From Desulfococcus multivorans (lineage in GTDB: Bacteria > Desulfobacterota > Desulfobacteria > Desulfobacterales > Desulfococcaceae): a DNA stretch of 64,000 nucleotides. The DNA lies in contig NZ_CP015381.1 of the NCBI RefSeq assembly GCF_001854245.1, forward strand, positions 4,313,001 to 4,377,000, read 5' to 3'. The notes under the pieces are model-generated. The model made no database searches, had not been told where the DNA came from, and worked only from the letters and a program-made list of their open reading frames with translations. A program made the translations under genes and the position numbers. Shown here one piece after another: positions 1-64,000 of the stretch; the first letter of the stretch is position 1; each line of letters starts with the position of its first letter.

Positions 1-933
1 CGATGGGGAACTACAACGCGCCAGGAATCCGTGTTCGGCACTCTCGAGAACATCGTGGAACGGGTGAAGGCGGCAGGGCTCAAGGCGCCTTCCATTATCG
101 TCGTCGGAAACGTCGTCTCCCTTCGGAGCTCCCTCAACTGGTTCGAAAATCGCCCCCTTCTGGGCAAACGGATCGTCGTCACGCGGGCTCGGGAACAGGC
201 GAGCGATCTGGTGAAGCGTTTGACGGACATGGGTGCCGACTGCATGGAATGCCCGACCATTCAGGTCATCCCCCCCGAAGACTGGGCCCCCCTGGATGCG
301 GCCGTCAACACCCTGTCCACATACGATTGGATCGTCTTCACCAGCGTCAACGGCGTCAGGTTTTTCTTCCGGAGACTCTTCGAGACCGGGTACGATGTTC
401 GGGCCCTTCACCGCCTCAGGACCGCCTGTATCGGCCCCGTCACCGCCCGGACCTTGATGGGCTTCGGCCTGAAAACCGACATCCTGCCCGAAAACTACCG
501 GGCCGAGTCGGTGGTGGACGCCTTCAGGAACGAAAATATCAAGGGGTGCCGCATCCTGCTGCCCCGCGCCATGGAGGCGAGACCCGTCCTGCCTGTGGAG
601 CTGACGCGAATGGGTGCGACCGTGGACGAGGTCACGGCCTACCGGACGGTCCAGGCCCGGGAAAACGCTGAGCAGCTTGTGGCAGAACTCAAGTCCGGCG
701 CTATCGACATGGTCACCTTCACCAGTTCTTCCACCGTGCGGAATTTCAAAGCCCTTTTACCCGAGGAGGAGCCTCTCCCCCGAATGATGAACGGCGTCAC
801 CGTGGCGAGCATCGGGCCCATCACCTCGGACACGGCCCGGGAGCTGGGGTTCACGGTGGACGTCACGGCGTCGACTTACACGATTCCAGGCCTCTGCGAC
901 GCCATTCTGGCCCACTACCAAACAGCTTCATAG
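1..933 (+). CDS. hemD: Uroporphyrinogen-III methyltransferase/synthase fusion (CobA-HemD), 5' truncated
   Basis: The gene runs in from the left edge in frame 1. The first residues (RWGTTTRQESVFGTLENI) match the C-terminal end of a SUMT/CobA methyltransferase domain, and from about residue 55 the sequence (GKRIVVTRAREQ) is a complete HemD domain. HemD closes linear hydroxymethylbilane to uroporphyrinogen III; CobA methylates it towards siroheme, heme d1 or cobalamin. Fused CobA-HemD proteins are common in anaerobic delta-type bacteria (family knowledge). A GTG at 31 could be mistaken for a start but lies inside conserved CobA sequence, so the real start is outside the window. hemW follows after six bases, which suggests one tetrapyrrole transcript. 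Confidence 0.93.
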   Translation, partial: RWGTTTRQESVFGTLENIVERVKAAGLKAPSIIVVGNVVSLRSSLNWFENRPLLGKRIVVTRAREQASDLVKRLTDMGADCMECPTIQVIPPEDWAPLDAAVNTLSTYDWIVFTSVNGVRFFFRRLFETGYDVRALHRLRTACIGPVTARTLMGFGLKTDILPENYRAESVVDAFRNENIKGCRILLPRAMEARPVLPVELTRMGATVDEVTAYRTVQARENAEQLVAELKSGAIDMVTFTSSSTVRNFKALLPEEEPLPRMMNGVTVASIGPITSDTARELGFTVDVTASTYTIPGLCDAILAHYQTAS

Positions 934-939
934 GCGACA

Positions 940-2172
940 ATGCCTCTGAATCCTACCGTACCCCGCCCGCCGGACGGCGGACATGGATCCGTACCGACCG
1001 TTCGCGAGGTGGGGGGCATCTACATCCATGTTCCGTTCTGCGTCCGCAAATGCCTCTACTGCGATTTCTATTCCGAAATCGACCGTTCCCGAATTCCCGA
1101 CTACCTTGACGCCCTCGATCAGGAAATCCGCTGCGCCGATCCGCCGGCGGGGCTCATTTTCGATACCCTGTATATCGGGGGCGGAACACCTTCCGTACTG
1201 GCGTCAAACCAAGTCAACCGTATAATGGCTACGGTACGCGAACGATTTGAATTGTGTCCCGATGCGGAGATCACCCTGGAAGCCAACCCCGGGACCCTTA
1301 CCGAAAAGGGGCTTCGGGCGTTACGACGCCTGGGCGTCAATCGCCTCAACATCGGGGTCCAGTCCTTTTCGGACAAAGGACTCCGATTTCTGGGGCGGGT
1401 CCATTCGGCCGAGGATGCCCGGACTTCCGTGCGATGGGCGCAGGATGCCGGTTACGACAGCATCGGCCTCGATCTGATATACGGTCTTCCGGGACAGTCG
1501 GCGGCAGACTGGATCGCGGACATGACGGCTGCCGTCACCCTCGCCCCCCATCATCTCTCCTGCTACATGCTCACCTACGAACCGGGGACGCCGCTGTCGC
1601 GGCTCCTGGAGAAGAGGACATTCAAGCCCCTCTCCGAAAGTCGGGTCGGCACATTGTTTCAAACCACCATCCGATTTCTGGCCGACCACGGTTACACCCA
1701 GTACGAGGTCTCCAATTTCGCCCGTTCGTCGGATAAACAGTCGCGACACAACCGGAAATACTGGTCCATGGCGCCCTACCTGGGCTTCGGCCCCTCCGCC
1801 CACTCGTTCATGCCGCCGGAGCGGTGGTGGAATGTCGGGAGCATCGGACGATACATGGAACTCACCGCAACGGGGCAGCCCGTCGTGGATGCGAAGGAAG
1901 TCGTGGATCGGGAAGGACAAATCATCGAAGGGCTCTATCTGGGGCTGCGGCAGACCGACGGCATCCGGATTCCGGACTTCGAAAACCGGTTCGAGCTCCG
2001 TTTCAAAGAAGTCTTCGGAGAGGTTCTGGCGACCCTCCGAAAAAAAAAGTGGCTTCAGGATGCCGCTGATCGGTGTGCCTTGACCCCCTTGGGGCTCCGT
2101 TTTCTGGACAGCGTTACGTCGATGTTCGTCTCAAGAGATTTTTCCGGGATCCCGACGAGCGAAAGGCGATAA
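940..2172 (+). CDS. hemW: Radical SAM heme chaperone HemW
   Basis: This 410-residue protein carries the radical SAM cluster motif CxxxCxxC (C34, C38, C41 in HVPFCVRKCLYCDFYS), followed by the family signatures GGGTPS and a C-terminal HemW winged-helix region (GFGPSAHS, then the QIIEGLYLGLRQTDG segment). HemW resembles the oxygen-independent coproporphyrinogen oxidase HemN, but in characterised bacteria it binds heme and acts as a chaperone rather than as an oxidase. The CxxxCxxC form without an extra trailing cysteine (CDFYS) fits HemW better than HemN. It starts just after the CobA-HemD stop. About 20 residues precede the conserved GGIYIHVPF start of the fold, so a slightly later start is possible. 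Confidence 0.92.
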   Translation: MPLNPTVPRPPDGGHGSVPTVREVGGIYIHVPFCVRKCLYCDFYSEIDRSRIPDYLDALDQEIRCADPPAGLIFDTLYIGGGTPSVLASNQVNRIMATVRERFELCPDAEITLEANPGTLTEKGLRALRRLGVNRLNIGVQSFSDKGLRFLGRVHSAEDARTSVRWAQDAGYDSIGLDLIYGLPGQSAADWIADMTAAVTLAPHHLSCYMLTYEPGTPLSRLLEKRTFKPLSESRVGTLFQTTIRFLADHGYTQYEVSNFARSSDKQSRHNRKYWSMAPYLGFGPSAHSFMPPERWWNVGSIGRYMELTATGQPVVDAKEVVDREGQIIEGLYLGLRQTDGIRIPDFENRFELRFKEVFGEVLATLRKKKWLQDAADRCALTPLGLRFLDSVTSMFVSRDFSGIPTSERR

Positions 2173-2214
2173 CCCCCCTCCCGTCGGGTTCGGCAGGAAA
2201 AGCTTTGGAATGAC

Positions 2215-3321
2215 CTACTGAATGTTGCCGGTCAGCGCCGAGTTCAATACCCCCAGATAAAAACGGGCGTGACTGATGTGAGCCGCCATATTGGATCGAT
2301 GATTGGCTATGAATCCATCGGGGCTGCCCTCGAAAACGATCCAGGGGTCCATGTTAGCGGCATGGCCGAGGGCGGTGATGGCATGGTGGAGCACGTCGGT
2401 GCCCTGGATCGAGGCGATCAGATCACTGAAATCCTCGGCCGTCGCCTCGAGAATCGTCTCCATGGCGTGGGCCACCCCCTTGGAATAATAGAAATAATCG
2501 TCAGCCTTGAAGGTGCTGAGGTCTCCCTGATTCTTGACCAGATTTTCATCGCAGCTGCCCAGCATGCTCTCGAACGCCCTGAACAGTGGAACGAGATTGT
2601 CCACGCGGCGGTAAAATCGGGCCTCACCGTTTTTCAGCATCCTGATATAGTTTTTCATCTCATCCAGGCCCTCATTGTACTTGGACTCGGCTGTGGGAAA
2701 CCAATACTGCCGGGAGTTGATCATGAAACAGTTCATAGCCGATTCAAGGCTCGGGACATAGGCGTCCGTACTGCCGGTTCGGGAGAGATGCTCGGCCAGG
2801 ACCACGCTGGTTCTACGGGTTACCTCGAGGATGCCCAACTGGAGATTGTTGACGTTGTCCGTAACGTTGAGGATGTCGTTGGGACGCCACCCCCAGAACC
2901 TTTCGTTCAGTTCGTAGGCCAAAGGCTCCATACAGGCGGTGACAAAAGCCGTGCCTTTCCCGACGTCCAGGACCGGTGCGTGGGTGGGAACGGCGACCTT
3001 GGGCGGCTGGGTTTCCGTCGATGTCGTCGATTTGGAGGGGGCCACACGGGTGTCCCGGGCAACGGTTTTTCCGTTGTTCGGAGGGAGGTGACCGGGCGTT
3101 TTCACCTTGGGCGCGGCGGTGGTCTCTTCCGTGGCCACAACCGTCGGTTTTGCGGCTTTCCGAGCCGATCGGTCCTCGAGAAACCCAAGAATCGTCCAGA
3201 CGAGCCACAGGAGTATCAGAGTGATCACCACGATCAGGATAAACCGCTTCGAGGCCAGAATACCGCCTTTTTTCCCGGCGACCGGTTCACCGCCATTGCC
3301 GTCGTTGTTCAAATTATCCAT
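2215..3321 (-). CDS. DUF2333 family membrane-anchored protein
   Basis: The protein has 368 residues. After a short charged N-terminus there is one membrane helix (about residues 27-47, FILIVVITLILLWLVWTILG), then a Thr/Pro/Lys-rich linker to about residue 125, then a folded, mostly helical domain with the conserved ELNERFWGWRPND and NNLQLGILEVTRRTS blocks typical of DUF2333. The function of this family is not established; the topology implies a periplasmic or cytoplasmic domain tethered to the inner membrane. An AGATCC/GGAG-type ribosome site lies just upstream. It follows selB by 38 bases on the same strand and converges with hemW. Confidence 0.8.
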   Translation of the reverse strand: MDNLNNDGNGGEPVAGKKGGILASKRFILIVVITLILLWLVWTILGFLEDRSARKAAKPTVVATEETTAAPKVKTPGHLPPNNGKTVARDTRVAPSKSTTSTETQPPKVAVPTHAPVLDVGKGTAFVTACMEPLAYELNERFWGWRPNDILNVTDNVNNLQLGILEVTRRTSVVLAEHLSRTGSTDAYVPSLESAMNCFMINSRQYWFPTAESKYNEGLDEMKNYIRMLKNGEARFYRRVDNLVPLFRAFESMLGSCDENLVKNQGDLSTFKADDYFYYSKGVAHAMETILEATAEDFSDLIASIQGTDVLHHAITALGHAANMDPWIVFEGSPDGFIANHRSNMAAHISHARFYLGVLNSALTGNIQ

Positions 3322-3359
3322 CGGATCTCCTTCACAAAATTAGGATTAATGCGTGGGTA

Positions 3360-5273
3360 TCAACCGCCTCTGAGCTTTCGAATGTCCCCGATGCGGATGG
3401 TCAGGTTCTGGGCGTCGAAATATTCGATAAAAGGGATCAGGAATTTTCGGGAAACGCCGGCGATCTCCTTGAACTGGAGGGTTGTCATCTCCGTGTTGGC
3501 CTTGAGGAAGGCCTTGGTTTTCGCCTTGAGGGCCTCGAGGGTATCGGTATGGACATAAAGGTCCTCCCGTATCTTGGTAATCAGTCCCTCGCTGATGAGA
3601 ATCATCAGAACGTCCTTGGCCCGGTTGGGATCCATGTCGGCACTCCGGCATAGGTCCTTGAAGTAGGGCGGCGTAAGCCCACCCTCGACATAGGCTTCGA
3701 GGATCCGTTTCCGAATCTCCTCCTGATCGGCCTTCAGGGCGACCTTATGCGTCGAGAGGCGAACCATGTCCTCCTCCTGGATCAGAAGCTTTTCCCTGAT
3801 CAGATGGTTCAACACCAGATTGAACAATTTAGGACCGAGGAAGGACGGAAACCGGGATTTGAGTTCTTCTTTGGGCATCCCCGGTTTGAGCGGATATTTC
3901 TCGTGGTATCGAAAGACGTGCCCGGAGATTTCGGCCTTGAGCTTCTCCAGATTCTCCTGATGAATGAAGATCTGGTTGTCGCTGTCGACCTGGACAAGGG
4001 TCCTGTCGGACAGAAACCCCTGTACCTTCTGGCGGAGCGGCTTCTCCGGAATGTTCGTCATCACCTTCAGGTTTGCAAAAGAGACCCCGGGATACCCCGC
4101 GGCCGCCGTCAGACGACAGATCACATCGCCGGACTCGTGTTGATCCAGATCCCTCAACATCCCGACGACGCCGTCGTCAAACCGCTTGTGCTTGACGGGA
4201 ATCGGGTTGAGCACCTTGCCGCCGCCGACGGTTCGAACCGGAGAGTAACTCCGCGCCACGAATCGATCGTCCTTGACCAGGGCCACCGGCGTCTCGAGGC
4301 GAAGCTGTGCCGGCGCCGACTCTCCGGGGACGAGTTCCTCCGTATCGAGAAGGATCAGATTGCCGAGAACCTCGCTGGTGCCGGTATGAAATCGGACCCG
4401 GGTCCGGTTCTTGATGGGCTTCCGGTTGCTCTTCAGGTAGTGGAACATGACGTCGACCATGTAGCTCGCCGCGAGAGCGGCGGGTGTGGAGAGGATGTCC
4501 CCGCGGTTCACCACCGTCTTTTCGAGCCCCTGAAAATTGACGGCCGTTCGCATGCCGGCCTCGGCGGCCTCCGCAGCCTGATTGTGCACCTGGATTCCCC
4601 GGACCTTGGCGGTGATCTCCGACGGATAGAGCATGACGGTCTCTCCCACCGACACGCGCCCGGAAATCAGGGTGCCGGTGATCACCGTACCGAATCCCCG
4701 CATGGTGAAGACCCGATCCACAGGCAGGCGGAAGATGCCCGACGAAGATCGTTCAGGCACCTCGCGGCTCAACTGTTCAAGGGCTGCAACGAAATCATCC
4801 ATGCCGCGCCCCGTCACCGACGAAACCGGCACGATGGGCCGATCCTCCAGAAACGTGCCCTGAACGAAGTCCCGGATGTCCTCCATGACCAGTTCCAGCC
4901 ATTCCTCGTCCACCAAGTCCACCTTGGTCAGGACCACCAGGCCGTGCCGAACCCCCAAAAGCGCACAGATCTCCATGTGCTCCCGCGTCTGGGGCATGAC
5001 GCCTTCGTCCGCGGCGATCACCATGGCCACGATGTCGATGCCCGTCGCCCCTGCGACCATATTCTTGACAAACTTCTCGTGCCCGGGAACATCCACGATG
5101 CCCACATGACGGCCGCCGGGCAGGTCAAAGGCCGCAAAACCGAGCTCGATGGTGATTCCCCGGCGCTGCTCCTCCTTGAGCCGGTCGGTGTTGATGCCGG
5201 TCAGCGCCTTGATGAGCGTGGTTTTCCCGTGATCGATATGTCCTGCGGTTCCCAAAATAATCTGATGTGACAC
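3360..5273 (-). CDS. selB: Selenocysteine-specific elongation factor SelB
   Basis: SelB delivers Sec-tRNA to UGA codons marked by a SECIS element. The 637-residue protein begins with a GTPase domain: G1 [12 protein letters not shown] (residues 8-19), a G2 region around [10 protein letters not shown]3 DVPGHE, and G4 TKVD. EF-Tu-like beta-barrel domains follow, and then roughly 260 C-terminal residues of winged-helix repeats (for example [23 protein letters not shown]), the part that binds SECIS RNA. The length is normal for the family. The gene implies that the organism makes selenoproteins; no selA, selD or tRNA-Sec is visible here and no selenoprotein was recognised in the window. A small membrane-protein gene lies 15 bases upstream and DUF2333 lies downstream. 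Confidence 0.97.
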
Positions 5274-5288
5274 GGTCGCCTCTTTTTG

Positions 5289-5447
5289 CTATTTCTTTTT
5301 TTCCGTTTTTCTCCTGCGCCAGTATTCCAGGAGGTAAGCGAGGGCCACCAGGACAACGGCAAACCCCGCCACATAGACCATGTGGAATTCCGGGTGAAAA
5401 ATGCGCATCAGCACAACGGCAAACACCACCCCCAGGATCGCCCGCAT
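5289..5447 (-). CDS. Small two-helix membrane protein
   Basis: A 52-residue protein (MRAILGVVFAVVLMRIFHPE...) with two hydrophobic segments and a basic RRRKTEKKK tail, so probably an inner-membrane hairpin with a cytoplasmic C-terminus. It ends 15 bases before selB on the same strand and may be co-transcribed with it. The frame stays open to an ATG at 5486, but a TATAAT-like -10 hexamer on the reverse strand (5466-5471) falls inside that extension, so the ATG at 5447 is preferred. No family was recognised. That it is a real gene rests on the membrane pattern and spacing only. Confidence 0.55.
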   Translation of the reverse strand: MRAILGVVFAVVLMRIFHPEFHMVYVAGFAVVLVALAYLLEYWRRRKTEKKK

Positions 5448-5608
5448 CACAAAAATGTTAAAATTTGCCAAAATTATACCTCGCATGCATCACAAAACTG
5501 ATTTTATTGACCATTCATATAAGAGAAGCCGATCAGGGTCAATACCCAGTTTCGACAATTTGAAACAGAATCCTGCGTCGATTATTTTTGAGGTTTTCAA
5601 AAAAAAAC

Positions 5609-5637
5609 TTGAATCCCCGCCCTTTTTCTGGTACTCA
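5609..5637 (+). promoter_or_regulatory. Sigma-70-type promoter for the tRNA pair
   Basis: TTGAAT (5609-5614), a 17-base spacer and TACTCA (5632-5637) lie 15 bases before the tRNA-His gene. The spacing is ideal, the -35 is good and the -10 is moderate. Predicted start is around 5644. The position directly ahead of the tRNAs supports it. Confidence 0.45.
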
Positions 5638-5652
5638 GGACTTCTGTTTTAT

Positions 5653-5729
5653 GGTGGGTGTAGCTCAGTTGGTAGAGCACCAGGTTGTGGCCCTGGTGGC
5701 CGTGGGTTCAAGTCCCATCACTCACCCCA
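5653..5729 (+). tRNA. tRNA-His (GTG anticodon)
   Basis: A full cloverleaf can be drawn. The acceptor stem is GTGGGTG with CACTCAC, the D-arm GCTCAGTTGGTAGAGC, the anticodon loop TTGTGGC with GTG, the T-arm GTGGG/CCCAT around TTCAAGT. The extra 5' G (position 5653) sits opposite discriminator C (5726), the identity element of histidine tRNAs. A genomic CCA follows (5727-5729). Confidence 0.96.
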
Positions 5730-5779
5730 TCACAGCCACCAGAGACCATTGCGGTACCCCCGTAGTGGTCTTCTTACTT

Positions 5780-5853
<74 letters not shown>

Positions 5854-5991
5854 CTCGACAAATCAAGGGTTTGGCCATATCGGGCTGAACCCTTTTTTGC
5901 TTTCCGTCACCCACGTGCCACCGGTCATTCAAAATACAGACCGGATTAAATGGCATCAATCTCAAATCGAACCCTGAATCACAACACAGAA

Positions 5992-6047
5992 TTTCAACCT
6001 TCGACTTTCATGATGGTGACCGGAAAGAGGTGCCGGGAGGATACGGC
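5992..6047. repeat. Palindromic repeat family, copy A (single long arm)
   Basis: This copy holds one arm of a dispersed repeat: TTTCAACCTTCGACTTTCAT, then GATGGTGACCGGAAAGAGG, then TGCCGGGAGGATACGG. It matches, base for base over most of its length, the reverse complement of the right arm of copy C at 36822-36884. No clear opposite arm is found before the transporter start, so it is a solo or decayed element. The rest of the 5854-6271 gap holds no gene I can support. Confidence 0.8.
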
Positions 6048-6271
6048 CCATGGTGGGGCAACATTAGCAACCGTTGTCGGCGATTTTGAGCTCCCGCAGG
6101 ATAACCGCGCCGTTGATGTCGGGATGTTTTTCCCAGTAAGTGTCCGCTCGAAGATTCCATGAAATCGAATCGCCAAGGCCGGTGCCTCAGCCCATGTCGA
6201 CCGAAACCCGTGACATGCCGTCAATCCAAAATTCGAGAGGGCCCTTGAAGCCGAAAAAAGCCAGGACAGTC

Positions 6272-7183
6272 ATGAAGGGTCACCGTGAAGCGTCAATGAT
6301 GTGGGGATATCTGGCGGTCATGACGGCGGCGGCCTGCTGGGGCACCTCAGGGATTTTTATCCAACTCATCATGACCCAAATCGACATACCGGCAGCGGCC
6401 TTGGCCTTTTGGCGGGATACGGCCGCGTTCCTTGCTTTTTCCTGCATTTCAGGCATGTTCAGACGACGCGAGGAGCTGCGGATTCAAAAATCCGATCGAA
6501 TCTGGTTGATCCTGATGGGTTTCAGCCTGGGCCTGTTCCACGTCAGTTGGAATCTGGGAATTTTTTTGAACGGCCCCGCAATTACTACAGTGCAACAAGC
6601 CGCCATGCCGGTGATCGTCATCCTTGTGGCCCGGATCGTCTGGCAGGAGGCCTTCACCGTCCGGAAAATCGCCGCCGTCACGCTCATTGCTACCGGCACG
6701 ATTCTGGTATCCGGGCTGATATCCTCGGTCCGAAATGAGGTGACGACGGCAGGTATCGCAGCAGGCTTTTCAGTTCCGGCCACTTACGCGGCATGGAGCA
6801 TCTTCGGAAAACAGCTGAGCGGTCGATATGCCCCCGAGGTCGTGCTTACCTATGCCTTCGGTATTGCGGCGCTGGTGCTTTTGCCCTTTCAGTTTTTCGT
6901 GGCGTCCCCATTGCCGGTGCCGCCACAGACGTGGCTCTGTTTCGCAGGCTTGATCGGACTGTCCACCGTCGCCGGTTTTTTTGCGTTTGCCTTCGGTCTG
7001 AAGCATCTGCCGGCCGGTGTCGCCACCGTTCTGGTGATGTCCGAAATTCTGTTTGTATCGGTATACGCTTATTCTCTTTGGGGGGAAATGATGACCCCCA
7101 TTGAAAGCTTCGGAGCCTTGTTGGTCATATGCGGGGTTGTCGCCTTACTTCAGCGGCGAAAATATCGACCGACGGAAGATTGA
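6272..7183 (+). CDS. DMT superfamily (EamA) transporter
   Basis: An inner-membrane protein of about 303 residues with some ten hydrophobic helices arranged as two EamA repeats (first around WGYLAVMTAAACWGTSGIF, second around TTAGIAAGFSVPATYAAWSIF). Such drug/metabolite transporters export small metabolites or amino acids; the substrate cannot be read from sequence. The ATG at 6272 is preferred because AGGA lies five bases before it. The open frame continues upstream to 6140, but that part is low-complexity and does not look like this family. It is flanked by tRNAs and repeat copy A on one side and a separately transcribed binding protein on the other, so context gives no substrate clue. Confidence 0.88.
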   Translation: MKGHREASMMWGYLAVMTAAACWGTSGIFIQLIMTQIDIPAAALAFWRDTAAFLAFSCISGMFRRREELRIQKSDRIWLILMGFSLGLFHVSWNLGIFLNGPAITTVQQAAMPVIVILVARIVWQEAFTVRKIAAVTLIATGTILVSGLISSVRNEVTTAGIAAGFSVPATYAAWSIFGKQLSGRYAPEVVLTYAFGIAALVLLPFQFFVASPLPVPPQTWLCFAGLIGLSTVAGFFAFAFGLKHLPAGVATVLVMSEILFVSVYAYSLWGEMMTPIESFGALLVICGVVALLQRRKYRPTED

Positions 7184-7311
7184 TTCCGGCGGCGCTCACA
7201 TCCCCGACAAGGCTCTTTGCCGCATCTCCGTAAATGCCCGAGCCATAGCGAGAGCGACGGCAGGAACATGTTTTTATCGGCGGTATCGGCCGCCCCAACC
7301 CTCATTACGCA

Positions 7312-7339
7312 TTGAAAAAGGGGAGGATAATGGTAAAAT
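7312..7339 (+). promoter_or_regulatory. Candidate sigma-70 promoter for the binding-protein gene
   Basis: TTGAAA (7312-7317), a 16-base spacer and TAAAAT (7334-7339) lie about 90 bases before the start of the periplasmic binding protein. Both hexamers are close to consensus; the spacer is one base short of ideal. Confidence 0.4.
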
Positions 7340-7426
7340 ATTTTTTATTAGCCCCTGCGAATGACGGTTTTTCACCGGAAAGCCTTCCACGCCGCAGTCT
7401 GACTGGAACCCCAACTGGAGAAAAAA

Positions 7427-8686
7427 ATGAGAAAACGATTTTGGTCCGCAATTTTGATCGGAACCCTGACCGTCGCCCTGCTGGCAACACCTGGAGCCGC
7501 TGCAGAAAAACTCCTGAAGGTGGGCGTCCTGGGACCCTTCACCGGTCCGTCGGCCAAGAACGGCGCCGAATTCAAGGCATCGGTGGAAATGGCCATGGAA
7601 AAGATCGGTTACAAAGTCGGCGACTACAAGATCGAGCTGGTCTGGATCGATTCTCAATCCGATCCGGCCAAGGCGGCCGGTGCCTATGCCGAAGCCGTCG
7701 AGCGCATGGGCATCGAGTGCGCCATGCAGAACTGGCATAGCTCGGTGGCTGTGGCGGCAATGGACGCGGCGGCCCAGTACAGGATTCCCCACTGGTTCGG
7801 GTTCGGCGCCACGGAGCTGGTCAATGAAAAATGGCGAAGCGATCCGGCCAGGTACAGCTACTGGGGGGGCAAGGGTTGGCCCGTTCCCGCAAAAATGGCC
7901 GTCGGTTATGTAGAATGCCTCGACAACGCCGTTGAGAAAAATCTATGGAAACCCGCCAACAAGAAGGTGGCCGTTTATGGAGAAGACACCGACTGGGGCC
8001 GCAGCCTGGGCAGCGCCCTCAAAAAGATGTTCGCCGACAAAGGGTGGGAGATCGTTTCCGAGGATTATTTCCCCATCACTCAAACCGATTTCTATCCCCT
8101 GCTGAGCAAATACAAATCCGCCGATGTCTCGGTCCTTGCCGGGACATCCACTATAGCCTCCACCATGACCGCCTTTGTCAAACAGGCTAATGAGGTGGGC
8201 CTCGGGTCGGTCATCATCGCCGACGGCCTCGGCTGGATGGGGGATTGGTACAAGATGGCGGGCCCCGGCTCCAACGGCGTCCTCGACATGATCCCCCAGC
8301 TCACCACTCCCGAGGCCAGGAAGTGGGCCGAAGACATCCAGGCCAGATATGGCTTCAACCCGAGCCCTTCGGCAGGCGGTCTCTGTTATGACGGCACCAA
8401 CATGTTTATCAAGATTCTCAATCGCACCTTCGAAAAATACGGGGCGCTCAATAAAGAGAATATCCACAAGATCTTTGTCGAGGAGGTCCAGACCGGCAAG
8501 CTGACCTTCAGCAAGGCCGACGGTGCGCTCATCATGAACGAGTACCGATACACCGCCGAATCCGTCCCGGATCCGGTGGTCGGCAAGGATGCCTATTACT
8601 TCCCGGTGATCCAGTACACCGAAGGCAAGGGCGCCATCGTTTATCCCGAGGATTGGAAAGAGAAGGATTTCACACCAAAACAGTAA
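7427..8686 (+). CDS. ABC transporter substrate-binding protein, LivK/Peripla_BP_6 type
   Basis: The 419-residue protein starts with a clear Sec signal peptide (MRKRFWSAILIGTLTVALLA, cleavage expected after TPGAAA). It continues into a two-lobe periplasmic binding fold: LLKVGVLGPFTGPSAKNG, then IDSQSDPAKAAGAY, then the hinge-crossing KVAVYGEDTDWGRSLG. This family binds branched-chain amino acids, amides, urea or aromatic acids for a Liv-type importer. No permease or ATPase gene is next to it; the next gene on the strand is an FeS oxidoreductase 55 bases on. It is therefore an orphan binding protein whose transporter is encoded elsewhere, or it has another role. Ligand is unknown. Confidence 0.9.
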   Translation: MRKRFWSAILIGTLTVALLATPGAAAEKLLKVGVLGPFTGPSAKNGAEFKASVEMAMEKIGYKVGDYKIELVWIDSQSDPAKAAGAYAEAVERMGIECAMQNWHSSVAVAAMDAAAQYRIPHWFGFGATELVNEKWRSDPARYSYWGGKGWPVPAKMAVGYVECLDNAVEKNLWKPANKKVAVYGEDTDWGRSLGSALKKMFADKGWEIVSEDYFPITQTDFYPLLSKYKSADVSVLAGTSTIASTMTAFVKQANEVGLGSVIIADGLGWMGDWYKMAGPGSNGVLDMIPQLTTPEARKWAEDIQARYGFNPSPSAGGLCYDGTNMFIKILNRTFEKYGALNKENIHKIFVEEVQTGKLTFSKADGALIMNEYRYTAESVPDPVVGKDAYYFPVIQYTEGKGAIVYPEDWKEKDFTPKQ

Positions 8687-8741
8687 GGCTTGCCAGGGGC
8701 CCCAGCCCCAACCGGACACGTTGCTGCAACTGGAGTGTGCC

Positions 8742-10766
8742 ATGCAAAGCTACATCCTCCTGAAATCATTTATCATGCTGTCGGCTCTCGGGGCCGCGTT
8801 CACTATCTTTTATCAGAAGGTCAAACGCCTCTACCGCCTGATGACGGCGGTGGACGGCAAGACGGAATTCAAGCTGGACCACGTCAAGGAGCGGATCATG
8901 GTCATCATCAAGGATGTCCTGGGGCAATCCAATGTACGGCGCAAGGCCCTTCCCGGCCTCTCCCACATGCTGATCTTCTTCGGATTCCTGGCGGTGCAGC
9001 CCCATTCACTTGAACTCATGATCAAGGGCGTCATTCCGGCTTTTGACGTGGCCCATCCGGCCCCCGGCGTCTACGGCGCCTATCTCTATATCGCCGACAT
9101 CCTGGCGTCGCTGGTACTGGTGGGGTTTGCCTGCGCCATCTACCGCCGAACCCTCGTGCGGCCCAAATACCTGACCATGGGCGTCGACGCCAATCTGATC
9201 ATCCTCTTTACCTGCGTCATCATCGTGACGTTTCTGTTCATCAACGCCTTCCAGACTCTGATGCCCTCGACCTTCGACTATTCGGCGGTGTTTCCCGTGT
9301 CGGGCGCCCTGGCCGCCTTCCTGAATCTGGGCCGGCTGACCCCGAACCAGGTCCTTGCCGGGTACGAGGTTTCCTACTGGATTCACATGGCCACGATCCT
9401 GGGCTTTCTGGTCTACATCCCCGGCTCCAAGCACCTCCACCTCCTGGCGGCGGCTCCCAACGTGTTCCTGAAGCCGCTCCAGCGGGAGAAGGCCATGGTC
9501 AAGACCGACATCGAAGACGAAAACGCCGAGAGCTTCGGTCTGGGCAAGGTCAGCGACCTGAACTGGAAAAACGTGCTGAATCTCTACGCCTGCACCGAAT
9601 GCGGACGATGCGAGGAGCAATGCCCGGCAGCGAACACGGGCAAGCCCCTGTCGCCGAAACAGGTCATTCACGATGTCAAGATTGACCTGTTTCAACATGC
9701 CGATCCGCTCCTGTCGGGTTACAAGGAGAGCATCCAACCGATCATGCGGGAGGGTTCCCCCATCACTGACGACGTCATCTGGTCGTGCACCTCCTGCCGG
9801 GCCTGTGAGGACATCTGCCCGGTCAACATAGAACAGTTGGACTTCATTCTCGAAGTTCGTAAACATCAGGTTCTGATGGAGGCCAATTTCCCGCCTGAGA
9901 TGCAGGAGACCTTCACCAACCTGGAAAATCAGGCCAACCCTTGGGGGTTCTCGGCCGACACCCGGGCCGACTGGGCCAGGGGCATGGACATTCCCCTCAT
10001 GAGCGACCGTCCGGAGGCCGAGGTCCTTTGGTACGTCGGGTGCGCCGGTTCCTTCGACGACCGGGCCAAGAAGATTTCGAGGGCTCTGGCTCGCGTGATG
10101 CAACGCGCCGGGGTGGATTTCGCGATCCTGGGACCCGAGGAATCCTGCAACGGGGATCTGGCTCGGCGATCCGGCAACGAGTACCTCGCCCAGATCTTGA
10201 TTCAACAAAACGCCGAGGTTTTCAATCAATACGGCCCCAAAAAGATCGTCACCGGGTGCCCCCACTGCTTCAACATCATCAAAAACGAATTCCCACAATT
10301 CGGTGCCGTCTACCCGGTGGTTCACCACACCGAGTTCCTGTTCGATCTTCACAAGCAGGGACGTCTCGTACCCAACGGTAAGAGCGTGGGGGATTTCACC
10401 TTCCATGACTCCTGCTACCTGGGGCGCTGGAACGGCATCTACACGGCTCCCCGGAACCTCCTGACAAGCATGAACGGCGGCGGACGCTTGGTGGAACTCG
10501 AACGGCACGGCGACAAGGGCTTCTGTTGCGGCGCCGGCGGCGGACGTATGTTCATGGAGGAGGCCATCGGCAAACGCATCAACACCGACCGGGCCGAGGA
10601 GGTCGCGGCCTCGGGCGTACCGACAGTGGCGGCCGCCTGCCCCTTCTGCGCCACCATGCTGGCAGACGGCCTCATGGAAACGAAAGCCGAGGTAGCGGTC
10701 AAGGACATTGCTGAAATCATCGACGAGGCGACGGCATCGGCAGCCGATCAAGGAGAGAGAGCATGA
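8742..10766 (+). CDS. Membrane FeS/CCG oxidoreductase, EtfAB:menaquinone oxidoreductase (EMO)-like
   Basis: About 674 residues. The N-terminal part (to about residue 240) has several membrane helices of the nitrate-reductase-gamma/b-heme type. Two [4Fe-4S] motifs follow: CTECGRCEEQCP near residue 284 and CTSCRACEDICP near 350. Two CCG (HdrB/D-like) domains end the protein. The second is canonical (CYLGRW, CCGAGGG, CPFC); in the first the central motif reads ESCNGD instead of CCG. Proteins of this layout link reduced electron-transfer flavoprotein from fatty-acid or aromatic acyl-CoA oxidation to the menaquinone pool in Desulfobacterota (family knowledge). The ATG at 8742 has GGAG ahead of it. 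It overlaps the YbaK-type gene by four bases. Confidence 0.82.
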   Translation: MQSYILLKSFIMLSALGAAFTIFYQKVKRLYRLMTAVDGKTEFKLDHVKERIMVIIKDVLGQSNVRRKALPGLSHMLIFFGFLAVQPHSLELMIKGVIPAFDVAHPAPGVYGAYLYIADILASLVLVGFACAIYRRTLVRPKYLTMGVDANLIILFTCVIIVTFLFINAFQTLMPSTFDYSAVFPVSGALAAFLNLGRLTPNQVLAGYEVSYWIHMATILGFLVYIPGSKHLHLLAAAPNVFLKPLQREKAMVKTDIEDENAESFGLGKVSDLNWKNVLNLYACTECGRCEEQCPAANTGKPLSPKQVIHDVKIDLFQHADPLLSGYKESIQPIMREGSPITDDVIWSCTSCRACEDICPVNIEQLDFILEVRKHQVLMEANFPPEMQETFTNLENQANPWGFSADTRADWARGMDIPLMSDRPEAEVLWYVGCAGSFDDRAKKISRALARVMQRAGVDFAILGPEESCNGDLARRSGNEYLAQILIQQNAEVFNQYGPKKIVTGCPHCFNIIKNEFPQFGAVYPVVHHTEFLFDLHKQGRLVPNGKSVGDFTFHDSCYLGRWNGIYTAPRNLLTSMNGGGRLVELERHGDKGFCCGAGGGRMFMEEAIGKRINTDRAEEVAASGVPTVAAACPFCATMLADGLMETKAEVAVKDIAEIIDEATASAADQGERA

Positions 10767-11215
10767 CATTGGAAGAGAAGATCATCGGTATCCTGAAAGA
10801 TAACCGGATATCCTACGAAATCTACGAGCACGAACCTGTCTATACCAATCCGGCCATGGCCGAGGCTTTAGGGGTCTCCGAAGCGGAGACCGTAAAATCC
10901 CTTGTCCTGTTGACAAAGGAAAAAAGGATGGTCGTCCTGGTGTTGCCGGGTGACAAAAAAGTGGATTGGAAAAAGGCGGCGGCCGACATTGGGACCAAAA
11001 AGGTTTCCTTTGCCAAGCCCGAAGAGGTGGCGGAAAAGGTGGGCTGCGAGGTCGGCTGCGTCCCGCCTTTCGGGCAGATGACCGCTCTGCCGATATACAT
11101 GGATGCGGAGCTGACGAAAAAGGACTATGTCTACTTCAACCCCGGCGTCCATGACAAATCGTTCAAGATCAAGGCCTGGGACCTGAAAAAGGTCAGTAAT
11201 CCGAAAATCGTCTGA
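10763..11215 (+). CDS. YbaK/EbsC-type aminoacyl-tRNA deacylase
   Basis: A 150-residue single-domain protein of the YbaK/ProXp family: MAEALGVSEAETVKSLVLLT, a lysine-containing VLPGDKKVDWKKAA block and PPFGQMTALPIYMDAEL. The family hydrolyses mischarged aminoacyl-tRNAs such as Cys-tRNA(Pro). Which tRNA this one edits is not clear; the sequence resembles the generic YbaK/EbsC branch. It starts inside the last codons of the EMO-like gene (ATGA overlap), so the two are translationally coupled although no functional link is obvious. Confidence 0.87.
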   Translation: MTLEEKIIGILKDNRISYEIYEHEPVYTNPAMAEALGVSEAETVKSLVLLTKEKRMVVLVLPGDKKVDWKKAAADIGTKKVSFAKPEEVAEKVGCEVGCVPPFGQMTALPIYMDAELTKKDYVYFNPGVHDKSFKIKAWDLKKVSNPKIV

Positions 11216-11223
11216 CCGGCGTC

Positions 11224-11253
11224 CCGGGGCGGCCTCGTCAACGGCCGCCCCGG
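11224..11253. terminator. GC-rich hairpin after the YbaK-type gene
   Basis: CCGGGGCGGCC and GGCCGCCCCGG form an eleven-pair stem with an eight-base loop nine bases after the stop codon. No T-run follows, so it may stabilise the 3' end or terminate weakly. It also faces the lpd relic on the other strand. Confidence 0.5.
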
Positions 11254-11280
11254 AAAGTCATTCCCGTCTTCGACAGAAAG

Positions 11281-11636
<356 letters not shown>

Positions 11637-11780
11637 TTATTTAGTTTAACAATTATTATATATTCAATCAATTATTGACAACTGTTTTTATATTTATGTT
11701 AATTTTATTTAATTTTTTTTATGAATATCGTGTTTTCTATCCCAAAAAAAATTACTATCCCTTTCGAACAAAACTATTTT

Positions 11781-11902
11781 TGATGGTTTCGTAAAAAGTC
11801 GTCCGTAAAAATTTTTACTACGATATGAAGTGTGTTTGGCTTTCATTAAACACGATATGATGTGGTCAAAAATCCAGATTTTTACTTTTTACGAGACCGT
11901 CA
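11781..11902. repeat. MITE-like element with 19-bp inverted ends
   Basis: The ends are TGATGGTTTCGTAAAAAGT (11781-11799) and, inverted, ACTTTTTACGAGACCGTCA (11884-11902), which pair with two mismatches. The 122-bp unit is AT-rich and codes for nothing. It contains two related inner stretches (ACGATATGAAGTG and ACGATATGATGTG). It sits in an AT-rich gap (11640-11978) between the lpd relic and gcvT in which no gene is visible. Short non-autonomous elements with this layout are usually mobilised by a transposase elsewhere (inference). Confidence 0.6.
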
Positions 11903-11978
11903 TTTTTGGATTAAAATTATAAAATCACATAAAATTGATGTCTGATTTTGATGATATTCAAAACATTACAAAATAATA

Positions 11979-12008
11979 TTGACATAAACATCAATTTAAA
12001 TCTATATG
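11979..12008 (+). promoter_or_regulatory. Sigma-70-type promoter of the glycine cleavage operon
   Basis: A consensus TTGACA (11979-11984), an 18-base spacer and TATATG (12003-12008) lie in AT-rich DNA ahead of gcvT. The predicted start near 12015 leaves a leader of about 150 bases. I looked for the conserved cores of the glycine riboswitch in that leader and did not find them. Confidence 0.55.
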
Positions 12009-12167
12009 CAAATAAAGACCCCCGACCACCAGACCGTATGCAACCGTCAGAAGGAGGTCATCCACAGCAAACCCTGTCGGGATGGACTATCTCGATATCG
12101 CCCGCCGTATCATTCGACAGGAGTCGTTATCCGATCACTTTTTCCCAACACGCCAAGGAGAGACACC

Positions 12168-13433
12168 ATGGGAAATCACCCCAAAAAAACCCTTCTTCAC
12201 GGTTGGCATACTGCACATGGTGCCAACATGGCCGATTTCAGCGGTTATGAAATGCCGCTGTGGTACGCATCGGCGAAAAACGAGCACCTGGCGGTACTGA
12301 CCCATGCAGGCGCATTTGACACCAGTCACATGGCATCCCTGCTGGTCTCCGGAACGGGCGCCTTCGAACTGCTGCAGAAGTGCTTCACCAACGACATGTC
12401 GGCCTGCATCGGACGGGACAGAAAAGCCCTCTTCCCGGGTCGCTGCGTCTATGGCGCTTTTCTGACCGAAGAAGGCGGCGTCCTCGACGATGCCATTATC
12501 TTCCACATCGCACTGCATCAATACATGGTCGTCGTCAATGCCGGCATGGGGCCCCACGTCGCGGATCACCTGTTGATTCACGCAGGCGAAGCGGACGTCC
12601 GAATCTCCGACTTGACGGACCGTTTGGGGAAAATGGATGTCCAGGGACCCATGGCGGCTCGGGTGATGAAGAAAATTCTGAAATCACCCGACCTGATCTT
12701 CGACAGAATGCCCTATTTCTCATTCAAGGGATATTTCGACGCGGCGTCGCCCCAGGCCGATACGGTCCGACTCATCGACGGAACGCCTGTTCTGCTCTCC
12801 CGGACCGGCTACACCGGGGAGTTCGGGTTCGAAATCTTCATCGCCCCCGAGCATTTTGTAAAATTGTGGGAGATGGTGATAGCGGCCGGCAAGGAATTCG
12901 GCCTCACGGCCTGCGGCCTGGCGGCTCGGGACTCCCTTCGTACGGGCGCCGTCCTGCCCCTTTCTCATCAGGATATCGGCCCCTGGCCTTTTATCAACAC
13001 ACCTTGGTCTTTTGCCCTCCCTTACGATCCATCGGGCCGGGGCTTCACCAAGGCCTTCATCGGCGACAAGGCGCTCACCGCCGTAACGAATCCGGAATTC
13101 ACGTACCCCTTCGCCGGCTTTGACCTCAGGAAGGTCTCTCTTCCCGCAGTGGTAATGGATGTCGACGGCATGGAAATCGGCACGGTCCTCACCTGCGCCA
13201 CCGACATGGGTATCGGCCGCCATCAGGACCGGATATTCAGCATTGTCAGCCCGGACCGGCCCGAGGCATGCCGGATCAAAGGACTCTGTTGCGGGTTCAT
13301 AAAAGTGAAAAAACCGCTGAAAATCGGCACCGTGGTGACCCTGAAGGACGTCCGCCGGACAATTCAGATCCGCGTTGAGAAAGACATCCGACCCAATCGC
13401 ACCGCGCGCAAACCACTGAAAGAGATGCTTTGA
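12168..13433 (+). CDS. gcvT: Glycine cleavage system T protein (aminomethyltransferase)
   Basis: GcvT moves the methylene carbon from the aminomethyl-lipoyl arm of GcvH to tetrahydrofolate, releasing ammonia. The protein has 421 residues, longer than the usual 360-370, with typical blocks HTAHGANMADFSGYEMPLWY, a GGVLDD segment, LSRTGYTGEFGFEIF and LGLAARDSLR-like GLAARDSLRTGAVLPL. The ATG at 12168 has AAGGAG eight bases upstream. The frame is open further upstream to 12006, but that region is the leader. It is first in a gcvT-gcvH-gcvPA-gcvPB operon, which works with a lipoamide dehydrogenase that must be supplied from elsewhere because the local lpd is broken. Confidence 0.95.
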   Translation: MGNHPKKTLLHGWHTAHGANMADFSGYEMPLWYASAKNEHLAVLTHAGAFDTSHMASLLVSGTGAFELLQKCFTNDMSACIGRDRKALFPGRCVYGAFLTEEGGVLDDAIIFHIALHQYMVVVNAGMGPHVADHLLIHAGEADVRISDLTDRLGKMDVQGPMAARVMKKILKSPDLIFDRMPYFSFKGYFDAASPQADTVRLIDGTPVLLSRTGYTGEFGFEIFIAPEHFVKLWEMVIAAGKEFGLTACGLAARDSLRTGAVLPLSHQDIGPWPFINTPWSFALPYDPSGRGFTKAFIGDKALTAVTNPEFTYPFAGFDLRKVSLPAVVMDVDGMEIGTVLTCATDMGIGRHQDRIFSIVSPDRPEACRIKGLCCGFIKVKKPLKIGTVVTLKDVRRTIQIRVEKDIRPNRTARKPLKEML

Positions 13434-13542
13434 AGCATTGCGGCCGATAGCGGCGGCCGCTATATATGGATCGTGAAAAGCTGAAACCGCCACACGGCAC
13501 CACTGATCGACAACCGATCAACAACTATGGAAGGAGGACGTC

Positions 13543-13947
13543 ATGGCCAAGGAACTCAACGAAATCATTCTGAAGGATGGCTACAAGTATGCAAAAGATC
13601 ACGAATGGGCGAAAAAAACAGGGGATACCGTCAAGATCGGCATAACCGACTATGCCCAGGATCAGTTGGGCGACATCGTTTTCGTCGAACTTCCGGAAGT
13701 GGATGCGGAATTCAGGAAAGGCGATGAGTTCGGAACGCTGGAATCGACCAAGGCCGTATCTGAGCTTTACATGCCTGTGGGAGGACGGGTCGTCGCCGTC
13801 AACGACACCCTTTCCGATGAACCGGAGCGGGTCAACAGATCACCCTACGATGATGGATGGATGATCGAAATCGCTCCCGCCGATCCGGCCGAATTTGAGG
13901 CACTGATGGACAGAGACGCCTACTTTGATATGTTGAAAGGATTGTAA
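13543..13947 (+). CDS. gcvH: Glycine cleavage system H protein
   Basis: The 134-residue lipoyl carrier shuttles the aminomethyl group from P to T protein and electrons to L protein. The lipoylation site is Lys70 in LESTKAVSELY. The N-terminal HEWAKKTGDTVKIGITDYAQ and C-terminal SPYDDGWMIEI blocks are characteristic. A strong GGAAGGAGG site precedes the ATG by eight bases. It lies 109 bases after gcvT and two bases before gcvPA. Confidence 0.97.
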   Translation: MAKELNEIILKDGYKYAKDHEWAKKTGDTVKIGITDYAQDQLGDIVFVELPEVDAEFRKGDEFGTLESTKAVSELYMPVGGRVVAVNDTLSDEPERVNRSPYDDGWMIEIAPADPAEFEALMDRDAYFDMLKGL

Positions 13948-13949
13948 TC

Positions 13950-15287
13950 ATGCGATATTTACCGCATACCAATGAAGACGTGGCAGAAATGCTTCAGGTG
14001 GTAGGAGCGGCAAACCTCGATGATCTCTTTTCGTCCATCCCCGAGAACTGTCGCTTCAAGGGCGAGCTGAACCTGCCGTCCGACATGACCGAATGGGCGC
14101 TCACCGACCACATGGCGACCCTGGCCGACCGGATGGCCTGCTCCCCGGAATACCGGGTGTTTGTCGGAGCGGGCAGCTACCGTCATTACATTCCCGCGTC
14201 GGTGCCGTATCTCCTCTCCAGATCGGAGTTCTCCACCGCCTACACGCCCTACCAACCGGAGATCAGTCAGGGGACACTCCAGGCCATTTTCGAATACCAG
14301 ACGCTCACGGCACGCCTTTTGGGCATGGAGGTGGCCAACGCCTCCATGTATGACGGCGCGTCCGCTCTGGCCGAGGCGCTTCTCATGGCGATCCGGATCG
14401 AGCGGGGCAAGAAAACCGGCATAGCCCTGTCGACGCTGATCCATCCCCACTACCGACAGGTGGTCCGAACCTATTTCGAACCGACCGGCTACAAGATCGT
14501 CGAGCTTCCCTGCCTGCCCGACGGTTCCACGGATCTGTCCGCCGTCGACGAAATCGAAAACCTGGCCGCAATCGCCCTTCAATCCCCCAATTTCTTCGGA
14601 TGCATCGAAAAAATCAAGGCGGCGAGCGACAAGGCCCATGCCCTGAACGCCCTCTCCGTGGTCTGCTTCACCGAGCCCATGGCCTACGGTCTGTTTAAAA
14701 ATCCAGGCAGCCAGGGGGCCGACATCGTTTGCGGCGAAGGTCAAAGCCTGGGTATTCCCCAATCCTTCGGCGGTCCGGGCCTCGGCATGTTCGCGTCTCT
14801 CAACAAATATGTCCGCAACATGCCCGGACGTCTTGTCGGCAAGACCACAGACCGGGACGGCAAGCGGGGCTTTGTGCTGACGCTCGCTACGCGGGAGCAG
14901 CACATCCGTCGGGAGCGCGCTACCTCCAACATCTGCTCCAACCAGGGTCTCTGCGCCACCATGTCCACCATGTACATGGCCTCGGTGGGCGGCACCGGTA
15001 TGCGTGAACTGGCCCGGCTCAACCGCGACAAGGCTGAATACCTGAAATCGGAGCTTAAAAAGGCCGGCTTTCGGATCCCTTTCGAGAGGCCCGGCTTCAA
15101 CGAGTTCGTCGTTGAGTTTCCGAAGGGATTTGAATCCACATATCAAAAACTGGTCGGCAAGAAGATCGTTGCAGGCATCCCCATCGAATGCCACTACCCG
15201 GAGTTGACCGACCATTATCTTCTGTGCGCCACCGAGACCCACAGCAAAGCCGATATGGACACACTGGTAAAGGAGGTGACATCATGA
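13950..15287 (+). CDS. gcvPA: Glycine dehydrogenase (decarboxylating) subunit 1
   Basis: A 445-residue N-terminal half of the split P protein, which decarboxylates glycine with pyridoxal phosphate. Recognisable blocks are MRYLPHTNEDVAEML, GAGSYRHYIPASVPYLL, YTPYQPEISQGTLQAIFEYQ and SNICSNQGLCA. In this split form the PLP lysine is on the partner subunit. The stop overlaps the gcvPB start by four bases (ATGA), so the two subunits are translationally coupled, as expected for a heteromeric enzyme made in equal amounts. Confidence 0.97.
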   Translation: MRYLPHTNEDVAEMLQVVGAANLDDLFSSIPENCRFKGELNLPSDMTEWALTDHMATLADRMACSPEYRVFVGAGSYRHYIPASVPYLLSRSEFSTAYTPYQPEISQGTLQAIFEYQTLTARLLGMEVANASMYDGASALAEALLMAIRIERGKKTGIALSTLIHPHYRQVVRTYFEPTGYKIVELPCLPDGSTDLSAVDEIENLAAIALQSPNFFGCIEKIKAASDKAHALNALSVVCFTEPMAYGLFKNPGSQGADIVCGEGQSLGIPQSFGGPGLGMFASLNKYVRNMPGRLVGKTTDRDGKRGFVLTLATREQHIRRERATSNICSNQGLCATMSTMYMASVGGTGMRELARLNRDKAEYLKSELKKAGFRIPFERPGFNEFVVEFPKGFESTYQKLVGKKIVAGIPIECHYPELTDHYLLCATETHSKADMDTLVKEVTS

Positions 15288-16738
15288 CCGAAAGCCCGGG
15301 CACCACCGGCCTGATAATGAACGAACCTCTGCTGTGGGAAAAGAGCCGGCAAGGCCGCTGCGGCATTTCAATCCCCGAATCCGATGTGGAGACGACACCG
15401 TTGGACGCCGAATTTGCGGGAGAGGGACCGGATTTTCCCGACCTCTCCGAAGTAGACGTCGTCCGGCATTTCACCCGGCTGTCCCAATGGAATTTCGGCG
15501 TAGACACCGGCATGTATCCTCTGGGGTCTTGCACCATGAAATACAATCCCAAGATCCACGAGAAGATCGCCGCCCTCCCGGGGTTTGCCGGCGCGCACCC
15601 CATGCTGCCGCCGGACCTGGCCCAGGGCACCCTTCGGATCATGTACGAACTGGAACGGTTTTTGTGTGAAATCACCGGGATGGATGCAACGACATTACAG
15701 CCCGCCGCCGGCGCACACGGAGAGTTGACCGCCATGCTCCTCTTCTACGCCTACCACAAAAGCAAAGGGGAAAAGCGGACCAGGATCCTGATCCCTGATA
15801 CAGCCCACGGCACCAACCCAGCCTCCGCCGCCCTTTGCGGATACGCCCCCGTTCCCGTGACATCGGGTGACGACGGCGTCCTCTCCGTTGAGGCGGTTGA
15901 AGCACTTATGGACGAAGAGACGGCCGGCATCATGGTCACCAACCCCAACACGTTGGGCCTCTTCGAGCAAAACATCCGGAAGGTGGCCGAGGTCGTCCAC
16001 CGCAAAGGCGGCCTCGTATACGGCGACGGTGCCAATATGAACGCCGTCATGGGCATCGTTAAGATGGGTGAAATCGGCATCGACGCCATCCACCTCAACC
16101 TGCACAAAACCTTCTCGACTCCACACGGCGGGGGAGGACCCGGCGCTGGTCCGGTGTGCGTCCGAAAGCACCTGGAACCATTTCTGCCCGTTCCCCGGGT
16201 GACTAAAAACGGAGACGCCTACGCCCTCCAATACAACCGTCCCGACAGCATCGGAAAGATTCACGCCTTCCACGGTAATTTCGGCATCCTGATCCGCGCA
16301 TACAGCTACATTCTGAGCATGGGCAGACACCTCAAAACCGCCAGTCAACATGCAGTTCTGAGCGCCAACTATATCAAGGAACGGCTCAAGGACGTCCTTC
16401 ATCTACCCTATGACCGACCCTGCATGCACGAATGCGTCTTCACCGACAAAAATCAGGAGGATTTCAAGATCACCACCCTGGATATGGCCAAACGCCTCAT
16501 GGACTACGGCTTTCATCCCCCCACTATCTATTTTCCCCTGGTGGTTCACGGCGCCATTATGATCGAGCCGACGGAAACGGAGCCCAAAGAAAACCTCGAC
16601 CAGTTCATCGAGACCTTCAAGATCATCATTAAGGAGGCTGTGGAAACCCCGGAACTGCTGCGAGAAGCGCCCACGGCCCCCAAAGTCCGTCGGCTGGACG
16701 AGGCCACGGCGGCCCGAAAGCCCTGCCTCTGCGGATAG
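15284..16738 (+). CDS. gcvPB: Glycine dehydrogenase (decarboxylating) subunit 2
   Basis: The 484-residue C-terminal half of the P protein. PLP is expected on Lys275 in HLNLHKTFSTPHGGGGPG. Other family blocks are MYPLGSCTMKYNP, LQPAAGAHGE and DTAHGTNPASAA. It ends in a short CLCG tail. The ATG at 15284 with AGGAGG upstream overlaps the gcvPA stop; the frame is open further upstream, but only through the 3' part of gcvPA. The ACT-domain gene follows after 29 bases. Confidence 0.97.
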   Translation: MTESPGTTGLIMNEPLLWEKSRQGRCGISIPESDVETTPLDAEFAGEGPDFPDLSEVDVVRHFTRLSQWNFGVDTGMYPLGSCTMKYNPKIHEKIAALPGFAGAHPMLPPDLAQGTLRIMYELERFLCEITGMDATTLQPAAGAHGELTAMLLFYAYHKSKGEKRTRILIPDTAHGTNPASAALCGYAPVPVTSGDDGVLSVEAVEALMDEETAGIMVTNPNTLGLFEQNIRKVAEVVHRKGGLVYGDGANMNAVMGIVKMGEIGIDAIHLNLHKTFSTPHGGGGPGAGPVCVRKHLEPFLPVPRVTKNGDAYALQYNRPDSIGKIHAFHGNFGILIRAYSYILSMGRHLKTASQHAVLSANYIKERLKDVLHLPYDRPCMHECVFTDKNQEDFKITTLDMAKRLMDYGFHPPTIYFPLVVHGAIMIEPTETEPKENLDQFIETFKIIIKEAVETPELLREAPTAPKVRRLDEATAARKPCLCG

Positions 16739-16767
16739 GAAAACTGCGATATCGACATGGAGGACGA

Positions 16768-17296
16768 ATGGAAAAACGTTTTATCATGACAGCCTTCGGC
16801 ACAGACCGCCCGGGGATCGTGGCCGACGTGACCGAAGTGATTTTTGAGACTGGATGCACCCTGGAAAATACCACCATGACCCGTCTGGCAGACGAATTCA
16901 CATTGATTCTGCTGTTTACAGGCCAGGGCGACGAACTCGAACAGACGCTCCATATGGCCTGTCGCCGGCTGGAGCGGGAGAAGAACATTTTCAGCGTTCC
17001 TCAGGGTTCTTCCAAAAAGACCACCCCGGATTCCGCCGACAGGGACCTTGCGAAAGGTGCACGTCGAGGGACTGGACCAGTCCGGAATCGTTTACAGGAT
17101 CAGCCGTTTTCTGGCAGATCATCGGGTGAATATCGAAAACCTTGCCGCCTCGGTCCGTCCTTCTCCCGAAAGCGGTGCCGACATCTACAGCATGGAAATT
17201 GTCGTTCAGGTGCCGGATAGCGTCACCCTCGATACCATCGATCGGGGGTTGGACCGTATCGCCAACGATCTGAACGTAGATATCATCTTCAGATAG
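16768..17296 (+). pseudogene. GcvR-like double-ACT-domain regulator, frameshifted
   Basis: Two ACT domains are encoded in different frames. The first (MEKRFIMTAFGTDRPGIVAD) reads in frame 1 from the ATG at 16768, which has GGAGGA ahead of it. The second (LRKVHVEGLDQSGIVYRISR) reads in frame 2 to the stop at 17296. The switch falls near 17041, where AGGGACC would need one base fewer to join the frames. Corrected, the product would be about 175 residues, the normal size for GcvR-type proteins, which sense amino acids and modulate glycine cleavage genes. As written, frame 1 runs on to 17220 with unrelated sequence. It could be a true lesion, a sequencing error or, less likely, programmed frameshifting. 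Confidence 0.75.
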
Positions 17297-17361
17297 AAGC
17301 CTTATCGTTTCGATATGCCGCCGGCGTCGACCTCCCGCAAGCAGCGGCACTTCTCCCCTTC

Positions 17362-17418
17362 GCCCCCCGTCGTTATCCTCCGGCGCCCGCCGTAGAATAA
17401 CGACGGGGCCCCTTTTTT
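17362..17418 (+). terminator. Rho-independent terminator of the gcv operon
   Basis: CCCCGTCGTTAT pairs with ATAACGACGGGG over twelve bases (left arm about 17365-17376, right arm 17397-17408). A CCCC then T6 run follows. It lies about 65 bases after the ACT-domain gene and closes the operon that begins with gcvT. Confidence 0.85.
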
Positions 17419-17525
17419 GCTTTACAAGCATTGGTGCTCAATGAAATACTTGGATCATTCAACGGTTGCGTTCAAAAATTCACGAAACGCCTCCGTCAAT
17501 GATTCTGGCATCACCATACATCATT

Positions 17526-19358
17526 ATGAAATCCTATACCCAGAACGCCGCTTTAATTTCAGACGCGAAACCACAGGAAAGCCCGGGCCTCGGGAAACCT
17601 TATCACCCCTTGCCGGTTTCCGCCGCACCGAACGCTCTTACCGAGCGGATCAAAGAGCTGAACTGTCTCTACGGCATTTCCAACCTATTTGAGAATCAGG
17701 ATGTTTCATTGTCATGGATCATGCAGCGCGCCGTCGACCTGATTCCGGCCGCCTGGCAGTATCCTGAAAACGCCTGCGCACGGATCCGGATCGACGGGCA
17801 GGAGTATACCTCGAGACATTTCATACCTACCCGATGGCGCCAGAACGCCTGCATCGAGTTAAACGGATGCCGTGTCGGCGAAGTGGAGGTTTGCTACACG
17901 GCGCCGCCGCCGGGAGGCGACGACGTCGCTTTTCTCGAGGAGGAAGATCGCCTGCTGAGGGCTATCAGTGAGCGATTGAGCAGAGTTCTGTGGCTCAAGC
18001 GCGCCGAAGAAGCGCTCAAGGAGAGTGAAGAGCGCTATCGCGTATTGACCGAACAGGTCGAAGAAGGCGTTACGCTCGTACAAAATTCTCGATTCTGTTA
18101 CGTCAATCCGGCATTCTGTAAAATTTTCGATGTGACTTCGGCTGCAGAGATGGTGAACGGATGGGTTCACACGCCTCCCGCAGGAAACGCGGATGAGATT
18201 GCCCGGCTCTATGACATCGTAACCGCTGATGTCATCGCGACCAAGGTTGAGGCGATTCACCGGCTGATCCGATCGGGAAAGGTGCTTTGGATCCAGGTTT
18301 GCCACAGTTCGATTTCGTATAAAGGCCGCCCGGCGCTGCTGTCGACCTTCAAGGATGTTACTGAAATCAAAGAGCAGCAGCTCGCCGCGCAGCGCAGGGC
18401 GGATTTGCTGCACGACGAAAATCGCGTTTTGCGGTCATCCTTAAAGGAGCGGTATCGGCTTGGGGAAATTCTCGGCCGGTCTCCGGCTATGCAGGAGGTT
18501 TACGAACTGATTCTGAAGGCGGCGACCACGGATGCAAGCGTGGCCATATTCGGCGAATCCGGTTCCGGCAAGGAACTGGTCGCCCATGCCATCCACGACC
18601 ACAGTGCCCGAAAAAAGAACACCTTTGTGGCGGTCAATTGCGGCGCCGTTCAGGAATCCCTGTTCGAACGAGAATTTTTCGGTCATCGCAAGGGTGCGTT
18701 TTCCAGCGCCCATGCGGATGCGCCAGGCTACCTGGACCTGGCCGACGGCGGGACCCTGTTTCTGGATGAGATCGGCGAGTTGACCGTCAATATGCAGGCA
18801 AAATTGCTCAGAGCCATCGAAGGCGGGGGGTATCGCCCCGTCGGCGGAATAGAATGTGCTGCGGCCGACTTTCGCATGATATCGGCGTCCAATACCGCTT
18901 TGAGCGAAAGGGTTCAGGATGGGAAAATGCGCAGCGATTTTTTCTATCGCATTCAAGTGATTCAGATTCAGTTACCTCCGCTGCGCACCCGAAAACAGGA
19001 TATTCCGCTACTGGTGGAACACTTCCTGCGTAAAATGAAACCCACTTCCGGCATCACCAGAGTCCCCGGCAGCGTGATGGATATTCTTACCGAGTATGAT
19101 TGGCCCGGCAACGTCCGTGAACTGCGCAATGTGTTGCAGCGGTACGTCACACTCGGGACACTTGAATTCCTGTCACCCGATCCGAATGTCAATACTGTCT
19201 CGCCCTTAACGGAATTGAATCTTCGTCAAGCCGTCCGGCAGTTGGAAAAATCCCTGATTCTAAAAGCCCTGCGACAGGCCGGCGGCAATCGAACCCAGGC
19301 CGCGAGCCTGTTGGGAATATCTCGAAGGGCCCTGTTTCGGAAGATGTCCACACCGTGA
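17526..19358 (+). CDS. PAS-AAA+ transcriptional activator of the sigma-54 type, with altered GAFTGA loop
   Basis: About 610 residues. The order is an N-terminal region of no recognised family with a hydrophilic coiled stretch (ERLSRVLWLKRAEEALKE), a PAS domain (SEERYRVLTEQVEEGVTLVQ...), a linker helix, an AAA+ domain with Walker A GESGSGKE and Walker B GGTLFLDEIGEL, the R-finger region and YDWPGNVRELRN, and a C-terminal Fis-type helix-turn-helix (GGNRTQAASLLGISRRALFRK). The loop that normally reads GAFTGA and contacts sigma-54 reads GAFSSA (codons 18693-18710), which is unusual. No good ribosome site marks the start; the frame is open back to a TTG at 17466. A -24/-12 promoter lies 179 bases downstream, so the neighbouring small genes and NO reductase are likely targets. 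Confidence 0.88.
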   Translation: MKSYTQNAALISDAKPQESPGLGKPYHPLPVSAAPNALTERIKELNCLYGISNLFENQDVSLSWIMQRAVDLIPAAWQYPENACARIRIDGQEYTSRHFIPTRWRQNACIELNGCRVGEVEVCYTAPPPGGDDVAFLEEEDRLLRAISERLSRVLWLKRAEEALKESEERYRVLTEQVEEGVTLVQNSRFCYVNPAFCKIFDVTSAAEMVNGWVHTPPAGNADEIARLYDIVTADVIATKVEAIHRLIRSGKVLWIQVCHSSISYKGRPALLSTFKDVTEIKEQQLAAQRRADLLHDENRVLRSSLKERYRLGEILGRSPAMQEVYELILKAATTDASVAIFGESGSGKELVAHAIHDHSARKKNTFVAVNCGAVQESLFEREFFGHRKGAFSSAHADAPGYLDLADGGTLFLDEIGELTVNMQAKLLRAIEGGGYRPVGGIECAAADFRMISASNTALSERVQDGKMRSDFFYRIQVIQIQLPPLRTRKQDIPLLVEHFLRKMKPTSGITRVPGSVMDILTEYDWPGNVRELRNVLQRYVTLGTLEFLSPDPNVNTVSPLTELNLRQAVRQLEKSLILKALRQAGGNRTQAASLLGISRRALFRKMSTP

Positions 19359-19536
19359 GTGCCTGAATCGCCCGAGTCGGGCGAAAACGCCCATTTATTA
19401 AATATGTTATGATTTAAATAGGTTGCGACCGTTTTCAGGTTTTTAGCGGGCGGTTTTTGCCTTTGTCGTTTTTCAATCCCGTTTCGAGCTCTCCAATCTG
19501 ATCGTCATATCCGTCAGTTATAGTTATCCACACCGA

Positions 19537-19554
19537 TTGGCATCGCATTTGCTT
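19537..19554 (+). promoter_or_regulatory. Sigma-54 (-24/-12) promoter
   Basis: TTGGCATCGCATTTGCTT has the invariant GG and GC exactly ten bases apart (GG 19539-19540, GC 19551-19552) and matches TGGCA and TTGCT of the consensus. It sits between the sigma-54-type activator and the first of a row of small same-strand genes; expected start is about 19564, 40 bases before the next ATG. A perfect DnaA-box sequence, TTATCCACA, overlaps its upstream side at 19524-19532. Confidence 0.72.
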
Positions 19555-19602
19555 CCCTCCCAAGAATAAGATGTTGCGCATTTCTGTTGATGCGCCGATA
19601 AA

Positions 19603-19851
19603 ATGAACCCCTCGTCCTCGGAGTTATTCGCTGTGGAACTCGTGAAGAACAAAGCTTCCGGAAAATACTTTGTCGTGCTTGACGACGACGGAAATGACGA
19701 TTTTCTGGTCGTCACACCTGAAGGGAAAATCAAGCGACTTGAACGACGCTTGTTTGGGCCTCGAGATATCGTCGACCCCCAAAAAACACGACGAATTCGC
19801 AAGCTGACGCAAATGCAAGTCGATAAATATTTGGAATATACCAATGAATAA
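19603..19851 (+). CDS. Small conserved-looking protein of unknown function
   Basis: An 82-residue protein with a beta-rich central part (FAVELVKNKASGKYFVVLDD, then DDFLVVTPEGKIKRLERRLF) and a basic, helical end (DPQKTRRIRKLTQMQVDKYL). No signal peptide, membrane segment or metal motif is seen. I do not recognise the family. It is the first gene after the sigma-54 promoter, about 40 bases past the expected transcript start; no obvious Shine-Dalgarno sequence precedes the ATG. The regular amino-acid pattern and codon use like the neighbours argue for a real gene. Confidence 0.6.
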   Translation: MNPSSSELFAVELVKNKASGKYFVVLDDDGNDDFLVVTPEGKIKRLERRLFGPRDIVDPQKTRRIRKLTQMQVDKYLEYTNE

Positions 19852-19938
19852 GCTCGCGGAATCAAATTTTCTGGGTGCTTCGATAAGCTTATCCCTCAAA
19901 ATCGGTTAGAACAGTATAATTCAGAAAGGAGCAACCCG

Positions 19939-20367
19939 ATGAAGCAAGACCCCTTTGGAAACCTTACCGATTGGGGAACAGTTCTGGATCTCTTCGAGGA
20001 ACTCGGAGATAACGGCACCCTGAGCGAATGTCAGCCCGGTCTGGTGCGCATACTGCGGTACAAGGGGAACTGGCGACTTCGCGAGGAAGCTCTGAAGCGT
20101 ATCGGAGAGATTCAAAATCCGTCCGATGAACTGATTTCTCAGGTCATGACGATACTTGCCGACGACAACATCTACTACGATGTCAGAATTCTGGCCGGCG
20201 AGGCCTTGACCCGAATATTGAGAAACATCGACAATGATTACTCAGATAAAATCAGTATGGATGTTCGGAAAATTACCGAAAAATTGAGATCGACACCCCA
20301 GCCGCCGTTGTTCGAAAACGCCTTGAGGCATCTTTATTCAGAAGCGACACATCCCGAGGTGATGTAA
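19939..20367 (+). CDS. HEAT-repeat-like small protein
   Basis: The 142-residue soluble protein is predicted to be all-helical with HEAT-like repeats: NWRLREEALKRIGEIQNPSD, then DVRILAGEALTRILRNI, then ALRHLYSEA. Such repeats usually make protein-protein contacts. An AGAAAGGAG ribosome site stands six bases before the ATG. It is the second gene after the sigma-54 promoter and could be an accessory or assembly factor of the linked redox proteins, but this is inference from position. The specific function is unknown. Confidence 0.68.
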   Translation: MKQDPFGNLTDWGTVLDLFEELGDNGTLSECQPGLVRILRYKGNWRLREEALKRIGEIQNPSDELISQVMTILADDNIYYDVRILAGEALTRILRNIDNDYSDKISMDVRKITEKLRSTPQPPLFENALRHLYSEATHPEVM

Positions 20368-20488
20368 AACTGATCCTGTTATCGTTGAATGCAACGGAGA
20401 CATCCCGGGGGACGCCTCGAGGGGAACCTTAAAAACCGCCTCCGATTCGTCCTGATCAACCCCGGTTTTGATTCAAAGGAGCCTATCG

Positions 20489-20737
20489 ATGCCAAAAGCA
20501 GTTCAAAAGCTCGAAACATACTATACCGGCAATTGTCGCTCGGAATATCTGATCCTGCGGGATATCCTGGCATTGGACAACCTGCCGATTCTGCAACGCA
20601 AAAAAGATCCGGATGATCAGCTTCGGCTGAAAAGTCCGCTCAAGCCCCAAGGGTTGTGCCTGAACTGCGACGACCGGCACATTTGCAGACACCCATCTTT
20701 TGGCAGGAATGTCGTCTACTGCGAAAGCTACATCTGA
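20489..20737 (+). CDS. Small cysteine-containing protein, putative metal-binding
   Basis: An 82-residue soluble protein starting at the ATG with AAAGGAG seven bases upstream. The C-terminal third holds five cysteines in the pattern GLCLNCDDRHICRHPSFGRN...YCESY, with a histidine pair; this could bind Zn or an FeS cluster. The N-terminal half is plain and helical. I have no family name for it. It belongs to the run of small genes behind the sigma-54 promoter, 121 bases after the HEAT-like gene and 70 before the transhydrogenase-like gene. Confidence 0.68.
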   Translation: MPKAVQKLETYYTGNCRSEYLILRDILALDNLPILQRKKDPDDQLRLKSPLKPQGLCLNCDDRHICRHPSFGRNVVYCESYI

Positions 20738-20807
20738 ACTGACTGTAATCGAAAGATATTCGAAATCAAGCTCCCTCCGGTTCAATCAGAGCGAAGGTAA
20801 GCACAAG

Positions 20808-21275
20808 ATGGAGATTAGGACACTGACAAACAACTTGATGGCGGATCAACCACCCCACCCCGAAAGGATTGTCAAGGACCGGCAGGACCCTTCGCAGTCC
20901 GCGGTTCCACAGGCAAACATCACGACAAAAACCAAGCGCGTCGTTGTTGTTTCCGGATACGGCATGGCCCTGGCTCAGGCCCAATCGGAGGTCAAGCATA
21001 TAGCGGACCTTATGAGACAGAACGGTAAAGACGTCAAATTCGGCGTTTACCCTGTTGCCGGCCGAATATCGGGACATATGTACGTCCTGTTGACGGAAGT
21101 CGAGATGCCTTGTGAAAAAGAATATGGGATGAAAGCGATAAATTCGGAGTTCAACGATCCGGATTTGATCGTTGTGGTTGGATCGACAGATTTTTTTAAT
21201 ACATTTCCACAGTTTTCCCACCAAAGCCCCTACAAAAAGAATCTCCCTGAGCCGATTCTTTTGTTGAACGATTGA
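20808..21275 (+). CDS. Free-standing NAD(P) transhydrogenase beta-subunit domain III-like protein
   Basis: The 155-residue protein aligns by eye with the soluble NADP(H)-binding domain III of PntB: VVVVSGYGMALAQAQSEVKH (PntB has a GYGMAVAQAQ core), YPVAGRISGHMYVLLTEVEM (PntB HPVAGRxPGHMNVLLAEA) and DPDLIVVVGSTDFFNTF (PntB VIGANDxxNPA). The membrane domain II is absent, and the protein stops before the KRSMNxGYAGVxNPLF loop that closes over NADP(H) in true transhydrogenase. No other frame downstream encodes that loop. It is therefore either a relic or a small NADP(H)-binding protein with a new job. It precedes the NO reductase on the same strand. The start at 20808 has AAGG nine to twelve bases upstream; ATG 20838 is an alternative. 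Confidence 0.75.
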   Translation: MEIRTLTNNLMADQPPHPERIVKDRQDPSQSAVPQANITTKTKRVVVVSGYGMALAQAQSEVKHIADLMRQNGKDVKFGVYPVAGRISGHMYVLLTEVEMPCEKEYGMKAINSEFNDPDLIVVVGSTDFFNTFPQFSHQSPYKKNLPEPILLLND

Positions 21276-21571
21276 CAGCGCCGACATCTGACAATGCCGT
21301 TTTATCCTTATCCCGCAAGACCTGCCGTTTTACCCGGCGCAATCCACCTCGGAACGGCATCGAAAATTCACTGCAATCCGACGGCTATTTGCCATGGGGT
21401 CAGCAGAATTCTGCTTGCCTGCAAAGGGCTTCGTCAGGTAAAATAATTTCATAAATTGCGTCAACGCCGCAAAACCGACGCATGTCTCCGTTATCCATAC
21501 ATAATCTTTGAAGACAGTTCGTCTGAATCGTCCTGATTCTTACACGCCGTGCAATATAGATAAGCGAGAGC

Positions 21572-21590
21572 GGTCAGGGTTCTCCCGACC
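21572..21590 (+). promoter_or_regulatory. Hairpin/operator-like inverted repeat upstream of the NO reductase
   Basis: GGTCAGGGTTCTCCCGACC is an eight-pair inverted repeat with one mismatch and a three-base loop, 40 bases before the ATG. It may be an operator or an mRNA hairpin. The rest of the 354-base gap 21276-21629 holds no gene and no convincing second -24/-12 promoter; a weak TATAGA-type -10 lies at about 21556. Confidence 0.35.
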
Positions 21591-21629
21591 ATTCTGAAAA
21601 ACACCGTCAACCCAAGAAAGGAAACCATC

Positions 21630-23900
21630 ATGGCAGAACAGCATTCCCATCCCGTATCGCTATCGGTGTGGTGGCGCCGCAGCGTTTTTCTGGTCTTTGT
21701 CGTCGGCATGGCGGTTTTGGGCTTCATGTCGGTCCAGGCCTATCGACATGCGCCGCCGATTCCCGAACAGGTTATCGGTGCCGATGGCCAAACGATCTTC
21801 ACCCGGCAGGACATTGAAGAGGGGCAAGAAATTTTCCTGAAATACGGCTTGATGCAAAATGGATCGATCTGGGGGCACGGCGCTTACCTGGGGCCGGATT
21901 TTTCCGCTCAGTACCTCCATGAATTATCCATGGATGCCGGCGAGGTTCTGGCCCGACAAAAATTCGACAACGGCCTGGCCGAACTTGACAGTGAACAACG
22001 GCTTCTCATCGACGCCGCAATTCCTGCTCTCCTCAAGGAGAATCGTTACAATCCCAAAACCCGTCAACTGACCTTCCTGGATATCGAAGCCGCCTCCTTT
22101 CAACGTCAGATCACCTTTTGGACCGATTATTTCAGCCGGCCGACCGGCAACATCGGCCTACCGACCCGGTATATCAGCGATTCCGAAGATATCCGCCGAT
22201 TAACGGCCTTTTTTGCCTGGACGGCCTGGGCCAGTGTCGCCAATCGGCCCGACAAACCCTATTCCTACACCAATAATTTTCCTTACGACCCCATGGCCGG
22301 TAATCATTTGACCGGCGATGCAGTGCTCTGGAGCGCCCTTAGCGTCATCATGCTGCTGGCCGGACTGGCGCTGGTCCTGGTGGCCTTCGGGAAATTCGAC
22401 TATCTCGGATGGAAAGGCGGCCCTGAAGGGGGGTACCCCCAGCTTCTCGCCGGCGAACCGACTCCCGGCCAGAAGGCCACCATCAAGTATTTTGCCGTTG
22501 TCGCGCTGCTCTTCCTGGCCCAAGTCCTGATCGGCGGTGCACTGGCGCACTATCGAGCCGAACCCGGAGATTTCTATGGAATTGATCTGGCCCAGTTCCT
22601 GCCCAGCAACATTCTGAGGACCTGGCATCTCCAGTTGGCCATCTTCTGGATTGCCACCGCCTATGTGGCAGGCGGCCTTCTGCTGGCCTCCTCCCTGAAT
22701 CCTGAAGAGCCCCGTGGTCACGCGACCGGGATCCATATCCTCTTCTGGGCACTGGTGGTGCTGGTTGTGGGGAGCCTTCTGGGGGAATTTTTCGGCCTCC
22801 GCCAGATTTTTGGTTCCCTCTGGTCCTGGTTCGGGCACCAGGGCTGGGAATTTCTCGAGTTGGGCCGATTCTGGCAGATCATTCTGGTGGTGGGCTTCAG
22901 CTTCTGGCTCTGGCTCCTATACCGGGGTGTCGCGCCCGCTCTCAAGGATCCGAAACGCCGGGAGATCACCCAACTTTTTTTGCTGGGGGCCGCCGCCATT
23001 CCGATCTTTTACCTGCCGGCCTTCTTTTTCGGGACCACCGATAATTTCACGGTGGTTGACATGTGGCGTTTCTGGATCATCCATCTATGGGTCGAGGGTT
23101 TTTTCGAGTTGTTCGTCACGATTCTGGTAGCACTCACGTTCTATCAGATGGGCGTCGTGAGGCGCATTACCGTGGTGCGGATCATCTATCTGGACGCGAT
23201 CCTCTTCCTGTCGGGAGGTATCATCGGTACGGCCCACCACTGGTACTGGACGGGGCAGACCAATTTCACCATGGCCCTGGCGGCCATGTTCTCTGCTCTT
23301 GAGGTGGTACCTCTCACCCTCTTGACCCTCGATGCCTGGGATTTTGTCAAGCTGACCGGGACCCCCACCGTCGAAGGCGTTGAACAAAGGACCATACATC
23401 ACAAATGGGCATTCTATTTTCTCATGGCCGTAGGATTCTGGAACTTCGTTGGCGCGGGTATCTTCGGCTTCCTGATCAACATGCCGGTGGTCAGTTATTT
23501 CGAGGCCGGCACCATCCTGACGTTGAACCACGGACATGCCGCCCTTCTGGGGGCGTTCGGTATGCTGGCCATGGCCCTTTTGGTCATGGGGTTGCGCCAC
23601 GTGCTCACGGACGCCCAATGGATCCTGCCGGAAAAACTGGTCAAGCTCTCCTTCTGGGGAATGAACATCGGCCTCGCGCTGATGGTTCTGACCAACCTGT
23701 TTCCCGAAGGGATTCTTCAGATCTGGGATGTCCTGGAAAACGGCTACTGGCATGCCCGAAGCCTGGAGTTCATGGGGCAGGACCGAATCCGGATGATGGA
23801 ATGGATCAGTATGCCCTCCCACCTGATTCTGATCCTTCTGGGGGCTGTGCCCATGGCCGCCGCAGCCGCATGGACCTACCTGACCGTTCGGAAAGCGTGA
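21630..23900 (+). CDS. norZ: Quinol-dependent nitric oxide reductase (qNOR)
   Basis: The enzyme reduces two NO to N2O with electrons from the quinol pool. At 756 residues it has the full qNOR length: an N-terminal helix and a periplasmic cytochrome-c-like domain without heme motif (IPEQVIGADGQTIFTRQDIE...), then about twelve NorB-type helices. Heme and FeB ligands are visible: RTWHLQLAIFW near residue 333, HLWVEGFFELF near 488, GTAHHWYWTG near 534 and LNHGHAALLGAFG near 632. The single-subunit layout and lack of a CxxCH exclude cNOR. It lies behind the sigma-54-type activator and small genes. In a non-denitrifying anaerobe such enzymes usually detoxify NO (inference). An AAGAAAGGAAA site precedes the ATG. 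Confidence 0.95.
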   Translation: MAEQHSHPVSLSVWWRRSVFLVFVVGMAVLGFMSVQAYRHAPPIPEQVIGADGQTIFTRQDIEEGQEIFLKYGLMQNGSIWGHGAYLGPDFSAQYLHELSMDAGEVLARQKFDNGLAELDSEQRLLIDAAIPALLKENRYNPKTRQLTFLDIEAASFQRQITFWTDYFSRPTGNIGLPTRYISDSEDIRRLTAFFAWTAWASVANRPDKPYSYTNNFPYDPMAGNHLTGDAVLWSALSVIMLLAGLALVLVAFGKFDYLGWKGGPEGGYPQLLAGEPTPGQKATIKYFAVVALLFLAQVLIGGALAHYRAEPGDFYGIDLAQFLPSNILRTWHLQLAIFWIATAYVAGGLLLASSLNPEEPRGHATGIHILFWALVVLVVGSLLGEFFGLRQIFGSLWSWFGHQGWEFLELGRFWQIILVVGFSFWLWLLYRGVAPALKDPKRREITQLFLLGAAAIPIFYLPAFFFGTTDNFTVVDMWRFWIIHLWVEGFFELFVTILVALTFYQMGVVRRITVVRIIYLDAILFLSGGIIGTAHHWYWTGQTNFTMALAAMFSALEVVPLTLLTLDAWDFVKLTGTPTVEGVEQRTIHHKWAFYFLMAVGFWNFVGAGIFGFLINMPVVSYFEAGTILTLNHGHAALLGAFGMLAMALLVMGLRHVLTDAQWILPEKLVKLSFWGMNIGLALMVLTNLFPEGILQIWDVLENGYWHARSLEFMGQDRIRMMEWISMPSHLILILLGAVPMAAAAAWTYLTVRKA

Positions 23901-23907
23901 CGAGATC

Positions 23908-23950
23908 GCCGTCGGGATCCATCGAATGCCGGGAAACCCGACGGCTTTTA
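23908..23950 (+). terminator. Rho-independent terminator after norZ
   Basis: GCCGTCGGG (23908-23916) pairs with CCCGACGGC (23937-23945) and is followed by TTTTAT, eight bases after the norZ stop codon. Confidence 0.7.
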
Positions 23951-24000
23951 TGAGGGGACGATTGACGATACAGCCCCAGGCGCCTATTTTAATATAATCG

Positions 24001-24057
24001 CAACCTTCGAATTTCACAGGCCGGTGCCGGTCACCATCATGAAAGTCGAAGGCTGAG
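24001..24057. repeat. Palindromic repeat family, copy B (short form)
   Basis: CAACCTTCGAATTTCA on the left and TGAAAGTCGAAGGCTGAG on the right are imperfect inverted copies of the family end. Between them lies CAGGCCGGTGCCGGTCACCATCA, the fused inner edges. It fills the gap between the norZ terminator and the DHOD-like gene. Confidence 0.75.
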
Positions 24058-24118
24058 TATAGATCCACGATTCCTTTCCCCTTGTGCCATCATAACGCCG
24101 CTGCAAAGGAGAACAGAC

Positions 24119-25093
24119 ATGAATCTCAGCACGACCTATCTGGGCATCCCGCTTCAAAATCCCATTATTGTCGGCAGCTCCGGCCTGACCGACAGCGTCG
24201 AAAAAATTCAGAAAATCGAACAAGCCGGGGCCGGGGCCGTTGTTTTGAAGTCGATTTTCGAAGAGGAGATCGTCTTCGAGTATGAGGATATCCTGAAAGA
24301 AGCCGAATCGCTCGGCATCAATACGGATCAGTTTGATTATTACGATTTCCACCTCAAGGGGAAAAAGCTGAACCGGTATATCGATCTCATCAAGGCATCC
24401 AAAAAAACGGTGTCCATTCCGGTGATCGCGAGCATCAATTGCGTCTACTCCCACGAATGGGTCGCTTTTGCCCGCCGGCTTCAGGATGCCGGCGCTGACG
24501 CCGTCGAACTGAACATGTTTTTCCTGCCATCTGACTTGAGTCGATCCCATCAGGATTTGGAGCACATGTATTTCAACGTCATCGAAAAAGTCCTGAAAAC
24601 CGTTTCCATTCCGGTCGCTCTCAAGATCAGTTATTATTTTTCAAGCCTGGGGCAGATGATCCAGAAACTTTCCCAATCGGGCGTTAGCGGTCTGGTATTG
24701 TTCAACCGTTTTTTCAGCCCCGACTTCGACATTGAGCATCTGAAAATAAAGCCCTCTTTTGTTTTCAGCACACCCGCGGATCTGGCGGTTTCCCTGAGGT
24801 GGATCGCCATGATGAGCCAACGGGTCAATTGTGACCTCGCCGCCTCAACCGGCGTCCACGACGGCAACGCCGTGATCAAACAGCTTCTGGCCGGCGCTCA
24901 GGTCGTCCAGGTCGTCTCCGCCCTCTATCAGAACGGGATAGATTATCTGCAGGAGATGATCGCGGCCCTGAAAAACTGGATGGCCGCGCACGAATATTCC
25001 CGTCTCTCGGATTTTCAGGGGAAACTCAGCCAGGCTAAAGCCGACAACCCGGCGGTCTATGAGCGGGTTCAGTTCATGAAATACTTCAGCTGA
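24119..25093 (+). CDS. Dihydroorotate dehydrogenase-like flavoprotein
   Basis: A 324-residue TIM-barrel protein of the PyrD-like group: MNLSTTYLGIPLQNPIIVGSS, AGAGAVVLKSIFEEEI, ADAVELNMFFLPSDL and the C-terminal phosphate-binding segment STGVHDGNAVIKQLLAGAQ. The substrate-binding residues of true pyrimidine-pathway enzymes are not clearly kept (the usual catalytic Cys/Ser loop is not seen), and no pyr genes are near. Proteins of this group are widespread in anaerobes and often annotated only as dihydroorotate dehydrogenase-like, so the name refers to the fold. AAAGGAG precedes the ATG by seven bases. Repeat copy B lies just upstream. Confidence 0.85.
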   Translation: MNLSTTYLGIPLQNPIIVGSSGLTDSVEKIQKIEQAGAGAVVLKSIFEEEIVFEYEDILKEAESLGINTDQFDYYDFHLKGKKLNRYIDLIKASKKTVSIPVIASINCVYSHEWVAFARRLQDAGADAVELNMFFLPSDLSRSHQDLEHMYFNVIEKVLKTVSIPVALKISYYFSSLGQMIQKLSQSGVSGLVLFNRFFSPDFDIEHLKIKPSFVFSTPADLAVSLRWIAMMSQRVNCDLAASTGVHDGNAVIKQLLAGAQVVQVVSALYQNGIDYLQEMIAALKNWMAAHEYSRLSDFQGKLSQAKADNPAVYERVQFMKYFS

Positions 25094-25233
25094 TGTCTGC
25101 ATCCTCAGCCGGGAAGGACGTTTGACGAACACTCTTCAAAGGCTTATTTTCACCGAGTTGGGCGTTTTTATGCGATTCGAAAAAACGCCGACACGACCAC
25201 AACCGCTATGCAGATATGAAAGGAGAGACTGTC

Positions 25234-25797
25234 ATGAAGACCCTTTACGCTGTTCTGATATCAGCGATGCTGGCCTTAACCCCCGGGGGCGCATGGGCTG
25301 CCGAATCCGACTCCGGTCATGGCGCCATGACCGGCGGGATGGATCTGAAAAAATACGAGATTCGTTTCAACAGCATTGACACCGACGGCGACGGCGCCCT
25401 CAACTGGTCGGAGTACAACGACCATTTCGGCGACAAGGACCGCAAAATATTTGATGCATTGGACACCGATGACAGCGGCCTTGTCGAACAAAAGGAATGG
25501 CATGACTTCAAGGCGGCTCACGGAATGGCCGGGCCCCAGAAAAACGGAAAAGGTCGATATCATCAGGCCGACCTGCCGGACCCGGCGCCCTACATGATCC
25601 CTATTGGGCAAATCGACAAGAACGGGGATAACGCACTCAGCCGGGAAGAATTCCAGAGCCGCTTCCCCGAATCGGACAAATCGATCTTCGATGCCGTTGA
25701 CGTGAACCAGGACGGCAGCATCAGCCAAGGTGAATGGCATGAATTCAAGGCCGCCCACGGGAAGGAAAAGCGCTATCATCATAAATCCGGCAGTTAG
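25234..25797 (+). CDS. Periplasmic EF-hand calcium-binding protein
   Basis: The 187-residue protein begins with a Sec signal peptide (MKTLYAVLISAMLALTPGGA, cut after WAA). Four EF-hand loops follow in two pairs: DTDGDGALNWSE, DTDDSGLVEQKE, DKNGDNALSREE and DVNQDGSISQGE. Each pair ends in an almost identical WHDFKAAHG/WHEFKAAHG motif, so the protein arose by internal duplication. A Ca2+-binding role outside the cytoplasm is likely; partner and purpose are unknown. AAAGGAGAG stands before the ATG at 25234; the upstream in-frame ATG at 25216 lacks such a site. Confidence 0.88.
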   Translation: MKTLYAVLISAMLALTPGGAWAAESDSGHGAMTGGMDLKKYEIRFNSIDTDGDGALNWSEYNDHFGDKDRKIFDALDTDDSGLVEQKEWHDFKAAHGMAGPQKNGKGRYHQADLPDPAPYMIPIGQIDKNGDNALSREEFQSRFPESDKSIFDAVDVNQDGSISQGEWHEFKAAHGKEKRYHHKSGS

Positions 25798-25820
25798 AGG
25801 CCTGTTCGCCGGCCGATACG

Positions 25821-25844
25821 GCGGCACCGGATGTCCGGTGCCGC
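25821..25844. terminator. Hairpin between convergent genes
   Basis: GCGGCACCGG and CCGGTGCCGC form a perfect ten-pair stem with a four-base loop in the 54-base gap between the EF-hand and CBS-domain genes, which converge here. There is no long T-run; GGCTTT follows on the plus side. It may end both transcripts. Confidence 0.5.
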
Positions 25845-25851
25845 AGCGGCT

Positions 25852-26751
25852 TTAGACCGGCGCGTCCACCTTGATGCGGCTGCTCACGCAGGCATGGCAA
25901 GAGCCGGACCGGATCCGAGCTGCATCCGAAAGGGACAGCACGCCGGTTATTCGGGACGGATCCTCCCTGAAGGCAAAAATACGATGGATCTGGGAAAAAA
26001 TCAGTTTCCGGATCGCGGTCTCCAGATATTCCGTCTCTTCGCAGGATCGGACCGGCGAGGTCATGATGGCCTGGGCGGGAGCGCCCGGATCACAACCATG
26101 CTTGTAAGCCAGGACCAGGTCTGTTTTGGAAACCACGCCTACCCCCCGCCCCCGGTCGTCGGTAATCAGAACAGCACCCATCCGATATTCCGACAAGCTC
26201 TCCATCAGTTGAACAAGCGGCGCGTCCGCCCCATGGGAGCGGACCGACGCGGTCATGACCTCTTTCACCCGGAACCGAAGAATCGGATCTTCGCCTGTTT
26301 TGTCGGTTCGACGCAACCTGCTGAACTTGCACTGATGACAATATTGGTAAAGGATGCCCACGATGTCGGGATAGGCGATCACCCCTGCCGGTTTGCCGCC
26401 GCTCCCTCGGACATAGAGACGGTAGACCCCGTGATGCCGCATCTTCTCCAGGGCCGCCTCGAGCGTATCCGCCATTCGGCAGAAAAGCGGCGGAGAAACC
26501 ATGACGTCCGCCACATGTGAATCGATGGGAAGGCCCGCGTAATAGGCTCCCATTACATCCGTTTTGGAAACTACGCCCATGCAGGCCATGTTTTCTTCAT
26601 TGACAACCAGAATCGCATTCACCTTGAACTTGATGAATCGATTGACGGCAGCCCCCAGGTTGGCCTCCGTGGGCAGAAAGATCACCTGCCGTCGCATGGT
26701 CTCCTGCACGGTCAATTCCGACAGGATAGTGTTTTTTTGGATGATGCCCAT
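25852..26751 (-). CDS. Four-CBS-domain protein
   Basis: About 299 residues forming two Bateman modules (four CBS motifs): QETMRRQVIFLPTEANLGAA, VADVMVSPPLFCRMADTLEA, VKEVMTASVRSHGADAPLVQ and AIMTSPVRSCEETEYLETAI. CBS pairs bind adenosine nucleotides or SAM and act as energy sensors. A CHQC pair in the middle (YQYCHQCKFSRLRRT) could bind metal. No enzyme domain is attached, so it probably regulates a partner in trans. The start MGIIQKNTIL is chosen because AAGGGGG precedes it; upstream in-frame codons run through the parS-like site. A second CBS protein lies just upstream on the same strand. Confidence 0.87.
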   Translation of the reverse strand: MGIIQKNTILSELTVQETMRRQVIFLPTEANLGAAVNRFIKFKVNAILVVNEENMACMGVVSKTDVMGAYYAGLPIDSHVADVMVSPPLFCRMADTLEAALEKMRHHGVYRLYVRGSGGKPAGVIAYPDIVGILYQYCHQCKFSRLRRTDKTGEDPILRFRVKEVMTASVRSHGADAPLVQLMESLSEYRMGAVLITDDRGRGVGVVSKTDLVLAYKHGCDPGAPAQAIMTSPVRSCEETEYLETAIRKLIFSQIHRIFAFREDPSRITGVLSLSDAARIRSGSCHACVSSRIKVDAPV

Positions 26752-26773
26752 GATTCGACCCCCTTGCGCCGTA

Positions 26774-26789
26774 AGTTCCACGTGGAACA
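26774..26789. promoter_or_regulatory. parS-like site (one mismatch)
   Basis: AGTTCCACGTGGAACA differs from the perfect palindrome TGTTCCACGTGGAACA at 46984 only in the first base, and from the published Bacillus subtilis parS TGTTCCACGTGAAACA by two. It lies in the 84-base gap between the two CBS-domain genes. ParB binds such 16-mers to organise the origin region. Confidence 0.75.
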
Positions 26790-26835
26790 TCCACAGAAGG
26801 GTTGTCGGCGAGACAAGCCCCATCGTACCGGCTCG

Positions 26836-27303
26836 CTACATCATCTTGTCGACCAGATGGTAAAACAGATCGGATATATAGACGATCCCCACGATCCTGT
26901 TGTCGTGAATCACCGGTATCCGGCGAATGTGTTTCTTGATCATGATGTCGAGTACCGCCATGAGGTGGGTGTCGGGCGTAATGGAGATGACTTCGGTGGT
27001 CATGATGTCGCCCACGAGAATGGTTCCGGCACGACGGCAGGCGTCGTCCACCAGACCGACGATATCCACATCGTCCATCCCCCCCCAGATATGAACATGC
27101 TTGGGTTGGATAAAGAGAAGGATATCGTACATGGAGAGCATACCGACCATGCGGCCGATCGAGTCCGTGACAAGCATCCCGAAAATTTTACGCCCCTCGG
27201 ATTCGGTTGCTGCCTTGAAGGATCTGACCGCTTCGGAAATAGGCATCTCCGGCGTCAGGGTATGAAACCGGGGCGTCATGACATCTTTGGCGGTGACGTT
27301 CAT
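26836..27303 (-). CDS. Two-CBS-domain protein
   Basis: A 155-residue single Bateman module: MNVTAKDVMTPRFHTLTPEM with a first CBS pair half ending in GMLVTDSIGRMVGMLSMYDI, and VGDIMTTEVISITPDTHLMA ending in RRIPVIHDNRIVGIVYISDL. It resembles IMP-dehydrogenase-type CBS modules and probably senses nucleotides, with an unknown target. The ATG at 27303 has AGGAACC ahead. It is encoded upstream of the four-CBS gene on the same strand, with a parS-like site between them. Confidence 0.87.
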   Translation of the reverse strand: MNVTAKDVMTPRFHTLTPEMPISEAVRSFKAATESEGRKIFGMLVTDSIGRMVGMLSMYDILLFIQPKHVHIWGGMDDVDIVGLVDDACRRAGTILVGDIMTTEVISITPDTHLMAVLDIMIKKHIRRIPVIHDNRIVGIVYISDLFYHLVDKMM

Positions 27304-27343
27304 GGCGGTTCCTGCCGAATTGGATGTTATTATCTGGCACGAC

Positions 27344-27372
27344 AAGGTACCAAAAACCCCTTCGCCTGTCAA
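27344..27372 (-). promoter_or_regulatory. Candidate promoter of the two-CBS gene
   Basis: On the reverse strand TTGACA (27372-27367), a 17-base spacer and TACCTT (27349-27344) stand about 40 bases before the ATG at 27303. The -35 is perfect and the -10 moderate. Confidence 0.45.
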
Positions 27373-27704
27373 ACGTTCATCCCCAGAAACCCTATCGCTT
27401 ATAACCCATTAACCTGAGCAGACCGGCCTTCGAAAGGCTTTTCTTCACCAGGTTGGACATAACGCTTGCTGTAAAGACGATAGTTGTATATTCTAATAAG
27501 TTTAGATTGTGGGTTGCGTTTCCCGTAACATTTTTTTTAACCTTGCAATAACGTCAGTTTTCAGACGGTTTCCAAAAACCGGTCGAAATTCAAGCCTGCA
27601 AACGCCGAGAAGCCCCGTCGCACAAAAAAAGAGTCCCGGTTGAGGGGCGTCTCGGAGCATGAATAGCGAACGTTTTCGAAACCGCCAATCACGGAGGTTT
27701 ATAG
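27373..27704. other. Intergenic region without recognised genes
   Basis: The 332-base divergent gap ahead of the zinc-ribbon protein contains AT-rich patches (around 27485-27540) but no open frame, tRNA-like fold or repeat I can support. It ends in a GGAGG ribosome site at 27693-27697. Confidence 0.4.
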
Positions 27705-28382
27705 ATGGCCATAGAGACCAAGGAACAGTTCATGGAAAGGATGATGGCGGAAGAAAAACCCAAATGCCCCCATTGCGGCCAGGAGATGAGCGTCTGGGAG
27801 GTCCCGCCTATCAACTACAGCGATGGATTGGGCTGGGGCGTTCCATACCTCTTCGTCTGCTTCAACGACGACTGCCCTCTCTATACAAATGGGTGGCAGA
27901 ATATCGAGGAGAATTACGGTCATCTCGCCTCGTACCGCTGCATCTGTTATCTGGGGGCGGAAAGCTTCGAGTGCATGCCCGTATTCAGCCCCGTCGGCGG
28001 AACAGGCCAGATCATCGACAACCAGGAGATGCTCCAGGAAGAAATGCTGAAGGAGAACATCAAGAAGGGTTTTTCAATCCTCGCTGACTGCTATGTCAAT
28101 GAAAACACAGTTGATATTCTCAGATTGCTTCTGGATTCGGGTCAGCCGGTCCGAGTCCGTCTCAAGGCTGCTGAAATGATCGGTGATATCGGACCGGTAG
28201 ATGCCGTCGATGCCCTGAAAAACGCTCGCTTCGGCAACGAAAAACTCCAGGAAACCGTCCATAAAGCGGTTCAGAAGATCCACGAACGTCACTTCACCCG
28301 GGAGTGTCCGTTTTGTGCAGAAATCATCAAAAGCCGGGCAAGGATCTGCAAGCACTGCGGCAAGGAGGTGGCGGGAAAATAA
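27705..28382 (+). CDS. Double zinc-ribbon protein with HEAT-like middle
   Basis: The 225-residue cytoplasmic protein has an N-terminal CPHCGQEM ribbon whose second half is probably CFNDDCPLY, a middle part with a HEAT-like repeat (VRVRLKAAEMIGDIGPVDAV), and a C-terminal ribbon CPFCAEIIKSRARICKHCGKE of the DUF2116/zinc-ribbon type. It is a predicted zinc protein acting through protein contacts; the specific function is unknown. GGAGG precedes the ATG. The stop overlaps the start of the downstream hydrolase gene (TAATG), indicating coupled translation. Confidence 0.8.
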   Translation: MAIETKEQFMERMMAEEKPKCPHCGQEMSVWEVPPINYSDGLGWGVPYLFVCFNDDCPLYTNGWQNIEENYGHLASYRCICYLGAESFECMPVFSPVGGTGQIIDNQEMLQEEMLKENIKKGFSILADCYVNENTVDILRLLLDSGQPVRVRLKAAEMIGDIGPVDAVDALKNARFGNEKLQETVHKAVQKIHERHFTRECPFCAEIIKSRARICKHCGKEVAGK

Positions 28383-29410
28383 TGTCCGCGACCCTATCCG
28401 CCTGGACCAGGCGCTCCCGGGAGACAGGGTTCACCCCTCACGTGCTGATGAAAAACGCCCATATCCAATCCATCGCCGCCGGCATCAAGCTTCGGCGGCT
28501 CTGGATACGGCACAGGGCCAGGCACTTTCTTGCACGATCCCGAACAATCATTCTGGATTGCGGAAACGACGTCCGACTCCAGGGGACCCACACACCCCAA
28601 ACGGACGGCAGCCGGGGAATGGTCATCCTCATCCATGGATGGGAGGGCAGCAGCGAGTCGACCTATATGATATCAAGCGCCGCTCGGCTTTATGACCGGG
28701 GCTTCGATATCTTCCGGCTAAATCTCCGGGACCACGGGCCGACACACCACCTCAACCCCGGCCTCTTTCACTCCTGCCGAATCGAAGAGGTGATCGGCGC
28801 GGTCAAAGCGGTACAGGAACGCTTTTTTTGCCGACGCCTCTTCGTGGGGGGCTTCTCGCTGGGAGGCAATTTCGCTCTGAGGATCGCGGCCGGAGCCGCC
28901 GAAGCGAACATGTCCATCGACCGCGTGGTCGCCGTCAGTCCGGTCCTGAATCCGCTACGAACCATGGCGGTTCTCGAGAACGGCCTCCGGATCTACCACG
29001 ACTATTTCATGAAGAAATGGCGACGCTCACTCGAAATCAAGCGCCGCTGCTTTCCTGAGACGGAAGGGCTCGATAATTTATCCCGTCTCAGGACATTGTG
29101 GGAGATGACCGCCTATTTCGCGCCGAGACATACAGGCTTTCCCGACGCCCGCACCTATCTGAACGGCTATGCCCTTACAGGCGACGCTCTCAGAGAGCTT
29201 ACCGTGCACTGCCATCTCATCGCCAGCGAGGATGATCCGATGATTCCTGCAAAAGATCTCCATGGGCTACCCGCATCCGATCGGCTTCTCATCGAACGAA
29301 CCCGGTACGGCGGACACTGTGGGTTTTTGCAAAATCTCAGCATGGACAGTTGGGCTGTCACGCGAATGGCCGATATCTTCACTTTGTCGGCAAGTGGTCA
29401 AGGTTACTGA
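28382..29410 (+). CDS. YheT-type alpha/beta hydrolase
   Basis: A 342-residue alpha/beta hydrolase. The oxyanion segment is LIHGWEGSSESTY, the nucleophile elbow GGFSLGGNF, the acid is in ASEDDPMIPA and the histidine in RYGGHCGFL, so the catalytic triad is complete. The N-terminal FTPHVLMKNAHIQSI is typical of the YheT/embryogenesis-associated EMB8 family, thought to be esterases; substrate is not known. The start at 28382 overlaps the stop of the zinc-ribbon gene. It ends 130 bases before the convergent thiL. Confidence 0.9.
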   Translation: MSATLSAWTRRSRETGFTPHVLMKNAHIQSIAAGIKLRRLWIRHRARHFLARSRTIILDCGNDVRLQGTHTPQTDGSRGMVILIHGWEGSSESTYMISSAARLYDRGFDIFRLNLRDHGPTHHLNPGLFHSCRIEEVIGAVKAVQERFFCRRLFVGGFSLGGNFALRIAAGAAEANMSIDRVVAVSPVLNPLRTMAVLENGLRIYHDYFMKKWRRSLEIKRRCFPETEGLDNLSRLRTLWEMTAYFAPRHTGFPDARTYLNGYALTGDALRELTVHCHLIASEDDPMIPAKDLHGLPASDRLLIERTRYGGHCGFLQNLSMDSWAVTRMADIFTLSASGQGY

Positions 29411-29542
29411 CGTCGATCCGCAACAGGTACACCATCAATGGCATCGGACTTGGTTCGCTCGAAAAGCGCATCCGTCAAAAAAGGATCAGAAACAGACACC
29501 GTTAACCTGAAAATGCCCTCTCCTTCTCGGCACTCCCTGGAA

Positions 29543-30559
29543 TCAGAGTTCCTCGGTTTCGGAAAAATGACGCCATCCCGCAGGCGGAAACGGCCTGACC
29601 TCCCCCCCTTGGACGACCGTCATGCGGCCATCCGAAGTCATCTTCCCGATGTGATATAGAGGATGATGAAATCGGGCCATAAACGCCTGGGCGACTGCGG
29701 CGGCCTTTGTCGGATCCACCGTGCACGCCAACACATAATCCTCTCCTCCGGAAAGCGCATAGTCAACGGCATCAAACCCAAACCGGCGACAGAACGTCTT
29801 CAGATTTTCCGAGATGGGAAGACGACCCGCGTCGATGCGGACACCCAGTCCGGAAGCACGCGCCACGTGCACGAGATCCGAGCTGAGGCCGTCGCTGATG
29901 TCGATAGCCGCCCGCACTGCTCCGGATTTGCCTAAAAACCGCCCTTCTGCCAGATGAGGTCGCGGACGGTGGTGAGCGCTCAGAAGTTCCATAAAGGCAT
30001 CCGAATCCGCCGGAAGGCGATTCCTGAGCAGGTGGAGACCCGCTCGGCTGTCGCCCACTGCGCCGGTGACGAAAAGGCAGTCTCCGGGTCGGGCGCCCCC
30101 TCGCCTAAGCATTTCCCGCTCATGAACCGCCCCCACCACAGCGACATTGATAATCAGATCCGACCGAGATCCCGTGGTATCTCCCCCCAGGATGTTGACG
30201 CCGAATTCCCCGGCCAGAGATATCATCCCCCGATATATCCCCTCGACGTACGCGAGAGCGCAGTCTCCGGGGACGGCAATGCTGACGAAAGCTTCCCGAG
30301 CCGTCCCTCCCATCGCGGCGATGTCGCTCAGATTGACCGCCAGGGCTTTGTGTCCAAGATCTTCGGGCGATGTACCATTCCTCAAAAAATGGACGCCTTC
30401 CACCAAGAGATCGGTAGTGACCAGTGCCACTTGGCCGTCGGGCACGATAAAGGCCGCAGCGTCGTCGCCGATGGGCAACCTCACGCCTTCGGGTCGAATC
30501 AGACAACCCCGCTGAATTCTCCGGATAAAGCCGAACTCGCCGATGTCCTTGAATTCCAT
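29543..30559 (-). CDS. thiL: Thiamine-monophosphate kinase
   Basis: ThiL phosphorylates thiamine monophosphate to the active pyrophosphate with ATP. The 338-residue protein has the AIR-synthase-like fold with IGDDAAAFIVPDGQ, TTDLLVEGVHFLR, NLSDIAAMGGTA, GGDTTGSRSDLIINV and DISDGLSSDLVHVARAS. The ATG overlaps the thiM stop (TGATG), so the pair is translated from one message. Confidence 0.95.
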   Translation of the reverse strand: MEFKDIGEFGFIRRIQRGCLIRPEGVRLPIGDDAAAFIVPDGQVALVTTDLLVEGVHFLRNGTSPEDLGHKALAVNLSDIAAMGGTAREAFVSIAVPGDCALAYVEGIYRGMISLAGEFGVNILGGDTTGSRSDLIINVAVVGAVHEREMLRRGGARPGDCLFVTGAVGDSRAGLHLLRNRLPADSDAFMELLSAHHRPRPHLAEGRFLGKSGAVRAAIDISDGLSSDLVHVARASGLGVRIDAGRLPISENLKTFCRRFGFDAVDYALSGGEDYVLACTVDPTKAAAVAQAFMARFHHPLYHIGKMTSDGRMTVVQGGEVRPFPPAGWRHFSETEEL

Positions 30560-31377
30560 CAAGCCTCCTCGATTCTGACCCCAATCCGAACCGCCTCCGG
30601 TGTCATAGCGTAAAGGACGTCCATCAGGTTAACCATAAAACTGCCTGGGCCATTGGCCCCTGCGGCGGCCATTTCGCCGGCCAGCCCAAAAACGGCCAGG
30701 GCGGTCGCAGCAGCAGTGAAAGCGTCGGAATCCACAGCGGCAAAAGCCGCGATGAGGGCCGACGCCGTGCATCCAGTGCCGGTCACCCGTTGCATCAGCG
30801 GGTGACCGTTGGCGACGCGGACTTGTCGAAAGCCGTCGGTGACGACGTCGATGGGTCCGGTGACAGCCAGAGTAACACCCGTCCTGTCGGCTAAACGCAT
30901 TGCACCGGGAAGAACCGCTTCCATTGAATGGACGGCATCGACCCCTTTGCCCCCGGGAAAACTATCCGATTCGACATCGGAAAGTGCGTGAACCTCAGAG
31001 GCATTGCCGCGCACGATTTTGACGGCGGCCTCCTTCAAAATTTTCCTGGCGGTGTCGGTTCGAAATCGAGTGGTGCCGGCTCCGACGGGGTCAAACACCA
31101 CAGGTTTTCCTCGGGTGGCCGCCGCTTGACCGGCCAGAATCATGGTCGGCACCCATTCGCGTGTGAGGGTGCCGATGTTCAGCACCAGCGCTCCAGCCAG
31201 ATCGGCCAACGCCGCCGCCTCTTCCGGGGCGTGAGCCATCATCGGCGAAGCACCGATGGCCAGAAGCGCATTGGCCGTGACGTTCATGACGACGAAATTG
31301 GTAATATTGTGAATGAGCGGCACATTCCTGCGGACGGCAATCAAATTTTCCGCAGCCTGATCTTTCAGGGTATTCAT
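30559..31377 (-). CDS. thiM: Hydroxyethylthiazole kinase
   Basis: ThiM phosphorylates the thiazole moiety for thiamine salvage. Family blocks in the 272-residue protein are PLIHNITNFVVMNVTANALL, GASPMMAHAPEEA, LNIGTLTREWVPTM, VFDPVGAGTTRFRT and the P-loop-like VTGTGCTASALIA. The ATG at 31377 has GAGG nine bases upstream, itself part of a duplicated leader unit. No TPP riboswitch motif is found between the promoter and the start. With thiL it forms a two-gene thiamine operon; thiE is not next to them. Confidence 0.95.
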   Translation of the reverse strand: MNTLKDQAAENLIAVRRNVPLIHNITNFVVMNVTANALLAIGASPMMAHAPEEAAALADLAGALVLNIGTLTREWVPTMILAGQAAATRGKPVVFDPVGAGTTRFRTDTARKILKEAAVKIVRGNASEVHALSDVESDSFPGGKGVDAVHSMEAVLPGAMRLADRTGVTLAVTGPIDVVTDGFRQVRVANGHPLMQRVTGTGCTASALIAAFAAVDSDAFTAAATALAVFGLAGEMAAAGANGPGSFMVNLMDVLYAMTPEAVRIGVRIEEA

Positions 31378-31386
31378 TTCATCCAA

Positions 31387-31430
31387 CCTCAAATAGGGGG
31401 GATTGACGCCTCAAATAGGGGGGATTGACG
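31387..31430. repeat. Perfect 22-bp tandem duplication in the thiM leader
   Basis: Two identical 22-base units (31387-31408 and 31409-31430) lie head to tail. In mRNA sense each reads CGTCAATCCCCCC then TATTTGAGG, so each unit carries a GAGG ribosome-binding core and a C6 run. Only the copy next to the gene is at a useful distance from the thiM ATG. Confidence 0.9.
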
Positions 31431-31448
31431 GTAGCTTGTAAATGAAGT

Positions 31449-31477
31449 ATCTTAAAAAATGGATGCAGGCATGTCAA
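31449..31477 (-). promoter_or_regulatory. Sigma-70 promoter of thiM-thiL
   Basis: On the reverse strand a perfect TTGACA (31477-31472), a 17-base spacer and TAAGAT (31454-31449) lie 75-100 bases before the thiM ATG. The predicted transcript start near 31442 places the 22-bp duplication in the 5' untranslated leader. Confidence 0.7.
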
Positions 31478-31734
31478 GACGTCCTGAAATTACAAATTTC
31501 GTCCTTTTTTATCCCGGAGACCGTAATTCCGTAATATATACGTGCCGCCGTGTTTTTCTGTCGCAGAACAATCGAATTCAATTTTTCTTTATTTTTTTCT
31601 TGCATTTCTTACCCTTATTTTATATGGCACTACTGAATTTATATCATGTAAGCGCAGAATGGGATTTCAGGTTTAAGATCGGAATCTGATCTCCCGGGCA
31701 GGACAACCAACAATAGCTGTGGAGGAGGTGTAGA

Positions 31735-32256
31735 ATAGCTAGGCCAAGACAAACAGACGGGGTGAACATCAATCGCCAGATCAGGGCAAAAGAGGTGCGG
31801 GTTATCGATCCGGACGGCAATCAGATCGGCATCGTTCCAACCCACAAAGCGCTGGCCACCGCCAACGATTTCGGACTTGACCTGGTGGAGGTTTCTCCCA
31901 ATGCCAGCCCTCCTGTCTGCAAGATTATGGATTACGGGCGCTATAAGTATGAACAGACCAAAAAGCTTCAGGAGGCCAAGAAAAAACAGAGTACATTTCA
32001 GGTCAAAGAAATCAAGGTTCGCCCCAAAACCGGCGACCACGATCTGAATGTCAAGTTGGGCCATATCCGAAAGTTCATCGAGCGGAAGGACAAGGTCAAG
32101 GTGACGGTCATGTTCCGGGGGCGTGAGATCACGCTTTCCGATCAAGGACGCGAACTTTTGAAGCGAATTGCCGACGAACTTGAGGAACTCGCCATCGTGG
32201 AACAGTACCCGAAATTTGAAGGGCGCACCATGGTGATGATCTTGTCCCCGAAATAA
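31735..32256 (+). CDS. infC: Translation initiation factor IF-3, probable AUA start
   Basis: The protein carries the whole IF-3 sequence: NRQIRAKEVRVIDPDGNQIG, ALATANDFGLDLVEVSPNA, YKYEQTKKLQEAKKKQ and the C-terminal GREITLSDQGRELLKRI. A GTG at 31762 would start it only four codons before the conserved region and has no Shine-Dalgarno site. An in-frame ATA at 31735 lies five bases after a near-perfect GGAGGAGGTG, giving a 173-residue protein with a basic N-terminus (ARPRQTDG). infC genes commonly use AUU or AUC because IF-3 rejects such starts and so represses itself; AUA would serve the same purpose. The gene begins the infC-rpmI-rplT-pheS-pheT cluster; thrS is not upstream. Confidence 0.9.
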   Translation: MARPRQTDGVNINRQIRAKEVRVIDPDGNQIGIVPTHKALATANDFGLDLVEVSPNASPPVCKIMDYGRYKYEQTKKLQEAKKKQSTFQVKEIKVRPKTGDHDLNVKLGHIRKFIERKDKVKVTVMFRGREITLSDQGRELLKRIADELEELAIVEQYPKFEGRTMVMILSPK

Positions 32257-32450
32257 CAGGACGTTCATACAACACTTTCCCTCGGACCGATCAAGCTGAT
32301 ATCGCCAAACGGCGGTTTTGACGTTTTATGGTGGCGTGTGCACATTGATCATGATGGCTCACGCCATCTATTATTTTAGGTGGCCAACAATGAAATCAGG
32401 GAGGTATCTCCCTTTTTTCATGAATCAAATACGGTTGAAAGGATACGAAA

Positions 32451-32648
32451 ATGCCGAAAATAAAAACCAATCGCGCGGCGGCCAAGCGTTTCAAGAAAAC
32501 AGGTACGGGAAAATTTGTTTTCAGAAAATCCCATGCGAGCCACATTCTGACCAAGAAGACCCGGAAACGCAAGAGAAGCCTCAGGCTCAGCCAGATCATC
32601 GACAAATCGAATGAAAGGGAGCTGCGGCTGCTGTTGCCAAATGGATAG
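32451..32648 (+). CDS. rpmI: Ribosomal protein bL35
   Basis: A 65-residue basic protein starting [20 protein letters not shown] and carrying the [15 protein letters not shown] core, typical of L35 in the large subunit. GAAAGGA lies before the ATG. The 194-base gap after infC contains no gene; it includes short inverted stretches (CGCCAAACGGCG at about 32304) that could form leader structure. Confidence 0.97.
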
Positions 32649-32705
32649 CCTGACGGGATTGACGATATCAAAAAACGCGTAAAACGATGACAGGAGAATA
32701 GTACA

Positions 32706-33056
32706 ATGAGAATCAAACGGGGATTTAAGGCAAGAAGACGCCGAAACAAGGTTTTAAAACTGGCCAAAGGATTCCGAGGCGGACGCAGCAAACTGTTCAG
32801 AACGGCAGCAGACTCCGTGGACAAGGCGCTGAACTATGCCTACCGCGATCGGAAAGCCCGAAAGCGCGATTTCCGGCAGCTGTGGATCACCCGCATCAAC
32901 GCCGGAGCCCGCATGAACAACGTTAGCTACAGCAAATTTATCCACGGTCTCAAATTGGCTGAGATTGATCTGGATCGGAAGGTGCTCGCCGAGTTGGCTG
33001 TCTCCGATCCGGCGGCCTTCTCCCAGATCGTCAGCCTGGCGGCCACCCAGCACTGA
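32706..33056 (+). CDS. rplT: Ribosomal protein bL20
   Basis: A 116-residue protein with the L20 hallmarks [35 protein letters not shown] and [21 protein letters not shown]20 binds 23S rRNA early in 50S assembly and in some bacteria represses its own operon. ACAGGAGAA precedes the ATG. Confidence 0.98.
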
Positions 33057-33181
33057 ATCACGTCAGGGCGGGGTCCAACCCCATCCAGAACGGATCAGGG
33101 ATCGCAAAAAACCGCCGATGGATGATCAATCGCGCCGGAGACGTTCTTCGCCTGAAAGGCCTTTGAACGACCGGCGATCCA

Positions 33182-34201
33182 ATGGGAGTATCCGTGGAAA
33201 AGAACATCGAAAACATCAAGGCCGAAGCCCTGGCTGAACTGCAGGACGCCTTGGATCCCGACGGCGTCAAATCCATCTCCGTTCGGTACCTGGGCCGAAA
33301 GGGTATCATTACCCGTTACCTCAGAAACATTTCCAATCTTCCCGCAGCAGAACGCCCGTTCGCCGGTAAACGTGCCAACGAAGTCAAAAACGAGTTGGAT
33401 GCCGCTTTCAAGGATGCCCTTGGGAAGCTGGCATCCGACGCTCGCGGGACGGATGAGCGGATTGACGTGTCCCTACCGGGCCGGACACCGCCCCGGGGGT
33501 TCCTTCATCCCCTGACACAAATCACCCGTGACATCTGCGACATCTTCACGCGAATGGGGTTCAACATCGCCGAGGGACCAGAGGTGGAATCGGATTACTA
33601 TAATTTCGAGGCCCTCAACATCCCTAAGAACCATCCGGCGCGAGATATGCAGGACACTTTTTATGTCTCGGATGCCATCGTATTGAGGACGCAGACCTCC
33701 CCTATGCAAGTCCGGACCATGGAGAAACAGAAGCCTCCGGTCCGCATCATCTCCCCGGGCAAGGTCTATCGATGTGATTCCGATCTGACCCATACGCCCA
33801 TGTTCAGTCAGGTCGAAGGGCTCCTGGTGGATGAAAACGTCAGCTTCGGAGACTTGAAAGGCACGCTGACGGCCTTTGTCCATCAGATGTTCGACGCCAA
33901 AACCGCCCTCAGATTTCGCCCGAGCTTTTTCCCTTTTACCGAACCCTCCGCCGAGGTAGATATCCTCTGCGTGATGTGTCGGGGAAAAGGCTGTCGGGTC
34001 TGTTCTCAAACCGGTTGGCTGGAGGTCCTCGGGTCGGGGATGGTCCATCCCGCCGTTTTTGAAAACGTGGGGTACGACACCCGTCGTTATAGCGGCTTCG
34101 CCTTTGGCATGGGCGTTGAGCGCATCGCTATGCTTAAATACGGCATCGACGACCTCCGAAAGTTTTTCGATAACGATTTCAGATTTTTGAGGCAGTTTTA
34201 A
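33182..34201 (+). CDS. pheS: Phenylalanine-tRNA ligase alpha subunit
   Basis: PheS is the catalytic subunit of the alpha2-beta2 enzyme that charges tRNA-Phe. The N-terminal coiled coil (about residues 1-85) is followed by the class II core: motif 1 near LTQITRDICDIFTRMGF, motif 2 VRIISPGKVYRCDSDLTHTPMF and motif 3 SGFAFGMGVERIAMLKYG. A GTG at 33194 with GGGAG six bases upstream is an alternative start, removing four residues. pheT begins one base after the stop. Confidence 0.97.
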   Translation: MGVSVEKNIENIKAEALAELQDALDPDGVKSISVRYLGRKGIITRYLRNISNLPAAERPFAGKRANEVKNELDAAFKDALGKLASDARGTDERIDVSLPGRTPPRGFLHPLTQITRDICDIFTRMGFNIAEGPEVESDYYNFEALNIPKNHPARDMQDTFYVSDAIVLRTQTSPMQVRTMEKQKPPVRIISPGKVYRCDSDLTHTPMFSQVEGLLVDENVSFGDLKGTLTAFVHQMFDAKTALRFRPSFFPFTEPSAEVDILCVMCRGKGCRVCSQTGWLEVLGSGMVHPAVFENVGYDTRRYSGFAFGMGVERIAMLKYGIDDLRKFFDNDFRFLRQF

Positions 34202-34202
34202 G

Positions 34203-36620
34203 ATGAAAGTCAGCCTGAGTTGGTTAAAAGAGTACATTCCCGTCGACATGGCGGTGACGGAATTGACCGAACGTCTGACCATGGTCGGCCTCGAGGTCGA
34301 CTCGGTGGAGGATCGCTACGCCTGGCTGAATAGCGTTCGGATTGGCCGCGTTGTTTCGGTGGAGCCCCATCCCAATGCGGACAAGCTCAAACTCTGTCAC
34401 GTTGACGTGGGAGATCGGACCGTCCGCGTGGTTTGTGGCGCCCCAAATGTCGCCCCAGGCATGCTCTCTCCTCTGGCGCTGCCGGGGACCGTCTTCCCCA
34501 ACGGCAAACGCGTCGAAAAAGGCGTCATTCGAGGGGAATCGTCCGACGGGATGCTTTGCAGCGAAGCAGAGCTCGAACTGGGGACCGACGGCGACGGCAT
34601 CATGGTCATCACAGATGTCGCTCTGACCACAGGGACGCCCTTGCCCCAGGCATTGAACCTGTCGGATGCCACCATCGAAATCGATCTGACGCCGAACCGG
34701 CCTGACTGTTTGAGTATCATGGGCGTCGCCCGGGAAATCGGATTTTTCCAGAACAGGAAAATTGTACGACCCGAAATCCGGCTGCCGCGCGGTGACGACA
34801 ATATTCGCGAACGGACCTCTGTGACAATCGAGGACCCGGAACATTGCCCTCGATATGCCGCCCGGCTCATCGAAGGCATCCATGTCAAACCGTCCCCATT
34901 CTGGCTGCAGGATCGACTGCTGTCGGTCGGACTCCGTCCCATCAACAATATCGTCGATGTCACCAATTTTGTAATGATGGAAACCGGGCAGCCGCTCCAT
35001 GCCTTCGATTTCGATCACCTGGCCGGCCATCGTATCGTTGTCCGTACCGCCAAAGCAGGCGAGAAATTCACGACGTTGGACGGCAAGGAGCGTTCTCTCA
35101 CCGCGGAAATGCTCATGATTTGTGATGGTGAGGGACCGGTGGCCGTTGCCGGTGTCATGGGAGGATTGAACTCGGAAATCGAAGGCAGTACCACGCGAGT
35201 CCTCATTGAAAGCGCCTATTTCGATCCTGTCAGCATCCGAAAAACAGCAAAGACACTGGGGCTGGCCACCGATGCCTCTCACCGCTTCGAACGCGGCGTC
35301 GATCCCGAAGGCACGCTGTTCGCGCTGAACCGAGCGGCCCAGCTGATGCTCGAAACCGGTGGCGGACGTCTTGTGGAAGGCGTCATCGATGAACGGCCCA
35401 TTCGGGTGGAAAACTCACCTATAACGCTGTCAATCCAAGCGGTCAACCGGCATCTCGGCATCATATTGACCCGGGACGCCGTTTCCGAAATGCTGCAGGC
35501 CATCGAGTTCGGCGTAACGCATGAAACCGAAGATCTTTTAACGGTGATACCGCCGCCATTCCGTGTGGATGTCTTCCGGCCGGAAGATCTCATGGAGGAG
35601 ATCGCCAGGCTCTGGGGATACAACAGGATTCCGGTCACCTTTCCCCGCCTTCCCTCCCAAGGGGTGCGGTTTGACCCCCATATCGTCCTGCGAAACCGGA
35701 TCAAAGACCTGCTGGCTGGCTACGGCTTCGCGGAAACCATCAATTACAGCTTCATTGACGAGGCCGCCGTCGACAAGCTCCGACTGAAACCAAATGCCTC
35801 CCAACGGCGAATGCTCCACATCCTCAATCCGTTGACGGAAGACCAGTCGGTCATGAGAACCTCGCTGCTCCCCGGACTTCTGACCACTGTAGCCAGAAAC
35901 TTTGCACAGCAAAACCGGAACCTGAAACTGTTCGAGGTGGGAATGACCTTCTTGAGCAACGGTCAGGATCGACTTCCTGATGAGGTCGAGATGGTTGCGG
36001 GAGTGTGGACCGGAACCCGACAACCGATTTCCTGGTTCGCCCGGGAAAGCGCTTGTGATTTTTATGATCTCAAGGGTGTTGTCGAGGCGTTGGCGGCGGA
36101 CCTGGGCATTTCCGATTTGCGGTTCAGTGCGGCCTCGGATTCGGCATGCGATTACACCCGGACAGGCCATTCCGCCATTATCACGGCCGGCGCTACCAGG
36201 GTGGGAATTATGGGTGAGCTGCATCCGGACGTTGTCAAGCAATACGACCTGAAACAGACCGCATTCATTTTTGAACTTCAACTCGAACTGCTGCGGCCTT
36301 TTGTTTCGGACGCCAAACAGGCCCAACCCATTCCGAAATTTCCATCGACCGACCGCGACATCACACTTATTGTCGACAGTGCTGTTGAAGCCGGCGCCAT
36401 CGTTACGACCGTGACTGAGGCACAGGAACCTCTAGTGGAAGAAGCCTTTCTGTTCGACGTATACGATGGGGAAAATATTCCGGAAGGGAAAAAAAGCATT
36501 TCTATTCGAATCGTCTACAGATCGTCAAATGAGACCCTGGAAGACGATGTCGTATCGCCCGTTCACGCGAAGATATCCAGTCTTTTGATGCGAACCTTCA
36601 ATGCGACCTTTCCGACATAA
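34203..36620 (+). CDS. pheT: Phenylalanine-tRNA ligase beta subunit
   Basis: The 805-residue beta subunit has the expected domain order: an N-terminal EMAP-like tRNA-binding domain (VVSVEPHPNADKLKLCHVDV), B3/B4 editing region, B5 domain, the catalytic-like core (LRNRIKDLLAGYGFAETINY) and a C-terminal anticodon-binding FDX domain (PIPKFPSTDRDITLIVDSAV). The length is normal. It is the last gene of the infC cluster; a long palindromic repeat (copy C) follows 27 bases after the stop and may act as terminator. Confidence 0.98.
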   Translation: MKVSLSWLKEYIPVDMAVTELTERLTMVGLEVDSVEDRYAWLNSVRIGRVVSVEPHPNADKLKLCHVDVGDRTVRVVCGAPNVAPGMLSPLALPGTVFPNGKRVEKGVIRGESSDGMLCSEAELELGTDGDGIMVITDVALTTGTPLPQALNLSDATIEIDLTPNRPDCLSIMGVAREIGFFQNRKIVRPEIRLPRGDDNIRERTSVTIEDPEHCPRYAARLIEGIHVKPSPFWLQDRLLSVGLRPINNIVDVTNFVMMETGQPLHAFDFDHLAGHRIVVRTAKAGEKFTTLDGKERSLTAEMLMICDGEGPVAVAGVMGGLNSEIEGSTTRVLIESAYFDPVSIRKTAKTLGLATDASHRFERGVDPEGTLFALNRAAQLMLETGGGRLVEGVIDERPIRVENSPITLSIQAVNRHLGIILTRDAVSEMLQAIEFGVTHETEDLLTVIPPPFRVDVFRPEDLMEEIARLWGYNRIPVTFPRLPSQGVRFDPHIVLRNRIKDLLAGYGFAETINYSFIDEAAVDKLRLKPNASQRRMLHILNPLTEDQSVMRTSLLPGLLTTVARNFAQQNRNLKLFEVGMTFLSNGQDRLPDEVEMVAGVWTGTRQPISWFARESACDFYDLKGVVEALAADLGISDLRFSAASDSACDYTRTGHSAIITAGATRVGIMGELHPDVVKQYDLKQTAFIFELQLELLRPFVSDAKQAQPIPKFPSTDRDITLIVDSAVEAGAIVTTVTEAQEPLVEEAFLFDVYDGENIPEGKKSISIRIVYRSSNETLEDDVVSPVHAKISSLLMRTFNATFPT

Positions 36621-36647
36621 CCTTGAGCGATAAGACAATTTTCGGAC

Positions 36648-36884
36648 TCAACTTTCGACTTTCATAGGCCGGTGCCGGGAGGATACGACCCGCGCCCCGC
36701 GCGATTTCGTTCAAGTGCCGCTAAAGCTTGCTCCGGGCGGCCCGGAAACTCGCTTGCGCTCAAACAGTCCAGGCCGCTGATCCTCCGCGGCGCTTAAGCG
36801 GCACTAAAACTCACCGCTGAAGGGGCGCAGGTCGTATCCTCCCGGCACCTCTTTCCGGTTACCATCATGAAAGTCGAAAGTTGA
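36648..36884. repeat. Palindromic repeat family, copy C (long, complete form)
   Basis: This 237-bp element starts TCAACTTTCGACTTTCAT and ends with its exact inverted copy ATGAAAGTCGAAAGTTGA. The inner parts of the arms also pair (GTGCCGGGAGGATACGACC left, with its inverse right), but the right arm carries about twelve extra bases. In the middle a second palindrome (AGTGCCGCTAAAGC with GCTTAAGCGGCACT) is nested. It codes for nothing and lies between convergent pheT and topB. Confidence 0.88.
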
Positions 36885-37021
36885 ATTACGGAGTATTCGT
36901 CCCCGGCCGGCGCTTCTTCCCCTTTGAAAAGCAATGGCGTTTCCGACGGTCCGCCCCACGATGAAGGGTTTGACGCCGAGATGGAGACGCGCCGGATAGG
37001 GTTCCTTTCCGACACCTGACA

Positions 37022-39835
37022 TCACGTGCCGGAAGCATCTGAAAAATCGAACACGACCCTGGGCGGCGGCGGACCATCGGTGCTGAGACGCAGTCGTGCT
37101 GAAAATGACGATCCCTTTCTGGAGATGAAGCCGGACAGAAGGTCCGTCTCCCCCTTTTCTAAAAGTTGCGCGGCCACCGCAGGAAGGATTTCCTTCTGGG
37201 CGATCGTCCGCCATACGACAAAATTGCAGCCGCCGTCCGCTTCCCGCCATTGATCACACCCATAGGCTCTCGGTCCTTCAACCACGTTACCGCCGCAAGC
37301 CGGGCATTTGCCAATCACTTTTGAAGGCGTTCCATCCGGAGCGATCTCGCCGAAATCAAACCGGACATCCCAACACGATCCTTCCTGAACCAGCTTCAGG
37401 GCGGCGGAAAAGAATTTGCCCTTCCTGGATACAAAATGATCCAGAAGACCGGTCCTCCCTTTCAGAAGCAGTTCTCCAGCCAATTGCGGCGTGATGGGCT
37501 TCTGCGCCATCTCTTTCCAGATCACGAAACGGCAGCCCCCGTCCGCTTCCCGCCAGTTGCAACACCCGTATGATTTTGAATTATCGACGATGTCGCCCCC
37601 GCATTGGGGGCATTTCCCGATCATATCAGTAGACGCCTTGAGCGTGGGTGTCTCGCCGGGTTCAAGATGGACACACCACACACCGTTGTCCCGGGTCAAC
37701 CGCAGCGTGCCGCTGAACGGCTCCCCCAGGTCTGATACAAATCCCGACAGAGGGCCGACATGCCGATTTGACAGCAGCGCGGAAAGAATCGCAGGTGATA
37801 TTCGCAGGCCGGCGATCTCGCTGGCGACAACGAAGCGGCACCCACCGTCGGCCTTGCGCCAGTTGGCGCATCCATAATCCCGCTTGCCGAGGATGACCTC
37901 TCCTCCGCACGCCGGACACGGCCCCAGACTTTTGGAACCGGCTTTGAATTCATCGATCATTTGCGTCACCATTTTTTTGATTTCGTTCAGGAAGGTTTCG
38001 TCCGATCCATCACCCCGGGCAATTCGATCCAGGCGCTCCTCCCAGCGGGCGGTTTCCTCTGGAGAAGCCAGTATCCTTGCCGTCTGAAACCGGCGGAGCG
38101 TATCGATCAGATAACACCCTTTTTCCGTTGCCAACAGATACTTTTTCCGCCGCACCACATACGCCCGCAGCAAAAGGGTTTCAATAATCTGTGCTCGGGT
38201 GGATTGCGTTCCCAGTCCTACCTCTCTCCGAAAAATTTTTTTGAGCACGCCGTCGGTCACATATCGCTCCGGACGGCTCATATCCTTGAGGAGCAACGCT
38301 TCGCTGTATTCCGGCGGCGGTTCAGTCATCCGCCGCTGAACGACAGCCGACTTGACCTTTGCCGGATCTCCCGGTTCCAGGGCAGGCAGATTTTCCGATA
38401 TCGCTTCGTCTTCTCCCACTTTGCTGGAATACGGCCCGGCATCGTCTTCGGCGTATAGCCGCTTCCAGCCAAGTTGGAGGGTTCGCCGGCCTCTCGTCTC
38501 AAAGACTTCGTCCGCCACCACCGTGACAACATCGGTTTGTTCGAATTGATAATCCGGATGAAATGCGGCTGCAAAGCGTTTCAGAACGAGTTCATACACT
38601 TTTTTTTCATCATCGGTAGCGCCTTCCGGGAGGGGGGCCAGGGGGATAAGCGCATGGTGGTCGGTCAGTTTTTCGTCGTTGAACACGCGTCGGTTGGACA
38701 CCTGAAGCCGTGTTTCATCCAGGCCGTCAAACCGGTCCGGATAAACCTGCGACAGGGTTTTAACCAGAATTCGTGCCAGATCCACATTCCCCGATCCCAT
38801 CACCTTTGCATCGGTTCTGGGATAGGAGAGACATTTTTTTCGCTCATAAAGATTCTGGGCCACCTGCAGCGTACCTTTCGCCGACAACCCAAATCGCCGG
38901 TTGGCCTCCTGCTGAAGATCCGTCAACGCATAAAGCAGCGGTGGTGGTTGCCGCTTGTTTCGAACCGTGACGGATGCCACTCGACCTGTCCGTTCCGTTA
39001 TTTTTTCCGCCAGTCTTTCGGCATCCCTTTCGGCTGTCATGCGTCGAAGACCGTCTTTGCACCAGACGCCCCACCATTCTCCTTTGGCGTTTGCGAAGCA
39101 CGCTCTGAGAGTCCAAAAGGGTTCGGCCACGAAGTTTTCCCTATTCCGCTTCCGGTCTACGATGAGCGCCAGGACGGCTGTCTGCACCCTGCCTACACTG
39201 AAAACATCGTCTTCAGGTTTCCCTTTGGCGCTCCTCGGTATGGACATATTGGACCGGGATATCAACGTCGCAGCCCGCGAACAGCTCATCCCCACCACCC
39301 AGTCGGCAATCTGACGGGTTTGACCGGCTTTCCACAAACGGTTAAAATCCTCGGCAGGCCGCAATTTCGTCAGGCCCGCCCGGACTATCTCAGGGGTGAG
39401 GGCCTGGCTCGTCCAGAATCGCAGAATTCGTTCCCAGGCCGAAAAACCGACCGCCATCAGGATAGTCCGGGCGATCACTTCTCCTTCTCGGCCCGCATCC
39501 GTCGCAATGATCACCCGCCCCACGGCTGATGAGCCCAGAAGACGTTGAATAATTTTCAACTGTTTTCGCGTCTTGGGAAGAGGCTTGTATCGAAACACGT
39601 CGGGGATAATGGGCAGGGTATCCAGACGCCATGGCTTCCATCGGGAATCGTAATCCTCGGGCGAGGCCAGTTCCATTAGATGTCCGACAGCCCAGGTGAC
39701 AATGAACCGAGAATCCTCCAAATAGCCTTCATGCTTCCCACGAATGCCCAGTGCACGAGCAAAGTCTCGAGCCACGGAAGGCTTCTCCGTGAGAATAAGG
39801 GTCTTCAGGCCGACACCGGTCGGGGAAGAATTCAT
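37022..39835 (-). CDS. topB: DNA topoisomerase III-like, with three tandem C-terminal repeats
   Basis: A type IA topoisomerase of 937 residues. The Toprim domain is at the N-terminus (LILTEKPSVARDFARALG, IIATDAGREGEVIAR); the active-site tyrosine is Y338 in CLSYPRTDAK, expected for TopB. From about residue 640 there are three tandem copies of a roughly 95-residue unit, each with a CPxCGG...YGCxxWRxADGGCxFV zinc-ribbon-like part followed by a Topo-C-type beta segment ending near F/VxFDFG. Such C-terminal repeats bind single-stranded DNA. It follows the DUF6485 gene by 30 bases on the same strand and converges with pheT. Confidence 0.93.
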   Translation of the reverse strand: MNSSPTGVGLKTLILTEKPSVARDFARALGIRGKHEGYLEDSRFIVTWAVGHLMELASPEDYDSRWKPWRLDTLPIIPDVFRYKPLPKTRKQLKIIQRLLGSSAVGRVIIATDAGREGEVIARTILMAVGFSAWERILRFWTSQALTPEIVRAGLTKLRPAEDFNRLWKAGQTRQIADWVVGMSCSRAATLISRSNMSIPRSAKGKPEDDVFSVGRVQTAVLALIVDRKRNRENFVAEPFWTLRACFANAKGEWWGVWCKDGLRRMTAERDAERLAEKITERTGRVASVTVRNKRQPPPLLYALTDLQQEANRRFGLSAKGTLQVAQNLYERKKCLSYPRTDAKVMGSGNVDLARILVKTLSQVYPDRFDGLDETRLQVSNRRVFNDEKLTDHHALIPLAPLPEGATDDEKKVYELVLKRFAAAFHPDYQFEQTDVVTVVADEVFETRGRRTLQLGWKRLYAEDDAGPYSSKVGEDEAISENLPALEPGDPAKVKSAVVQRRMTEPPPEYSEALLLKDMSRPERYVTDGVLKKIFRREVGLGTQSTRAQIIETLLLRAYVVRRKKYLLATEKGCYLIDTLRRFQTARILASPEETARWEERLDRIARGDGSDETFLNEIKKMVTQMIDEFKAGSKSLGPCPACGGEVILGKRDYGCANWRKADGGCRFVVASEIAGLRISPAILSALLSNRHVGPLSGFVSDLGEPFSGTLRLTRDNGVWCVHLEPGETPTLKASTDMIGKCPQCGGDIVDNSKSYGCCNWREADGGCRFVIWKEMAQKPITPQLAGELLLKGRTGLLDHFVSRKGKFFSAALKLVQEGSCWDVRFDFGEIAPDGTPSKVIGKCPACGGNVVEGPRAYGCDQWREADGGCNFVVWRTIAQKEILPAVAAQLLEKGETDLLSGFISRKGSSFSARLRLSTDGPPPPRVVFDFSDASGT

Positions 39836-39865
39836 GCGCCAATCATTTCCTTCAAAAACAGCTTG

Positions 39866-40069
39866 TTATACTTTTTTCTGAGCGACCAGACGGGCAAAAT
39901 GTTCGAAGGATCGATCATAGGTTTTCTCGGCATCTTTAGGGAAGCAACAACCTGGAAGTTGGCGGCTTTTCAGATGATAGCGGATGCACTCGCAGCATAT
40001 CCCCTGCTTTGGACAGCCGGTGTAAGTACATGTGCAGTTTTCAAGGTTTTTCTCTTTGTTGCACTTCAT
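39866..40069 (-). CDS. DUF6485 family cysteine-rich small protein
   Basis: A 67-residue protein, MKCNKEKNLENCTCTYTGCP followed by KQGICCECIRYHLK and QLPGCCFPKDAEKTYDRSFEHF. The nine cysteines and the C-terminal EKTYDRS motif are characteristic of DUF6485, found mostly in anaerobes. The cysteine pattern suggests metal or FeS binding; no function has been assigned to the family as far as I know. AAAGGAGAAAAGG precedes the ATG. It may be co-transcribed with topB. The 212 bases upstream to the peptidase stop hold nothing I can support. Confidence 0.85.
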   Translation of the reverse strand: MKCNKEKNLENCTCTYTGCPKQGICCECIRYHLKSRQLPGCCFPKDAEKTYDRSFEHFARLVAQKKV

Positions 40070-40281
40070 CCTTTTCTCCTTTTTGAAATTCTTTCAACAT
40101 CTTGATCCCGGCGATCTCCCGTCAAGTCCACCTGCTGGAAACCCATGCGGATCCGAACAGCACGTCGCACAGATCACCCATTATTATGGTTCGTTGGCGG
40201 ATTGTGAATGAGAAGCCTTTCAGAGGGCAACCCCAAAAAGCTTTTCCCAAACGCATCTCGCCGCAGATCAGACCAGACGTT

Positions 40282-42351
40282 CTATCCCAAGGGGTCGAGA
40301 ACGGCATTCGAAGTTGAGGAACGGCCGCCAAGATACCGCGCCAAAAAGGCTTCCAAAGCGCGATAAAAATCCAGCCGATTTGACTGCGCCTCGAAGACGT
40401 GCGCTTCGTTGGCCTTCACCATGTAAGGGACATGGCGCCCGCGACGACGCAACCGTCTGACAAATTCATCAATTTCGGTTTTTTTAACGCGAGGGTCGAT
40501 GGCGCCCTGGGCGATCAGTAGCGGTGCACGAATCCGATCGACATGAAAATAGGGAGAGGCGGAAATCAGCCGCTGAAATTCCTTCCTGGGATCACCAACC
40601 TTTGTGTAAACATTCTCCAACTCAATTTTTCGATAACTCGGAATAGACCCAATCAGGGAGAAGAGATTGACAGGTCCGGCATGACTGACCCCGACTGCAT
40701 AAAGACTCGGCGTAAAAGCCAGCCCGGCCATTGCCGCGTATCCGCCATAGGAGACACCATAAATAGCGATCCGTGCCGGATCGGCAATCCCTTCCGAGAC
40801 AAGCCAGGCCACGCCGTCGGTAATGTCGTTTTGCATGACTCCGATTCCCCACTCCCGATACCCCGCCCTTTCAAACCCACGTCCGTATCCCGAAGACCCC
40901 CTGAAGTTCGGTTGAAAAACAGCGTATCCTCGGCTGGCGAGAAATTGGACCTCCGGATGAAAACCCCAGACCACCCGTTCCCAGGGATCTCCATGAGGCA
41001 TCACCACCACGGGCAACTTCCTGCGCGCCTTTTCCGGCGGCCAGGTAATGTATCCGGGAATCCGCCGGCCGTCTCGAGCAGTAAACGCAACGTGCGTCAT
41101 CTCAGCCAACCTTTCGGGATTGAGCCACGGCCGAAGATCAGCCAGTTTTTCCAGACGATCGTCTGCCGCATCAAAAACGTAATAAGCACCGGGGTGCCGA
41201 TCTCCCGTCACCCAGACGAGGCAACGACGCCCATTCCGGCTTCGATCCGCGATAGCGGCCTGAAGCCCGGGAAAATGACGGTCGAGAGCGGCTTGAAGCG
41301 ACTTTCGCCTGTCGTCGAAAAAAGCGTAGTGGATTCGGTCGGTGACATAGATCGCCCCCTCGATTCGACGCTGATAACGGCAGACAAGAGGGGCCAGCAC
41401 ATCGACTTCAGGGTGGCGGTAGAGTTCCTGAGCCTCTTTTCCGGTTTTCGGGTCGAACTTCAACAGGGTCGCTTTGTCTCTGTCCACGGCCGACACGAGC
41501 AGCAGGTACCGGTTATCAAAGGTAAATCCGTGAAGGCGAATCCGGGTATCACCGCCGCCGAAGAGCACCGGCCGAAACGCCTCCGTTTCCAGATCACGGT
41601 ACAAAAGAACGGTCCTGAGACCGTCGGTCTGAACGGCAGCACGGAGATTTCCATCATGATCTGCCGCCCACTGGACGATGTTGCCCGGGTTGTCGGCAAT
41701 TTTAAGCATCTGACCCGTACTGAGCGTCACTCGGTAGACATCCATCAGGTTGGGATCCCGCTGATTCATCCCGATAAGCATTTCGGCGGGTCGTTGGGGC
41801 ATGACGTCGATGATCTCAACGTTTACGCCCGGGAAAGGCGTTATATCCCGAATTACACCCCCGGTCCGTGGGATGAGAAACAAACGATAATTTCCGTCCC
41901 CCCCCACATCCGCCAAAAAAACGATTTCTTCGTCGTTGGCCCAGACATAATCATGAATATCCCATTTTAACATCGCTGTTATGGGTTGTCCCTCTCTTCC
42001 GTGCTGGTCGGCGTCTACCGTACCGATCGTCGAGATCGAATTTCGGTCGTCGGGAAATACGGTCTTTACATGAAGATTCAAGCGGCCTTTCCAGGGCGCC
42101 AACCACGCGACACAGGTCCCATCGGGAGATATGGAGAAGGCGGTTTGTTCAGGCGACCTGAAAAAGGCCGAAGCGGGTGTGAGTCCTGCCGGCGTTTCGG
42201 CCGGCACCCGATGCACCGGCGCCATATCAGGCGGTACACAGGCCAAAATAACCGTTGAAAGCAACGCCAATGCACACCCGATGAATTTGATCGGTCTGCC
42301 GCACCGGCCGCAGCCGGCCGCACCGACACAGAGATGTTTTCGACAGGGCAT
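40282..42351 (-). CDS. S9 family prolyl-oligopeptidase-like lipoprotein
   Basis: About 689 residues. The chosen start (MPCRKHLCVGAAGCGRC) has GGGAGGTC ahead and leads into a hydrophobic segment ending in a lipobox, STVILAC, so the protein is probably a lipoprotein. A beta-propeller of WD-like blades follows (FSISPDGTCVAWLAPWKGRL, YVWANDEEIVFLADVGGDG), then the alpha/beta peptidase domain: nucleophile in YGVSYGGYAAMAG, acid in AQGAIDPRV and histidine in ANEAHVFEAQSN. S9 enzymes cleave short peptides after proline or cleave acyl-peptides. The open frame extends 89 codons further upstream, but without a ribosome site or family likeness. Confidence 0.9.
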   Translation of the reverse strand: MPCRKHLCVGAAGCGRCGRPIKFIGCALALLSTVILACVPPDMAPVHRVPAETPAGLTPASAFFRSPEQTAFSISPDGTCVAWLAPWKGRLNLHVKTVFPDDRNSISTIGTVDADQHGREGQPITAMLKWDIHDYVWANDEEIVFLADVGGDGNYRLFLIPRTGGVIRDITPFPGVNVEIIDVMPQRPAEMLIGMNQRDPNLMDVYRVTLSTGQMLKIADNPGNIVQWAADHDGNLRAAVQTDGLRTVLLYRDLETEAFRPVLFGGGDTRIRLHGFTFDNRYLLLVSAVDRDKATLLKFDPKTGKEAQELYRHPEVDVLAPLVCRYQRRIEGAIYVTDRIHYAFFDDRRKSLQAALDRHFPGLQAAIADRSRNGRRCLVWVTGDRHPGAYYVFDAADDRLEKLADLRPWLNPERLAEMTHVAFTARDGRRIPGYITWPPEKARRKLPVVVMPHGDPWERVVWGFHPEVQFLASRGYAVFQPNFRGSSGYGRGFERAGYREWGIGVMQNDITDGVAWLVSEGIADPARIAIYGVSYGGYAAMAGLAFTPSLYAVGVSHAGPVNLFSLIGSIPSYRKIELENVYTKVGDPRKEFQRLISASPYFHVDRIRAPLLIAQGAIDPRVKKTEIDEFVRRLRRRGRHVPYMVKANEAHVFEAQSNRLDFYRALEAFLARYLGGRSSTSNAVLDPLG

Positions 42352-42627
42352 GGGACCTCCCCCCAAAGTCGCCGTCCTCGAAACAAGACAGCAGGATGCG
42401 ATTGTATTCAATGATGACTTCCGGATCGATTGGCGCCGCGTGTGTTCAGGCACTTGAGGGTACAATAACCTTTCTGCGCAAGTCAATGCTGATGTCTGAT
42501 TCGGTGGCGGCAATACCGCGGGAAATGAGTTTTCTTCAACTTTCGATGTTCGTGGAGGTAATACGTGGTTATGGCATCGATCCATGAATACCGAAAAGTT
42601 CCTTAGCGTTCTTTGCACCTGACTAAA

Positions 42628-42648
42628 ACATGAAAATCGAAGGTTGAG
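42628..42648. repeat. Palindromic repeat family, copy D (one end only)
   Basis: ACATGAAAATCGAAGGTTGAG matches the right end of the family with one changed base in the core. No partner arm is seen towards the peptidase gene. It directly precedes the promoter of pabA. Confidence 0.55.
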
Positions 42649-42656
42649 AGTTTTTC

Positions 42657-42685
42657 TTGACCCGAAGCCGGTTTTTCGCTAATCT
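42657..42685 (+). promoter_or_regulatory. Sigma-70 promoter of the pab operon
   Basis: TTGACC (42657-42662), a 17-base spacer and TAATCT (42680-42685) predict a transcript start near 42692. That is about 220 bases upstream of pabA and 140 bases upstream of an intrinsic terminator, which sets up a classic attenuator layout. Confidence 0.6.
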
Positions 42686-42828
42686 CGCCCTAAAAAGATG
42701 CGGTTATGCCTCCAGGGTCAACAGCGGCACCCACTCGAATTCCACTTCAAGTGGTAACGGAATGGGGCCGAACGCCGGCAAGGACCAAAGGCTTCCGCCG
42801 TCAAACGTGATGAGTTATGCAACAGGCT

Positions 42829-42864
42829 AAGCCACCCAGACTCAAGGGGTGGCTTTTCTTTTTG
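42829..42864 (+). terminator. Intrinsic terminator in the pabA leader (probable attenuator)
   Basis: AAGCCACCC (42829-42837) pairs with GGGTGGCTT (42847-42855), and a TTTTCTTTTT run follows. It lies in front of pabA and downstream of a good promoter, while the gene on the other side is divergent, so it cannot be the end of an upstream operon. The simplest reading is regulated premature termination. The leader also holds a CCACTTCAAGTGG hairpin (42742-42754) and a 19-codon frame from ATG 42699 ending HFKW-stop. Confidence 0.75.
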
Positions 42865-42914
42865 GGGCGGACCACATCGCGCCGGTCGGGTACCGCCTCT
42901 GCTGGGAGGTATGG

Positions 42915-43523
42915 ATGACCCGATTGCTTGTCATCGACAATTATGATTCGTTTACCTACAACCTGGTCCAAATGTTTCGGCACTATCCTCTGGCCATCCA
43001 CGTTGCCCGGAGCGATCAAATCACTATCCATGAGGCCGAACTGTCAAATCCGGACTATATCCTCATAAGCCCCGGACCCAGGAATCCGACGCATGCCGGG
43101 ATATCGATGTCTCTCATCAGAGCATTTTACAGACGCGTCCCGATTCTGGGCGTCTGTCTGGGCATGCAGTGCATCAACGAGGTCTTCGGCGGCACGACTG
43201 TTCGGGCCCCATTCCCCATGCACGGCAAGACCAGCCACATCCACCATGATCACCAAGGCATATTTCAATCCATTCCATCACCATTCAGGGCAGCGCGCTA
43301 CCACTCTCTTGCCGTCCGCCGCTCTCTTGCGTCATCGCTCAGGGAATCAGCCCACAGCACGGACGGCGTCATCATGGGAATCTCTCATCCGGAATTTCCA
43401 CTTCACGGCGTCCAGTTCCATCCGGAAAGCTTCCTTACGGAACACGGCTTCAGATTAATCGACAACTTTATCAATATGAAACCTCTCGTCAACTGCGGAA
43501 CTCCAGAACGGATGCGTTCATGA
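42915..43523 (+). CDS. pabA: Aminodeoxychorismate/anthranilate synthase glutamine amidotransferase
   Basis: A 202-residue class I glutaminase that feeds ammonia to PabB. It has LLVIDNYDSFTYNLVQMF, ILISPGPRNPTHAG, the nucleophile in LGVCLGMQCINEVFGG and the His-Glu dyad in GVQFHPESFLTEHG. In many bacteria one such subunit serves both folate and tryptophan synthesis; which applies here cannot be read from sequence, but the fused pabBC partner points to folate. GGGAGGT precedes the ATG at 42915. The stop overlaps the next ATG by four bases. Confidence 0.93.
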   Translation: MTRLLVIDNYDSFTYNLVQMFRHYPLAIHVARSDQITIHEAELSNPDYILISPGPRNPTHAGISMSLIRAFYRRVPILGVCLGMQCINEVFGGTTVRAPFPMHGKTSHIHHDHQGIFQSIPSPFRAARYHSLAVRRSLASSLRESAHSTDGVIMGISHPEFPLHGVQFHPESFLTEHGFRLIDNFINMKPLVNCGTPERMRS

Positions 43524-45763
43524 AAGAGACTATCAACAGATTCGACACGATAACCGGCGTCCGCGAGATACCCATCACACTCAATGAGGATTTTCTGGCC
43601 TTCGCCGGCAGATTCACCGCTATACCGGGAACGGTCGCGCTGATGAGCGGGGGGAAACTCGACTGCGCTCGTCATCATATACTGGGAATTCGTCCGTGGA
43701 TAAGTCTCCGGGGACGAGGAACAACGTGTCGGGTTCAAACGGCCCAAAACGAAACCATCATCCACGGGAATCTGTTGGAGACCCTGCGCCATTTTCTCAA
43801 CCATTTCAATCTGGCAACGCCCCTGCCCATCTCGCCCATTTCAGCAGGTTTTTTAGGGTACCTTGCCTACGACCTCAAGGATGCCGTTGAAGATCTGCCG
43901 CGAACCGCCATCGACGATCTCTGCCTGCCCCATCTTTACCTGACCGTCCCTTCCATACTCATCCTCCACGACAAAGTCCGCCGACAGACCCGCCTCTTCC
44001 TCCCGGAACGCCAATCAGACGACGGCTCTCGCATTACGGGGGATCTGGATTGGTTCTCGAAAATGGCCTCCGGCCCAGCGCCCGAGGAGAGCTCTTTCCG
44101 GGGAGATGTCGACGGGTTTGCCGCCAATTTTTCCCGATCCGCCTATATGAGCGCCATTCGGCGCATCCAGGCCTATATCGCTTCCGGTGACGTCTACCAG
44201 GTCAACATGTCCCAAAGATTTGGCATGAACTTCGAGGGGGATCCTTTCGCCCTCTTCCGCACACTTTACCGGATGAATCCCGCTCCGTTTTTCGCCTATA
44301 TCAACGCCGGAGACTACCACATCGTCTCTACATCGCCCGAGCGGTTCATTCTTCAGGAAGGGCGCGCCGTGGAGACCCGACCCATTAAAGGCACACGGCC
44401 ACGGGGCAAAACCCCCTCCGAAGACGACGTCCTTCGCCGGGCCCTGTTGGACAGTCCCAAGGATGATGCAGAGCTGTCCATGATCGTGGACCTGATGCGC
44501 AACGACATCGGGAAGGTCTGCTCGCCTGGGTCGATCCAGGTCTCCGAACATAAGCGCATTGAAACCTATCGGAACGTCTGCCACCTGGTATCGAAAATAA
44601 CAGGAACCCTCGAAACGGGCAATGGATCCGTCGACTTGATCAAAGCCGTATTCCCGGGAGGCTCCATCACGGGTTGCCCAAAGATCCGCGCCATGGAGAT
44701 TATCGACGAATTCGAGCCCTCTTCCCGACATATTTACACCGGCGCTATTGGATACATCAGCTTTCATGATACCATGGACCTGTCCATCGCCATTCGGACG
44801 GCCACTATTCAGAATGACAGAATCCTGTTTTCAGTTGGGGGTGGCGTAGTCTACGATTCCGATCCATCGGACGAATTTGAAGAGACACTTCACAAGGGAG
44901 AGACCCTCTTGTCCGTCTTTCGGACCGGGAAAACAGGAAAGCGCGCTTCCGGCCCATGGGCCTGGATCAACGGTCGTCTTTACCCGCTCAGTCAAGCGAT
45001 AATTCCGGCCACCCATCCGGGCGTTCAGTTCGGACACGGTTTTTTCGAAACGATTCGGGTGGACACGGGCAGGCCCCGATATCTATCAGCGCATATCGCA
45101 CGTTTCAACGGGGCGTGGCATCACCTTTTCCCCGGCGATGCCCCCCCCGATTTGAGCTGGGACGTCATTATCCGACAAGTCATCGACAAGAACCATCTCG
45201 GCAACCAGGTTGCCGCCGTGAAGATACTTGCATTGCTGGGAAGCCGGACAGAGCCGCCCTTTGACCACACCCTGATGGTGACGGCCAGATCTTATACACA
45301 CCGGCTCGCCGGACGAGATCCCGGCGGTCTCCGTCTGGTCACCTACCCCCACCCGCGGCAAACGCCATTGGCGGATTACAAAACCCTTAACTATCTTTAC
45401 TATCGCATGGCCGGCCAGTGGGCTAAGGCAAGGGGGGGCGACGAAGCCCTGATCCTGAATCCCGACGGAACGGTATCCGAGACCGATACCGCCAACATTA
45501 TCCTCGTCAAGAATCGACAAGCTTGGCTTCCGCGTTCCGCGCACGCCCTGCCCGGCATCATGGTTCGAAAGGTCGAAAACATCCTCTCACGGGATGGATT
45601 TACCGTTTCAACGGCAACGTTCATTCCACAAGACCTTTTTGAGATGGACATCGTCCTGTTATCCAACAGCCTCATGGAGATTGTACCGGTGCTCAGTCTG
45701 GACGACGCCCCCCTGAAGGTAGCCTGGCGGCTTTTCGAAGACATATGCCGGGCAATTCGCTGA
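43520..45763 (+). CDS. pabBC: Fused aminodeoxychorismate synthase component I and 4-amino-4-deoxychorismate lyase
   Basis: A 747-residue two-enzyme fusion. Residues about 1-465 are the chorismate-binding PabB part: YMSAIRRIQAYIASGDVYQV, PERFILQEGRAVETRPIKGT, VFPGGSITGCPKIRAMEII and FSVGGGVVYDSDP. From about 475 a class IV aminotransferase-fold PabC domain follows (GVQFGHGFFETIRVDTGRPR), with the PLP lysine in DYKTLNYLYYRMA and SETDTANIILVKN. Together with PabA it would make 4-aminobenzoate from chorismate in one complex. The RPIKGT motif is present, as expected for an amination-type chorismate enzyme. The start overlaps the pabA stop. Confidence 0.95.
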   Translation: MKETINRFDTITGVREIPITLNEDFLAFAGRFTAIPGTVALMSGGKLDCARHHILGIRPWISLRGRGTTCRVQTAQNETIIHGNLLETLRHFLNHFNLATPLPISPISAGFLGYLAYDLKDAVEDLPRTAIDDLCLPHLYLTVPSILILHDKVRRQTRLFLPERQSDDGSRITGDLDWFSKMASGPAPEESSFRGDVDGFAANFSRSAYMSAIRRIQAYIASGDVYQVNMSQRFGMNFEGDPFALFRTLYRMNPAPFFAYINAGDYHIVSTSPERFILQEGRAVETRPIKGTRPRGKTPSEDDVLRRALLDSPKDDAELSMIVDLMRNDIGKVCSPGSIQVSEHKRIETYRNVCHLVSKITGTLETGNGSVDLIKAVFPGGSITGCPKIRAMEIIDEFEPSSRHIYTGAIGYISFHDTMDLSIAIRTATIQNDRILFSVGGGVVYDSDPSDEFEETLHKGETLLSVFRTGKTGKRASGPWAWINGRLYPLSQAIIPATHPGVQFGHGFFETIRVDTGRPRYLSAHIARFNGAWHHLFPGDAPPDLSWDVIIRQVIDKNHLGNQVAAVKILALLGSRTEPPFDHTLMVTARSYTHRLAGRDPGGLRLVTYPHPRQTPLADYKTLNYLYYRMAGQWAKARGGDEALILNPDGTVSETDTANIILVKNRQAWLPRSAHALPGIMVRKVENILSRDGFTVSTATFIPQDLFEMDIVLLSNSLMEIVPVLSLDDAPLKVAWRLFEDICRAIR

Positions 45764-45779
45764 TATCAACCGCTTGGAT

Positions 45780-45818
45780 GCCGGCAATCCGTTGACGATT
45801 GCCGGCTTTATTTTATTT
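45780..45818 (+). terminator. Rho-independent terminator after pabBC
   Basis: GCCGGCAATC (45780-45789) and GATTGCCGGC (45797-45806) form a perfect ten-pair stem with a seven-base loop, followed by TTTATTTTATTT. It lies 17 bases after the pabBC stop and also faces the convergent small gene. Confidence 0.9.
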
Positions 45819-45882
45819 GACCGAAAAAGAAATAGGCAGGGAACAGGAGGGACGATTGGAAGCCGTTGATTATCAGGCAGCC

Positions 45883-46251
45883 TCATTCGGTCTGATTGGA
45901 TTTTTCGGCTTTCTCTTTTTCGAGCAGGTCTCGGTACCAGCAAGAAAACTCGAACATTCCCCTGTACCGTTCATCATCATTTATAAGCCCCAGGCACAAC
46001 TCCAGAACGCCGCTGCCATATGAGTTGCTGTAGCCGTCGAATGTACGCGACTGGAGGAATTCACGCACCAGCATGTGGGTAGTCCGCTTACTCTGATCAC
46101 GCCGTATATCGATGGGATCCTTAGGCTCCTGAAATGGATCCCACTTTTCGTACCCCACCCTGTCAAGAATGTGCTGCCGGCGTCGGGATGACATACCCTC
46201 GAACACGGCCCGTTTCCGGATCTCCGCCTCATCTTTGGAATCGTTATTCAT
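45883..46251 (-). CDS. Small soluble protein of unknown function
   Basis: A 122-residue charged cytoplasmic protein (MNNDSKDEAEIRKRAVFEGM, then SSRRRQHILDRVGYEKWDPF, then RRDQSKRTTHMLVREFLQSR). No membrane, signal or metal motif. I do not recognise a named domain, though the KWDPFQEPKDPIDIRRD segment looks conserved-family-like. Its ATG overlaps the end of the YkgJ-type gene (ATGAATAA), so the two are translated together. It may be an accessory to that protein. Confidence 0.7.
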   Translation of the reverse strand: MNNDSKDEAEIRKRAVFEGMSSRRRQHILDRVGYEKWDPFQEPKDPIDIRRDQSKRTTHMLVREFLQSRTFDGYSNSYGSGVLELCLGLINDDERYRGMFEFSCWYRDLLEKEKAEKSNQTE

Positions 46252-46951
46252 TGGCGTCCCCCTCCTTGTTTGGGGCATCCGCTTTTTCATTGTCGGGATG
46301 GTCGATACCGAGGTATTCGTCATCATAGACAGTCAGCAATGCCATCGACAGCGGCACGAGCATCTCCGACATTTTGACATATCGTGTTTTCAAAACGCTG
46401 ACGAGTTCTTCAGAAATTTGATACAATCGTTGTTGGACAATGTCCAGGTTCACGGTCGGATACGGTTCGCCGGGGACAAACCCCGATTTGCCGCATGTAT
46501 GCCCCTTTCCGCCGATAGCCGTCGGAATCCCATAAAAACGACAGGTGACGGGACGGTAGTCGTAGAGACTGCACAAGTCCTGGGCGTTGAGCAGCGGACA
46601 TCGCACCCGCTTTTTCGCCAGGTCTGCCAGAATTTCCTCCTCTGTCATGCCGGATTCGAGAGCCTTGTAGGCGTCCTTTTTGATCCTGTAAGCCTGACGG
46701 TCCGCTCTATTAGCCTTTTCCACGACCTCGGCTTTCTCGTCATCGCGCCCCTGGTACGTCCGATTGAATTGATGATTGATGTAGAGCGCTTCAATCAGCG
46801 TCAGATCAAAAAGTGCGTGGCAACAATCGGAACATCCCTCGTCACACTTCACACAGTGGGGATATTCTTCCCGAACCCGGCCGAAAACCTCGTCGGCAGC
46901 TTTCAATAACGCTTCGTATTTTTCGAAAAACGGCGTAAAATCAATAGTCAT
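46244..46951 (-). CDS. YkgJ-family cysteine cluster protein
   Basis: A 235-residue protein of the YkgJ (CxxxCxxCC) family: PHCVKCDEGCSDCCHALFDL near residue 32, then RVRCPLLNAQDLCSLYDYRP and CRFYGIPTAIGGKGHTCGKS. Eight spaced cysteines would bind Zn or an FeS cluster. The biochemical role of the family is unsettled. A parS-like site sits 33 bases upstream, in the gap to mnmE. The small gene downstream is coupled by overlap. Confidence 0.87.
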   Translation of the reverse strand: MTIDFTPFFEKYEALLKAADEVFGRVREEYPHCVKCDEGCSDCCHALFDLTLIEALYINHQFNRTYQGRDDEKAEVVEKANRADRQAYRIKKDAYKALESGMTEEEILADLAKKRVRCPLLNAQDLCSLYDYRPVTCRFYGIPTAIGGKGHTCGKSGFVPGEPYPTVNLDIVQQRLYQISEELVSVLKTRYVKMSEMLVPLSMALLTVYDDEYLGIDHPDNEKADAPNKEGDANE

Positions 46952-46983
46952 GTTTCACCTCTTAAAAATCGCTTACTTAAAAA

Positions 46984-46999
46984 TGTTCCACGTGGAACA
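46984..46999. promoter_or_regulatory. parS-like site (perfect 16-bp palindrome)
   Basis: TGTTCCACGTGGAACA is a perfect palindrome one base away from the Bacillus subtilis parS TGTTCCACGTGAAACA. It lies between mnmE and the YkgJ-type gene, at the end of a gene cluster that borders the replication origin in many bacteria, where parS sites concentrate. parA and parB are not in the window. Confidence 0.85.
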
Positions 47000-47001
47000 T
47001 A

Positions 47002-48396
47002 TTATTTCCCGACACAGAACCGTTCAAAGACGTAATCCAGGATGTCATCCCGGATCGTGACCCCAAGGATCTCTCCAAGAAGGTCATAGGCGGATCGGAT
47101 GTCCAGGTTAACCAACTCGAAAGGCATCCCGCAACGAATGCCCTCAGCGGCGGCCATCAGTGCGGCCACTGCGGCGTCAATGGCATGTTTTTGCCTCAAA
47201 TTGGGAATGATCGCGCTCTCATAGGCGAGCGACGGTTGAAGCGCAAGTGCCTCGATTTTCTGTTTCAACGTGTCGATCCCCTGATTGTAGCGTGCCGAAA
47301 TGGAGACCCGAGGGATGCTGCGCCAGCAATCCGGGAAAACAGTATTGTTGCCCAACGGATCAAGGTCGCACTTGTTCAAGACCCAGATGACGGCTTTATG
47401 GCGGACAATTTCGAAGAGATCGGTATCCTCGTCCGTTATGGGGCTTCCGGCGGCGGTCACAAACAGGACGAGATCCGCCCCTTCGATGCGGGAAAGGGTT
47501 CGTTCCACACCGATTTTCTCGATGAGATCCTCTGTGGAACGCAATCCCGCCGTGTCCGTCAGGAGGATGGGAATGCCCCTGACGACCAGGTTTTCCTCGA
47601 TAAAATCCCGAGTGGTGCCGGGAAGGTCCGTCACAATGGCACGATCCTGATCCAGGAGACAATTCATAAGGCTCGATTTGCCCACATTTGGTTTGCCGGC
47701 GACGACCACCTTCAGCCCGTCCCGCAAAATATGTCCCGCGTCATATCGTGCCGCCAGGGACCTGAGGGAAGACAGTGCCTCTTGTTCCAGTTGTTTTAGA
47801 ATCCATCCATCGTCGATATCGCCGCCAACGTCGTCTGGAAAATCGATGGCAGCCTCGGTTTCCGCCAGGACACCGCGAATCAGTTTTCGCAACGATTCGA
47901 TATGTTGTCGCAGTGCTCCCTGCAGTTGAGCCGTAGCGATATGAAGAGCGCTATCCGTGCGCGCGGAAATAATATCGATCACCGCCTCGGCCTGAGTCAA
48001 ATCGATACGGCCGCTCAAAAAAGCACGACGGGTAAATTCGCCGGGTTCCGCCGGAACCGCTCCATGTCGAAGGACAAGTCCAAGCACGGCACGAACTACC
48101 GCCGGCCCTGAATGCATCTGGATTTCGACCACATCCTCCCGCGTATAGGAATGAGGGGCCTTCATCCATACCAAAAGAACCTCGTCCAGGATCCGCCCTG
48201 TATCGGGATCGACGATGCGGCCGTGATGAAGTCGATGAGATTTCAGGATAAACGGCGTCGGTGATCGGCGTCGAAGATGAGACGGCTGGAAGACGGTTTG
48301 GGCGATTTGGAGTGCATCCGGCCCTGAAATCCGGACGATTCCGATCCCGCCGACACCCATCGGGGTTGCGATGGCGGCAATGGTGGAAATGGTCAC
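47002..48396 (-). CDS. mnmE: tRNA uridine-5-carboxymethylaminomethyl modification GTPase MnmE
   Basis: With MnmG, MnmE modifies the wobble uridine of several tRNAs. The 464-residue protein has the N-terminal formyl-THF-binding domain (STIAAIATPMGVGGIGIVRI), a GTPase domain inserted in a helical domain (G1 AGKPNVGKSSLMN, G2/G3 LPGTTRDFIEE and LLTDTAGLRST, G4 NKCD) and the C-terminal FCVGK whose cysteine is conserved. It is the last gene of the rpmH-rnpA-yidD-yidC-jag-mnmE cluster. Confidence 0.97.
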   Translation of the reverse strand: MTISTIAAIATPMGVGGIGIVRISGPDALQIAQTVFQPSHLRRRSPTPFILKSHRLHHGRIVDPDTGRILDEVLLVWMKAPHSYTREDVVEIQMHSGPAVVRAVLGLVLRHGAVPAEPGEFTRRAFLSGRIDLTQAEAVIDIISARTDSALHIATAQLQGALRQHIESLRKLIRGVLAETEAAIDFPDDVGGDIDDGWILKQLEQEALSSLRSLAARYDAGHILRDGLKVVVAGKPNVGKSSLMNCLLDQDRAIVTDLPGTTRDFIEENLVVRGIPILLTDTAGLRSTEDLIEKIGVERTLSRIEGADLVLFVTAAGSPITDEDTDLFEIVRHKAVIWVLNKCDLDPLGNNTVFPDCWRSIPRVSISARYNQGIDTLKQKIEALALQPSLAYESAIIPNLRQKHAIDAAVAALMAAAEGIRCGMPFELVNLDIRSAYDLLGEILGVTIRDDILDYVFERFCVGK

Positions 48397-48454
48397 TATA
48401 ATGATCTCTCGGACGCCTCAAAACACCCCAAAAGGATGAATTGATACAACGATC

Positions 48455-49297
48455 TCATAAGGCTTGCTTTTTCCGACGTTTTTTGGGGAAAATAACGAGT
48501 TTTCGATAAAATCCGTCACCAATACTTTGCGTCCTGACCCCTTGGTCGTTCTTCAGGGTCAAATGAATAATCCGGCGATCGTGAGCATTCATCTGACCGA
48601 TGGTCGCAGGCTTGCCCGTGCTTTTCGCTTTTTCGGAAAGCTTTCGAGCCAGATTTCTCAAGTTTTCCCGGCGATCGTTCAGGTATCCCTCGACGTCGAC
48701 CTGAATACGGATGCGCTTATCGCTCTGCCGATTGACGATTTTTTCCACGAGATACTGGATGGCCTCGAGGGTTTGTCCCCGTTTACCGATAAGAACCCCG
48801 GCGTTTCCGCCTTCGATATTGAACATGATGCGGTCAGCCTTCGTCTCGATGCTGATATCCGCTCCGGTCGTAATGAAGTCGATAATGCGCCGGAGGGCAT
48901 CTTTTCCCGCGATTATCGCATCCGAATCAAGATCGACGGCGTCACTTTCAGTGCCAAAAGCCTCTTCAACGAGCGCAGCGACTCGATTGACGGTCGGTTC
49001 GTTCACGGCTTCCAGATTATCGTCACCCGCATCAGCGGCGATCTCCTCATCAGCCCTGCGCGTCGGCGATTCAGGTTCCGGATGGACAGGAGGGGGCGGC
49101 GAAGTTTTCAGTTTGACATGGTCAGGTACGGTGACGCTGATTTTGGCCTTTTTGACGCCGACCAATCCAAAAATGCCGGAGGATCCATAGGAGATAACCT
49201 TATATTGAAGCTTTTCTATCGGGATATTCAGGGCTTTCGAGGCTTTTTCCAACGCCTTGTCAACAGCCTTCGCTTCGAATTCCAGAGAGGACGACAT
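48455..49297 (-). CDS. jag: Jag/KhpB-type RNA-binding protein
   Basis: A 280-residue protein with an N-terminal Jag_N domain (SSLEFEAKAVDKALEKASKA), an acidic linker to about residue 125, a type-II KH domain (FNIEGGNAGVLIGKRGQTLE) and a C-terminal R3H domain (RRIIHLTLKNDQGVRTQSIG). It binds RNA in the cytoplasm and is encoded next to yidC in most bacteria; the linker is longer than in Firmicutes Jag. It begins 20 bases after yidC ends. Confidence 0.94.
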   Translation of the reverse strand: MSSSLEFEAKAVDKALEKASKALNIPIEKLQYKVISYGSSGIFGLVGVKKAKISVTVPDHVKLKTSPPPPVHPEPESPTRRADEEIAADAGDDNLEAVNEPTVNRVAALVEEAFGTESDAVDLDSDAIIAGKDALRRIIDFITTGADISIETKADRIMFNIEGGNAGVLIGKRGQTLEAIQYLVEKIVNRQSDKRIRIQVDVEGYLNDRRENLRNLARKLSEKAKSTGKPATIGQMNAHDRRIIHLTLKNDQGVRTQSIGDGFYRKLVIFPKKRRKKQAL

Positions 49298-49316
49298 ATG
49301 TGATAACCTCCATCAT

Positions 49317-50963
49317 TTAGGCGTTTTTCCTTCCAATATAATACTGCTGGGCAATTGAGAGAATATTGTTGACCAACCAGTACAGCACAAGACCGGAGGA
49401 AAAGTTGATAAAGATAAATGTAAACACCACCGGCATCAGCATCATCATCTTGGCTTGAGTCGGGTCTCCAGGAGGCGGAGACATTTTTTGCTGCAGCAGC
49501 ATGGTTGCGCCCATGATAATGGTCAGAACAGGAACGCCGTAAGGCGGCTCCATGAACGGAATGGAAAAATCGAACCGAAACAGACGATCGGGTGCCGATA
49601 GATCGTTAATCCAGCCCACAAAAGGCGCATGACGAAGTTCGATCGCCTCGTAAAGCATCCGATAGAGAGCAAAGAATACCGGGATCTGAAGCACCATGGG
49701 CAAACACCCGCCCATGGGATTGACCTTATAAATGCGATAGAGTCCCATCAACTCTTCGTTCATCTTCTTCTTATCATCTTTGTGTTTCTCCCGAATTTCG
49801 GCCATCAACGGTTGAATTTTTTTCATCTGGTTCATGGAGGCATAACTCTTGTTCCCCAAGGGCCAGAGAATCAGTTTGATGATGATCGTCAGAATGATAA
49901 TGGCGACGCCATAATTCGGTATAACGCTGTAGATATAGTTCATGAGCCAAAGGCAGGGCTTGGCGAGTATGTCGAACATGCCGAAATGGATAAGCTTATC
50001 CAATCCGTTATGATATTGACTGAGAATTTTCAGGCTTTTGGGGCCAAAAAACAGATCAAAGGCAAAGGTTTTCACGGTGGAGGGCTCAAGGGTCACCGCA
50101 GGCAGAACATATTGACTCCTGAGAAGGTCGTTCTGGGCCACCGACAGATGCAGCCGGGACGATTCAGATGCTTTTGGAATGATGGCGCTGAAGAAATAGC
50201 GCCCTTCAATGGCCGCCCATCCGATCTTACCATCATAGATGTTTTTGTCCTCGATCGATTTGATCTTGATCTGCTCAAGGCTGTTGTCGATTAGAGCGCT
50301 CGGCCCCTCGAACCCGTATGTGGCCCCATTTGAGGAGGATTGGCCGGAAAGTCCGACCGAGAGTGCGCCCTCCACCGGCCGGGCGGACATATTTTTCATC
50401 GTAAGATCAAAGCCCACGAGATAGGTGTCCGGCGAGAAACGAAAGCGTTTCTCCATCACAATGCCTTCGGGGGAAGCATACGAAAAAACGATATCCTCGG
50501 AAACGCTTGAAATCGACAGATTATCGGCGTCGACGGATGCCGTGAAAACGGCATTATCGAGATTCGGAAAATCGCCCCCGGAAAAACCGGTATAAACAGT
50601 GCCGCCGGGAACGTCCTTGGGAATCAGTGCCTTCATCGGAGAATCTTTTTGAGCGGTCTCACGATATTTTTTAAGAACAATACTCTCAAAAACAGCCCCT
50701 CTTTCTGAAATCTTGGCAATATAGAGAGGCGTATCAATGGTGATCACCCTGGCGGGCAGGGTTTCTTCAGAAGGCGTCGGAAAATCCGTCGCCGCAATAT
50801 CCGGCTTTGCAATATCCGTCTTCGGGGCAGGCGGTACGGCAACCTCGGCGACGCTGTCGGTTTCGACCGGCGGTGGCGCATCCGGTTCAACCATAAAGAA
50901 CTGCCAAACAAATATAACAAGAAATGAAAGTGCTATTGCTACAAATAATCGAGCTTGTTCCAT
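49317..50963 (-). CDS. yidC: Membrane protein insertase YidC
   Basis: A 548-residue inner-membrane protein of the Gram-negative type: an N-terminal anchor helix (RLFVAIALSFLVIFVWQFFM), a large periplasmic beta domain (about residues 60-330), then the conserved five-helix core (GVAIIILTIIIKLILWPLGN, PMGGCLPMVLQIPVFFALYR, FTFIFINFSSGLVLYWLVNN). It inserts and folds membrane proteins alone or with Sec. yidD lies upstream and jag downstream. Confidence 0.97.
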   Translation of the reverse strand: MEQARLFVAIALSFLVIFVWQFFMVEPDAPPPVETDSVAEVAVPPAPKTDIAKPDIAATDFPTPSEETLPARVITIDTPLYIAKISERGAVFESIVLKKYRETAQKDSPMKALIPKDVPGGTVYTGFSGGDFPNLDNAVFTASVDADNLSISSVSEDIVFSYASPEGIVMEKRFRFSPDTYLVGFDLTMKNMSARPVEGALSVGLSGQSSSNGATYGFEGPSALIDNSLEQIKIKSIEDKNIYDGKIGWAAIEGRYFFSAIIPKASESSRLHLSVAQNDLLRSQYVLPAVTLEPSTVKTFAFDLFFGPKSLKILSQYHNGLDKLIHFGMFDILAKPCLWLMNYIYSVIPNYGVAIIILTIIIKLILWPLGNKSYASMNQMKKIQPLMAEIREKHKDDKKKMNEELMGLYRIYKVNPMGGCLPMVLQIPVFFALYRMLYEAIELRHAPFVGWINDLSAPDRLFRFDFSIPFMEPPYGVPVLTIIMGATMLLQQKMSPPPGDPTQAKMMMLMPVVFTFIFINFSSGLVLYWLVNNILSIAQQYYIGRKNA

Positions 50964-51080
50964 TATCCTCTCCTCAAAGTCAAAACGAACATGTTCTCCG
51001 ACATGAAAACTCGCAACAACGGCCCGCAGGGTATCAATGTAAAAAAGGAGGTTGGAAAGGCCGCAAGGCGCCTCTTATGA

Positions 51081-51314
51081 TTATGGGACAGGATCGATTC
51101 CTCCGGGATGGAAGGGATGGCACCGCAGGATGCGCCGACCGGACAGGGCGATTCCCTTGAAAACACCATGACGCGAGATGGCCTCGTAAGCATAATGGGA
51201 ACAGGTGGGATAAAACCGGCAGGATGGCGCCAACACAGGAGATATTATATATTGGTAAAGCCGTATGAGTATCAGCAAACTATGCTTTATGACTACCATT
51301 TGGTATTCTGTCAA
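51081..51314 (-). CDS. yidD: Membrane protein insertion efficiency factor YidD
   Basis: A 77-residue protein with the YidD core [38 protein letters not shown] and [19 protein letters not shown]. It associates with the inner membrane and assists YidC. Its start overlaps the end of rnpA; an internal ATG at 51299 is an alternative that shortens the overlap. Gene order matches that found in most bacteria. Confidence 0.93.
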
Positions 51315-51636
51315 AAATATGTTTCAGAGATATAAAAACATCTTTTGTCGACAGGTCTGCCGCCTGCTTTTTCGCAATGATATTAATATCCCAACAACCT
51401 GTTATCCTGTGCTTGTTTAAACGAAAAAACTCACGACAAAGCCGTTTGATCCGGTTGCGAACAACGGCGTTACCGACCTTCTTCGTTACAGTAATCCCAA
51501 GGCGCGTTCGATCCTGACTCCCCCGGCGGAAACTGATGACGAAATACCGGCTGTGAAGCGCCTGACTCGAACGCGACAACCGGAGGAACTCAGAGCGCTT
51601 TCGTATCCTGTCGGCTTTGGTGAATAAAAATTTCAA
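51280..51636 (-). CDS. rnpA: Ribonuclease P protein component
   Basis: RnpA is the protein cofactor of RNase P, which matures tRNA 5' ends. The basic 118-residue protein has [36 protein letters not shown] and [10 protein letters not shown], the last two forming the RNR motif. No ATG fits. A TTG at 51636 gives the best length and position, while the frame stays open to a TTG at 51711 right after the rpmH stop. No strong Shine-Dalgarno site marks either. Confidence 0.9.
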
Positions 51637-51713
51637 CCGTGTCGATGTATCCCATGGACCGATCGATGCCGGACGGCATAGTCCGTCGATTCGACCGGCC
51701 TCACGCGTCAAAC

Positions 51714-51848
51714 CTATGCGGAAAGTCGTTTTCGACCCTTGGCTCGCCGCCGCTTGATGATGTTTCTGCCCGCCTTGGTGGACATGCGCTTCAAAAAGCC
51801 ATGGGTTCTCGCACGTTTGATTTTGCTGGGTTGATACGTCCGTTTCAT
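51714..51848 (-). CDS. rpmH: Ribosomal protein bL34
   Basis: A 44-residue, very basic protein [41 protein letters not shown], a textbook L34. It heads the rpmH-rnpA-yidD-yidC-jag-mnmE cluster. In many genomes dnaA and oriC lie just upstream of rpmH; here the next gene upstream (rng, beyond 52109) is unrelated and no DnaA box cluster is present in the gap. Confidence 0.97.
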
Positions 51849-52007
51849 AGCCGAATCCTTTTGATCGTTGAATGTATTTGCTTCAAAAGTACAATACCGG
51901 GCTAATGAATTCAGAAAAAACTTTTGTGCCTGAATTTGCCCGATCCAATCAGTTTAACCTAAATATTTAAACACAATCATTCAAAAGCGTCAAGATTAAA
52001 TTCCCAA

Positions 52008-52065
52008 CTCAACCTTCGACTCTACATAGGACGGTGTCGGTCACCATCATGGAAGTCTAAAGTTG
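52008..52065. repeat. Palindromic repeat family, copy E (short form)
   Basis: CTCAACCTTCGACTCTACAT on the left and ATGGAAGTCTAAAGTTGA on the right are diverged inverted family ends around AGGACGGTGTCGGTCACCATC, closely parallel to copy B. It lies in the gap between rpmH and rng (51849-52108), which otherwise contains only AT-rich sequence. Confidence 0.72.
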
Positions 52066-52108
52066 AATTCCCATATCATAGGTCGGAAGGATGCTCGTCA
52101 TCCTTGCG

Positions 52109-53641
52109 TCATGCCTGCACCGTTTCGAAAATATCGAATTCCTCCAAATGATAGTCCTGATTGGGATAAACGACAATCTGCCTGCCGGTCGCCCGTTCCA
52201 GGGCAATAATAATGTGATTCTCCTCTCCGTGGAGCAATTCGGCGATATCCGGATTCACGCGGATCGTCAGGAGGCCGCCCGTCATGTCCCGGACATCCCG
52301 CATCACTTCCCGATAAATATTGTAGCATATCGATCGCCCCGACATCAGATATCCTTCGCCCTCGCAGTAAAAACAGGGTTCGCACAAGAGGCGATTCAAG
52401 GGTTTCCGGACACGCTTCCGGGTCATCTGGATCAGGCCCATGTCCGACATGGGAAGGATATGCGTCTTGCTCCGATCTTTTTTAAGCGCATCTTTCAGTG
52501 CATTGAACACTTTTTCCTGATTCGATTTTTTGGCCATGTCGATAAAATCGATGATAATGATGCCGCCGATGTCCCGCAACCTGACCTGGTAGGCAATCTC
52601 CTTGACGGCTTCGAGATTGGTCTTGAGGATGGTTTCCTCCAGATTGTGCTTGCCGACGTATCGACCTGTGTTGACATCGATGGCCACCAGCGCCTCTGTG
52701 TGCTCGATAACGATGTAGCCTCCCGATTTGAGCCAGACTTTCTTTTTGAGGGCTCGGGTGATGTCCCCTTCCAGGTTGAAGGCATCGAAAATAGGCTCCT
52801 GACCGTCATAAAACTCCACATGGCCTTTAAGGCGAGGCATAAATGTTTCCAGGAAGGAAACGATGGCGTCGTAAGTGGCCCTGGAGTCCACCACCACCTC
52901 CCCCGCCTCATGGGTCAGAAGGTCCCGGACGGCTCGCAGGCTGACCGTCAATTCCTGATGAAGCAGACACGGTGCCGAAGCCGCTTTGTATTTGGCCTGA
53001 ATATTGCTCCAGAGGTTCTTGAGGAAATTCATTTCATAGGCGAACTTCTCCTCCAAAACCCCTTCGGCGGCGGTGCGGACGATATAACCGTCATCTCCTT
53101 CCCGAAGAGACAACATCAGGCGCTTCAAACGATTCCGCTCGACCTCATCCTCGATTCGCCGGGAAATCCCCACATGGCTCGAGGTCGGCATCAAAACCAG
53201 GAAACGGCCGGGCAAGGAGATGTGGGAGGTCACCCGGGCCCCTTTGGTGCCGATGGACGATTTTGCCACCTGAACCATGATCTCCTGGCCTTCCGTCAGG
53301 ACATCTTCGATATGATTCGGTTTTTGGCTCACCGCATGAAGATCGCTCACGAGGTCGACATCCCCGCCCTCCTCGATGTCATCGGCGAAAATTTTTTCGA
53401 ATTCCGAACTGTTTTCATCGATGACGTCGTCCACATAGATAAAGGCCGCCTGGCTCAAGCCGATATCCACAAATGCCGCCTGCATGCCCGGCAAAACCCG
53501 CTGAACCTTTCCTTTATAGATGTTTCCCGCGATATCCGATTCATCCTTCCGTTCGACAAAAATCTCGGCGATGGTGCCGTCCTCGAGAAGAGCCACCCGC
53601 GTTTCATGATCGCTCACATTGACGATTAATTTTTTGTCCAT
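52109..53641 (-). CDS. rng: Ribonuclease G (Rne/Rng family)
   Basis: A single-strand-specific endoribonuclease of 510 residues that matures 16S rRNA and turns over mRNA. Blocks are the S1 domain (GNIYKGKVQRVLPGMQAAFV), KSSIGTKGARVTSHISLPGR, the Mg-binding VAIDVNTGRYVGK and DFIDMA and the zinc-link CEPCFYCEGEG. It lacks the long C-terminal scaffold of RNase E, so Rng is the better name. The start overlaps the end of the radical SAM gene by 16 bases, indicating one operon. Confidence 0.95.
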   Translation of the reverse strand: MDKKLIVNVSDHETRVALLEDGTIAEIFVERKDESDIAGNIYKGKVQRVLPGMQAAFVDIGLSQAAFIYVDDVIDENSSEFEKIFADDIEEGGDVDLVSDLHAVSQKPNHIEDVLTEGQEIMVQVAKSSIGTKGARVTSHISLPGRFLVLMPTSSHVGISRRIEDEVERNRLKRLMLSLREGDDGYIVRTAAEGVLEEKFAYEMNFLKNLWSNIQAKYKAASAPCLLHQELTVSLRAVRDLLTHEAGEVVVDSRATYDAIVSFLETFMPRLKGHVEFYDGQEPIFDAFNLEGDITRALKKKVWLKSGGYIVIEHTEALVAIDVNTGRYVGKHNLEETILKTNLEAVKEIAYQVRLRDIGGIIIIDFIDMAKKSNQEKVFNALKDALKKDRSKTHILPMSDMGLIQMTRKRVRKPLNRLLCEPCFYCEGEGYLMSGRSICYNIYREVMRDVRDMTGGLLTIRVNPDIAELLHGEENHIIIALERATGRQIVVYPNQDYHLEEFDIFETVQA

Positions 53642-56166
53642 GAGGTCATTCCCGGGACGATCGCCATTTTCCTGACCGTCACCTGTTTTACGATTTCCTC
53701 GGGAAGATCGAAGATGGCCTGCAGGATCTCAACAGGCCTGACGATACTGCCCGGAATGAGATTCAAGGTCATCTCCAGTTCGCGGAGAGAACGCTGATGA
53801 ATATCCAGCACCACGTCCTTCAGTTCGATTTGGGTCTGCCGCCCTTTCGGGTTGGTCCGCATCAGAATGTGACTGGATGCAACGGCGAAAGCGTCCAGGC
53901 GAGGCGGCATAAAAACCGACTGCTCATGATGAATCCGGTAGTGTGCAGCCGAAGGCGTCCTGCGTGCCGACTTGGAAGGCGCCAGTTGACAGTTCGTAAC
54001 ATCGAGCCCTTCGGGCAGGCACGCGTTCAGGCGCGCCGGGATCTCCGTCGGTCGGACCTCACCGTTGACGGTGAGGTAGAAAACCTCTTCTTCGCTTTCC
54101 ATGCCGATGGGCAGAGGATCTTGAAAGGAGATGCGGGGCATCGGATGGTACCCCTGGGAATACTTAACGGGAATACCCGCTCTTCGAATAGCACGTGTAA
54201 AAATGTTCACCATCTCCAGATGGCCGAAGTATCGACCCGACCCGAGCTTGGTATAATGGATCTGGAGGGTTTTGTAATCCGGAACCCCCCGGGAGGTCGG
54301 CGCAATGTCGACAACGTCCGGGCTCATGGACTCCGGACCATATATCCGAGGTTCAAGGGTGTCGAAGTCGCAGACACCGCAGTGGTTGCACACCCCGCTG
54401 CGGCAGTCTCCGATGGTTTCGGCGGCGAGGGCCGCGGCCCATTCCGAGCGAAAAAATTCGCGACTGACGCCCACATCGATATGATCCCACGGCAGGGGTG
54501 CCTCAGGATCTCTGGTCCGGGTGGTATAGAACTCGGGGTCGACGCCTGTCGATTCGAAAGCCTGACGCCAGATATCGAACCGGAACTGGTCCCCCCATCC
54601 GTCAAAGCGGCAGCCACCCCGATAGGCAGCGACCAACAGCGTTGAAAGCCGTCGGTCTCCACGGGCGAACACCCCTTCCAGGTAACTGACTTCGGGGTCC
54701 TGCCACTTGACCTGGACGCCCGGCAGATTGAGTCGTGCCTTTAAAGATTCGATTTTTTCCCGAGAGGCGCCGATGGGGACCTGACCACACCACTGAAAGG
54801 GGGTATGGGATTTTGGAATGAAGGTTCCCACACTGACGTTGATCTTTCCTTTTCGTCCCCTGCCCCCCCCCGGCCGTCGAAGATCCTTCACCAGGTCGAC
54901 GATGGCGTCCAGGTCCGCGTTGGTTTCGGTGGGAAGGCCGACCATGAAATAGAGCTTGATGACCTGCCACCCCGCTCCGAAAGCATCGGCCACCGTGCGC
55001 AGAATATCCTCACGGCTGACGTTCTTATTGATAACGTTCCGTAAGCGTTGACTGCCGGCCTCCGGGGCGATGGTAAATCCGGTTTTTCTGACCTTTTTGA
55101 TCTGTTCCATCAACTCCTGTGTCAGCGTCCCGGCCCGCAGAGAGGGGAGAGAAACGGCCACGTGTTCTCCGGAATACTGTTTCATCAAGCGGGCAAGAAG
55201 CGGAGCGATGCAACCGTAGTCCCCCGTGCTGAGAGAAAGAAGCGATACATCTTCATACCCCGTGGCGGCGATGGCATCGTCCAGCAAGGTCATCAAGGTT
55301 TCGGGGGAACGCTCCCGGACCGGACGATAAATCATTCCCGCCTGGCAGAAACGACACCCCCGGGTGCATCCCCGTGCCACCTCGAGGCGGACGCGGTCAT
55401 GGATCGGCCTGCCGTAGGGAATTATCGGCGCCCTGGGAAACGGGGCCTGATCGAGGTCGGGAAGGACGGCCCGGCGAACCGTCGCGTATTCACGAAACCG
55501 GGGAATAAGGATCTGGATCCCGCGGTCATCGTATCTCGCCTCGAAAAAGCCGGGAATGTAAACGCCCGTGAGCCGGGACCATGACTTCAAAAGCGTCTCG
55601 CGTCGACCGTCACCACCGGATCGCCACGCCAACCATAGATCCGCCATCTCGAGAAGCACGGTCTCGCCGTCTCCCACGACCATGGCATCAAAAAAATCGG
55701 CCACGGGTTCAGGATTTACGGTACAGGGACCGCCGGCGATAATCAAAGGATGATCGGCATTCCGTTCCCGGGCATAAAGCGGGATGTCCGAAAGGTCGAG
55801 CAGGGTCAAAACATTGGTGTAGTTGAGTTCATAAAGGAGGCTGATCCCGACGATATCGAAACGCCCCAAAGGGACACCGGATTCCAGCGTCGAGAGGGGC
55901 CGGCCGGTCTCTCGGAGCCGCGCCGCCATGTCCACCGCGGGGGTAAAAACCCGCTCGGCGGCGATATCATCGCGTCGGTTGAGGATGTCATATAGAATCT
56001 GCAGGCCGAAATGAGATGTTCCGACCTCGTAAAGATCGGGGTAGGCCAGTGCCACCTTGAGGGCGACCCTGTTGAGGTCTTTTTTAACGATGTTGATCTC
56101 GGATCCCAGGTATCGACTGGGCTGGGAGACCAACGGCAAGATATCTTGAATGTCACCAGTGTTCAT
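53626..56166 (-). CDS. B12-binding-domain radical SAM protein fused to a DUF2344 domain
   Basis: About 846 residues. The N-terminal part is a TIGR03960-type protein: a B12-binding-like domain (RVALKVALAYPDLYEVGTSH, LIIAGGPCTVNPEPVADFFD) and a radical SAM core with CTRGCRFCQAG. A CGVCDF cysteine cluster follows, and the last 230 residues are a DUF2344/TIGR03936 domain (QIHYTKLGSGRYFGHLEMVN). The family is frequent next to rng and obg-type genes; the reaction is not known, RNA or ribosome modification being a plausible guess. The ATG at 56166 is preferred although the frame is open to 56490 inside the divergent degP gene. A TATAAT-like -10 lies at 56206-56201 on this strand. Confidence 0.9.
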   Translation of the reverse strand: MNTGDIQDILPLVSQPSRYLGSEINIVKKDLNRVALKVALAYPDLYEVGTSHFGLQILYDILNRRDDIAAERVFTPAVDMAARLRETGRPLSTLESGVPLGRFDIVGISLLYELNYTNVLTLLDLSDIPLYARERNADHPLIIAGGPCTVNPEPVADFFDAMVVGDGETVLLEMADLWLAWRSGGDGRRETLLKSWSRLTGVYIPGFFEARYDDRGIQILIPRFREYATVRRAVLPDLDQAPFPRAPIIPYGRPIHDRVRLEVARGCTRGCRFCQAGMIYRPVRERSPETLMTLLDDAIAATGYEDVSLLSLSTGDYGCIAPLLARLMKQYSGEHVAVSLPSLRAGTLTQELMEQIKKVRKTGFTIAPEAGSQRLRNVINKNVSREDILRTVADAFGAGWQVIKLYFMVGLPTETNADLDAIVDLVKDLRRPGGGRGRKGKINVSVGTFIPKSHTPFQWCGQVPIGASREKIESLKARLNLPGVQVKWQDPEVSYLEGVFARGDRRLSTLLVAAYRGGCRFDGWGDQFRFDIWRQAFESTGVDPEFYTTRTRDPEAPLPWDHIDVGVSREFFRSEWAAALAAETIGDCRSGVCNHCGVCDFDTLEPRIYGPESMSPDVVDIAPTSRGVPDYKTLQIHYTKLGSGRYFGHLEMVNIFTRAIRRAGIPVKYSQGYHPMPRISFQDPLPIGMESEEEVFYLTVNGEVRPTEIPARLNACLPEGLDVTNCQLAPSKSARRTPSAAHYRIHHEQSVFMPPRLDAFAVASSHILMRTNPKGRQTQIELKDVVLDIHQRSLRELEMTLNLIPGSIVRPVEILQAIFDLPEEIVKQVTVRKMAIVPGMTSWTKN

Positions 56167-56239
56167 GTTAAATAACTTTCGTTCGATGCAAAACAAAAAA
56201 ATTATATTAACCATCTTCAGAAAAAAATACAAACCTTCA

Positions 56240-57616
56240 ATGAAAATAATCCACCACAAAGCCGCGATTATGCTCCTGACGGGGATCGCGCTCGTCATCA
56301 CGGCCATATCCGCCCTGCAAGCTCCCGCCGCCGAATTCAAGCGGGAAAACGCCGTTGTCAAAGCCGTTCGAAAAGTCAGCCCGGCAGTGGTCAACATCAG
56401 TTCGGAGCGCCCTGCCAGGGACCGACGCCCCCCATTCAATGGGATGGATCCTCTATTCGATTGGTTTTTCAAGGATTTCTTTGAGTCCAACCCGAGACGT
56501 CAGTATCAACGCAACAGTCTCGGCTCCGGCGTCATCATCGACGGTCGACGAGGCTTCATTCTCACCAACGCCCACGTCATCTTTCAGGCAGGCAGGATCA
56601 CCGTCACGCTGAAAGATGAACGGGAATTCGAAGCAACCATCGTGGGCGCGGACCCGGATTCAGATCTGGCGGTCCTCAGAATCGACTCCAAAGCGCCGTT
56701 GCCGGCTGTCGATATGGGGGATTCAAGCGATCTGATGATCGGCGAAGACGTCATCGCCATCGGCAATCCATTCGGCTTCTCCCACACCGTGACCACTGGG
56801 GTCGTCAGCGCGCTGAACCGGAACATCCGGGCCGACAACGCGGTCTACCACGATTTTATTCAGACGGATGCATCCATCAATCCCGGTAACAGCGGCGGTC
56901 CCTTACTGAATATCAACGGCGTGCTGATCGGCATCAACACCGCCATTTATGCCAAAGCCCAGGGTATCGGGTTTGCCATCCCCATCAACAAGGCCTCAAG
57001 GGTCGTTGCGGACCTCATTGCTTACGGAGAAGTTCCTCAAACATGGATCGGGGTCACCGTTCAGGGAATCACGGAGCAGATGGCCCGATATTTCAATCTG
57101 TCCGTTCAAGGCGGAGTCCTGGTCAAGCAGGTGGAGCCCGACAGTCCAGCCCACGCCGAAGGTGTTCGGGAGGGCGACATCATCCTTTCACTGCGTAATA
57201 TCAAGATCCAATCGGCAGGGGAATTCAACGCAGCAATGAGAGGAATTACCGCAGGGGAAAAGATTCAAATCGTTCTGTGGCGAAACGGCGGCATGTTGAA
57301 AAAAACAGTCAAGGCCGACATATTTCCCCTCGACAAGGCGTCTGAACTGGGGTACCGCCTTCTGGGAGTCAAGGTCAAGAATGCTCTTTCTCCACAGGAC
57401 CGAAACAACGGAGCGGTCATCACCACGGTACGGTCGGATTCCTATCTCGCCGAAATCGGGGTCCAGACAGGCGACATTATTCGTCAGATAGATGAGATGA
57501 AGGTCGAAAACACCCAGGACTTCGAGCGGGCCGTTATCAAATACCGGAACAAAGGATCGGTGGTCATCCTCTTGCAGCGCGGTGATCGAGGGTATTACAT
57601 CACCGTTAAATTATAG
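56240..57616 (+). CDS. degP: HtrA/DegP-type periplasmic serine protease
   Basis: A 458-residue protein. After a signal peptide (MLLTGIALVITAISALQAPA) comes a trypsin-like domain with His in LTNAHVIFQAG, Asp in DPDSDLAVLRID and Ser in INPGNSGGPLLN. Two PDZ domains follow (GGVLVKQVEPDSPAHAEGVR and AVITTVRSDSYLAEIGVQTG). It degrades or refolds damaged periplasmic proteins. Several ATG codons are in frame; the one at 56240 is chosen from signal-peptide shape, with no strong ribosome site. It diverges from the radical SAM gene, sharing a short AT-rich control region. Confidence 0.93.
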   Translation: MKIIHHKAAIMLLTGIALVITAISALQAPAAEFKRENAVVKAVRKVSPAVVNISSERPARDRRPPFNGMDPLFDWFFKDFFESNPRRQYQRNSLGSGVIIDGRRGFILTNAHVIFQAGRITVTLKDEREFEATIVGADPDSDLAVLRIDSKAPLPAVDMGDSSDLMIGEDVIAIGNPFGFSHTVTTGVVSALNRNIRADNAVYHDFIQTDASINPGNSGGPLLNINGVLIGINTAIYAKAQGIGFAIPINKASRVVADLIAYGEVPQTWIGVTVQGITEQMARYFNLSVQGGVLVKQVEPDSPAHAEGVREGDIILSLRNIKIQSAGEFNAAMRGITAGEKIQIVLWRNGGMLKKTVKADIFPLDKASELGYRLLGVKVKNALSPQDRNNGAVITTVRSDSYLAEIGVQTGDIIRQIDEMKVENTQDFERAVIKYRNKGSVVILLQRGDRGYYITVKL

Positions 57617-57667
57617 ACCTTCGGAATCCCCCGGACCCGGTGGGTTCCCAAATCCGTCTCCGGATGC

Positions 57668-57711
57668 TTGACACGATATTGGCCATGTGTTAATTTTCTG
57701 AAATTTCAGAA
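57668..57711 (+). promoter_or_regulatory. Sigma-70 promoter with an overlapping 16-bp palindromic operator
   Basis: TTGACA (57668-57673), a 17-base spacer and TAATTT (57691-57696) form a near-ideal promoter. The perfect palindrome TTCTGAAATTTCAGAA occupies 57696-57711, i.e. from the end of the -10 to past the expected start point. A protein bound there would block transcription, so this reads as a repressor site for the following gene. Confidence 0.6.
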
Positions 57712-57766
57712 TTATAGAATACAGAAAAAGGCGCCTACGCGTAAACCTACAGGCAGAGAAAACAGC

Positions 57767-58678
57767 ATGAAACCAGAAGACGATGACCACGGGGGGTCCG
57801 CCGAGAGAAAGCGGTCGACACTGATCGTTCCGGGAGGAAACCTGGACAGCGTTGCGCCGCTTGTTGAAGGCCGGGATGCATCGTCTGGAACGGAAACAAC
57901 ACCGCCGTTCGATCACAACAGCTTCGAAGCAAAGAGGATCATGGCCCCCGGCGGAGACCTCGATGCCATCGATTTGAAAGCGGGAACGATGGTCAGGGGC
58001 AGGCACACCGGGAAATCGAAGCATTCCGTCGCCCCACCTGAACCCCGACCCGCCGGAGAAGAAAAAGAGATGATGTTTCGGGAGAGGGGTACCTTTATTG
58101 ATTCAGAACCGGACGAACGTTACGGCCAAGGCCGCCAGTCCATTTCCAGAACCGTTCAGGTGAGGACGGACCGTCCGCGGCAAAAAGAGACGGCTGGATT
58201 GAGGTTTCAAGACGGCGACGAAGATTCACCTGTCTTTTCAAACACCTTCCACGACGGGGAAGAGGAGAGCCACGGACGACCCCTTCCCGAGCCGGAAATG
58301 CATTCCGGACCTGAGCCCATAAAAACCTCGGGCCTTCGCGACGCCGCAGCACCGTTCCAGGCTCTTCGAGAGGTCGATTACCGGACTTCGGACAATTCTC
58401 CCCCCCTCCGTTCTCCGGTCGTGAAGATGACCCCGTTTTCCCGGAATGACGACGTCGGCAAAACAACTGAGGAAGACGTTGCCTACCTGGATGTTTCGAC
58501 AGCTCAGTTGGAAGCCGTGATTCAACACATTATGGAGCGGGTCTTTGTCGAAAAGATTGAGGCGATTTTAGAGAAGGTTATAGAAAAAGCCGTTGCGCAT
58601 GAAATGCAACAAATTCGAAAGGTTTTTATGGAAGAACTGGGCCGGCCCGTCGGATTCCGGGATGACGAAACGCGGTAA
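57767..58678 (+). CDS. Acidic, largely disordered protein of unknown function
   Basis: A 303-residue hydrophilic protein rich in Asp, Glu, Arg and Pro. Two similar short motifs stand near the N-terminus: TLIVPGGNLDSVAPL and RIMAPGGDLDAIDLK. The middle (about 90-230) looks disordered. The last 60 residues form a predicted amphipathic helix (LEAVIQHIMERVFVEKIEAI then LEKVIEKAVAHEMQQIRKVF), which could drive oligomerisation or binding to a partner. No named family is recognised. The ATG is 56 bases after the palindromic promoter; no strong ribosome site is seen. It could be a regulatory or scaffold protein, but this is only inference from composition. Confidence 0.75.
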   Translation: MKPEDDDHGGSAERKRSTLIVPGGNLDSVAPLVEGRDASSGTETTPPFDHNSFEAKRIMAPGGDLDAIDLKAGTMVRGRHTGKSKHSVAPPEPRPAGEEKEMMFRERGTFIDSEPDERYGQGRQSISRTVQVRTDRPRQKETAGLRFQDGDEDSPVFSNTFHDGEEESHGRPLPEPEMHSGPEPIKTSGLRDAAAPFQALREVDYRTSDNSPPLRSPVVKMTPFSRNDDVGKTTEEDVAYLDVSTAQLEAVIQHIMERVFVEKIEAILEKVIEKAVAHEMQQIRKVFMEELGRPVGFRDDETR

Positions 58679-58732
58679 AGCCGCCCCGGAATAAAACGCC
58701 CAGACCCATAATGACCCGATCAAACAACGCCA

Positions 58733-58801
58733 GGACCGCAGACCAGGAAGAAACCGGACCCTCAAAGAGGACCCGTTATCCTTTTTCGGTCACTGCGGTC
58801 C
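58733..58801 (+). other. Inverted repeat upstream of valS
   Basis: GGACCGCAG (58733-58741) and CTGCGGTCC (58793-58801) pair perfectly across a 51-base spacer; ACC/GGT next to them extend the stem after a two-base bulge. GCTGTTTTATT follows. It may be a terminator for the preceding gene or a structured valS leader. No T-box consensus (AGGGTGGNACCGCG) was found. Confidence 0.4.
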
Positions 58802-58882
58802 GCTGTTTTATTGTATGGCTAACACCATATGGGCGGACGGGTAACAACAGCCGGATTTCAATCGATTGAGGAGTGGAAGTTC

Positions 58883-61549
58883 ATGAGCATCGATCTGCTT
58901 GACAAGGGGTATGAGCCCCATGACGTGGAAAAACGCTGGTATGATTTTTGGGAAAAAGAAAGACTGTTCGCCGCCGAAGAGCGGAGCGATAAAAGGAGTT
59001 ATGCTATCGTCATCCCCCCGCCCAACGTCACCGGCGTTCTTCACATGGGACATGCCCTGAACAATGCGCTTCAAGACATTCTCTGCCGTTACCGGCGGCT
59101 CCGCGGCGACAACGTGCTCTGGATGCCCGGTACCGACCACGCCGGCATCGCCACTCAGAACGTGGTGGAACGACATCTTGCCGCGGGCGGTTTGGACCGC
59201 CATCAGTTGGGTCGGGAGAAGTTCATAGAACGGGTATGGGAATGGCGCAAGGAATACGGCGGGGCCATCATCCACCAACTCAAGCGGCTGGGTGCATCCT
59301 GCGATTGGGAGCGAGAGCGGTTTACCATGGATGACGGTCTGTCCAAAGCGGTCCGGAAGGTGTTCGTCCAGCTTTACGACGAAGGCCTGATCTACCAGGG
59401 CAATTATATCATCAACTGGTGCCCCAGATGCCGTACTGCCCTGGCCGACCTGGAGGTGGAACACGAGGAAGTGAACGCCCATCTCTACTACATCCGATAT
59501 CCATTTCCCGACGGGTCGGGCGCCGTCACCGTGGCAACGACCCGACCTGAAACCATGCTGGGTGATACGGCCGTTGCCGTCAATCCCGAGGACGAGCGGT
59601 ATTTGAACCTTCCAGAGGAAGCCGTGATCCTTCCTCTGCTGAACCGCTCCATTCCGATCATTCGAGACAGTTATGTGGATACGGCATTCGGAACCGGCGC
59701 GCTCAAGGTTACGCCGGCTCATGATCCCAATGACTTCGAGATCGGTCGGCGCCACAACCTGCCTGCCGTCAAGGTCATTGGCGACGACGGCCGCATGACG
59801 AGCGACGCAGGGAAATATGAGGGCATGGATCGGTTCGCGTGCCGGAAAGCCGTGATCGAGGATTTGCGTGCCCAGGGCCTGCTCGAAAAAATCACACCGC
59901 TTGTCCACAGTGTGGGACATTGCTACCGGTGTCACACGGCCATCGAGCCCAATCTCTCCAAGCAATGGTTCGTCAAAGCCAAGCCTCTGGCGGACAAAGC
60001 CATGGCCGCCGTCAAAACGGGAAAGACGCGCATCATTCCAGACATATGGGAAAAAACCTATTTTGAATGGCTTGAGAACATCCGGGATTGGTGCATCTCC
60101 CGCCAGATCTGGTGGGGCCATCAGATTCCGGCCTGGACCTGCGAGGCCTGCGGAAATCTGATGGTGGCCATGACGGCACCTTCGGCATGCACCGAATGCG
60201 GGAGCGCCGATCTTGTTCAGGAGACGGACGTCCTTGACACGTGGTTCAGCTCGGCGCTGTGGCCCTTCTCGACCATGGGATGGCCGGAAAAAACACCCCT
60301 CCTGGAAACCTTCTACCCCACGTCGGTGCTTATTACCGGATTCGATATCCTGTTTTTCTGGGTCGCCCGCATGATGATGATGGGAATCCATTTCATGAAC
60401 GACGTCCCGTTCCGCGATGTCTACGTTCATGCCCTTGTCCGGGATGAAAACGGCCAGAAAATGAGCAAGTCCAAGGGTAATGTCATCGACCCTTTGAACG
60501 TCGTCGAAAAATACGGGACTGATGCCTTCCGCTTTACCTTAGCCGCTTTCGCCGCTCAGGGAAGAGATGTGAAGATGTCCGAAAAACGGGTCGAAGGTTA
60601 CCGAAATTTTATCAACAAACTCTGGAATGCCACCCGATTTTCCCTGATGCACCTGGACAAGGCATACCCCGACATCCCCACAGACCGTATCTCCCTGGCG
60701 GATCAGTGGATCTTGTCGCGGTTGAACCGGGTCATCCGGACGGTCGAGGAAGCACTTTCCGGCTACCATTTCAACGAAGCCGCCAACACCCTCTATCAGT
60801 TCGTCTGGCACGAATTCTGCGACTGGTACCTCGAGGCCGTCAAACCGGCCCTTTACGGCAATATGGGCGATGCGGCAAGAGATGCGGCACGAAGCGTCCT
60901 GTGGCGGGTTCTCAGGGAAACGCTCATCCTGCTCCATCCGTTCATCCCCTTCGTCACTGAAGAGATCTGGAACAAGTTGCCGGGCACCAAGGGATCCATC
61001 ATGCGGGCCGCCTTCCCCCTGGATAATCCCGACACCGCGGTTATTGTTTCAGCACCCGAAGCCGAGATCAAAATGAATACGGTCATGGACATCATCACCG
61101 GTGTCCGCAATATTCGGGGAGAGATGAATATTCAGCCGTCCGCCGCCTTGGAGGTCATCATCCACTCGCCGGATGACGCGGTGCGTACGACCATTGAGGC
61201 GCAAAGCGGGATTATCAAGGACTTGGCCCGCCTCAAATCCCTCATGGTCTCGACGCCGGGGGAACGACCGAAATCGGCGGCGACGGCCGTTCTGGAAAAT
61301 GCCGCCGTCTTCGTTTCCCTGGAGGGGATCCTTGATATCGATATGGAAACCATGCGCCTGGAAAAGGAGATGGCCAAGATCGACAAAGCGTTGACCGGAA
61401 TCTCGAAAAAACTCAACAACGAGGATTTCCTGGCCAAAGCCCCCGAGGACGTAGTGGAAAAGGTTCGGGAGAAGCATCGCGGTCTGATGGAAAAACGACA
61501 GAAACTCGAAGTCAATATGGAGAAGATCAAGGCGCTGGATCTCAATTAA
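58883..61549 (+). CDS. valS: Valine-tRNA ligase
   Basis: An 888-residue class I synthetase. The HIGH motif reads [15 protein letters not shown] near residue 47, the CP1 editing domain carries [17 protein letters not shown], the KMSKS motif is KMSKSKGNV near residue 530, and a C-terminal coiled coil ([20 protein letters not shown]) typical of ValRS ends the protein. The two cysteine pairs CEACG and CTECG suggest a bound zinc. GAGGAGTGGAAG precedes the ATG at 58883; upstream in-frame codons look non-homologous. Confidence 0.97.
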
Positions 61550-61728
61550 AATCCAGGATCGAAAACATTCCCCAGATGCTTCCGCAGCGGAAAAGCGCCG
61601 TCCGATCCGGACGGCAACCCCGCCCTGTCCTTTGCAAAGGCTTCAGGAGACCAAATGGCATATCGGCGACGGCGAACTGATGAAACAATAGACCGAAGAC
61701 TTGATCAGAGCGGGGGCGATACAAACAG

Positions 61729-63330
61729 ATGCACCGCCAAAATCGATTTGAGAGGAGCTTGGGTCCGCGTCATCCCCAGAGATCGGTAATGCTCCCCGAA
61801 CGGCAAGGTCGAGACGCAATAGCGCACCGTTTAAATGTCCTGATCACGCTCGTTCGAGCCGCCAGGTTCTTCGACATCGAAGCCCGGGCGAAGGTCGAAA
61901 AGGAACTTTTGCTGGGCGGCATCAGCCGTATCGCTGTCGTCGGCGAAGCGGCTTCCGGAAAGTCGACTTTCATCAACCGAAAAGTGCTTTCGGAAGACAT
62001 TCTCCCCATGACGGGCGGCACCGCCGTCCCCGTAGAGATCCACAACAGTCCTGACAGGCGTATGGAGATCATCCCCTATGTCGAACGTTCAAATTTCCCC
62101 ATGACGGGAAACGGAATGAAATCAGGGGGGATGACCGGTTTGCAGGTATGCGAAGGCCCTGCCGTTATCATCGCCGATCCGACACCGGCGGATGTAATGC
62201 GTCATGTGTCGGGATCAACCCTTGAAGCACGAGAACGCCTCGCCGAGACCACCGCTCGGGTCAGAATTTTCCTGGATACATCCGCGCCGACGGGCCTGAT
62301 CCTGGTAGACACCCCCGGCATTGGTCCCGTGAACCGTGCAACCGTCGCCACCCGCTATCGCATTCTTCCCGGTTGCGACGACATTTTCTTTCTGCCCTTG
62401 GATAGAGTGCTTTCATCGGCCGAACGAGCGTTTCTCGATAGTCCGGCACTGACGGGGCGTCGGATCAGATCATTGCTCCCCGGCGCCGGGTGGTCCCGAC
62501 AAGACAGCGACGAGAGCTCGTCGTGGTCGGTGGCGGCCCACGACCGACGGTTCACTTTTGCCGTTCGTGCCGAACCGGTGATCCGTCACCAGGCGTTCCT
62601 GGCCCGAACCCGTTGTGATGCGGAAATGAGCGCGCGGCGGAAGTCCGCGACGGAATGCAGACGCATCGAGACCGAGATCGGCATCCTGGAAACAGAAATC
62701 CGTATTGAAGCGGCGAAGCAACTGTCCCGTCTGAACGTCGACCTCACAGCCCTGAAGACCCGGATGTCGGAAGTGATCGAACGAAAGATCACGACCGCCG
62801 CGGAAGGCATTTCCCTCCCGGTCCTGACCACACTGGAATCGGCCGTAGCCGGCTGCACGGCGGAAACGATGGCGGCAATTCAATCCCTTGCCAAACAATA
62901 CGAATCGAAAAGCCGGGAACTCCTCGCCCCCTGGAACGTTCTGATCCAACGCGAACTCGGCGTCGTCACCGTGCCGGGGGAGCACAGGGGATTTCATGCC
63001 CGGGTCCTGGCCGCGATCGCTCTGGCGCGAATAAACCCTTACAGCATTCTCGCGGATATTCTGCCTGGGATGCTGACCTGCAAACCTGCCGTCATCGTCC
63101 ACCGACTGGAGGCGATCGCAATGGATGTGCCTCGTCGCGTGGAAAGCGTTTTCCGCCCGGTCGAGGAGCTCTTTCCGGCGGAATGGAATGACGAAATAAA
63201 CGGTCGAATGAACACCGTTCGTCAAGGGATTTCCGCGGCCAGACGCGGGCCCATGGAATTCGAACGGGAGTCTCTGCTCAGAACGATCCGGACAAAACTC
63301 CATGCGATCGCAAGAAAAAACAGGTTGTAA
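61729..63330 (+). CDS. Dynamin-like GTPase-domain protein without a recognisable G4 motif
   Basis: A 533-residue protein. G1 is VVGEAASGKSTFIN (Lys78), a G2-like threonine stands in MTGGTAVPVEI and G3 is LVDTPGIG. The next segment, FFLPLDRVLSSAERAFLDSP, resembles the dynamin/bacterial-dynamin region, but the NKxD/TKxD guanine-specificity motif that should follow is not seen. From about residue 300 there is a helical, coiled-coil-rich part (ECRRIETEIGILETEIRIEA). Bacterial dynamin-like proteins remodel or protect membranes; whether this one still binds GTP specifically is open. No close functional neighbour is evident between valS and a rhomboid gene. An ATG at 61789 is an alternative start. 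Confidence 0.7.
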   Translation: MHRQNRFERSLGPRHPQRSVMLPERQGRDAIAHRLNVLITLVRAARFFDIEARAKVEKELLLGGISRIAVVGEAASGKSTFINRKVLSEDILPMTGGTAVPVEIHNSPDRRMEIIPYVERSNFPMTGNGMKSGGMTGLQVCEGPAVIIADPTPADVMRHVSGSTLEARERLAETTARVRIFLDTSAPTGLILVDTPGIGPVNRATVATRYRILPGCDDIFFLPLDRVLSSAERAFLDSPALTGRRIRSLLPGAGWSRQDSDESSSWSVAAHDRRFTFAVRAEPVIRHQAFLARTRCDAEMSARRKSATECRRIETEIGILETEIRIEAAKQLSRLNVDLTALKTRMSEVIERKITTAAEGISLPVLTTLESAVAGCTAETMAAIQSLAKQYESKSRELLAPWNVLIQRELGVVTVPGEHRGFHARVLAAIALARINPYSILADILPGMLTCKPAVIVHRLEAIAMDVPRRVESVFRPVEELFPAEWNDEINGRMNTVRQGISAARRGPMEFERESLLRTIRTKLHAIARKNRL

Positions 63331-63369
63331 CCGGGAAGCGAACGAAAAAACAGCGAAGAGGAGTGATCG

Positions 63370-64000
63370 ATGATTCCCATTCGAGATATCAACCCGTCAA
63401 GAACCGTTCCGATGGTCAATTATGCCATCATCGGGGTCAACGTGTTCGTATTTCTGACCGAGCTTTTTCAGGGCGGCGACATGGCCCGCTTCATTTATTA
63501 TTATGGTTTGGTCCCCGCCCGTTATTCCGTTCCTGAGATCGCCTCATACTTCAGCTTCGGGCAGCAGATCTTCTCATTCTTCTCTTTCATGTTTCTTCAC
63601 GGCGGCTTTCTTCACATCCTGGGAAACATGTGGTTTCTCTATATCTTCGGCGACAACGTGGAAGATCATCTGGGCCCTTACCGGTATTTGGCCTTCTATC
63701 TCCTCTGCGGCATATCGTCGGGCCTTTCTCACATGCTCCTCAACATCCATTCGAACGTCCCGGTCGTCGGTGCCAGCGGCGCCATTGCCGGCGTCATGGG
63801 AGCCTACCTGATTCTCTATCCCCGATCCCGTGTCCTGACCCTGGTTCCTATCATCATTATTCCTTTTTTCTTTGAACTGCCGGCTTTCATCTTCATGGGC
63901 ATCTGGTTTCTGATTCAGTTCCTCAATGCGGCGGGCAGTTTCGGCAACGCCACGGACATCGCCTGGTGGGCACACATCGGGGGGTTTCTCTTCGGCATCC
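63370..64000 (+). CDS. Rhomboid family intramembrane serine protease, 3' truncated
   Basis: The gene starts at the ATG after GAAGAGGAGTG and runs off the window. About 210 residues are visible: an N-terminal cytoplasmic stretch, helix 1 (MVNYAIIGVNVFVFLTELFQ), HGGFLHILGNMWFLYIFGDN with the conserved histidine/asparagine pair, the catalytic serine in VVGASGAIAGVMGAY and the start of the helix with the catalytic histidine, WWAHIGGFLFGI. It cleaves membrane proteins within or near their transmembrane segments; the substrate is unknown. Confidence 0.92.
   Translation, partial: MIPIRDINPSRTVPMVNYAIIGVNVFVFLTELFQGGDMARFIYYYGLVPARYSVPEIASYFSFGQQIFSFFSFMFLHGGFLHILGNMWFLYIFGDNVEDHLGPYRYLAFYLLCGISSGLSHMLLNIHSNVPVVGASGAIAGVMGAYLILYPRSRVLTLVPIIIIPFFFELPAFIFMGIWFLIQFLNAAGSFGNATDIAWWAHIGGFLFGI

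Follow-up and report, generated by a model that had tools for sequence, protein, structure and literature searches.

Between a divergent upstream gene and pabA of Desulfococcus multivorans, a promoter and a strong terminator stand in front of the same reading frame, which raises the question of what part of the leader, if any, decides whether pabA is transcribed. We analyzed a window of 64,000 nucleotides of this genome; positions are those of the window, and features lie on the plus strand unless stated otherwise. An earlier note on this DNA had described a promoter (TTGACC-17-TAATCT), about 140 nt of leader, a terminator with T-run and then pabA, with a divergent upstream neighbor, and all of these are present in the sequence. 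By sequence, the sigma-70-like promoter occupies 42657 to 42685 (TTGACC at 42657 to 42662, 17 nt, TAATCT at 42680 to 42685); it carries 8 of 12 consensus bases by manual count, that is, it is weak, and the transcript would start near 42692. The terminator stem-loop (42829 to 42855), seen from sequence and folding, has the arms AAGCCACCC and GGGUGGCUU and runs into the U tract TTTTCTTTTT (42854 to 42863, by sequence). Neither promoter nor terminator was reported by a simple scanner within 42300 to 43200; its terminator rule permits loops of 3 to 8, and the loop here is 9. In the ORF list, the upstream neighbor, a peptidase by eye, runs from 42618 to 40282 on the minus strand.

The pabA gene (42915 to 43523) codes for the glutamine amidotransferase subunit of aminodeoxychorismate synthase (TIGR00566, 195.3 bits, cut-off 121.05, a subfamily that takes in TrpG as well as PabA), and its likely start is ATG 42915, picked via the GGGAGG 5' of it. 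Its end is overlapped by a pabB-pabC fusion (43520 to 45763; aminodeoxychorismate synthase I plus lyase), which scores 342.8 bits with the pabB model TIGR00553, above the cut-off of 328.4. The score with TIGR00564 (trpE_most) is higher (391.7), yet under that model's own cut-off of 517.7, and the C-terminal part reaches 89.5 bits with the pabC model TIGR03461, below the cut-off of 176.85.

A short hairpin overlapping the terminator

The leader of the window is more stable than its shuffles (-65.5 versus -52.7 kcal/mol, z -3.2; 2 of 200 shuffles did as well). A query with 42640 to 42920 hit 20 of the 57 other genomes (21 of 58 with the window's own genome counted), and the matches in these 20 all fell inside 42803 to 42882 (query positions 164 to 243); in the fetched relatives, 19 of 19 sit immediately upstream of pabA. 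The sequence common to relatives reads GAGUUAUGNNNYAGGC-loop-GCCACCCAGACUC, followed by the terminator. The remainder of the leader found no match among the 57 other genomes, including the CCACTTCAAGTGG hairpin, which lies in a leader insert of about 120 nt outside the conserved element (42692 to 42811), and a 19-codon frame that ends in Phe-Lys-Trp-stop (FKW*; 42698 to 42757, by sequence). Judged from sequence conservation, chance is ruled out for the 3' part of the leader only (42803 to 42882).

The CCACTTCAAGTGG hairpin and the 19-codon frame do exist, but the functional role that the earlier note gave them could not be upheld, as no relative matched there and some relatives carry the promoter directly before a 32-nt hairpin; this hairpin, with its overlap with the terminator, that note had overlooked. 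A TTGAC-type -35 box stands at most 250 nt before the motif at 44 of 135 motif places (spacing 36 to 249 nt), and a clear -10 box ends 6 to 12 nt ahead of the hairpin in 9 of 100 loci, so that the hairpin can open the transcript. By this comparison, the functional part is the 32-nt hairpin rather than the leader insert, the CCACTTCAAGTGG hairpin or the 19-codon frame, and the frame is probably non-functional. Translation from the ATG inside the motif was also considered and rejected: in relatives this ATG meets different early stops (ATG TAA, ATG CAA TAG, ATG CAC TAG) and the lengths change, so no peptide is kept.

The conserved hairpin (42812 to 42843), a putative antiterminator and candidate aptamer delimited by covariation and covariance-model matches, consists of stem P1 (42812 to 42819 with 42837 to 42843; GAGUU-A-UG with CAGACUC, A42817 being the single bulged base), an internal loop between P1 and P2 (42820 to 42824 facing 42834 to 42836; N1-3YA facing AYC) and stem P2 (42825 to 42827 with 42831 to 42833; GGY with RCC). 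Over the loci it measures 30 to 38 nt, with the consensus R-R-G-K-Y-A-U-G-N1-3-Y-A-G-G-Y-loop-R-C-C-A-Y-C-C-A-R-V-C-Y-Y. The core is almost invariant, and the P2 loop differs between loci in sequence and length.

The 3' half of this hairpin doubles as the 5' arm of the terminator, and because both use the shared RCCAYCC, the two structures are mutually exclusive. A strict rule demanded that five or more of the 6 CCAYCC bases pair downstream at -10 kcal/mol or better, and that TTT occur along with five or more T in 8; by it, the overlap is present in 93 of 100 aligned loci versus 30 of 500 with shuffled downstream sequence. A lenient rule gave 99 of 100; we preferred the strict one because the lenient rule also passes 176 of 500 shuffled cases. 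The seven loci that miss the strict rule are L014, L155, L157, L217 and, from Bipolaricaulota, L258, L259 and L264; the last three have a strong hairpin and a weak U tract near the start codon, where control may act at the level of translation. In the window, the minimum-energy fold of 42690 to 42845 includes the conserved hairpin, that of 42690 to 42850 has neither hairpin nor terminator, and that of 42690 to 42855 has the terminator. With median energies of -6.7 kcal/mol for the hairpin alone versus -20.5 for the terminator, the hairpin is much the weaker and therefore needs help to win. The gap between the hairpin and the terminator 3' arm is 0 to 1 nt in seven loci (0 nt in three, 1 nt in four); a fold-based measure had listed eight loci with a gap of at most 1 nt, of which L014 proved a fold artefact on reading the sequences.

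Covariation and occurrence in three phyla

The motif was sought with a pattern scan of the genome contig collection, which gave at least 119 stretches, and with two covariance models, R1 (88 distinct cores from pattern stretches and earlier loci) and R2 (87 loci). R1 matched 47 of 395 genomes of Desulfobacterota, the window's phylum. R2 matched 6 of 247 genomes in the phylum of a Spirochaetota record (G447) and 16 of 80 in that of a Candidatus Acetothermia record (G454), which we take to be Bipolaricaulota. There were no matches among 299 genomes in the phylum of a Betaproteobacteria record (G704), a group without positive control, and two, partial and chance-like, among 199 in that of a Mariniblastus record (G706). 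Scans of more than 40 genomes ran with stricter filters and may miss weak matches. Several candidates were dropped: L298 and L299, which cover model positions 4 to 30 only and have no terminator in the sequence read, and the pattern matches L031, L051, L061 and L067, with neither a tblastn match to the query proteins downstream nor a terminator in the sequence inspected. L266 and L222 were removed before the structure counts, and L072, L117 and L257 stop at contig edges.

Because the pattern-based set leans towards conservation through the pattern itself, covariation was taken from alignments with covariance-model matches; these are fitted to the structure, and gaps in the motif are nearly confined to the P2 loop and the internal loop on the 5' side. 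Alignment A7 holds 100 hand-picked loci (97 distinct rows), with near-duplicates omitted (for example L143, L150, L154, L179, L180, L260 and L261); L048, with one inserted base, is included in alignment A5 and absent from A7. In A7, 99.7% of 970 cells are paired, and structures slid by 1 to 3 columns pair in just 3.7 to 55.7% of cells. Double changes occur in 20 cells, which are related sequences and not independent events, against a shuffled mean of 2.4, and none of 500 shuffles reached this number. Changes on both sides are seen in 4 of 10 pairs; 5 of 10 never vary and are uninformative either way. The types are GC 91, AU 3, GU 2 and unpaired 1 for pair 1; AU 92, GU 3 and GC 2 for pair 2; UA 69, UG 15 and GC 13 for pair 4; UG 90, CG 3, UA 2 and unpaired 2 for pair 5; and CG 82, UG 13 and UA 2 for the inner P2 pair. 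The GC type of pair 4 is present in Desulfobacterota and in Bipolaricaulota, and L177, L181 and L182 have an extended P2 in which complementarity is kept. On the conservation and covariation that the earlier note had asked of relatives, the 32-nt hairpin has both, and the leader insert upstream of it went unmatched.

Genes behind the hairpin and PABA synthesis capacity

Downstream of the 47 Desulfobacterota matches we found pabA in 42, a sodium:solute symporter of the SSF type in 4 and a Liv-type ABC substrate-binding protein in 1. The symporter follows the motif in 6 of 6 Spirochaetota matches and in 14 of 16 from Bipolaricaulota, where the other two are a match at the end of a contig and a chance match. 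The pattern stretches listed, at least 119 and overlapping the other sets, precede pabA (99), the symporter (6), the binding protein (7) and pabB (1), and six have no classified gene (four chance matches and two at contig ends). A converse search from pabA found the motif just upstream in 25 of 30 loci, the best 30 of a longer list from 58 genomes. By our own division (PabA-grade being 233 bits or more), 29 of the 30 are PabA-grade and L252 is TrpG-grade; the motif is absent at the PabA-grade loci L248, L249 and L251, where the full upstream sequence is present, and a fourth PabA-grade locus without it, L243, ends 110 nt upstream.

The symporter belongs to PF00474, and its nearest model, the sodium/pantothenate symporter, gives 175 to 220 of 328 bits in three proteins, below the cut-off. 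Its clade (L073:134-1735, L126:592-2226, L163, L174, L175, L187) is common to Spirochaetota, Bipolaricaulota and one Desulfobacterota family, and the copies from Desulfobacterota and Bipolaricaulota show 54 to 62% identity to the L126 protein; we regard it as a candidate importer of 4-aminobenzoate (PABA). The second system (PF13458 with a BPD_transp_2 permease) is a Liv/Urt-type ABC transporter behind the motif at L075:3265-5695, L027, L083, L100, L121, L128 and L139; at L075, permease genes lie downstream of the binding protein, and this transporter is a second candidate PABA importer.

PabB was sought in 34 transporter-type genomes (12 plus 22; in G775 the motif lies at a contig end and the transporter was unseen). 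PabB above cut-off was found in one, G457, which shares its hit with G190 and was treated with it as one genome. Fourteen hold a single chorismate enzyme with its best score as TrpE, 18 gave no chorismate enzyme match, and G452 has two fragments; many genomes being metagenome assemblies, an absent gene may be an assembly gap. The sub-cut-off PabB matches that were scanned (6 plus 8) all scored best as TrpE, with the G452 fragments and a second G457 match outside that scan. The PabB search lists relatives down to about 100 bits. Its strict cut-off misses real enzymes: all 14 control genomes give matches, but only 4 exceed it, and the counts therefore use the number and class of matches. Dihydropteroate synthase (DHPS, folP) was above cut-off in 12 of 12 transporter-type genomes tested. 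With PabB mostly missing and folP kept, these organisms seem to build folate on PABA that they cannot synthesize, and the motif-linked transporters probably import it.

In Spirochaetota, at least two chorismate enzymes are present in 0 of 6 motif genomes versus 10 of 14 no-motif genomes, the latter being the first ones in the search listing (Fisher p 0.011). On scanning, which left out the second match of G468 and of G473, the extra enzyme was PabB-like in 8 of these 10, either past a PabB cut-off (L269, L270, L295, L296, L297) or best as PabB but under the cut-off (L271, L276, L277). Auxotrophy does not separate motif from no-motif genomes in Bipolaricaulota, because the no-motif genomes there lack a PabB-like match too (15 of 15). 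A genome of the window's own genus (G001; L281) has TrpE only, no PabA-grade gene and no motif, and is predicted to be a PABA auxotroph without the element. PABA auxotrophy has been demonstrated by growth in one Geobacter species, according to the part of PMC2996986 consulted.

A candidate switch for PABA supply

Judged from its structure and gene context, a regulatory RNA for PABA supply at these loci is real, compact and widely shared. The earlier note's idea that the leader may act as an unknown attenuator or riboswitch in folate or aromatic metabolism therefore gains support and narrows to PABA supply, although the features it proposed were the wrong ones. With moderate confidence, we read the element as a terminator-embedded attenuation switch for PABA supply that would be ON in shortage and is probably a small riboswitch, its pterin signal being a guess. 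The nascent RNA would fold the conserved hairpin first; with no effector, the stronger terminator would displace it and transcription would stop. An effector on the invariant bulge and internal loop would keep the hairpin in place beyond the U tract, allowing transcription of pabABC or of a PABA importer.

The bound state most likely blocks termination, because the conserved bases belong to the hairpin; with conservation falling on the antiterminator, an effector would be expected to signal a need for PABA. It is most likely a small metabolite reporting PABA shortage, which would make the element a riboswitch; as is general for riboswitches, we find a covarying conserved structure in the leaders of functionally coherent genes. 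Since the element is restricted to these genes, a signal specific to the PABA step is favored, and our guess at the ligand is the pterin co-substrate of DHPS, 6-hydroxymethyl-7,8-dihydropterin diphosphate, or a relative. The dihydropterin diphosphate that joins PABA on dihydropteroate synthase should build up when PABA is scarce. Only tentatively do we go further and suggest a riboswitch class of about 30 to 38 nt in three phyla that senses a dihydropterin, or another signal of PABA shortage, and turns synthesis or import ON.

It is also conceivable, if doubtful, that an RNA-binding protein that senses PABA or folate status holds the hairpin and blocks the terminator in the manner of BglG/LicT. 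Such sites usually take the form of an imperfect hairpin of about 30 nt that overlaps a terminator, and the nearly invariant core would agree with one; indeed, this small core suits a protein site and an aptamer equally. However, no regulator gene could be seen by eye either between the element and its genes in the window or among the ORFs listed for the transporter loci, some of these ORFs having been scanned, and three phyla keep the element with no evident partner linked to it. A riboswitch of opposite sign, in which PABA or folate binds an alternative fold and favors termination when PABA is plentiful, seems unlikely. Repression of synthesis and import through end-product feedback is the most frequent logic, as the part of PMC6478431 consulted also says; the P1 pairing formally allows such a fold, for example a pseudoknot of the terminator loop with the 5' GAGUU strand. 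But P2 complementarity and covariation are features of the antiterminator, the 0- to 1-nt gap that separates CUC from the terminator 3' arm in seven loci leaves so little room that this pseudoknot was rejected as unlikely, and terminator pairing reaches deeper into the 5' side at L007 and L014, with little linker left.

We give very little weight to attenuation by a Phe/Trp leader peptide or to an ordinary terminator whose arm is conserved by chance: the window has an FKW* frame for the former, but it sits where no relative matched, and an ordinary terminator would work without an invariant 5' strand or an internal loop. It is equally improbable that a transcription factor binds the motif as a DNA operator close to the transcription start; although the -10 box closely precedes the motif in the 9 of 100 loci mentioned above, the 36- to 249-nt spread in the distance to the -35-like site, the differing hairpin loop lengths, the compensatory changes including G-U pairs and the terminator overlap in 93 of 100 loci all argue for RNA.

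If the riboswitch reading is true, the SSF symporter clade and the Liv-type ABC transporter would be identified as PABA importers, the element would rank with the smallest RNA switches embedded in a terminator, and it would suggest how these bacteria match a folate building block to demand. We know of no earlier RNA switch governing PABA. Among the titles and abstracts listed for PABA or dihydropterin riboswitches and for candidate structured RNAs, none describes the element, and those listed for bacterial PABA uptake name no importer; if the reading is true, the element offers a genome-based handle on such uptake. The main texts of five RNA-discovery reports and reviews (PMC11109978, PMC8632094, PMC2864571, PMC7266159, PMC6429828) contain no 'aminobenzo' or 'pab' words. 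As far as checked, the element is undescribed, judged from Rfam and from these literature searches.

The closest parallel is the HMP-PP riboswitch (thiS motif), a validated terminator-embedded ON switch by which one vitamin precursor activates the supply of the other half, according to the consulted part of PMC6478431. As far as that part describes it, our element resembles it in being very small and terminator-embedded, with mutually exclusive folds, and in serving one of the two branches of a vitamin synthesis with a putative ON logic; it differs in being one hairpin that carries a bulge and an internal loop and in attending PABA supply instead of thiazole genes. The thiamin (HET-P) gene association of that class is replaced here by pabA, pabB, the SSF symporter and the ABC binding protein; the two thus work similarly, and ours is not a member. 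THF-I and THF-II (folE) are, like the present element, folate-related leader RNAs. In the part of PMC6800512 consulted, THF-II is likewise a simple RNA, of two stems; it lies ahead of folE in Rhizobiales and in metagenomes, and its fold takes in the ribosome-binding site, unlike the terminator and the pabA or transporter genes of the PABA element. The ZTP (pfl) riboswitch senses folate shortage and acts on folate and purine genes, by the portion of PMC7266159 consulted, whereas our classified loci precede only PABA synthesis genes or the two transporter types.

In agreement with the earlier note, which could not match the leader to folate, ZTP, cobalamin or c-di-GMP riboswitches, Rfam 15 gave no family at threshold there. 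The THF, folE/THF-II and pfl/ZTP RNAs are families within Rfam, and the element matched none of them; the sequence comparison with the HMP-PP riboswitch was made through Rfam and gave no match. BglG/LicT ribonucleic antiterminators are short terminator-overlapping hairpins stabilized by an effector, and our element is like them in this overlap, with no linked regulator seen by eye. A search of 42560 to 42930 with E up to 10 returned NsiR4 on the terminator hairpin (18.4 bits, gathering score 40) and snoR71 upstream (14.4 bits), neither reaching threshold, and twelve other motif loci gave no Rfam 15 family. Two tRNA genes (5654 to 5726 and 5780 to 5853) are the sole Rfam 15 matches at gathering score in the window.
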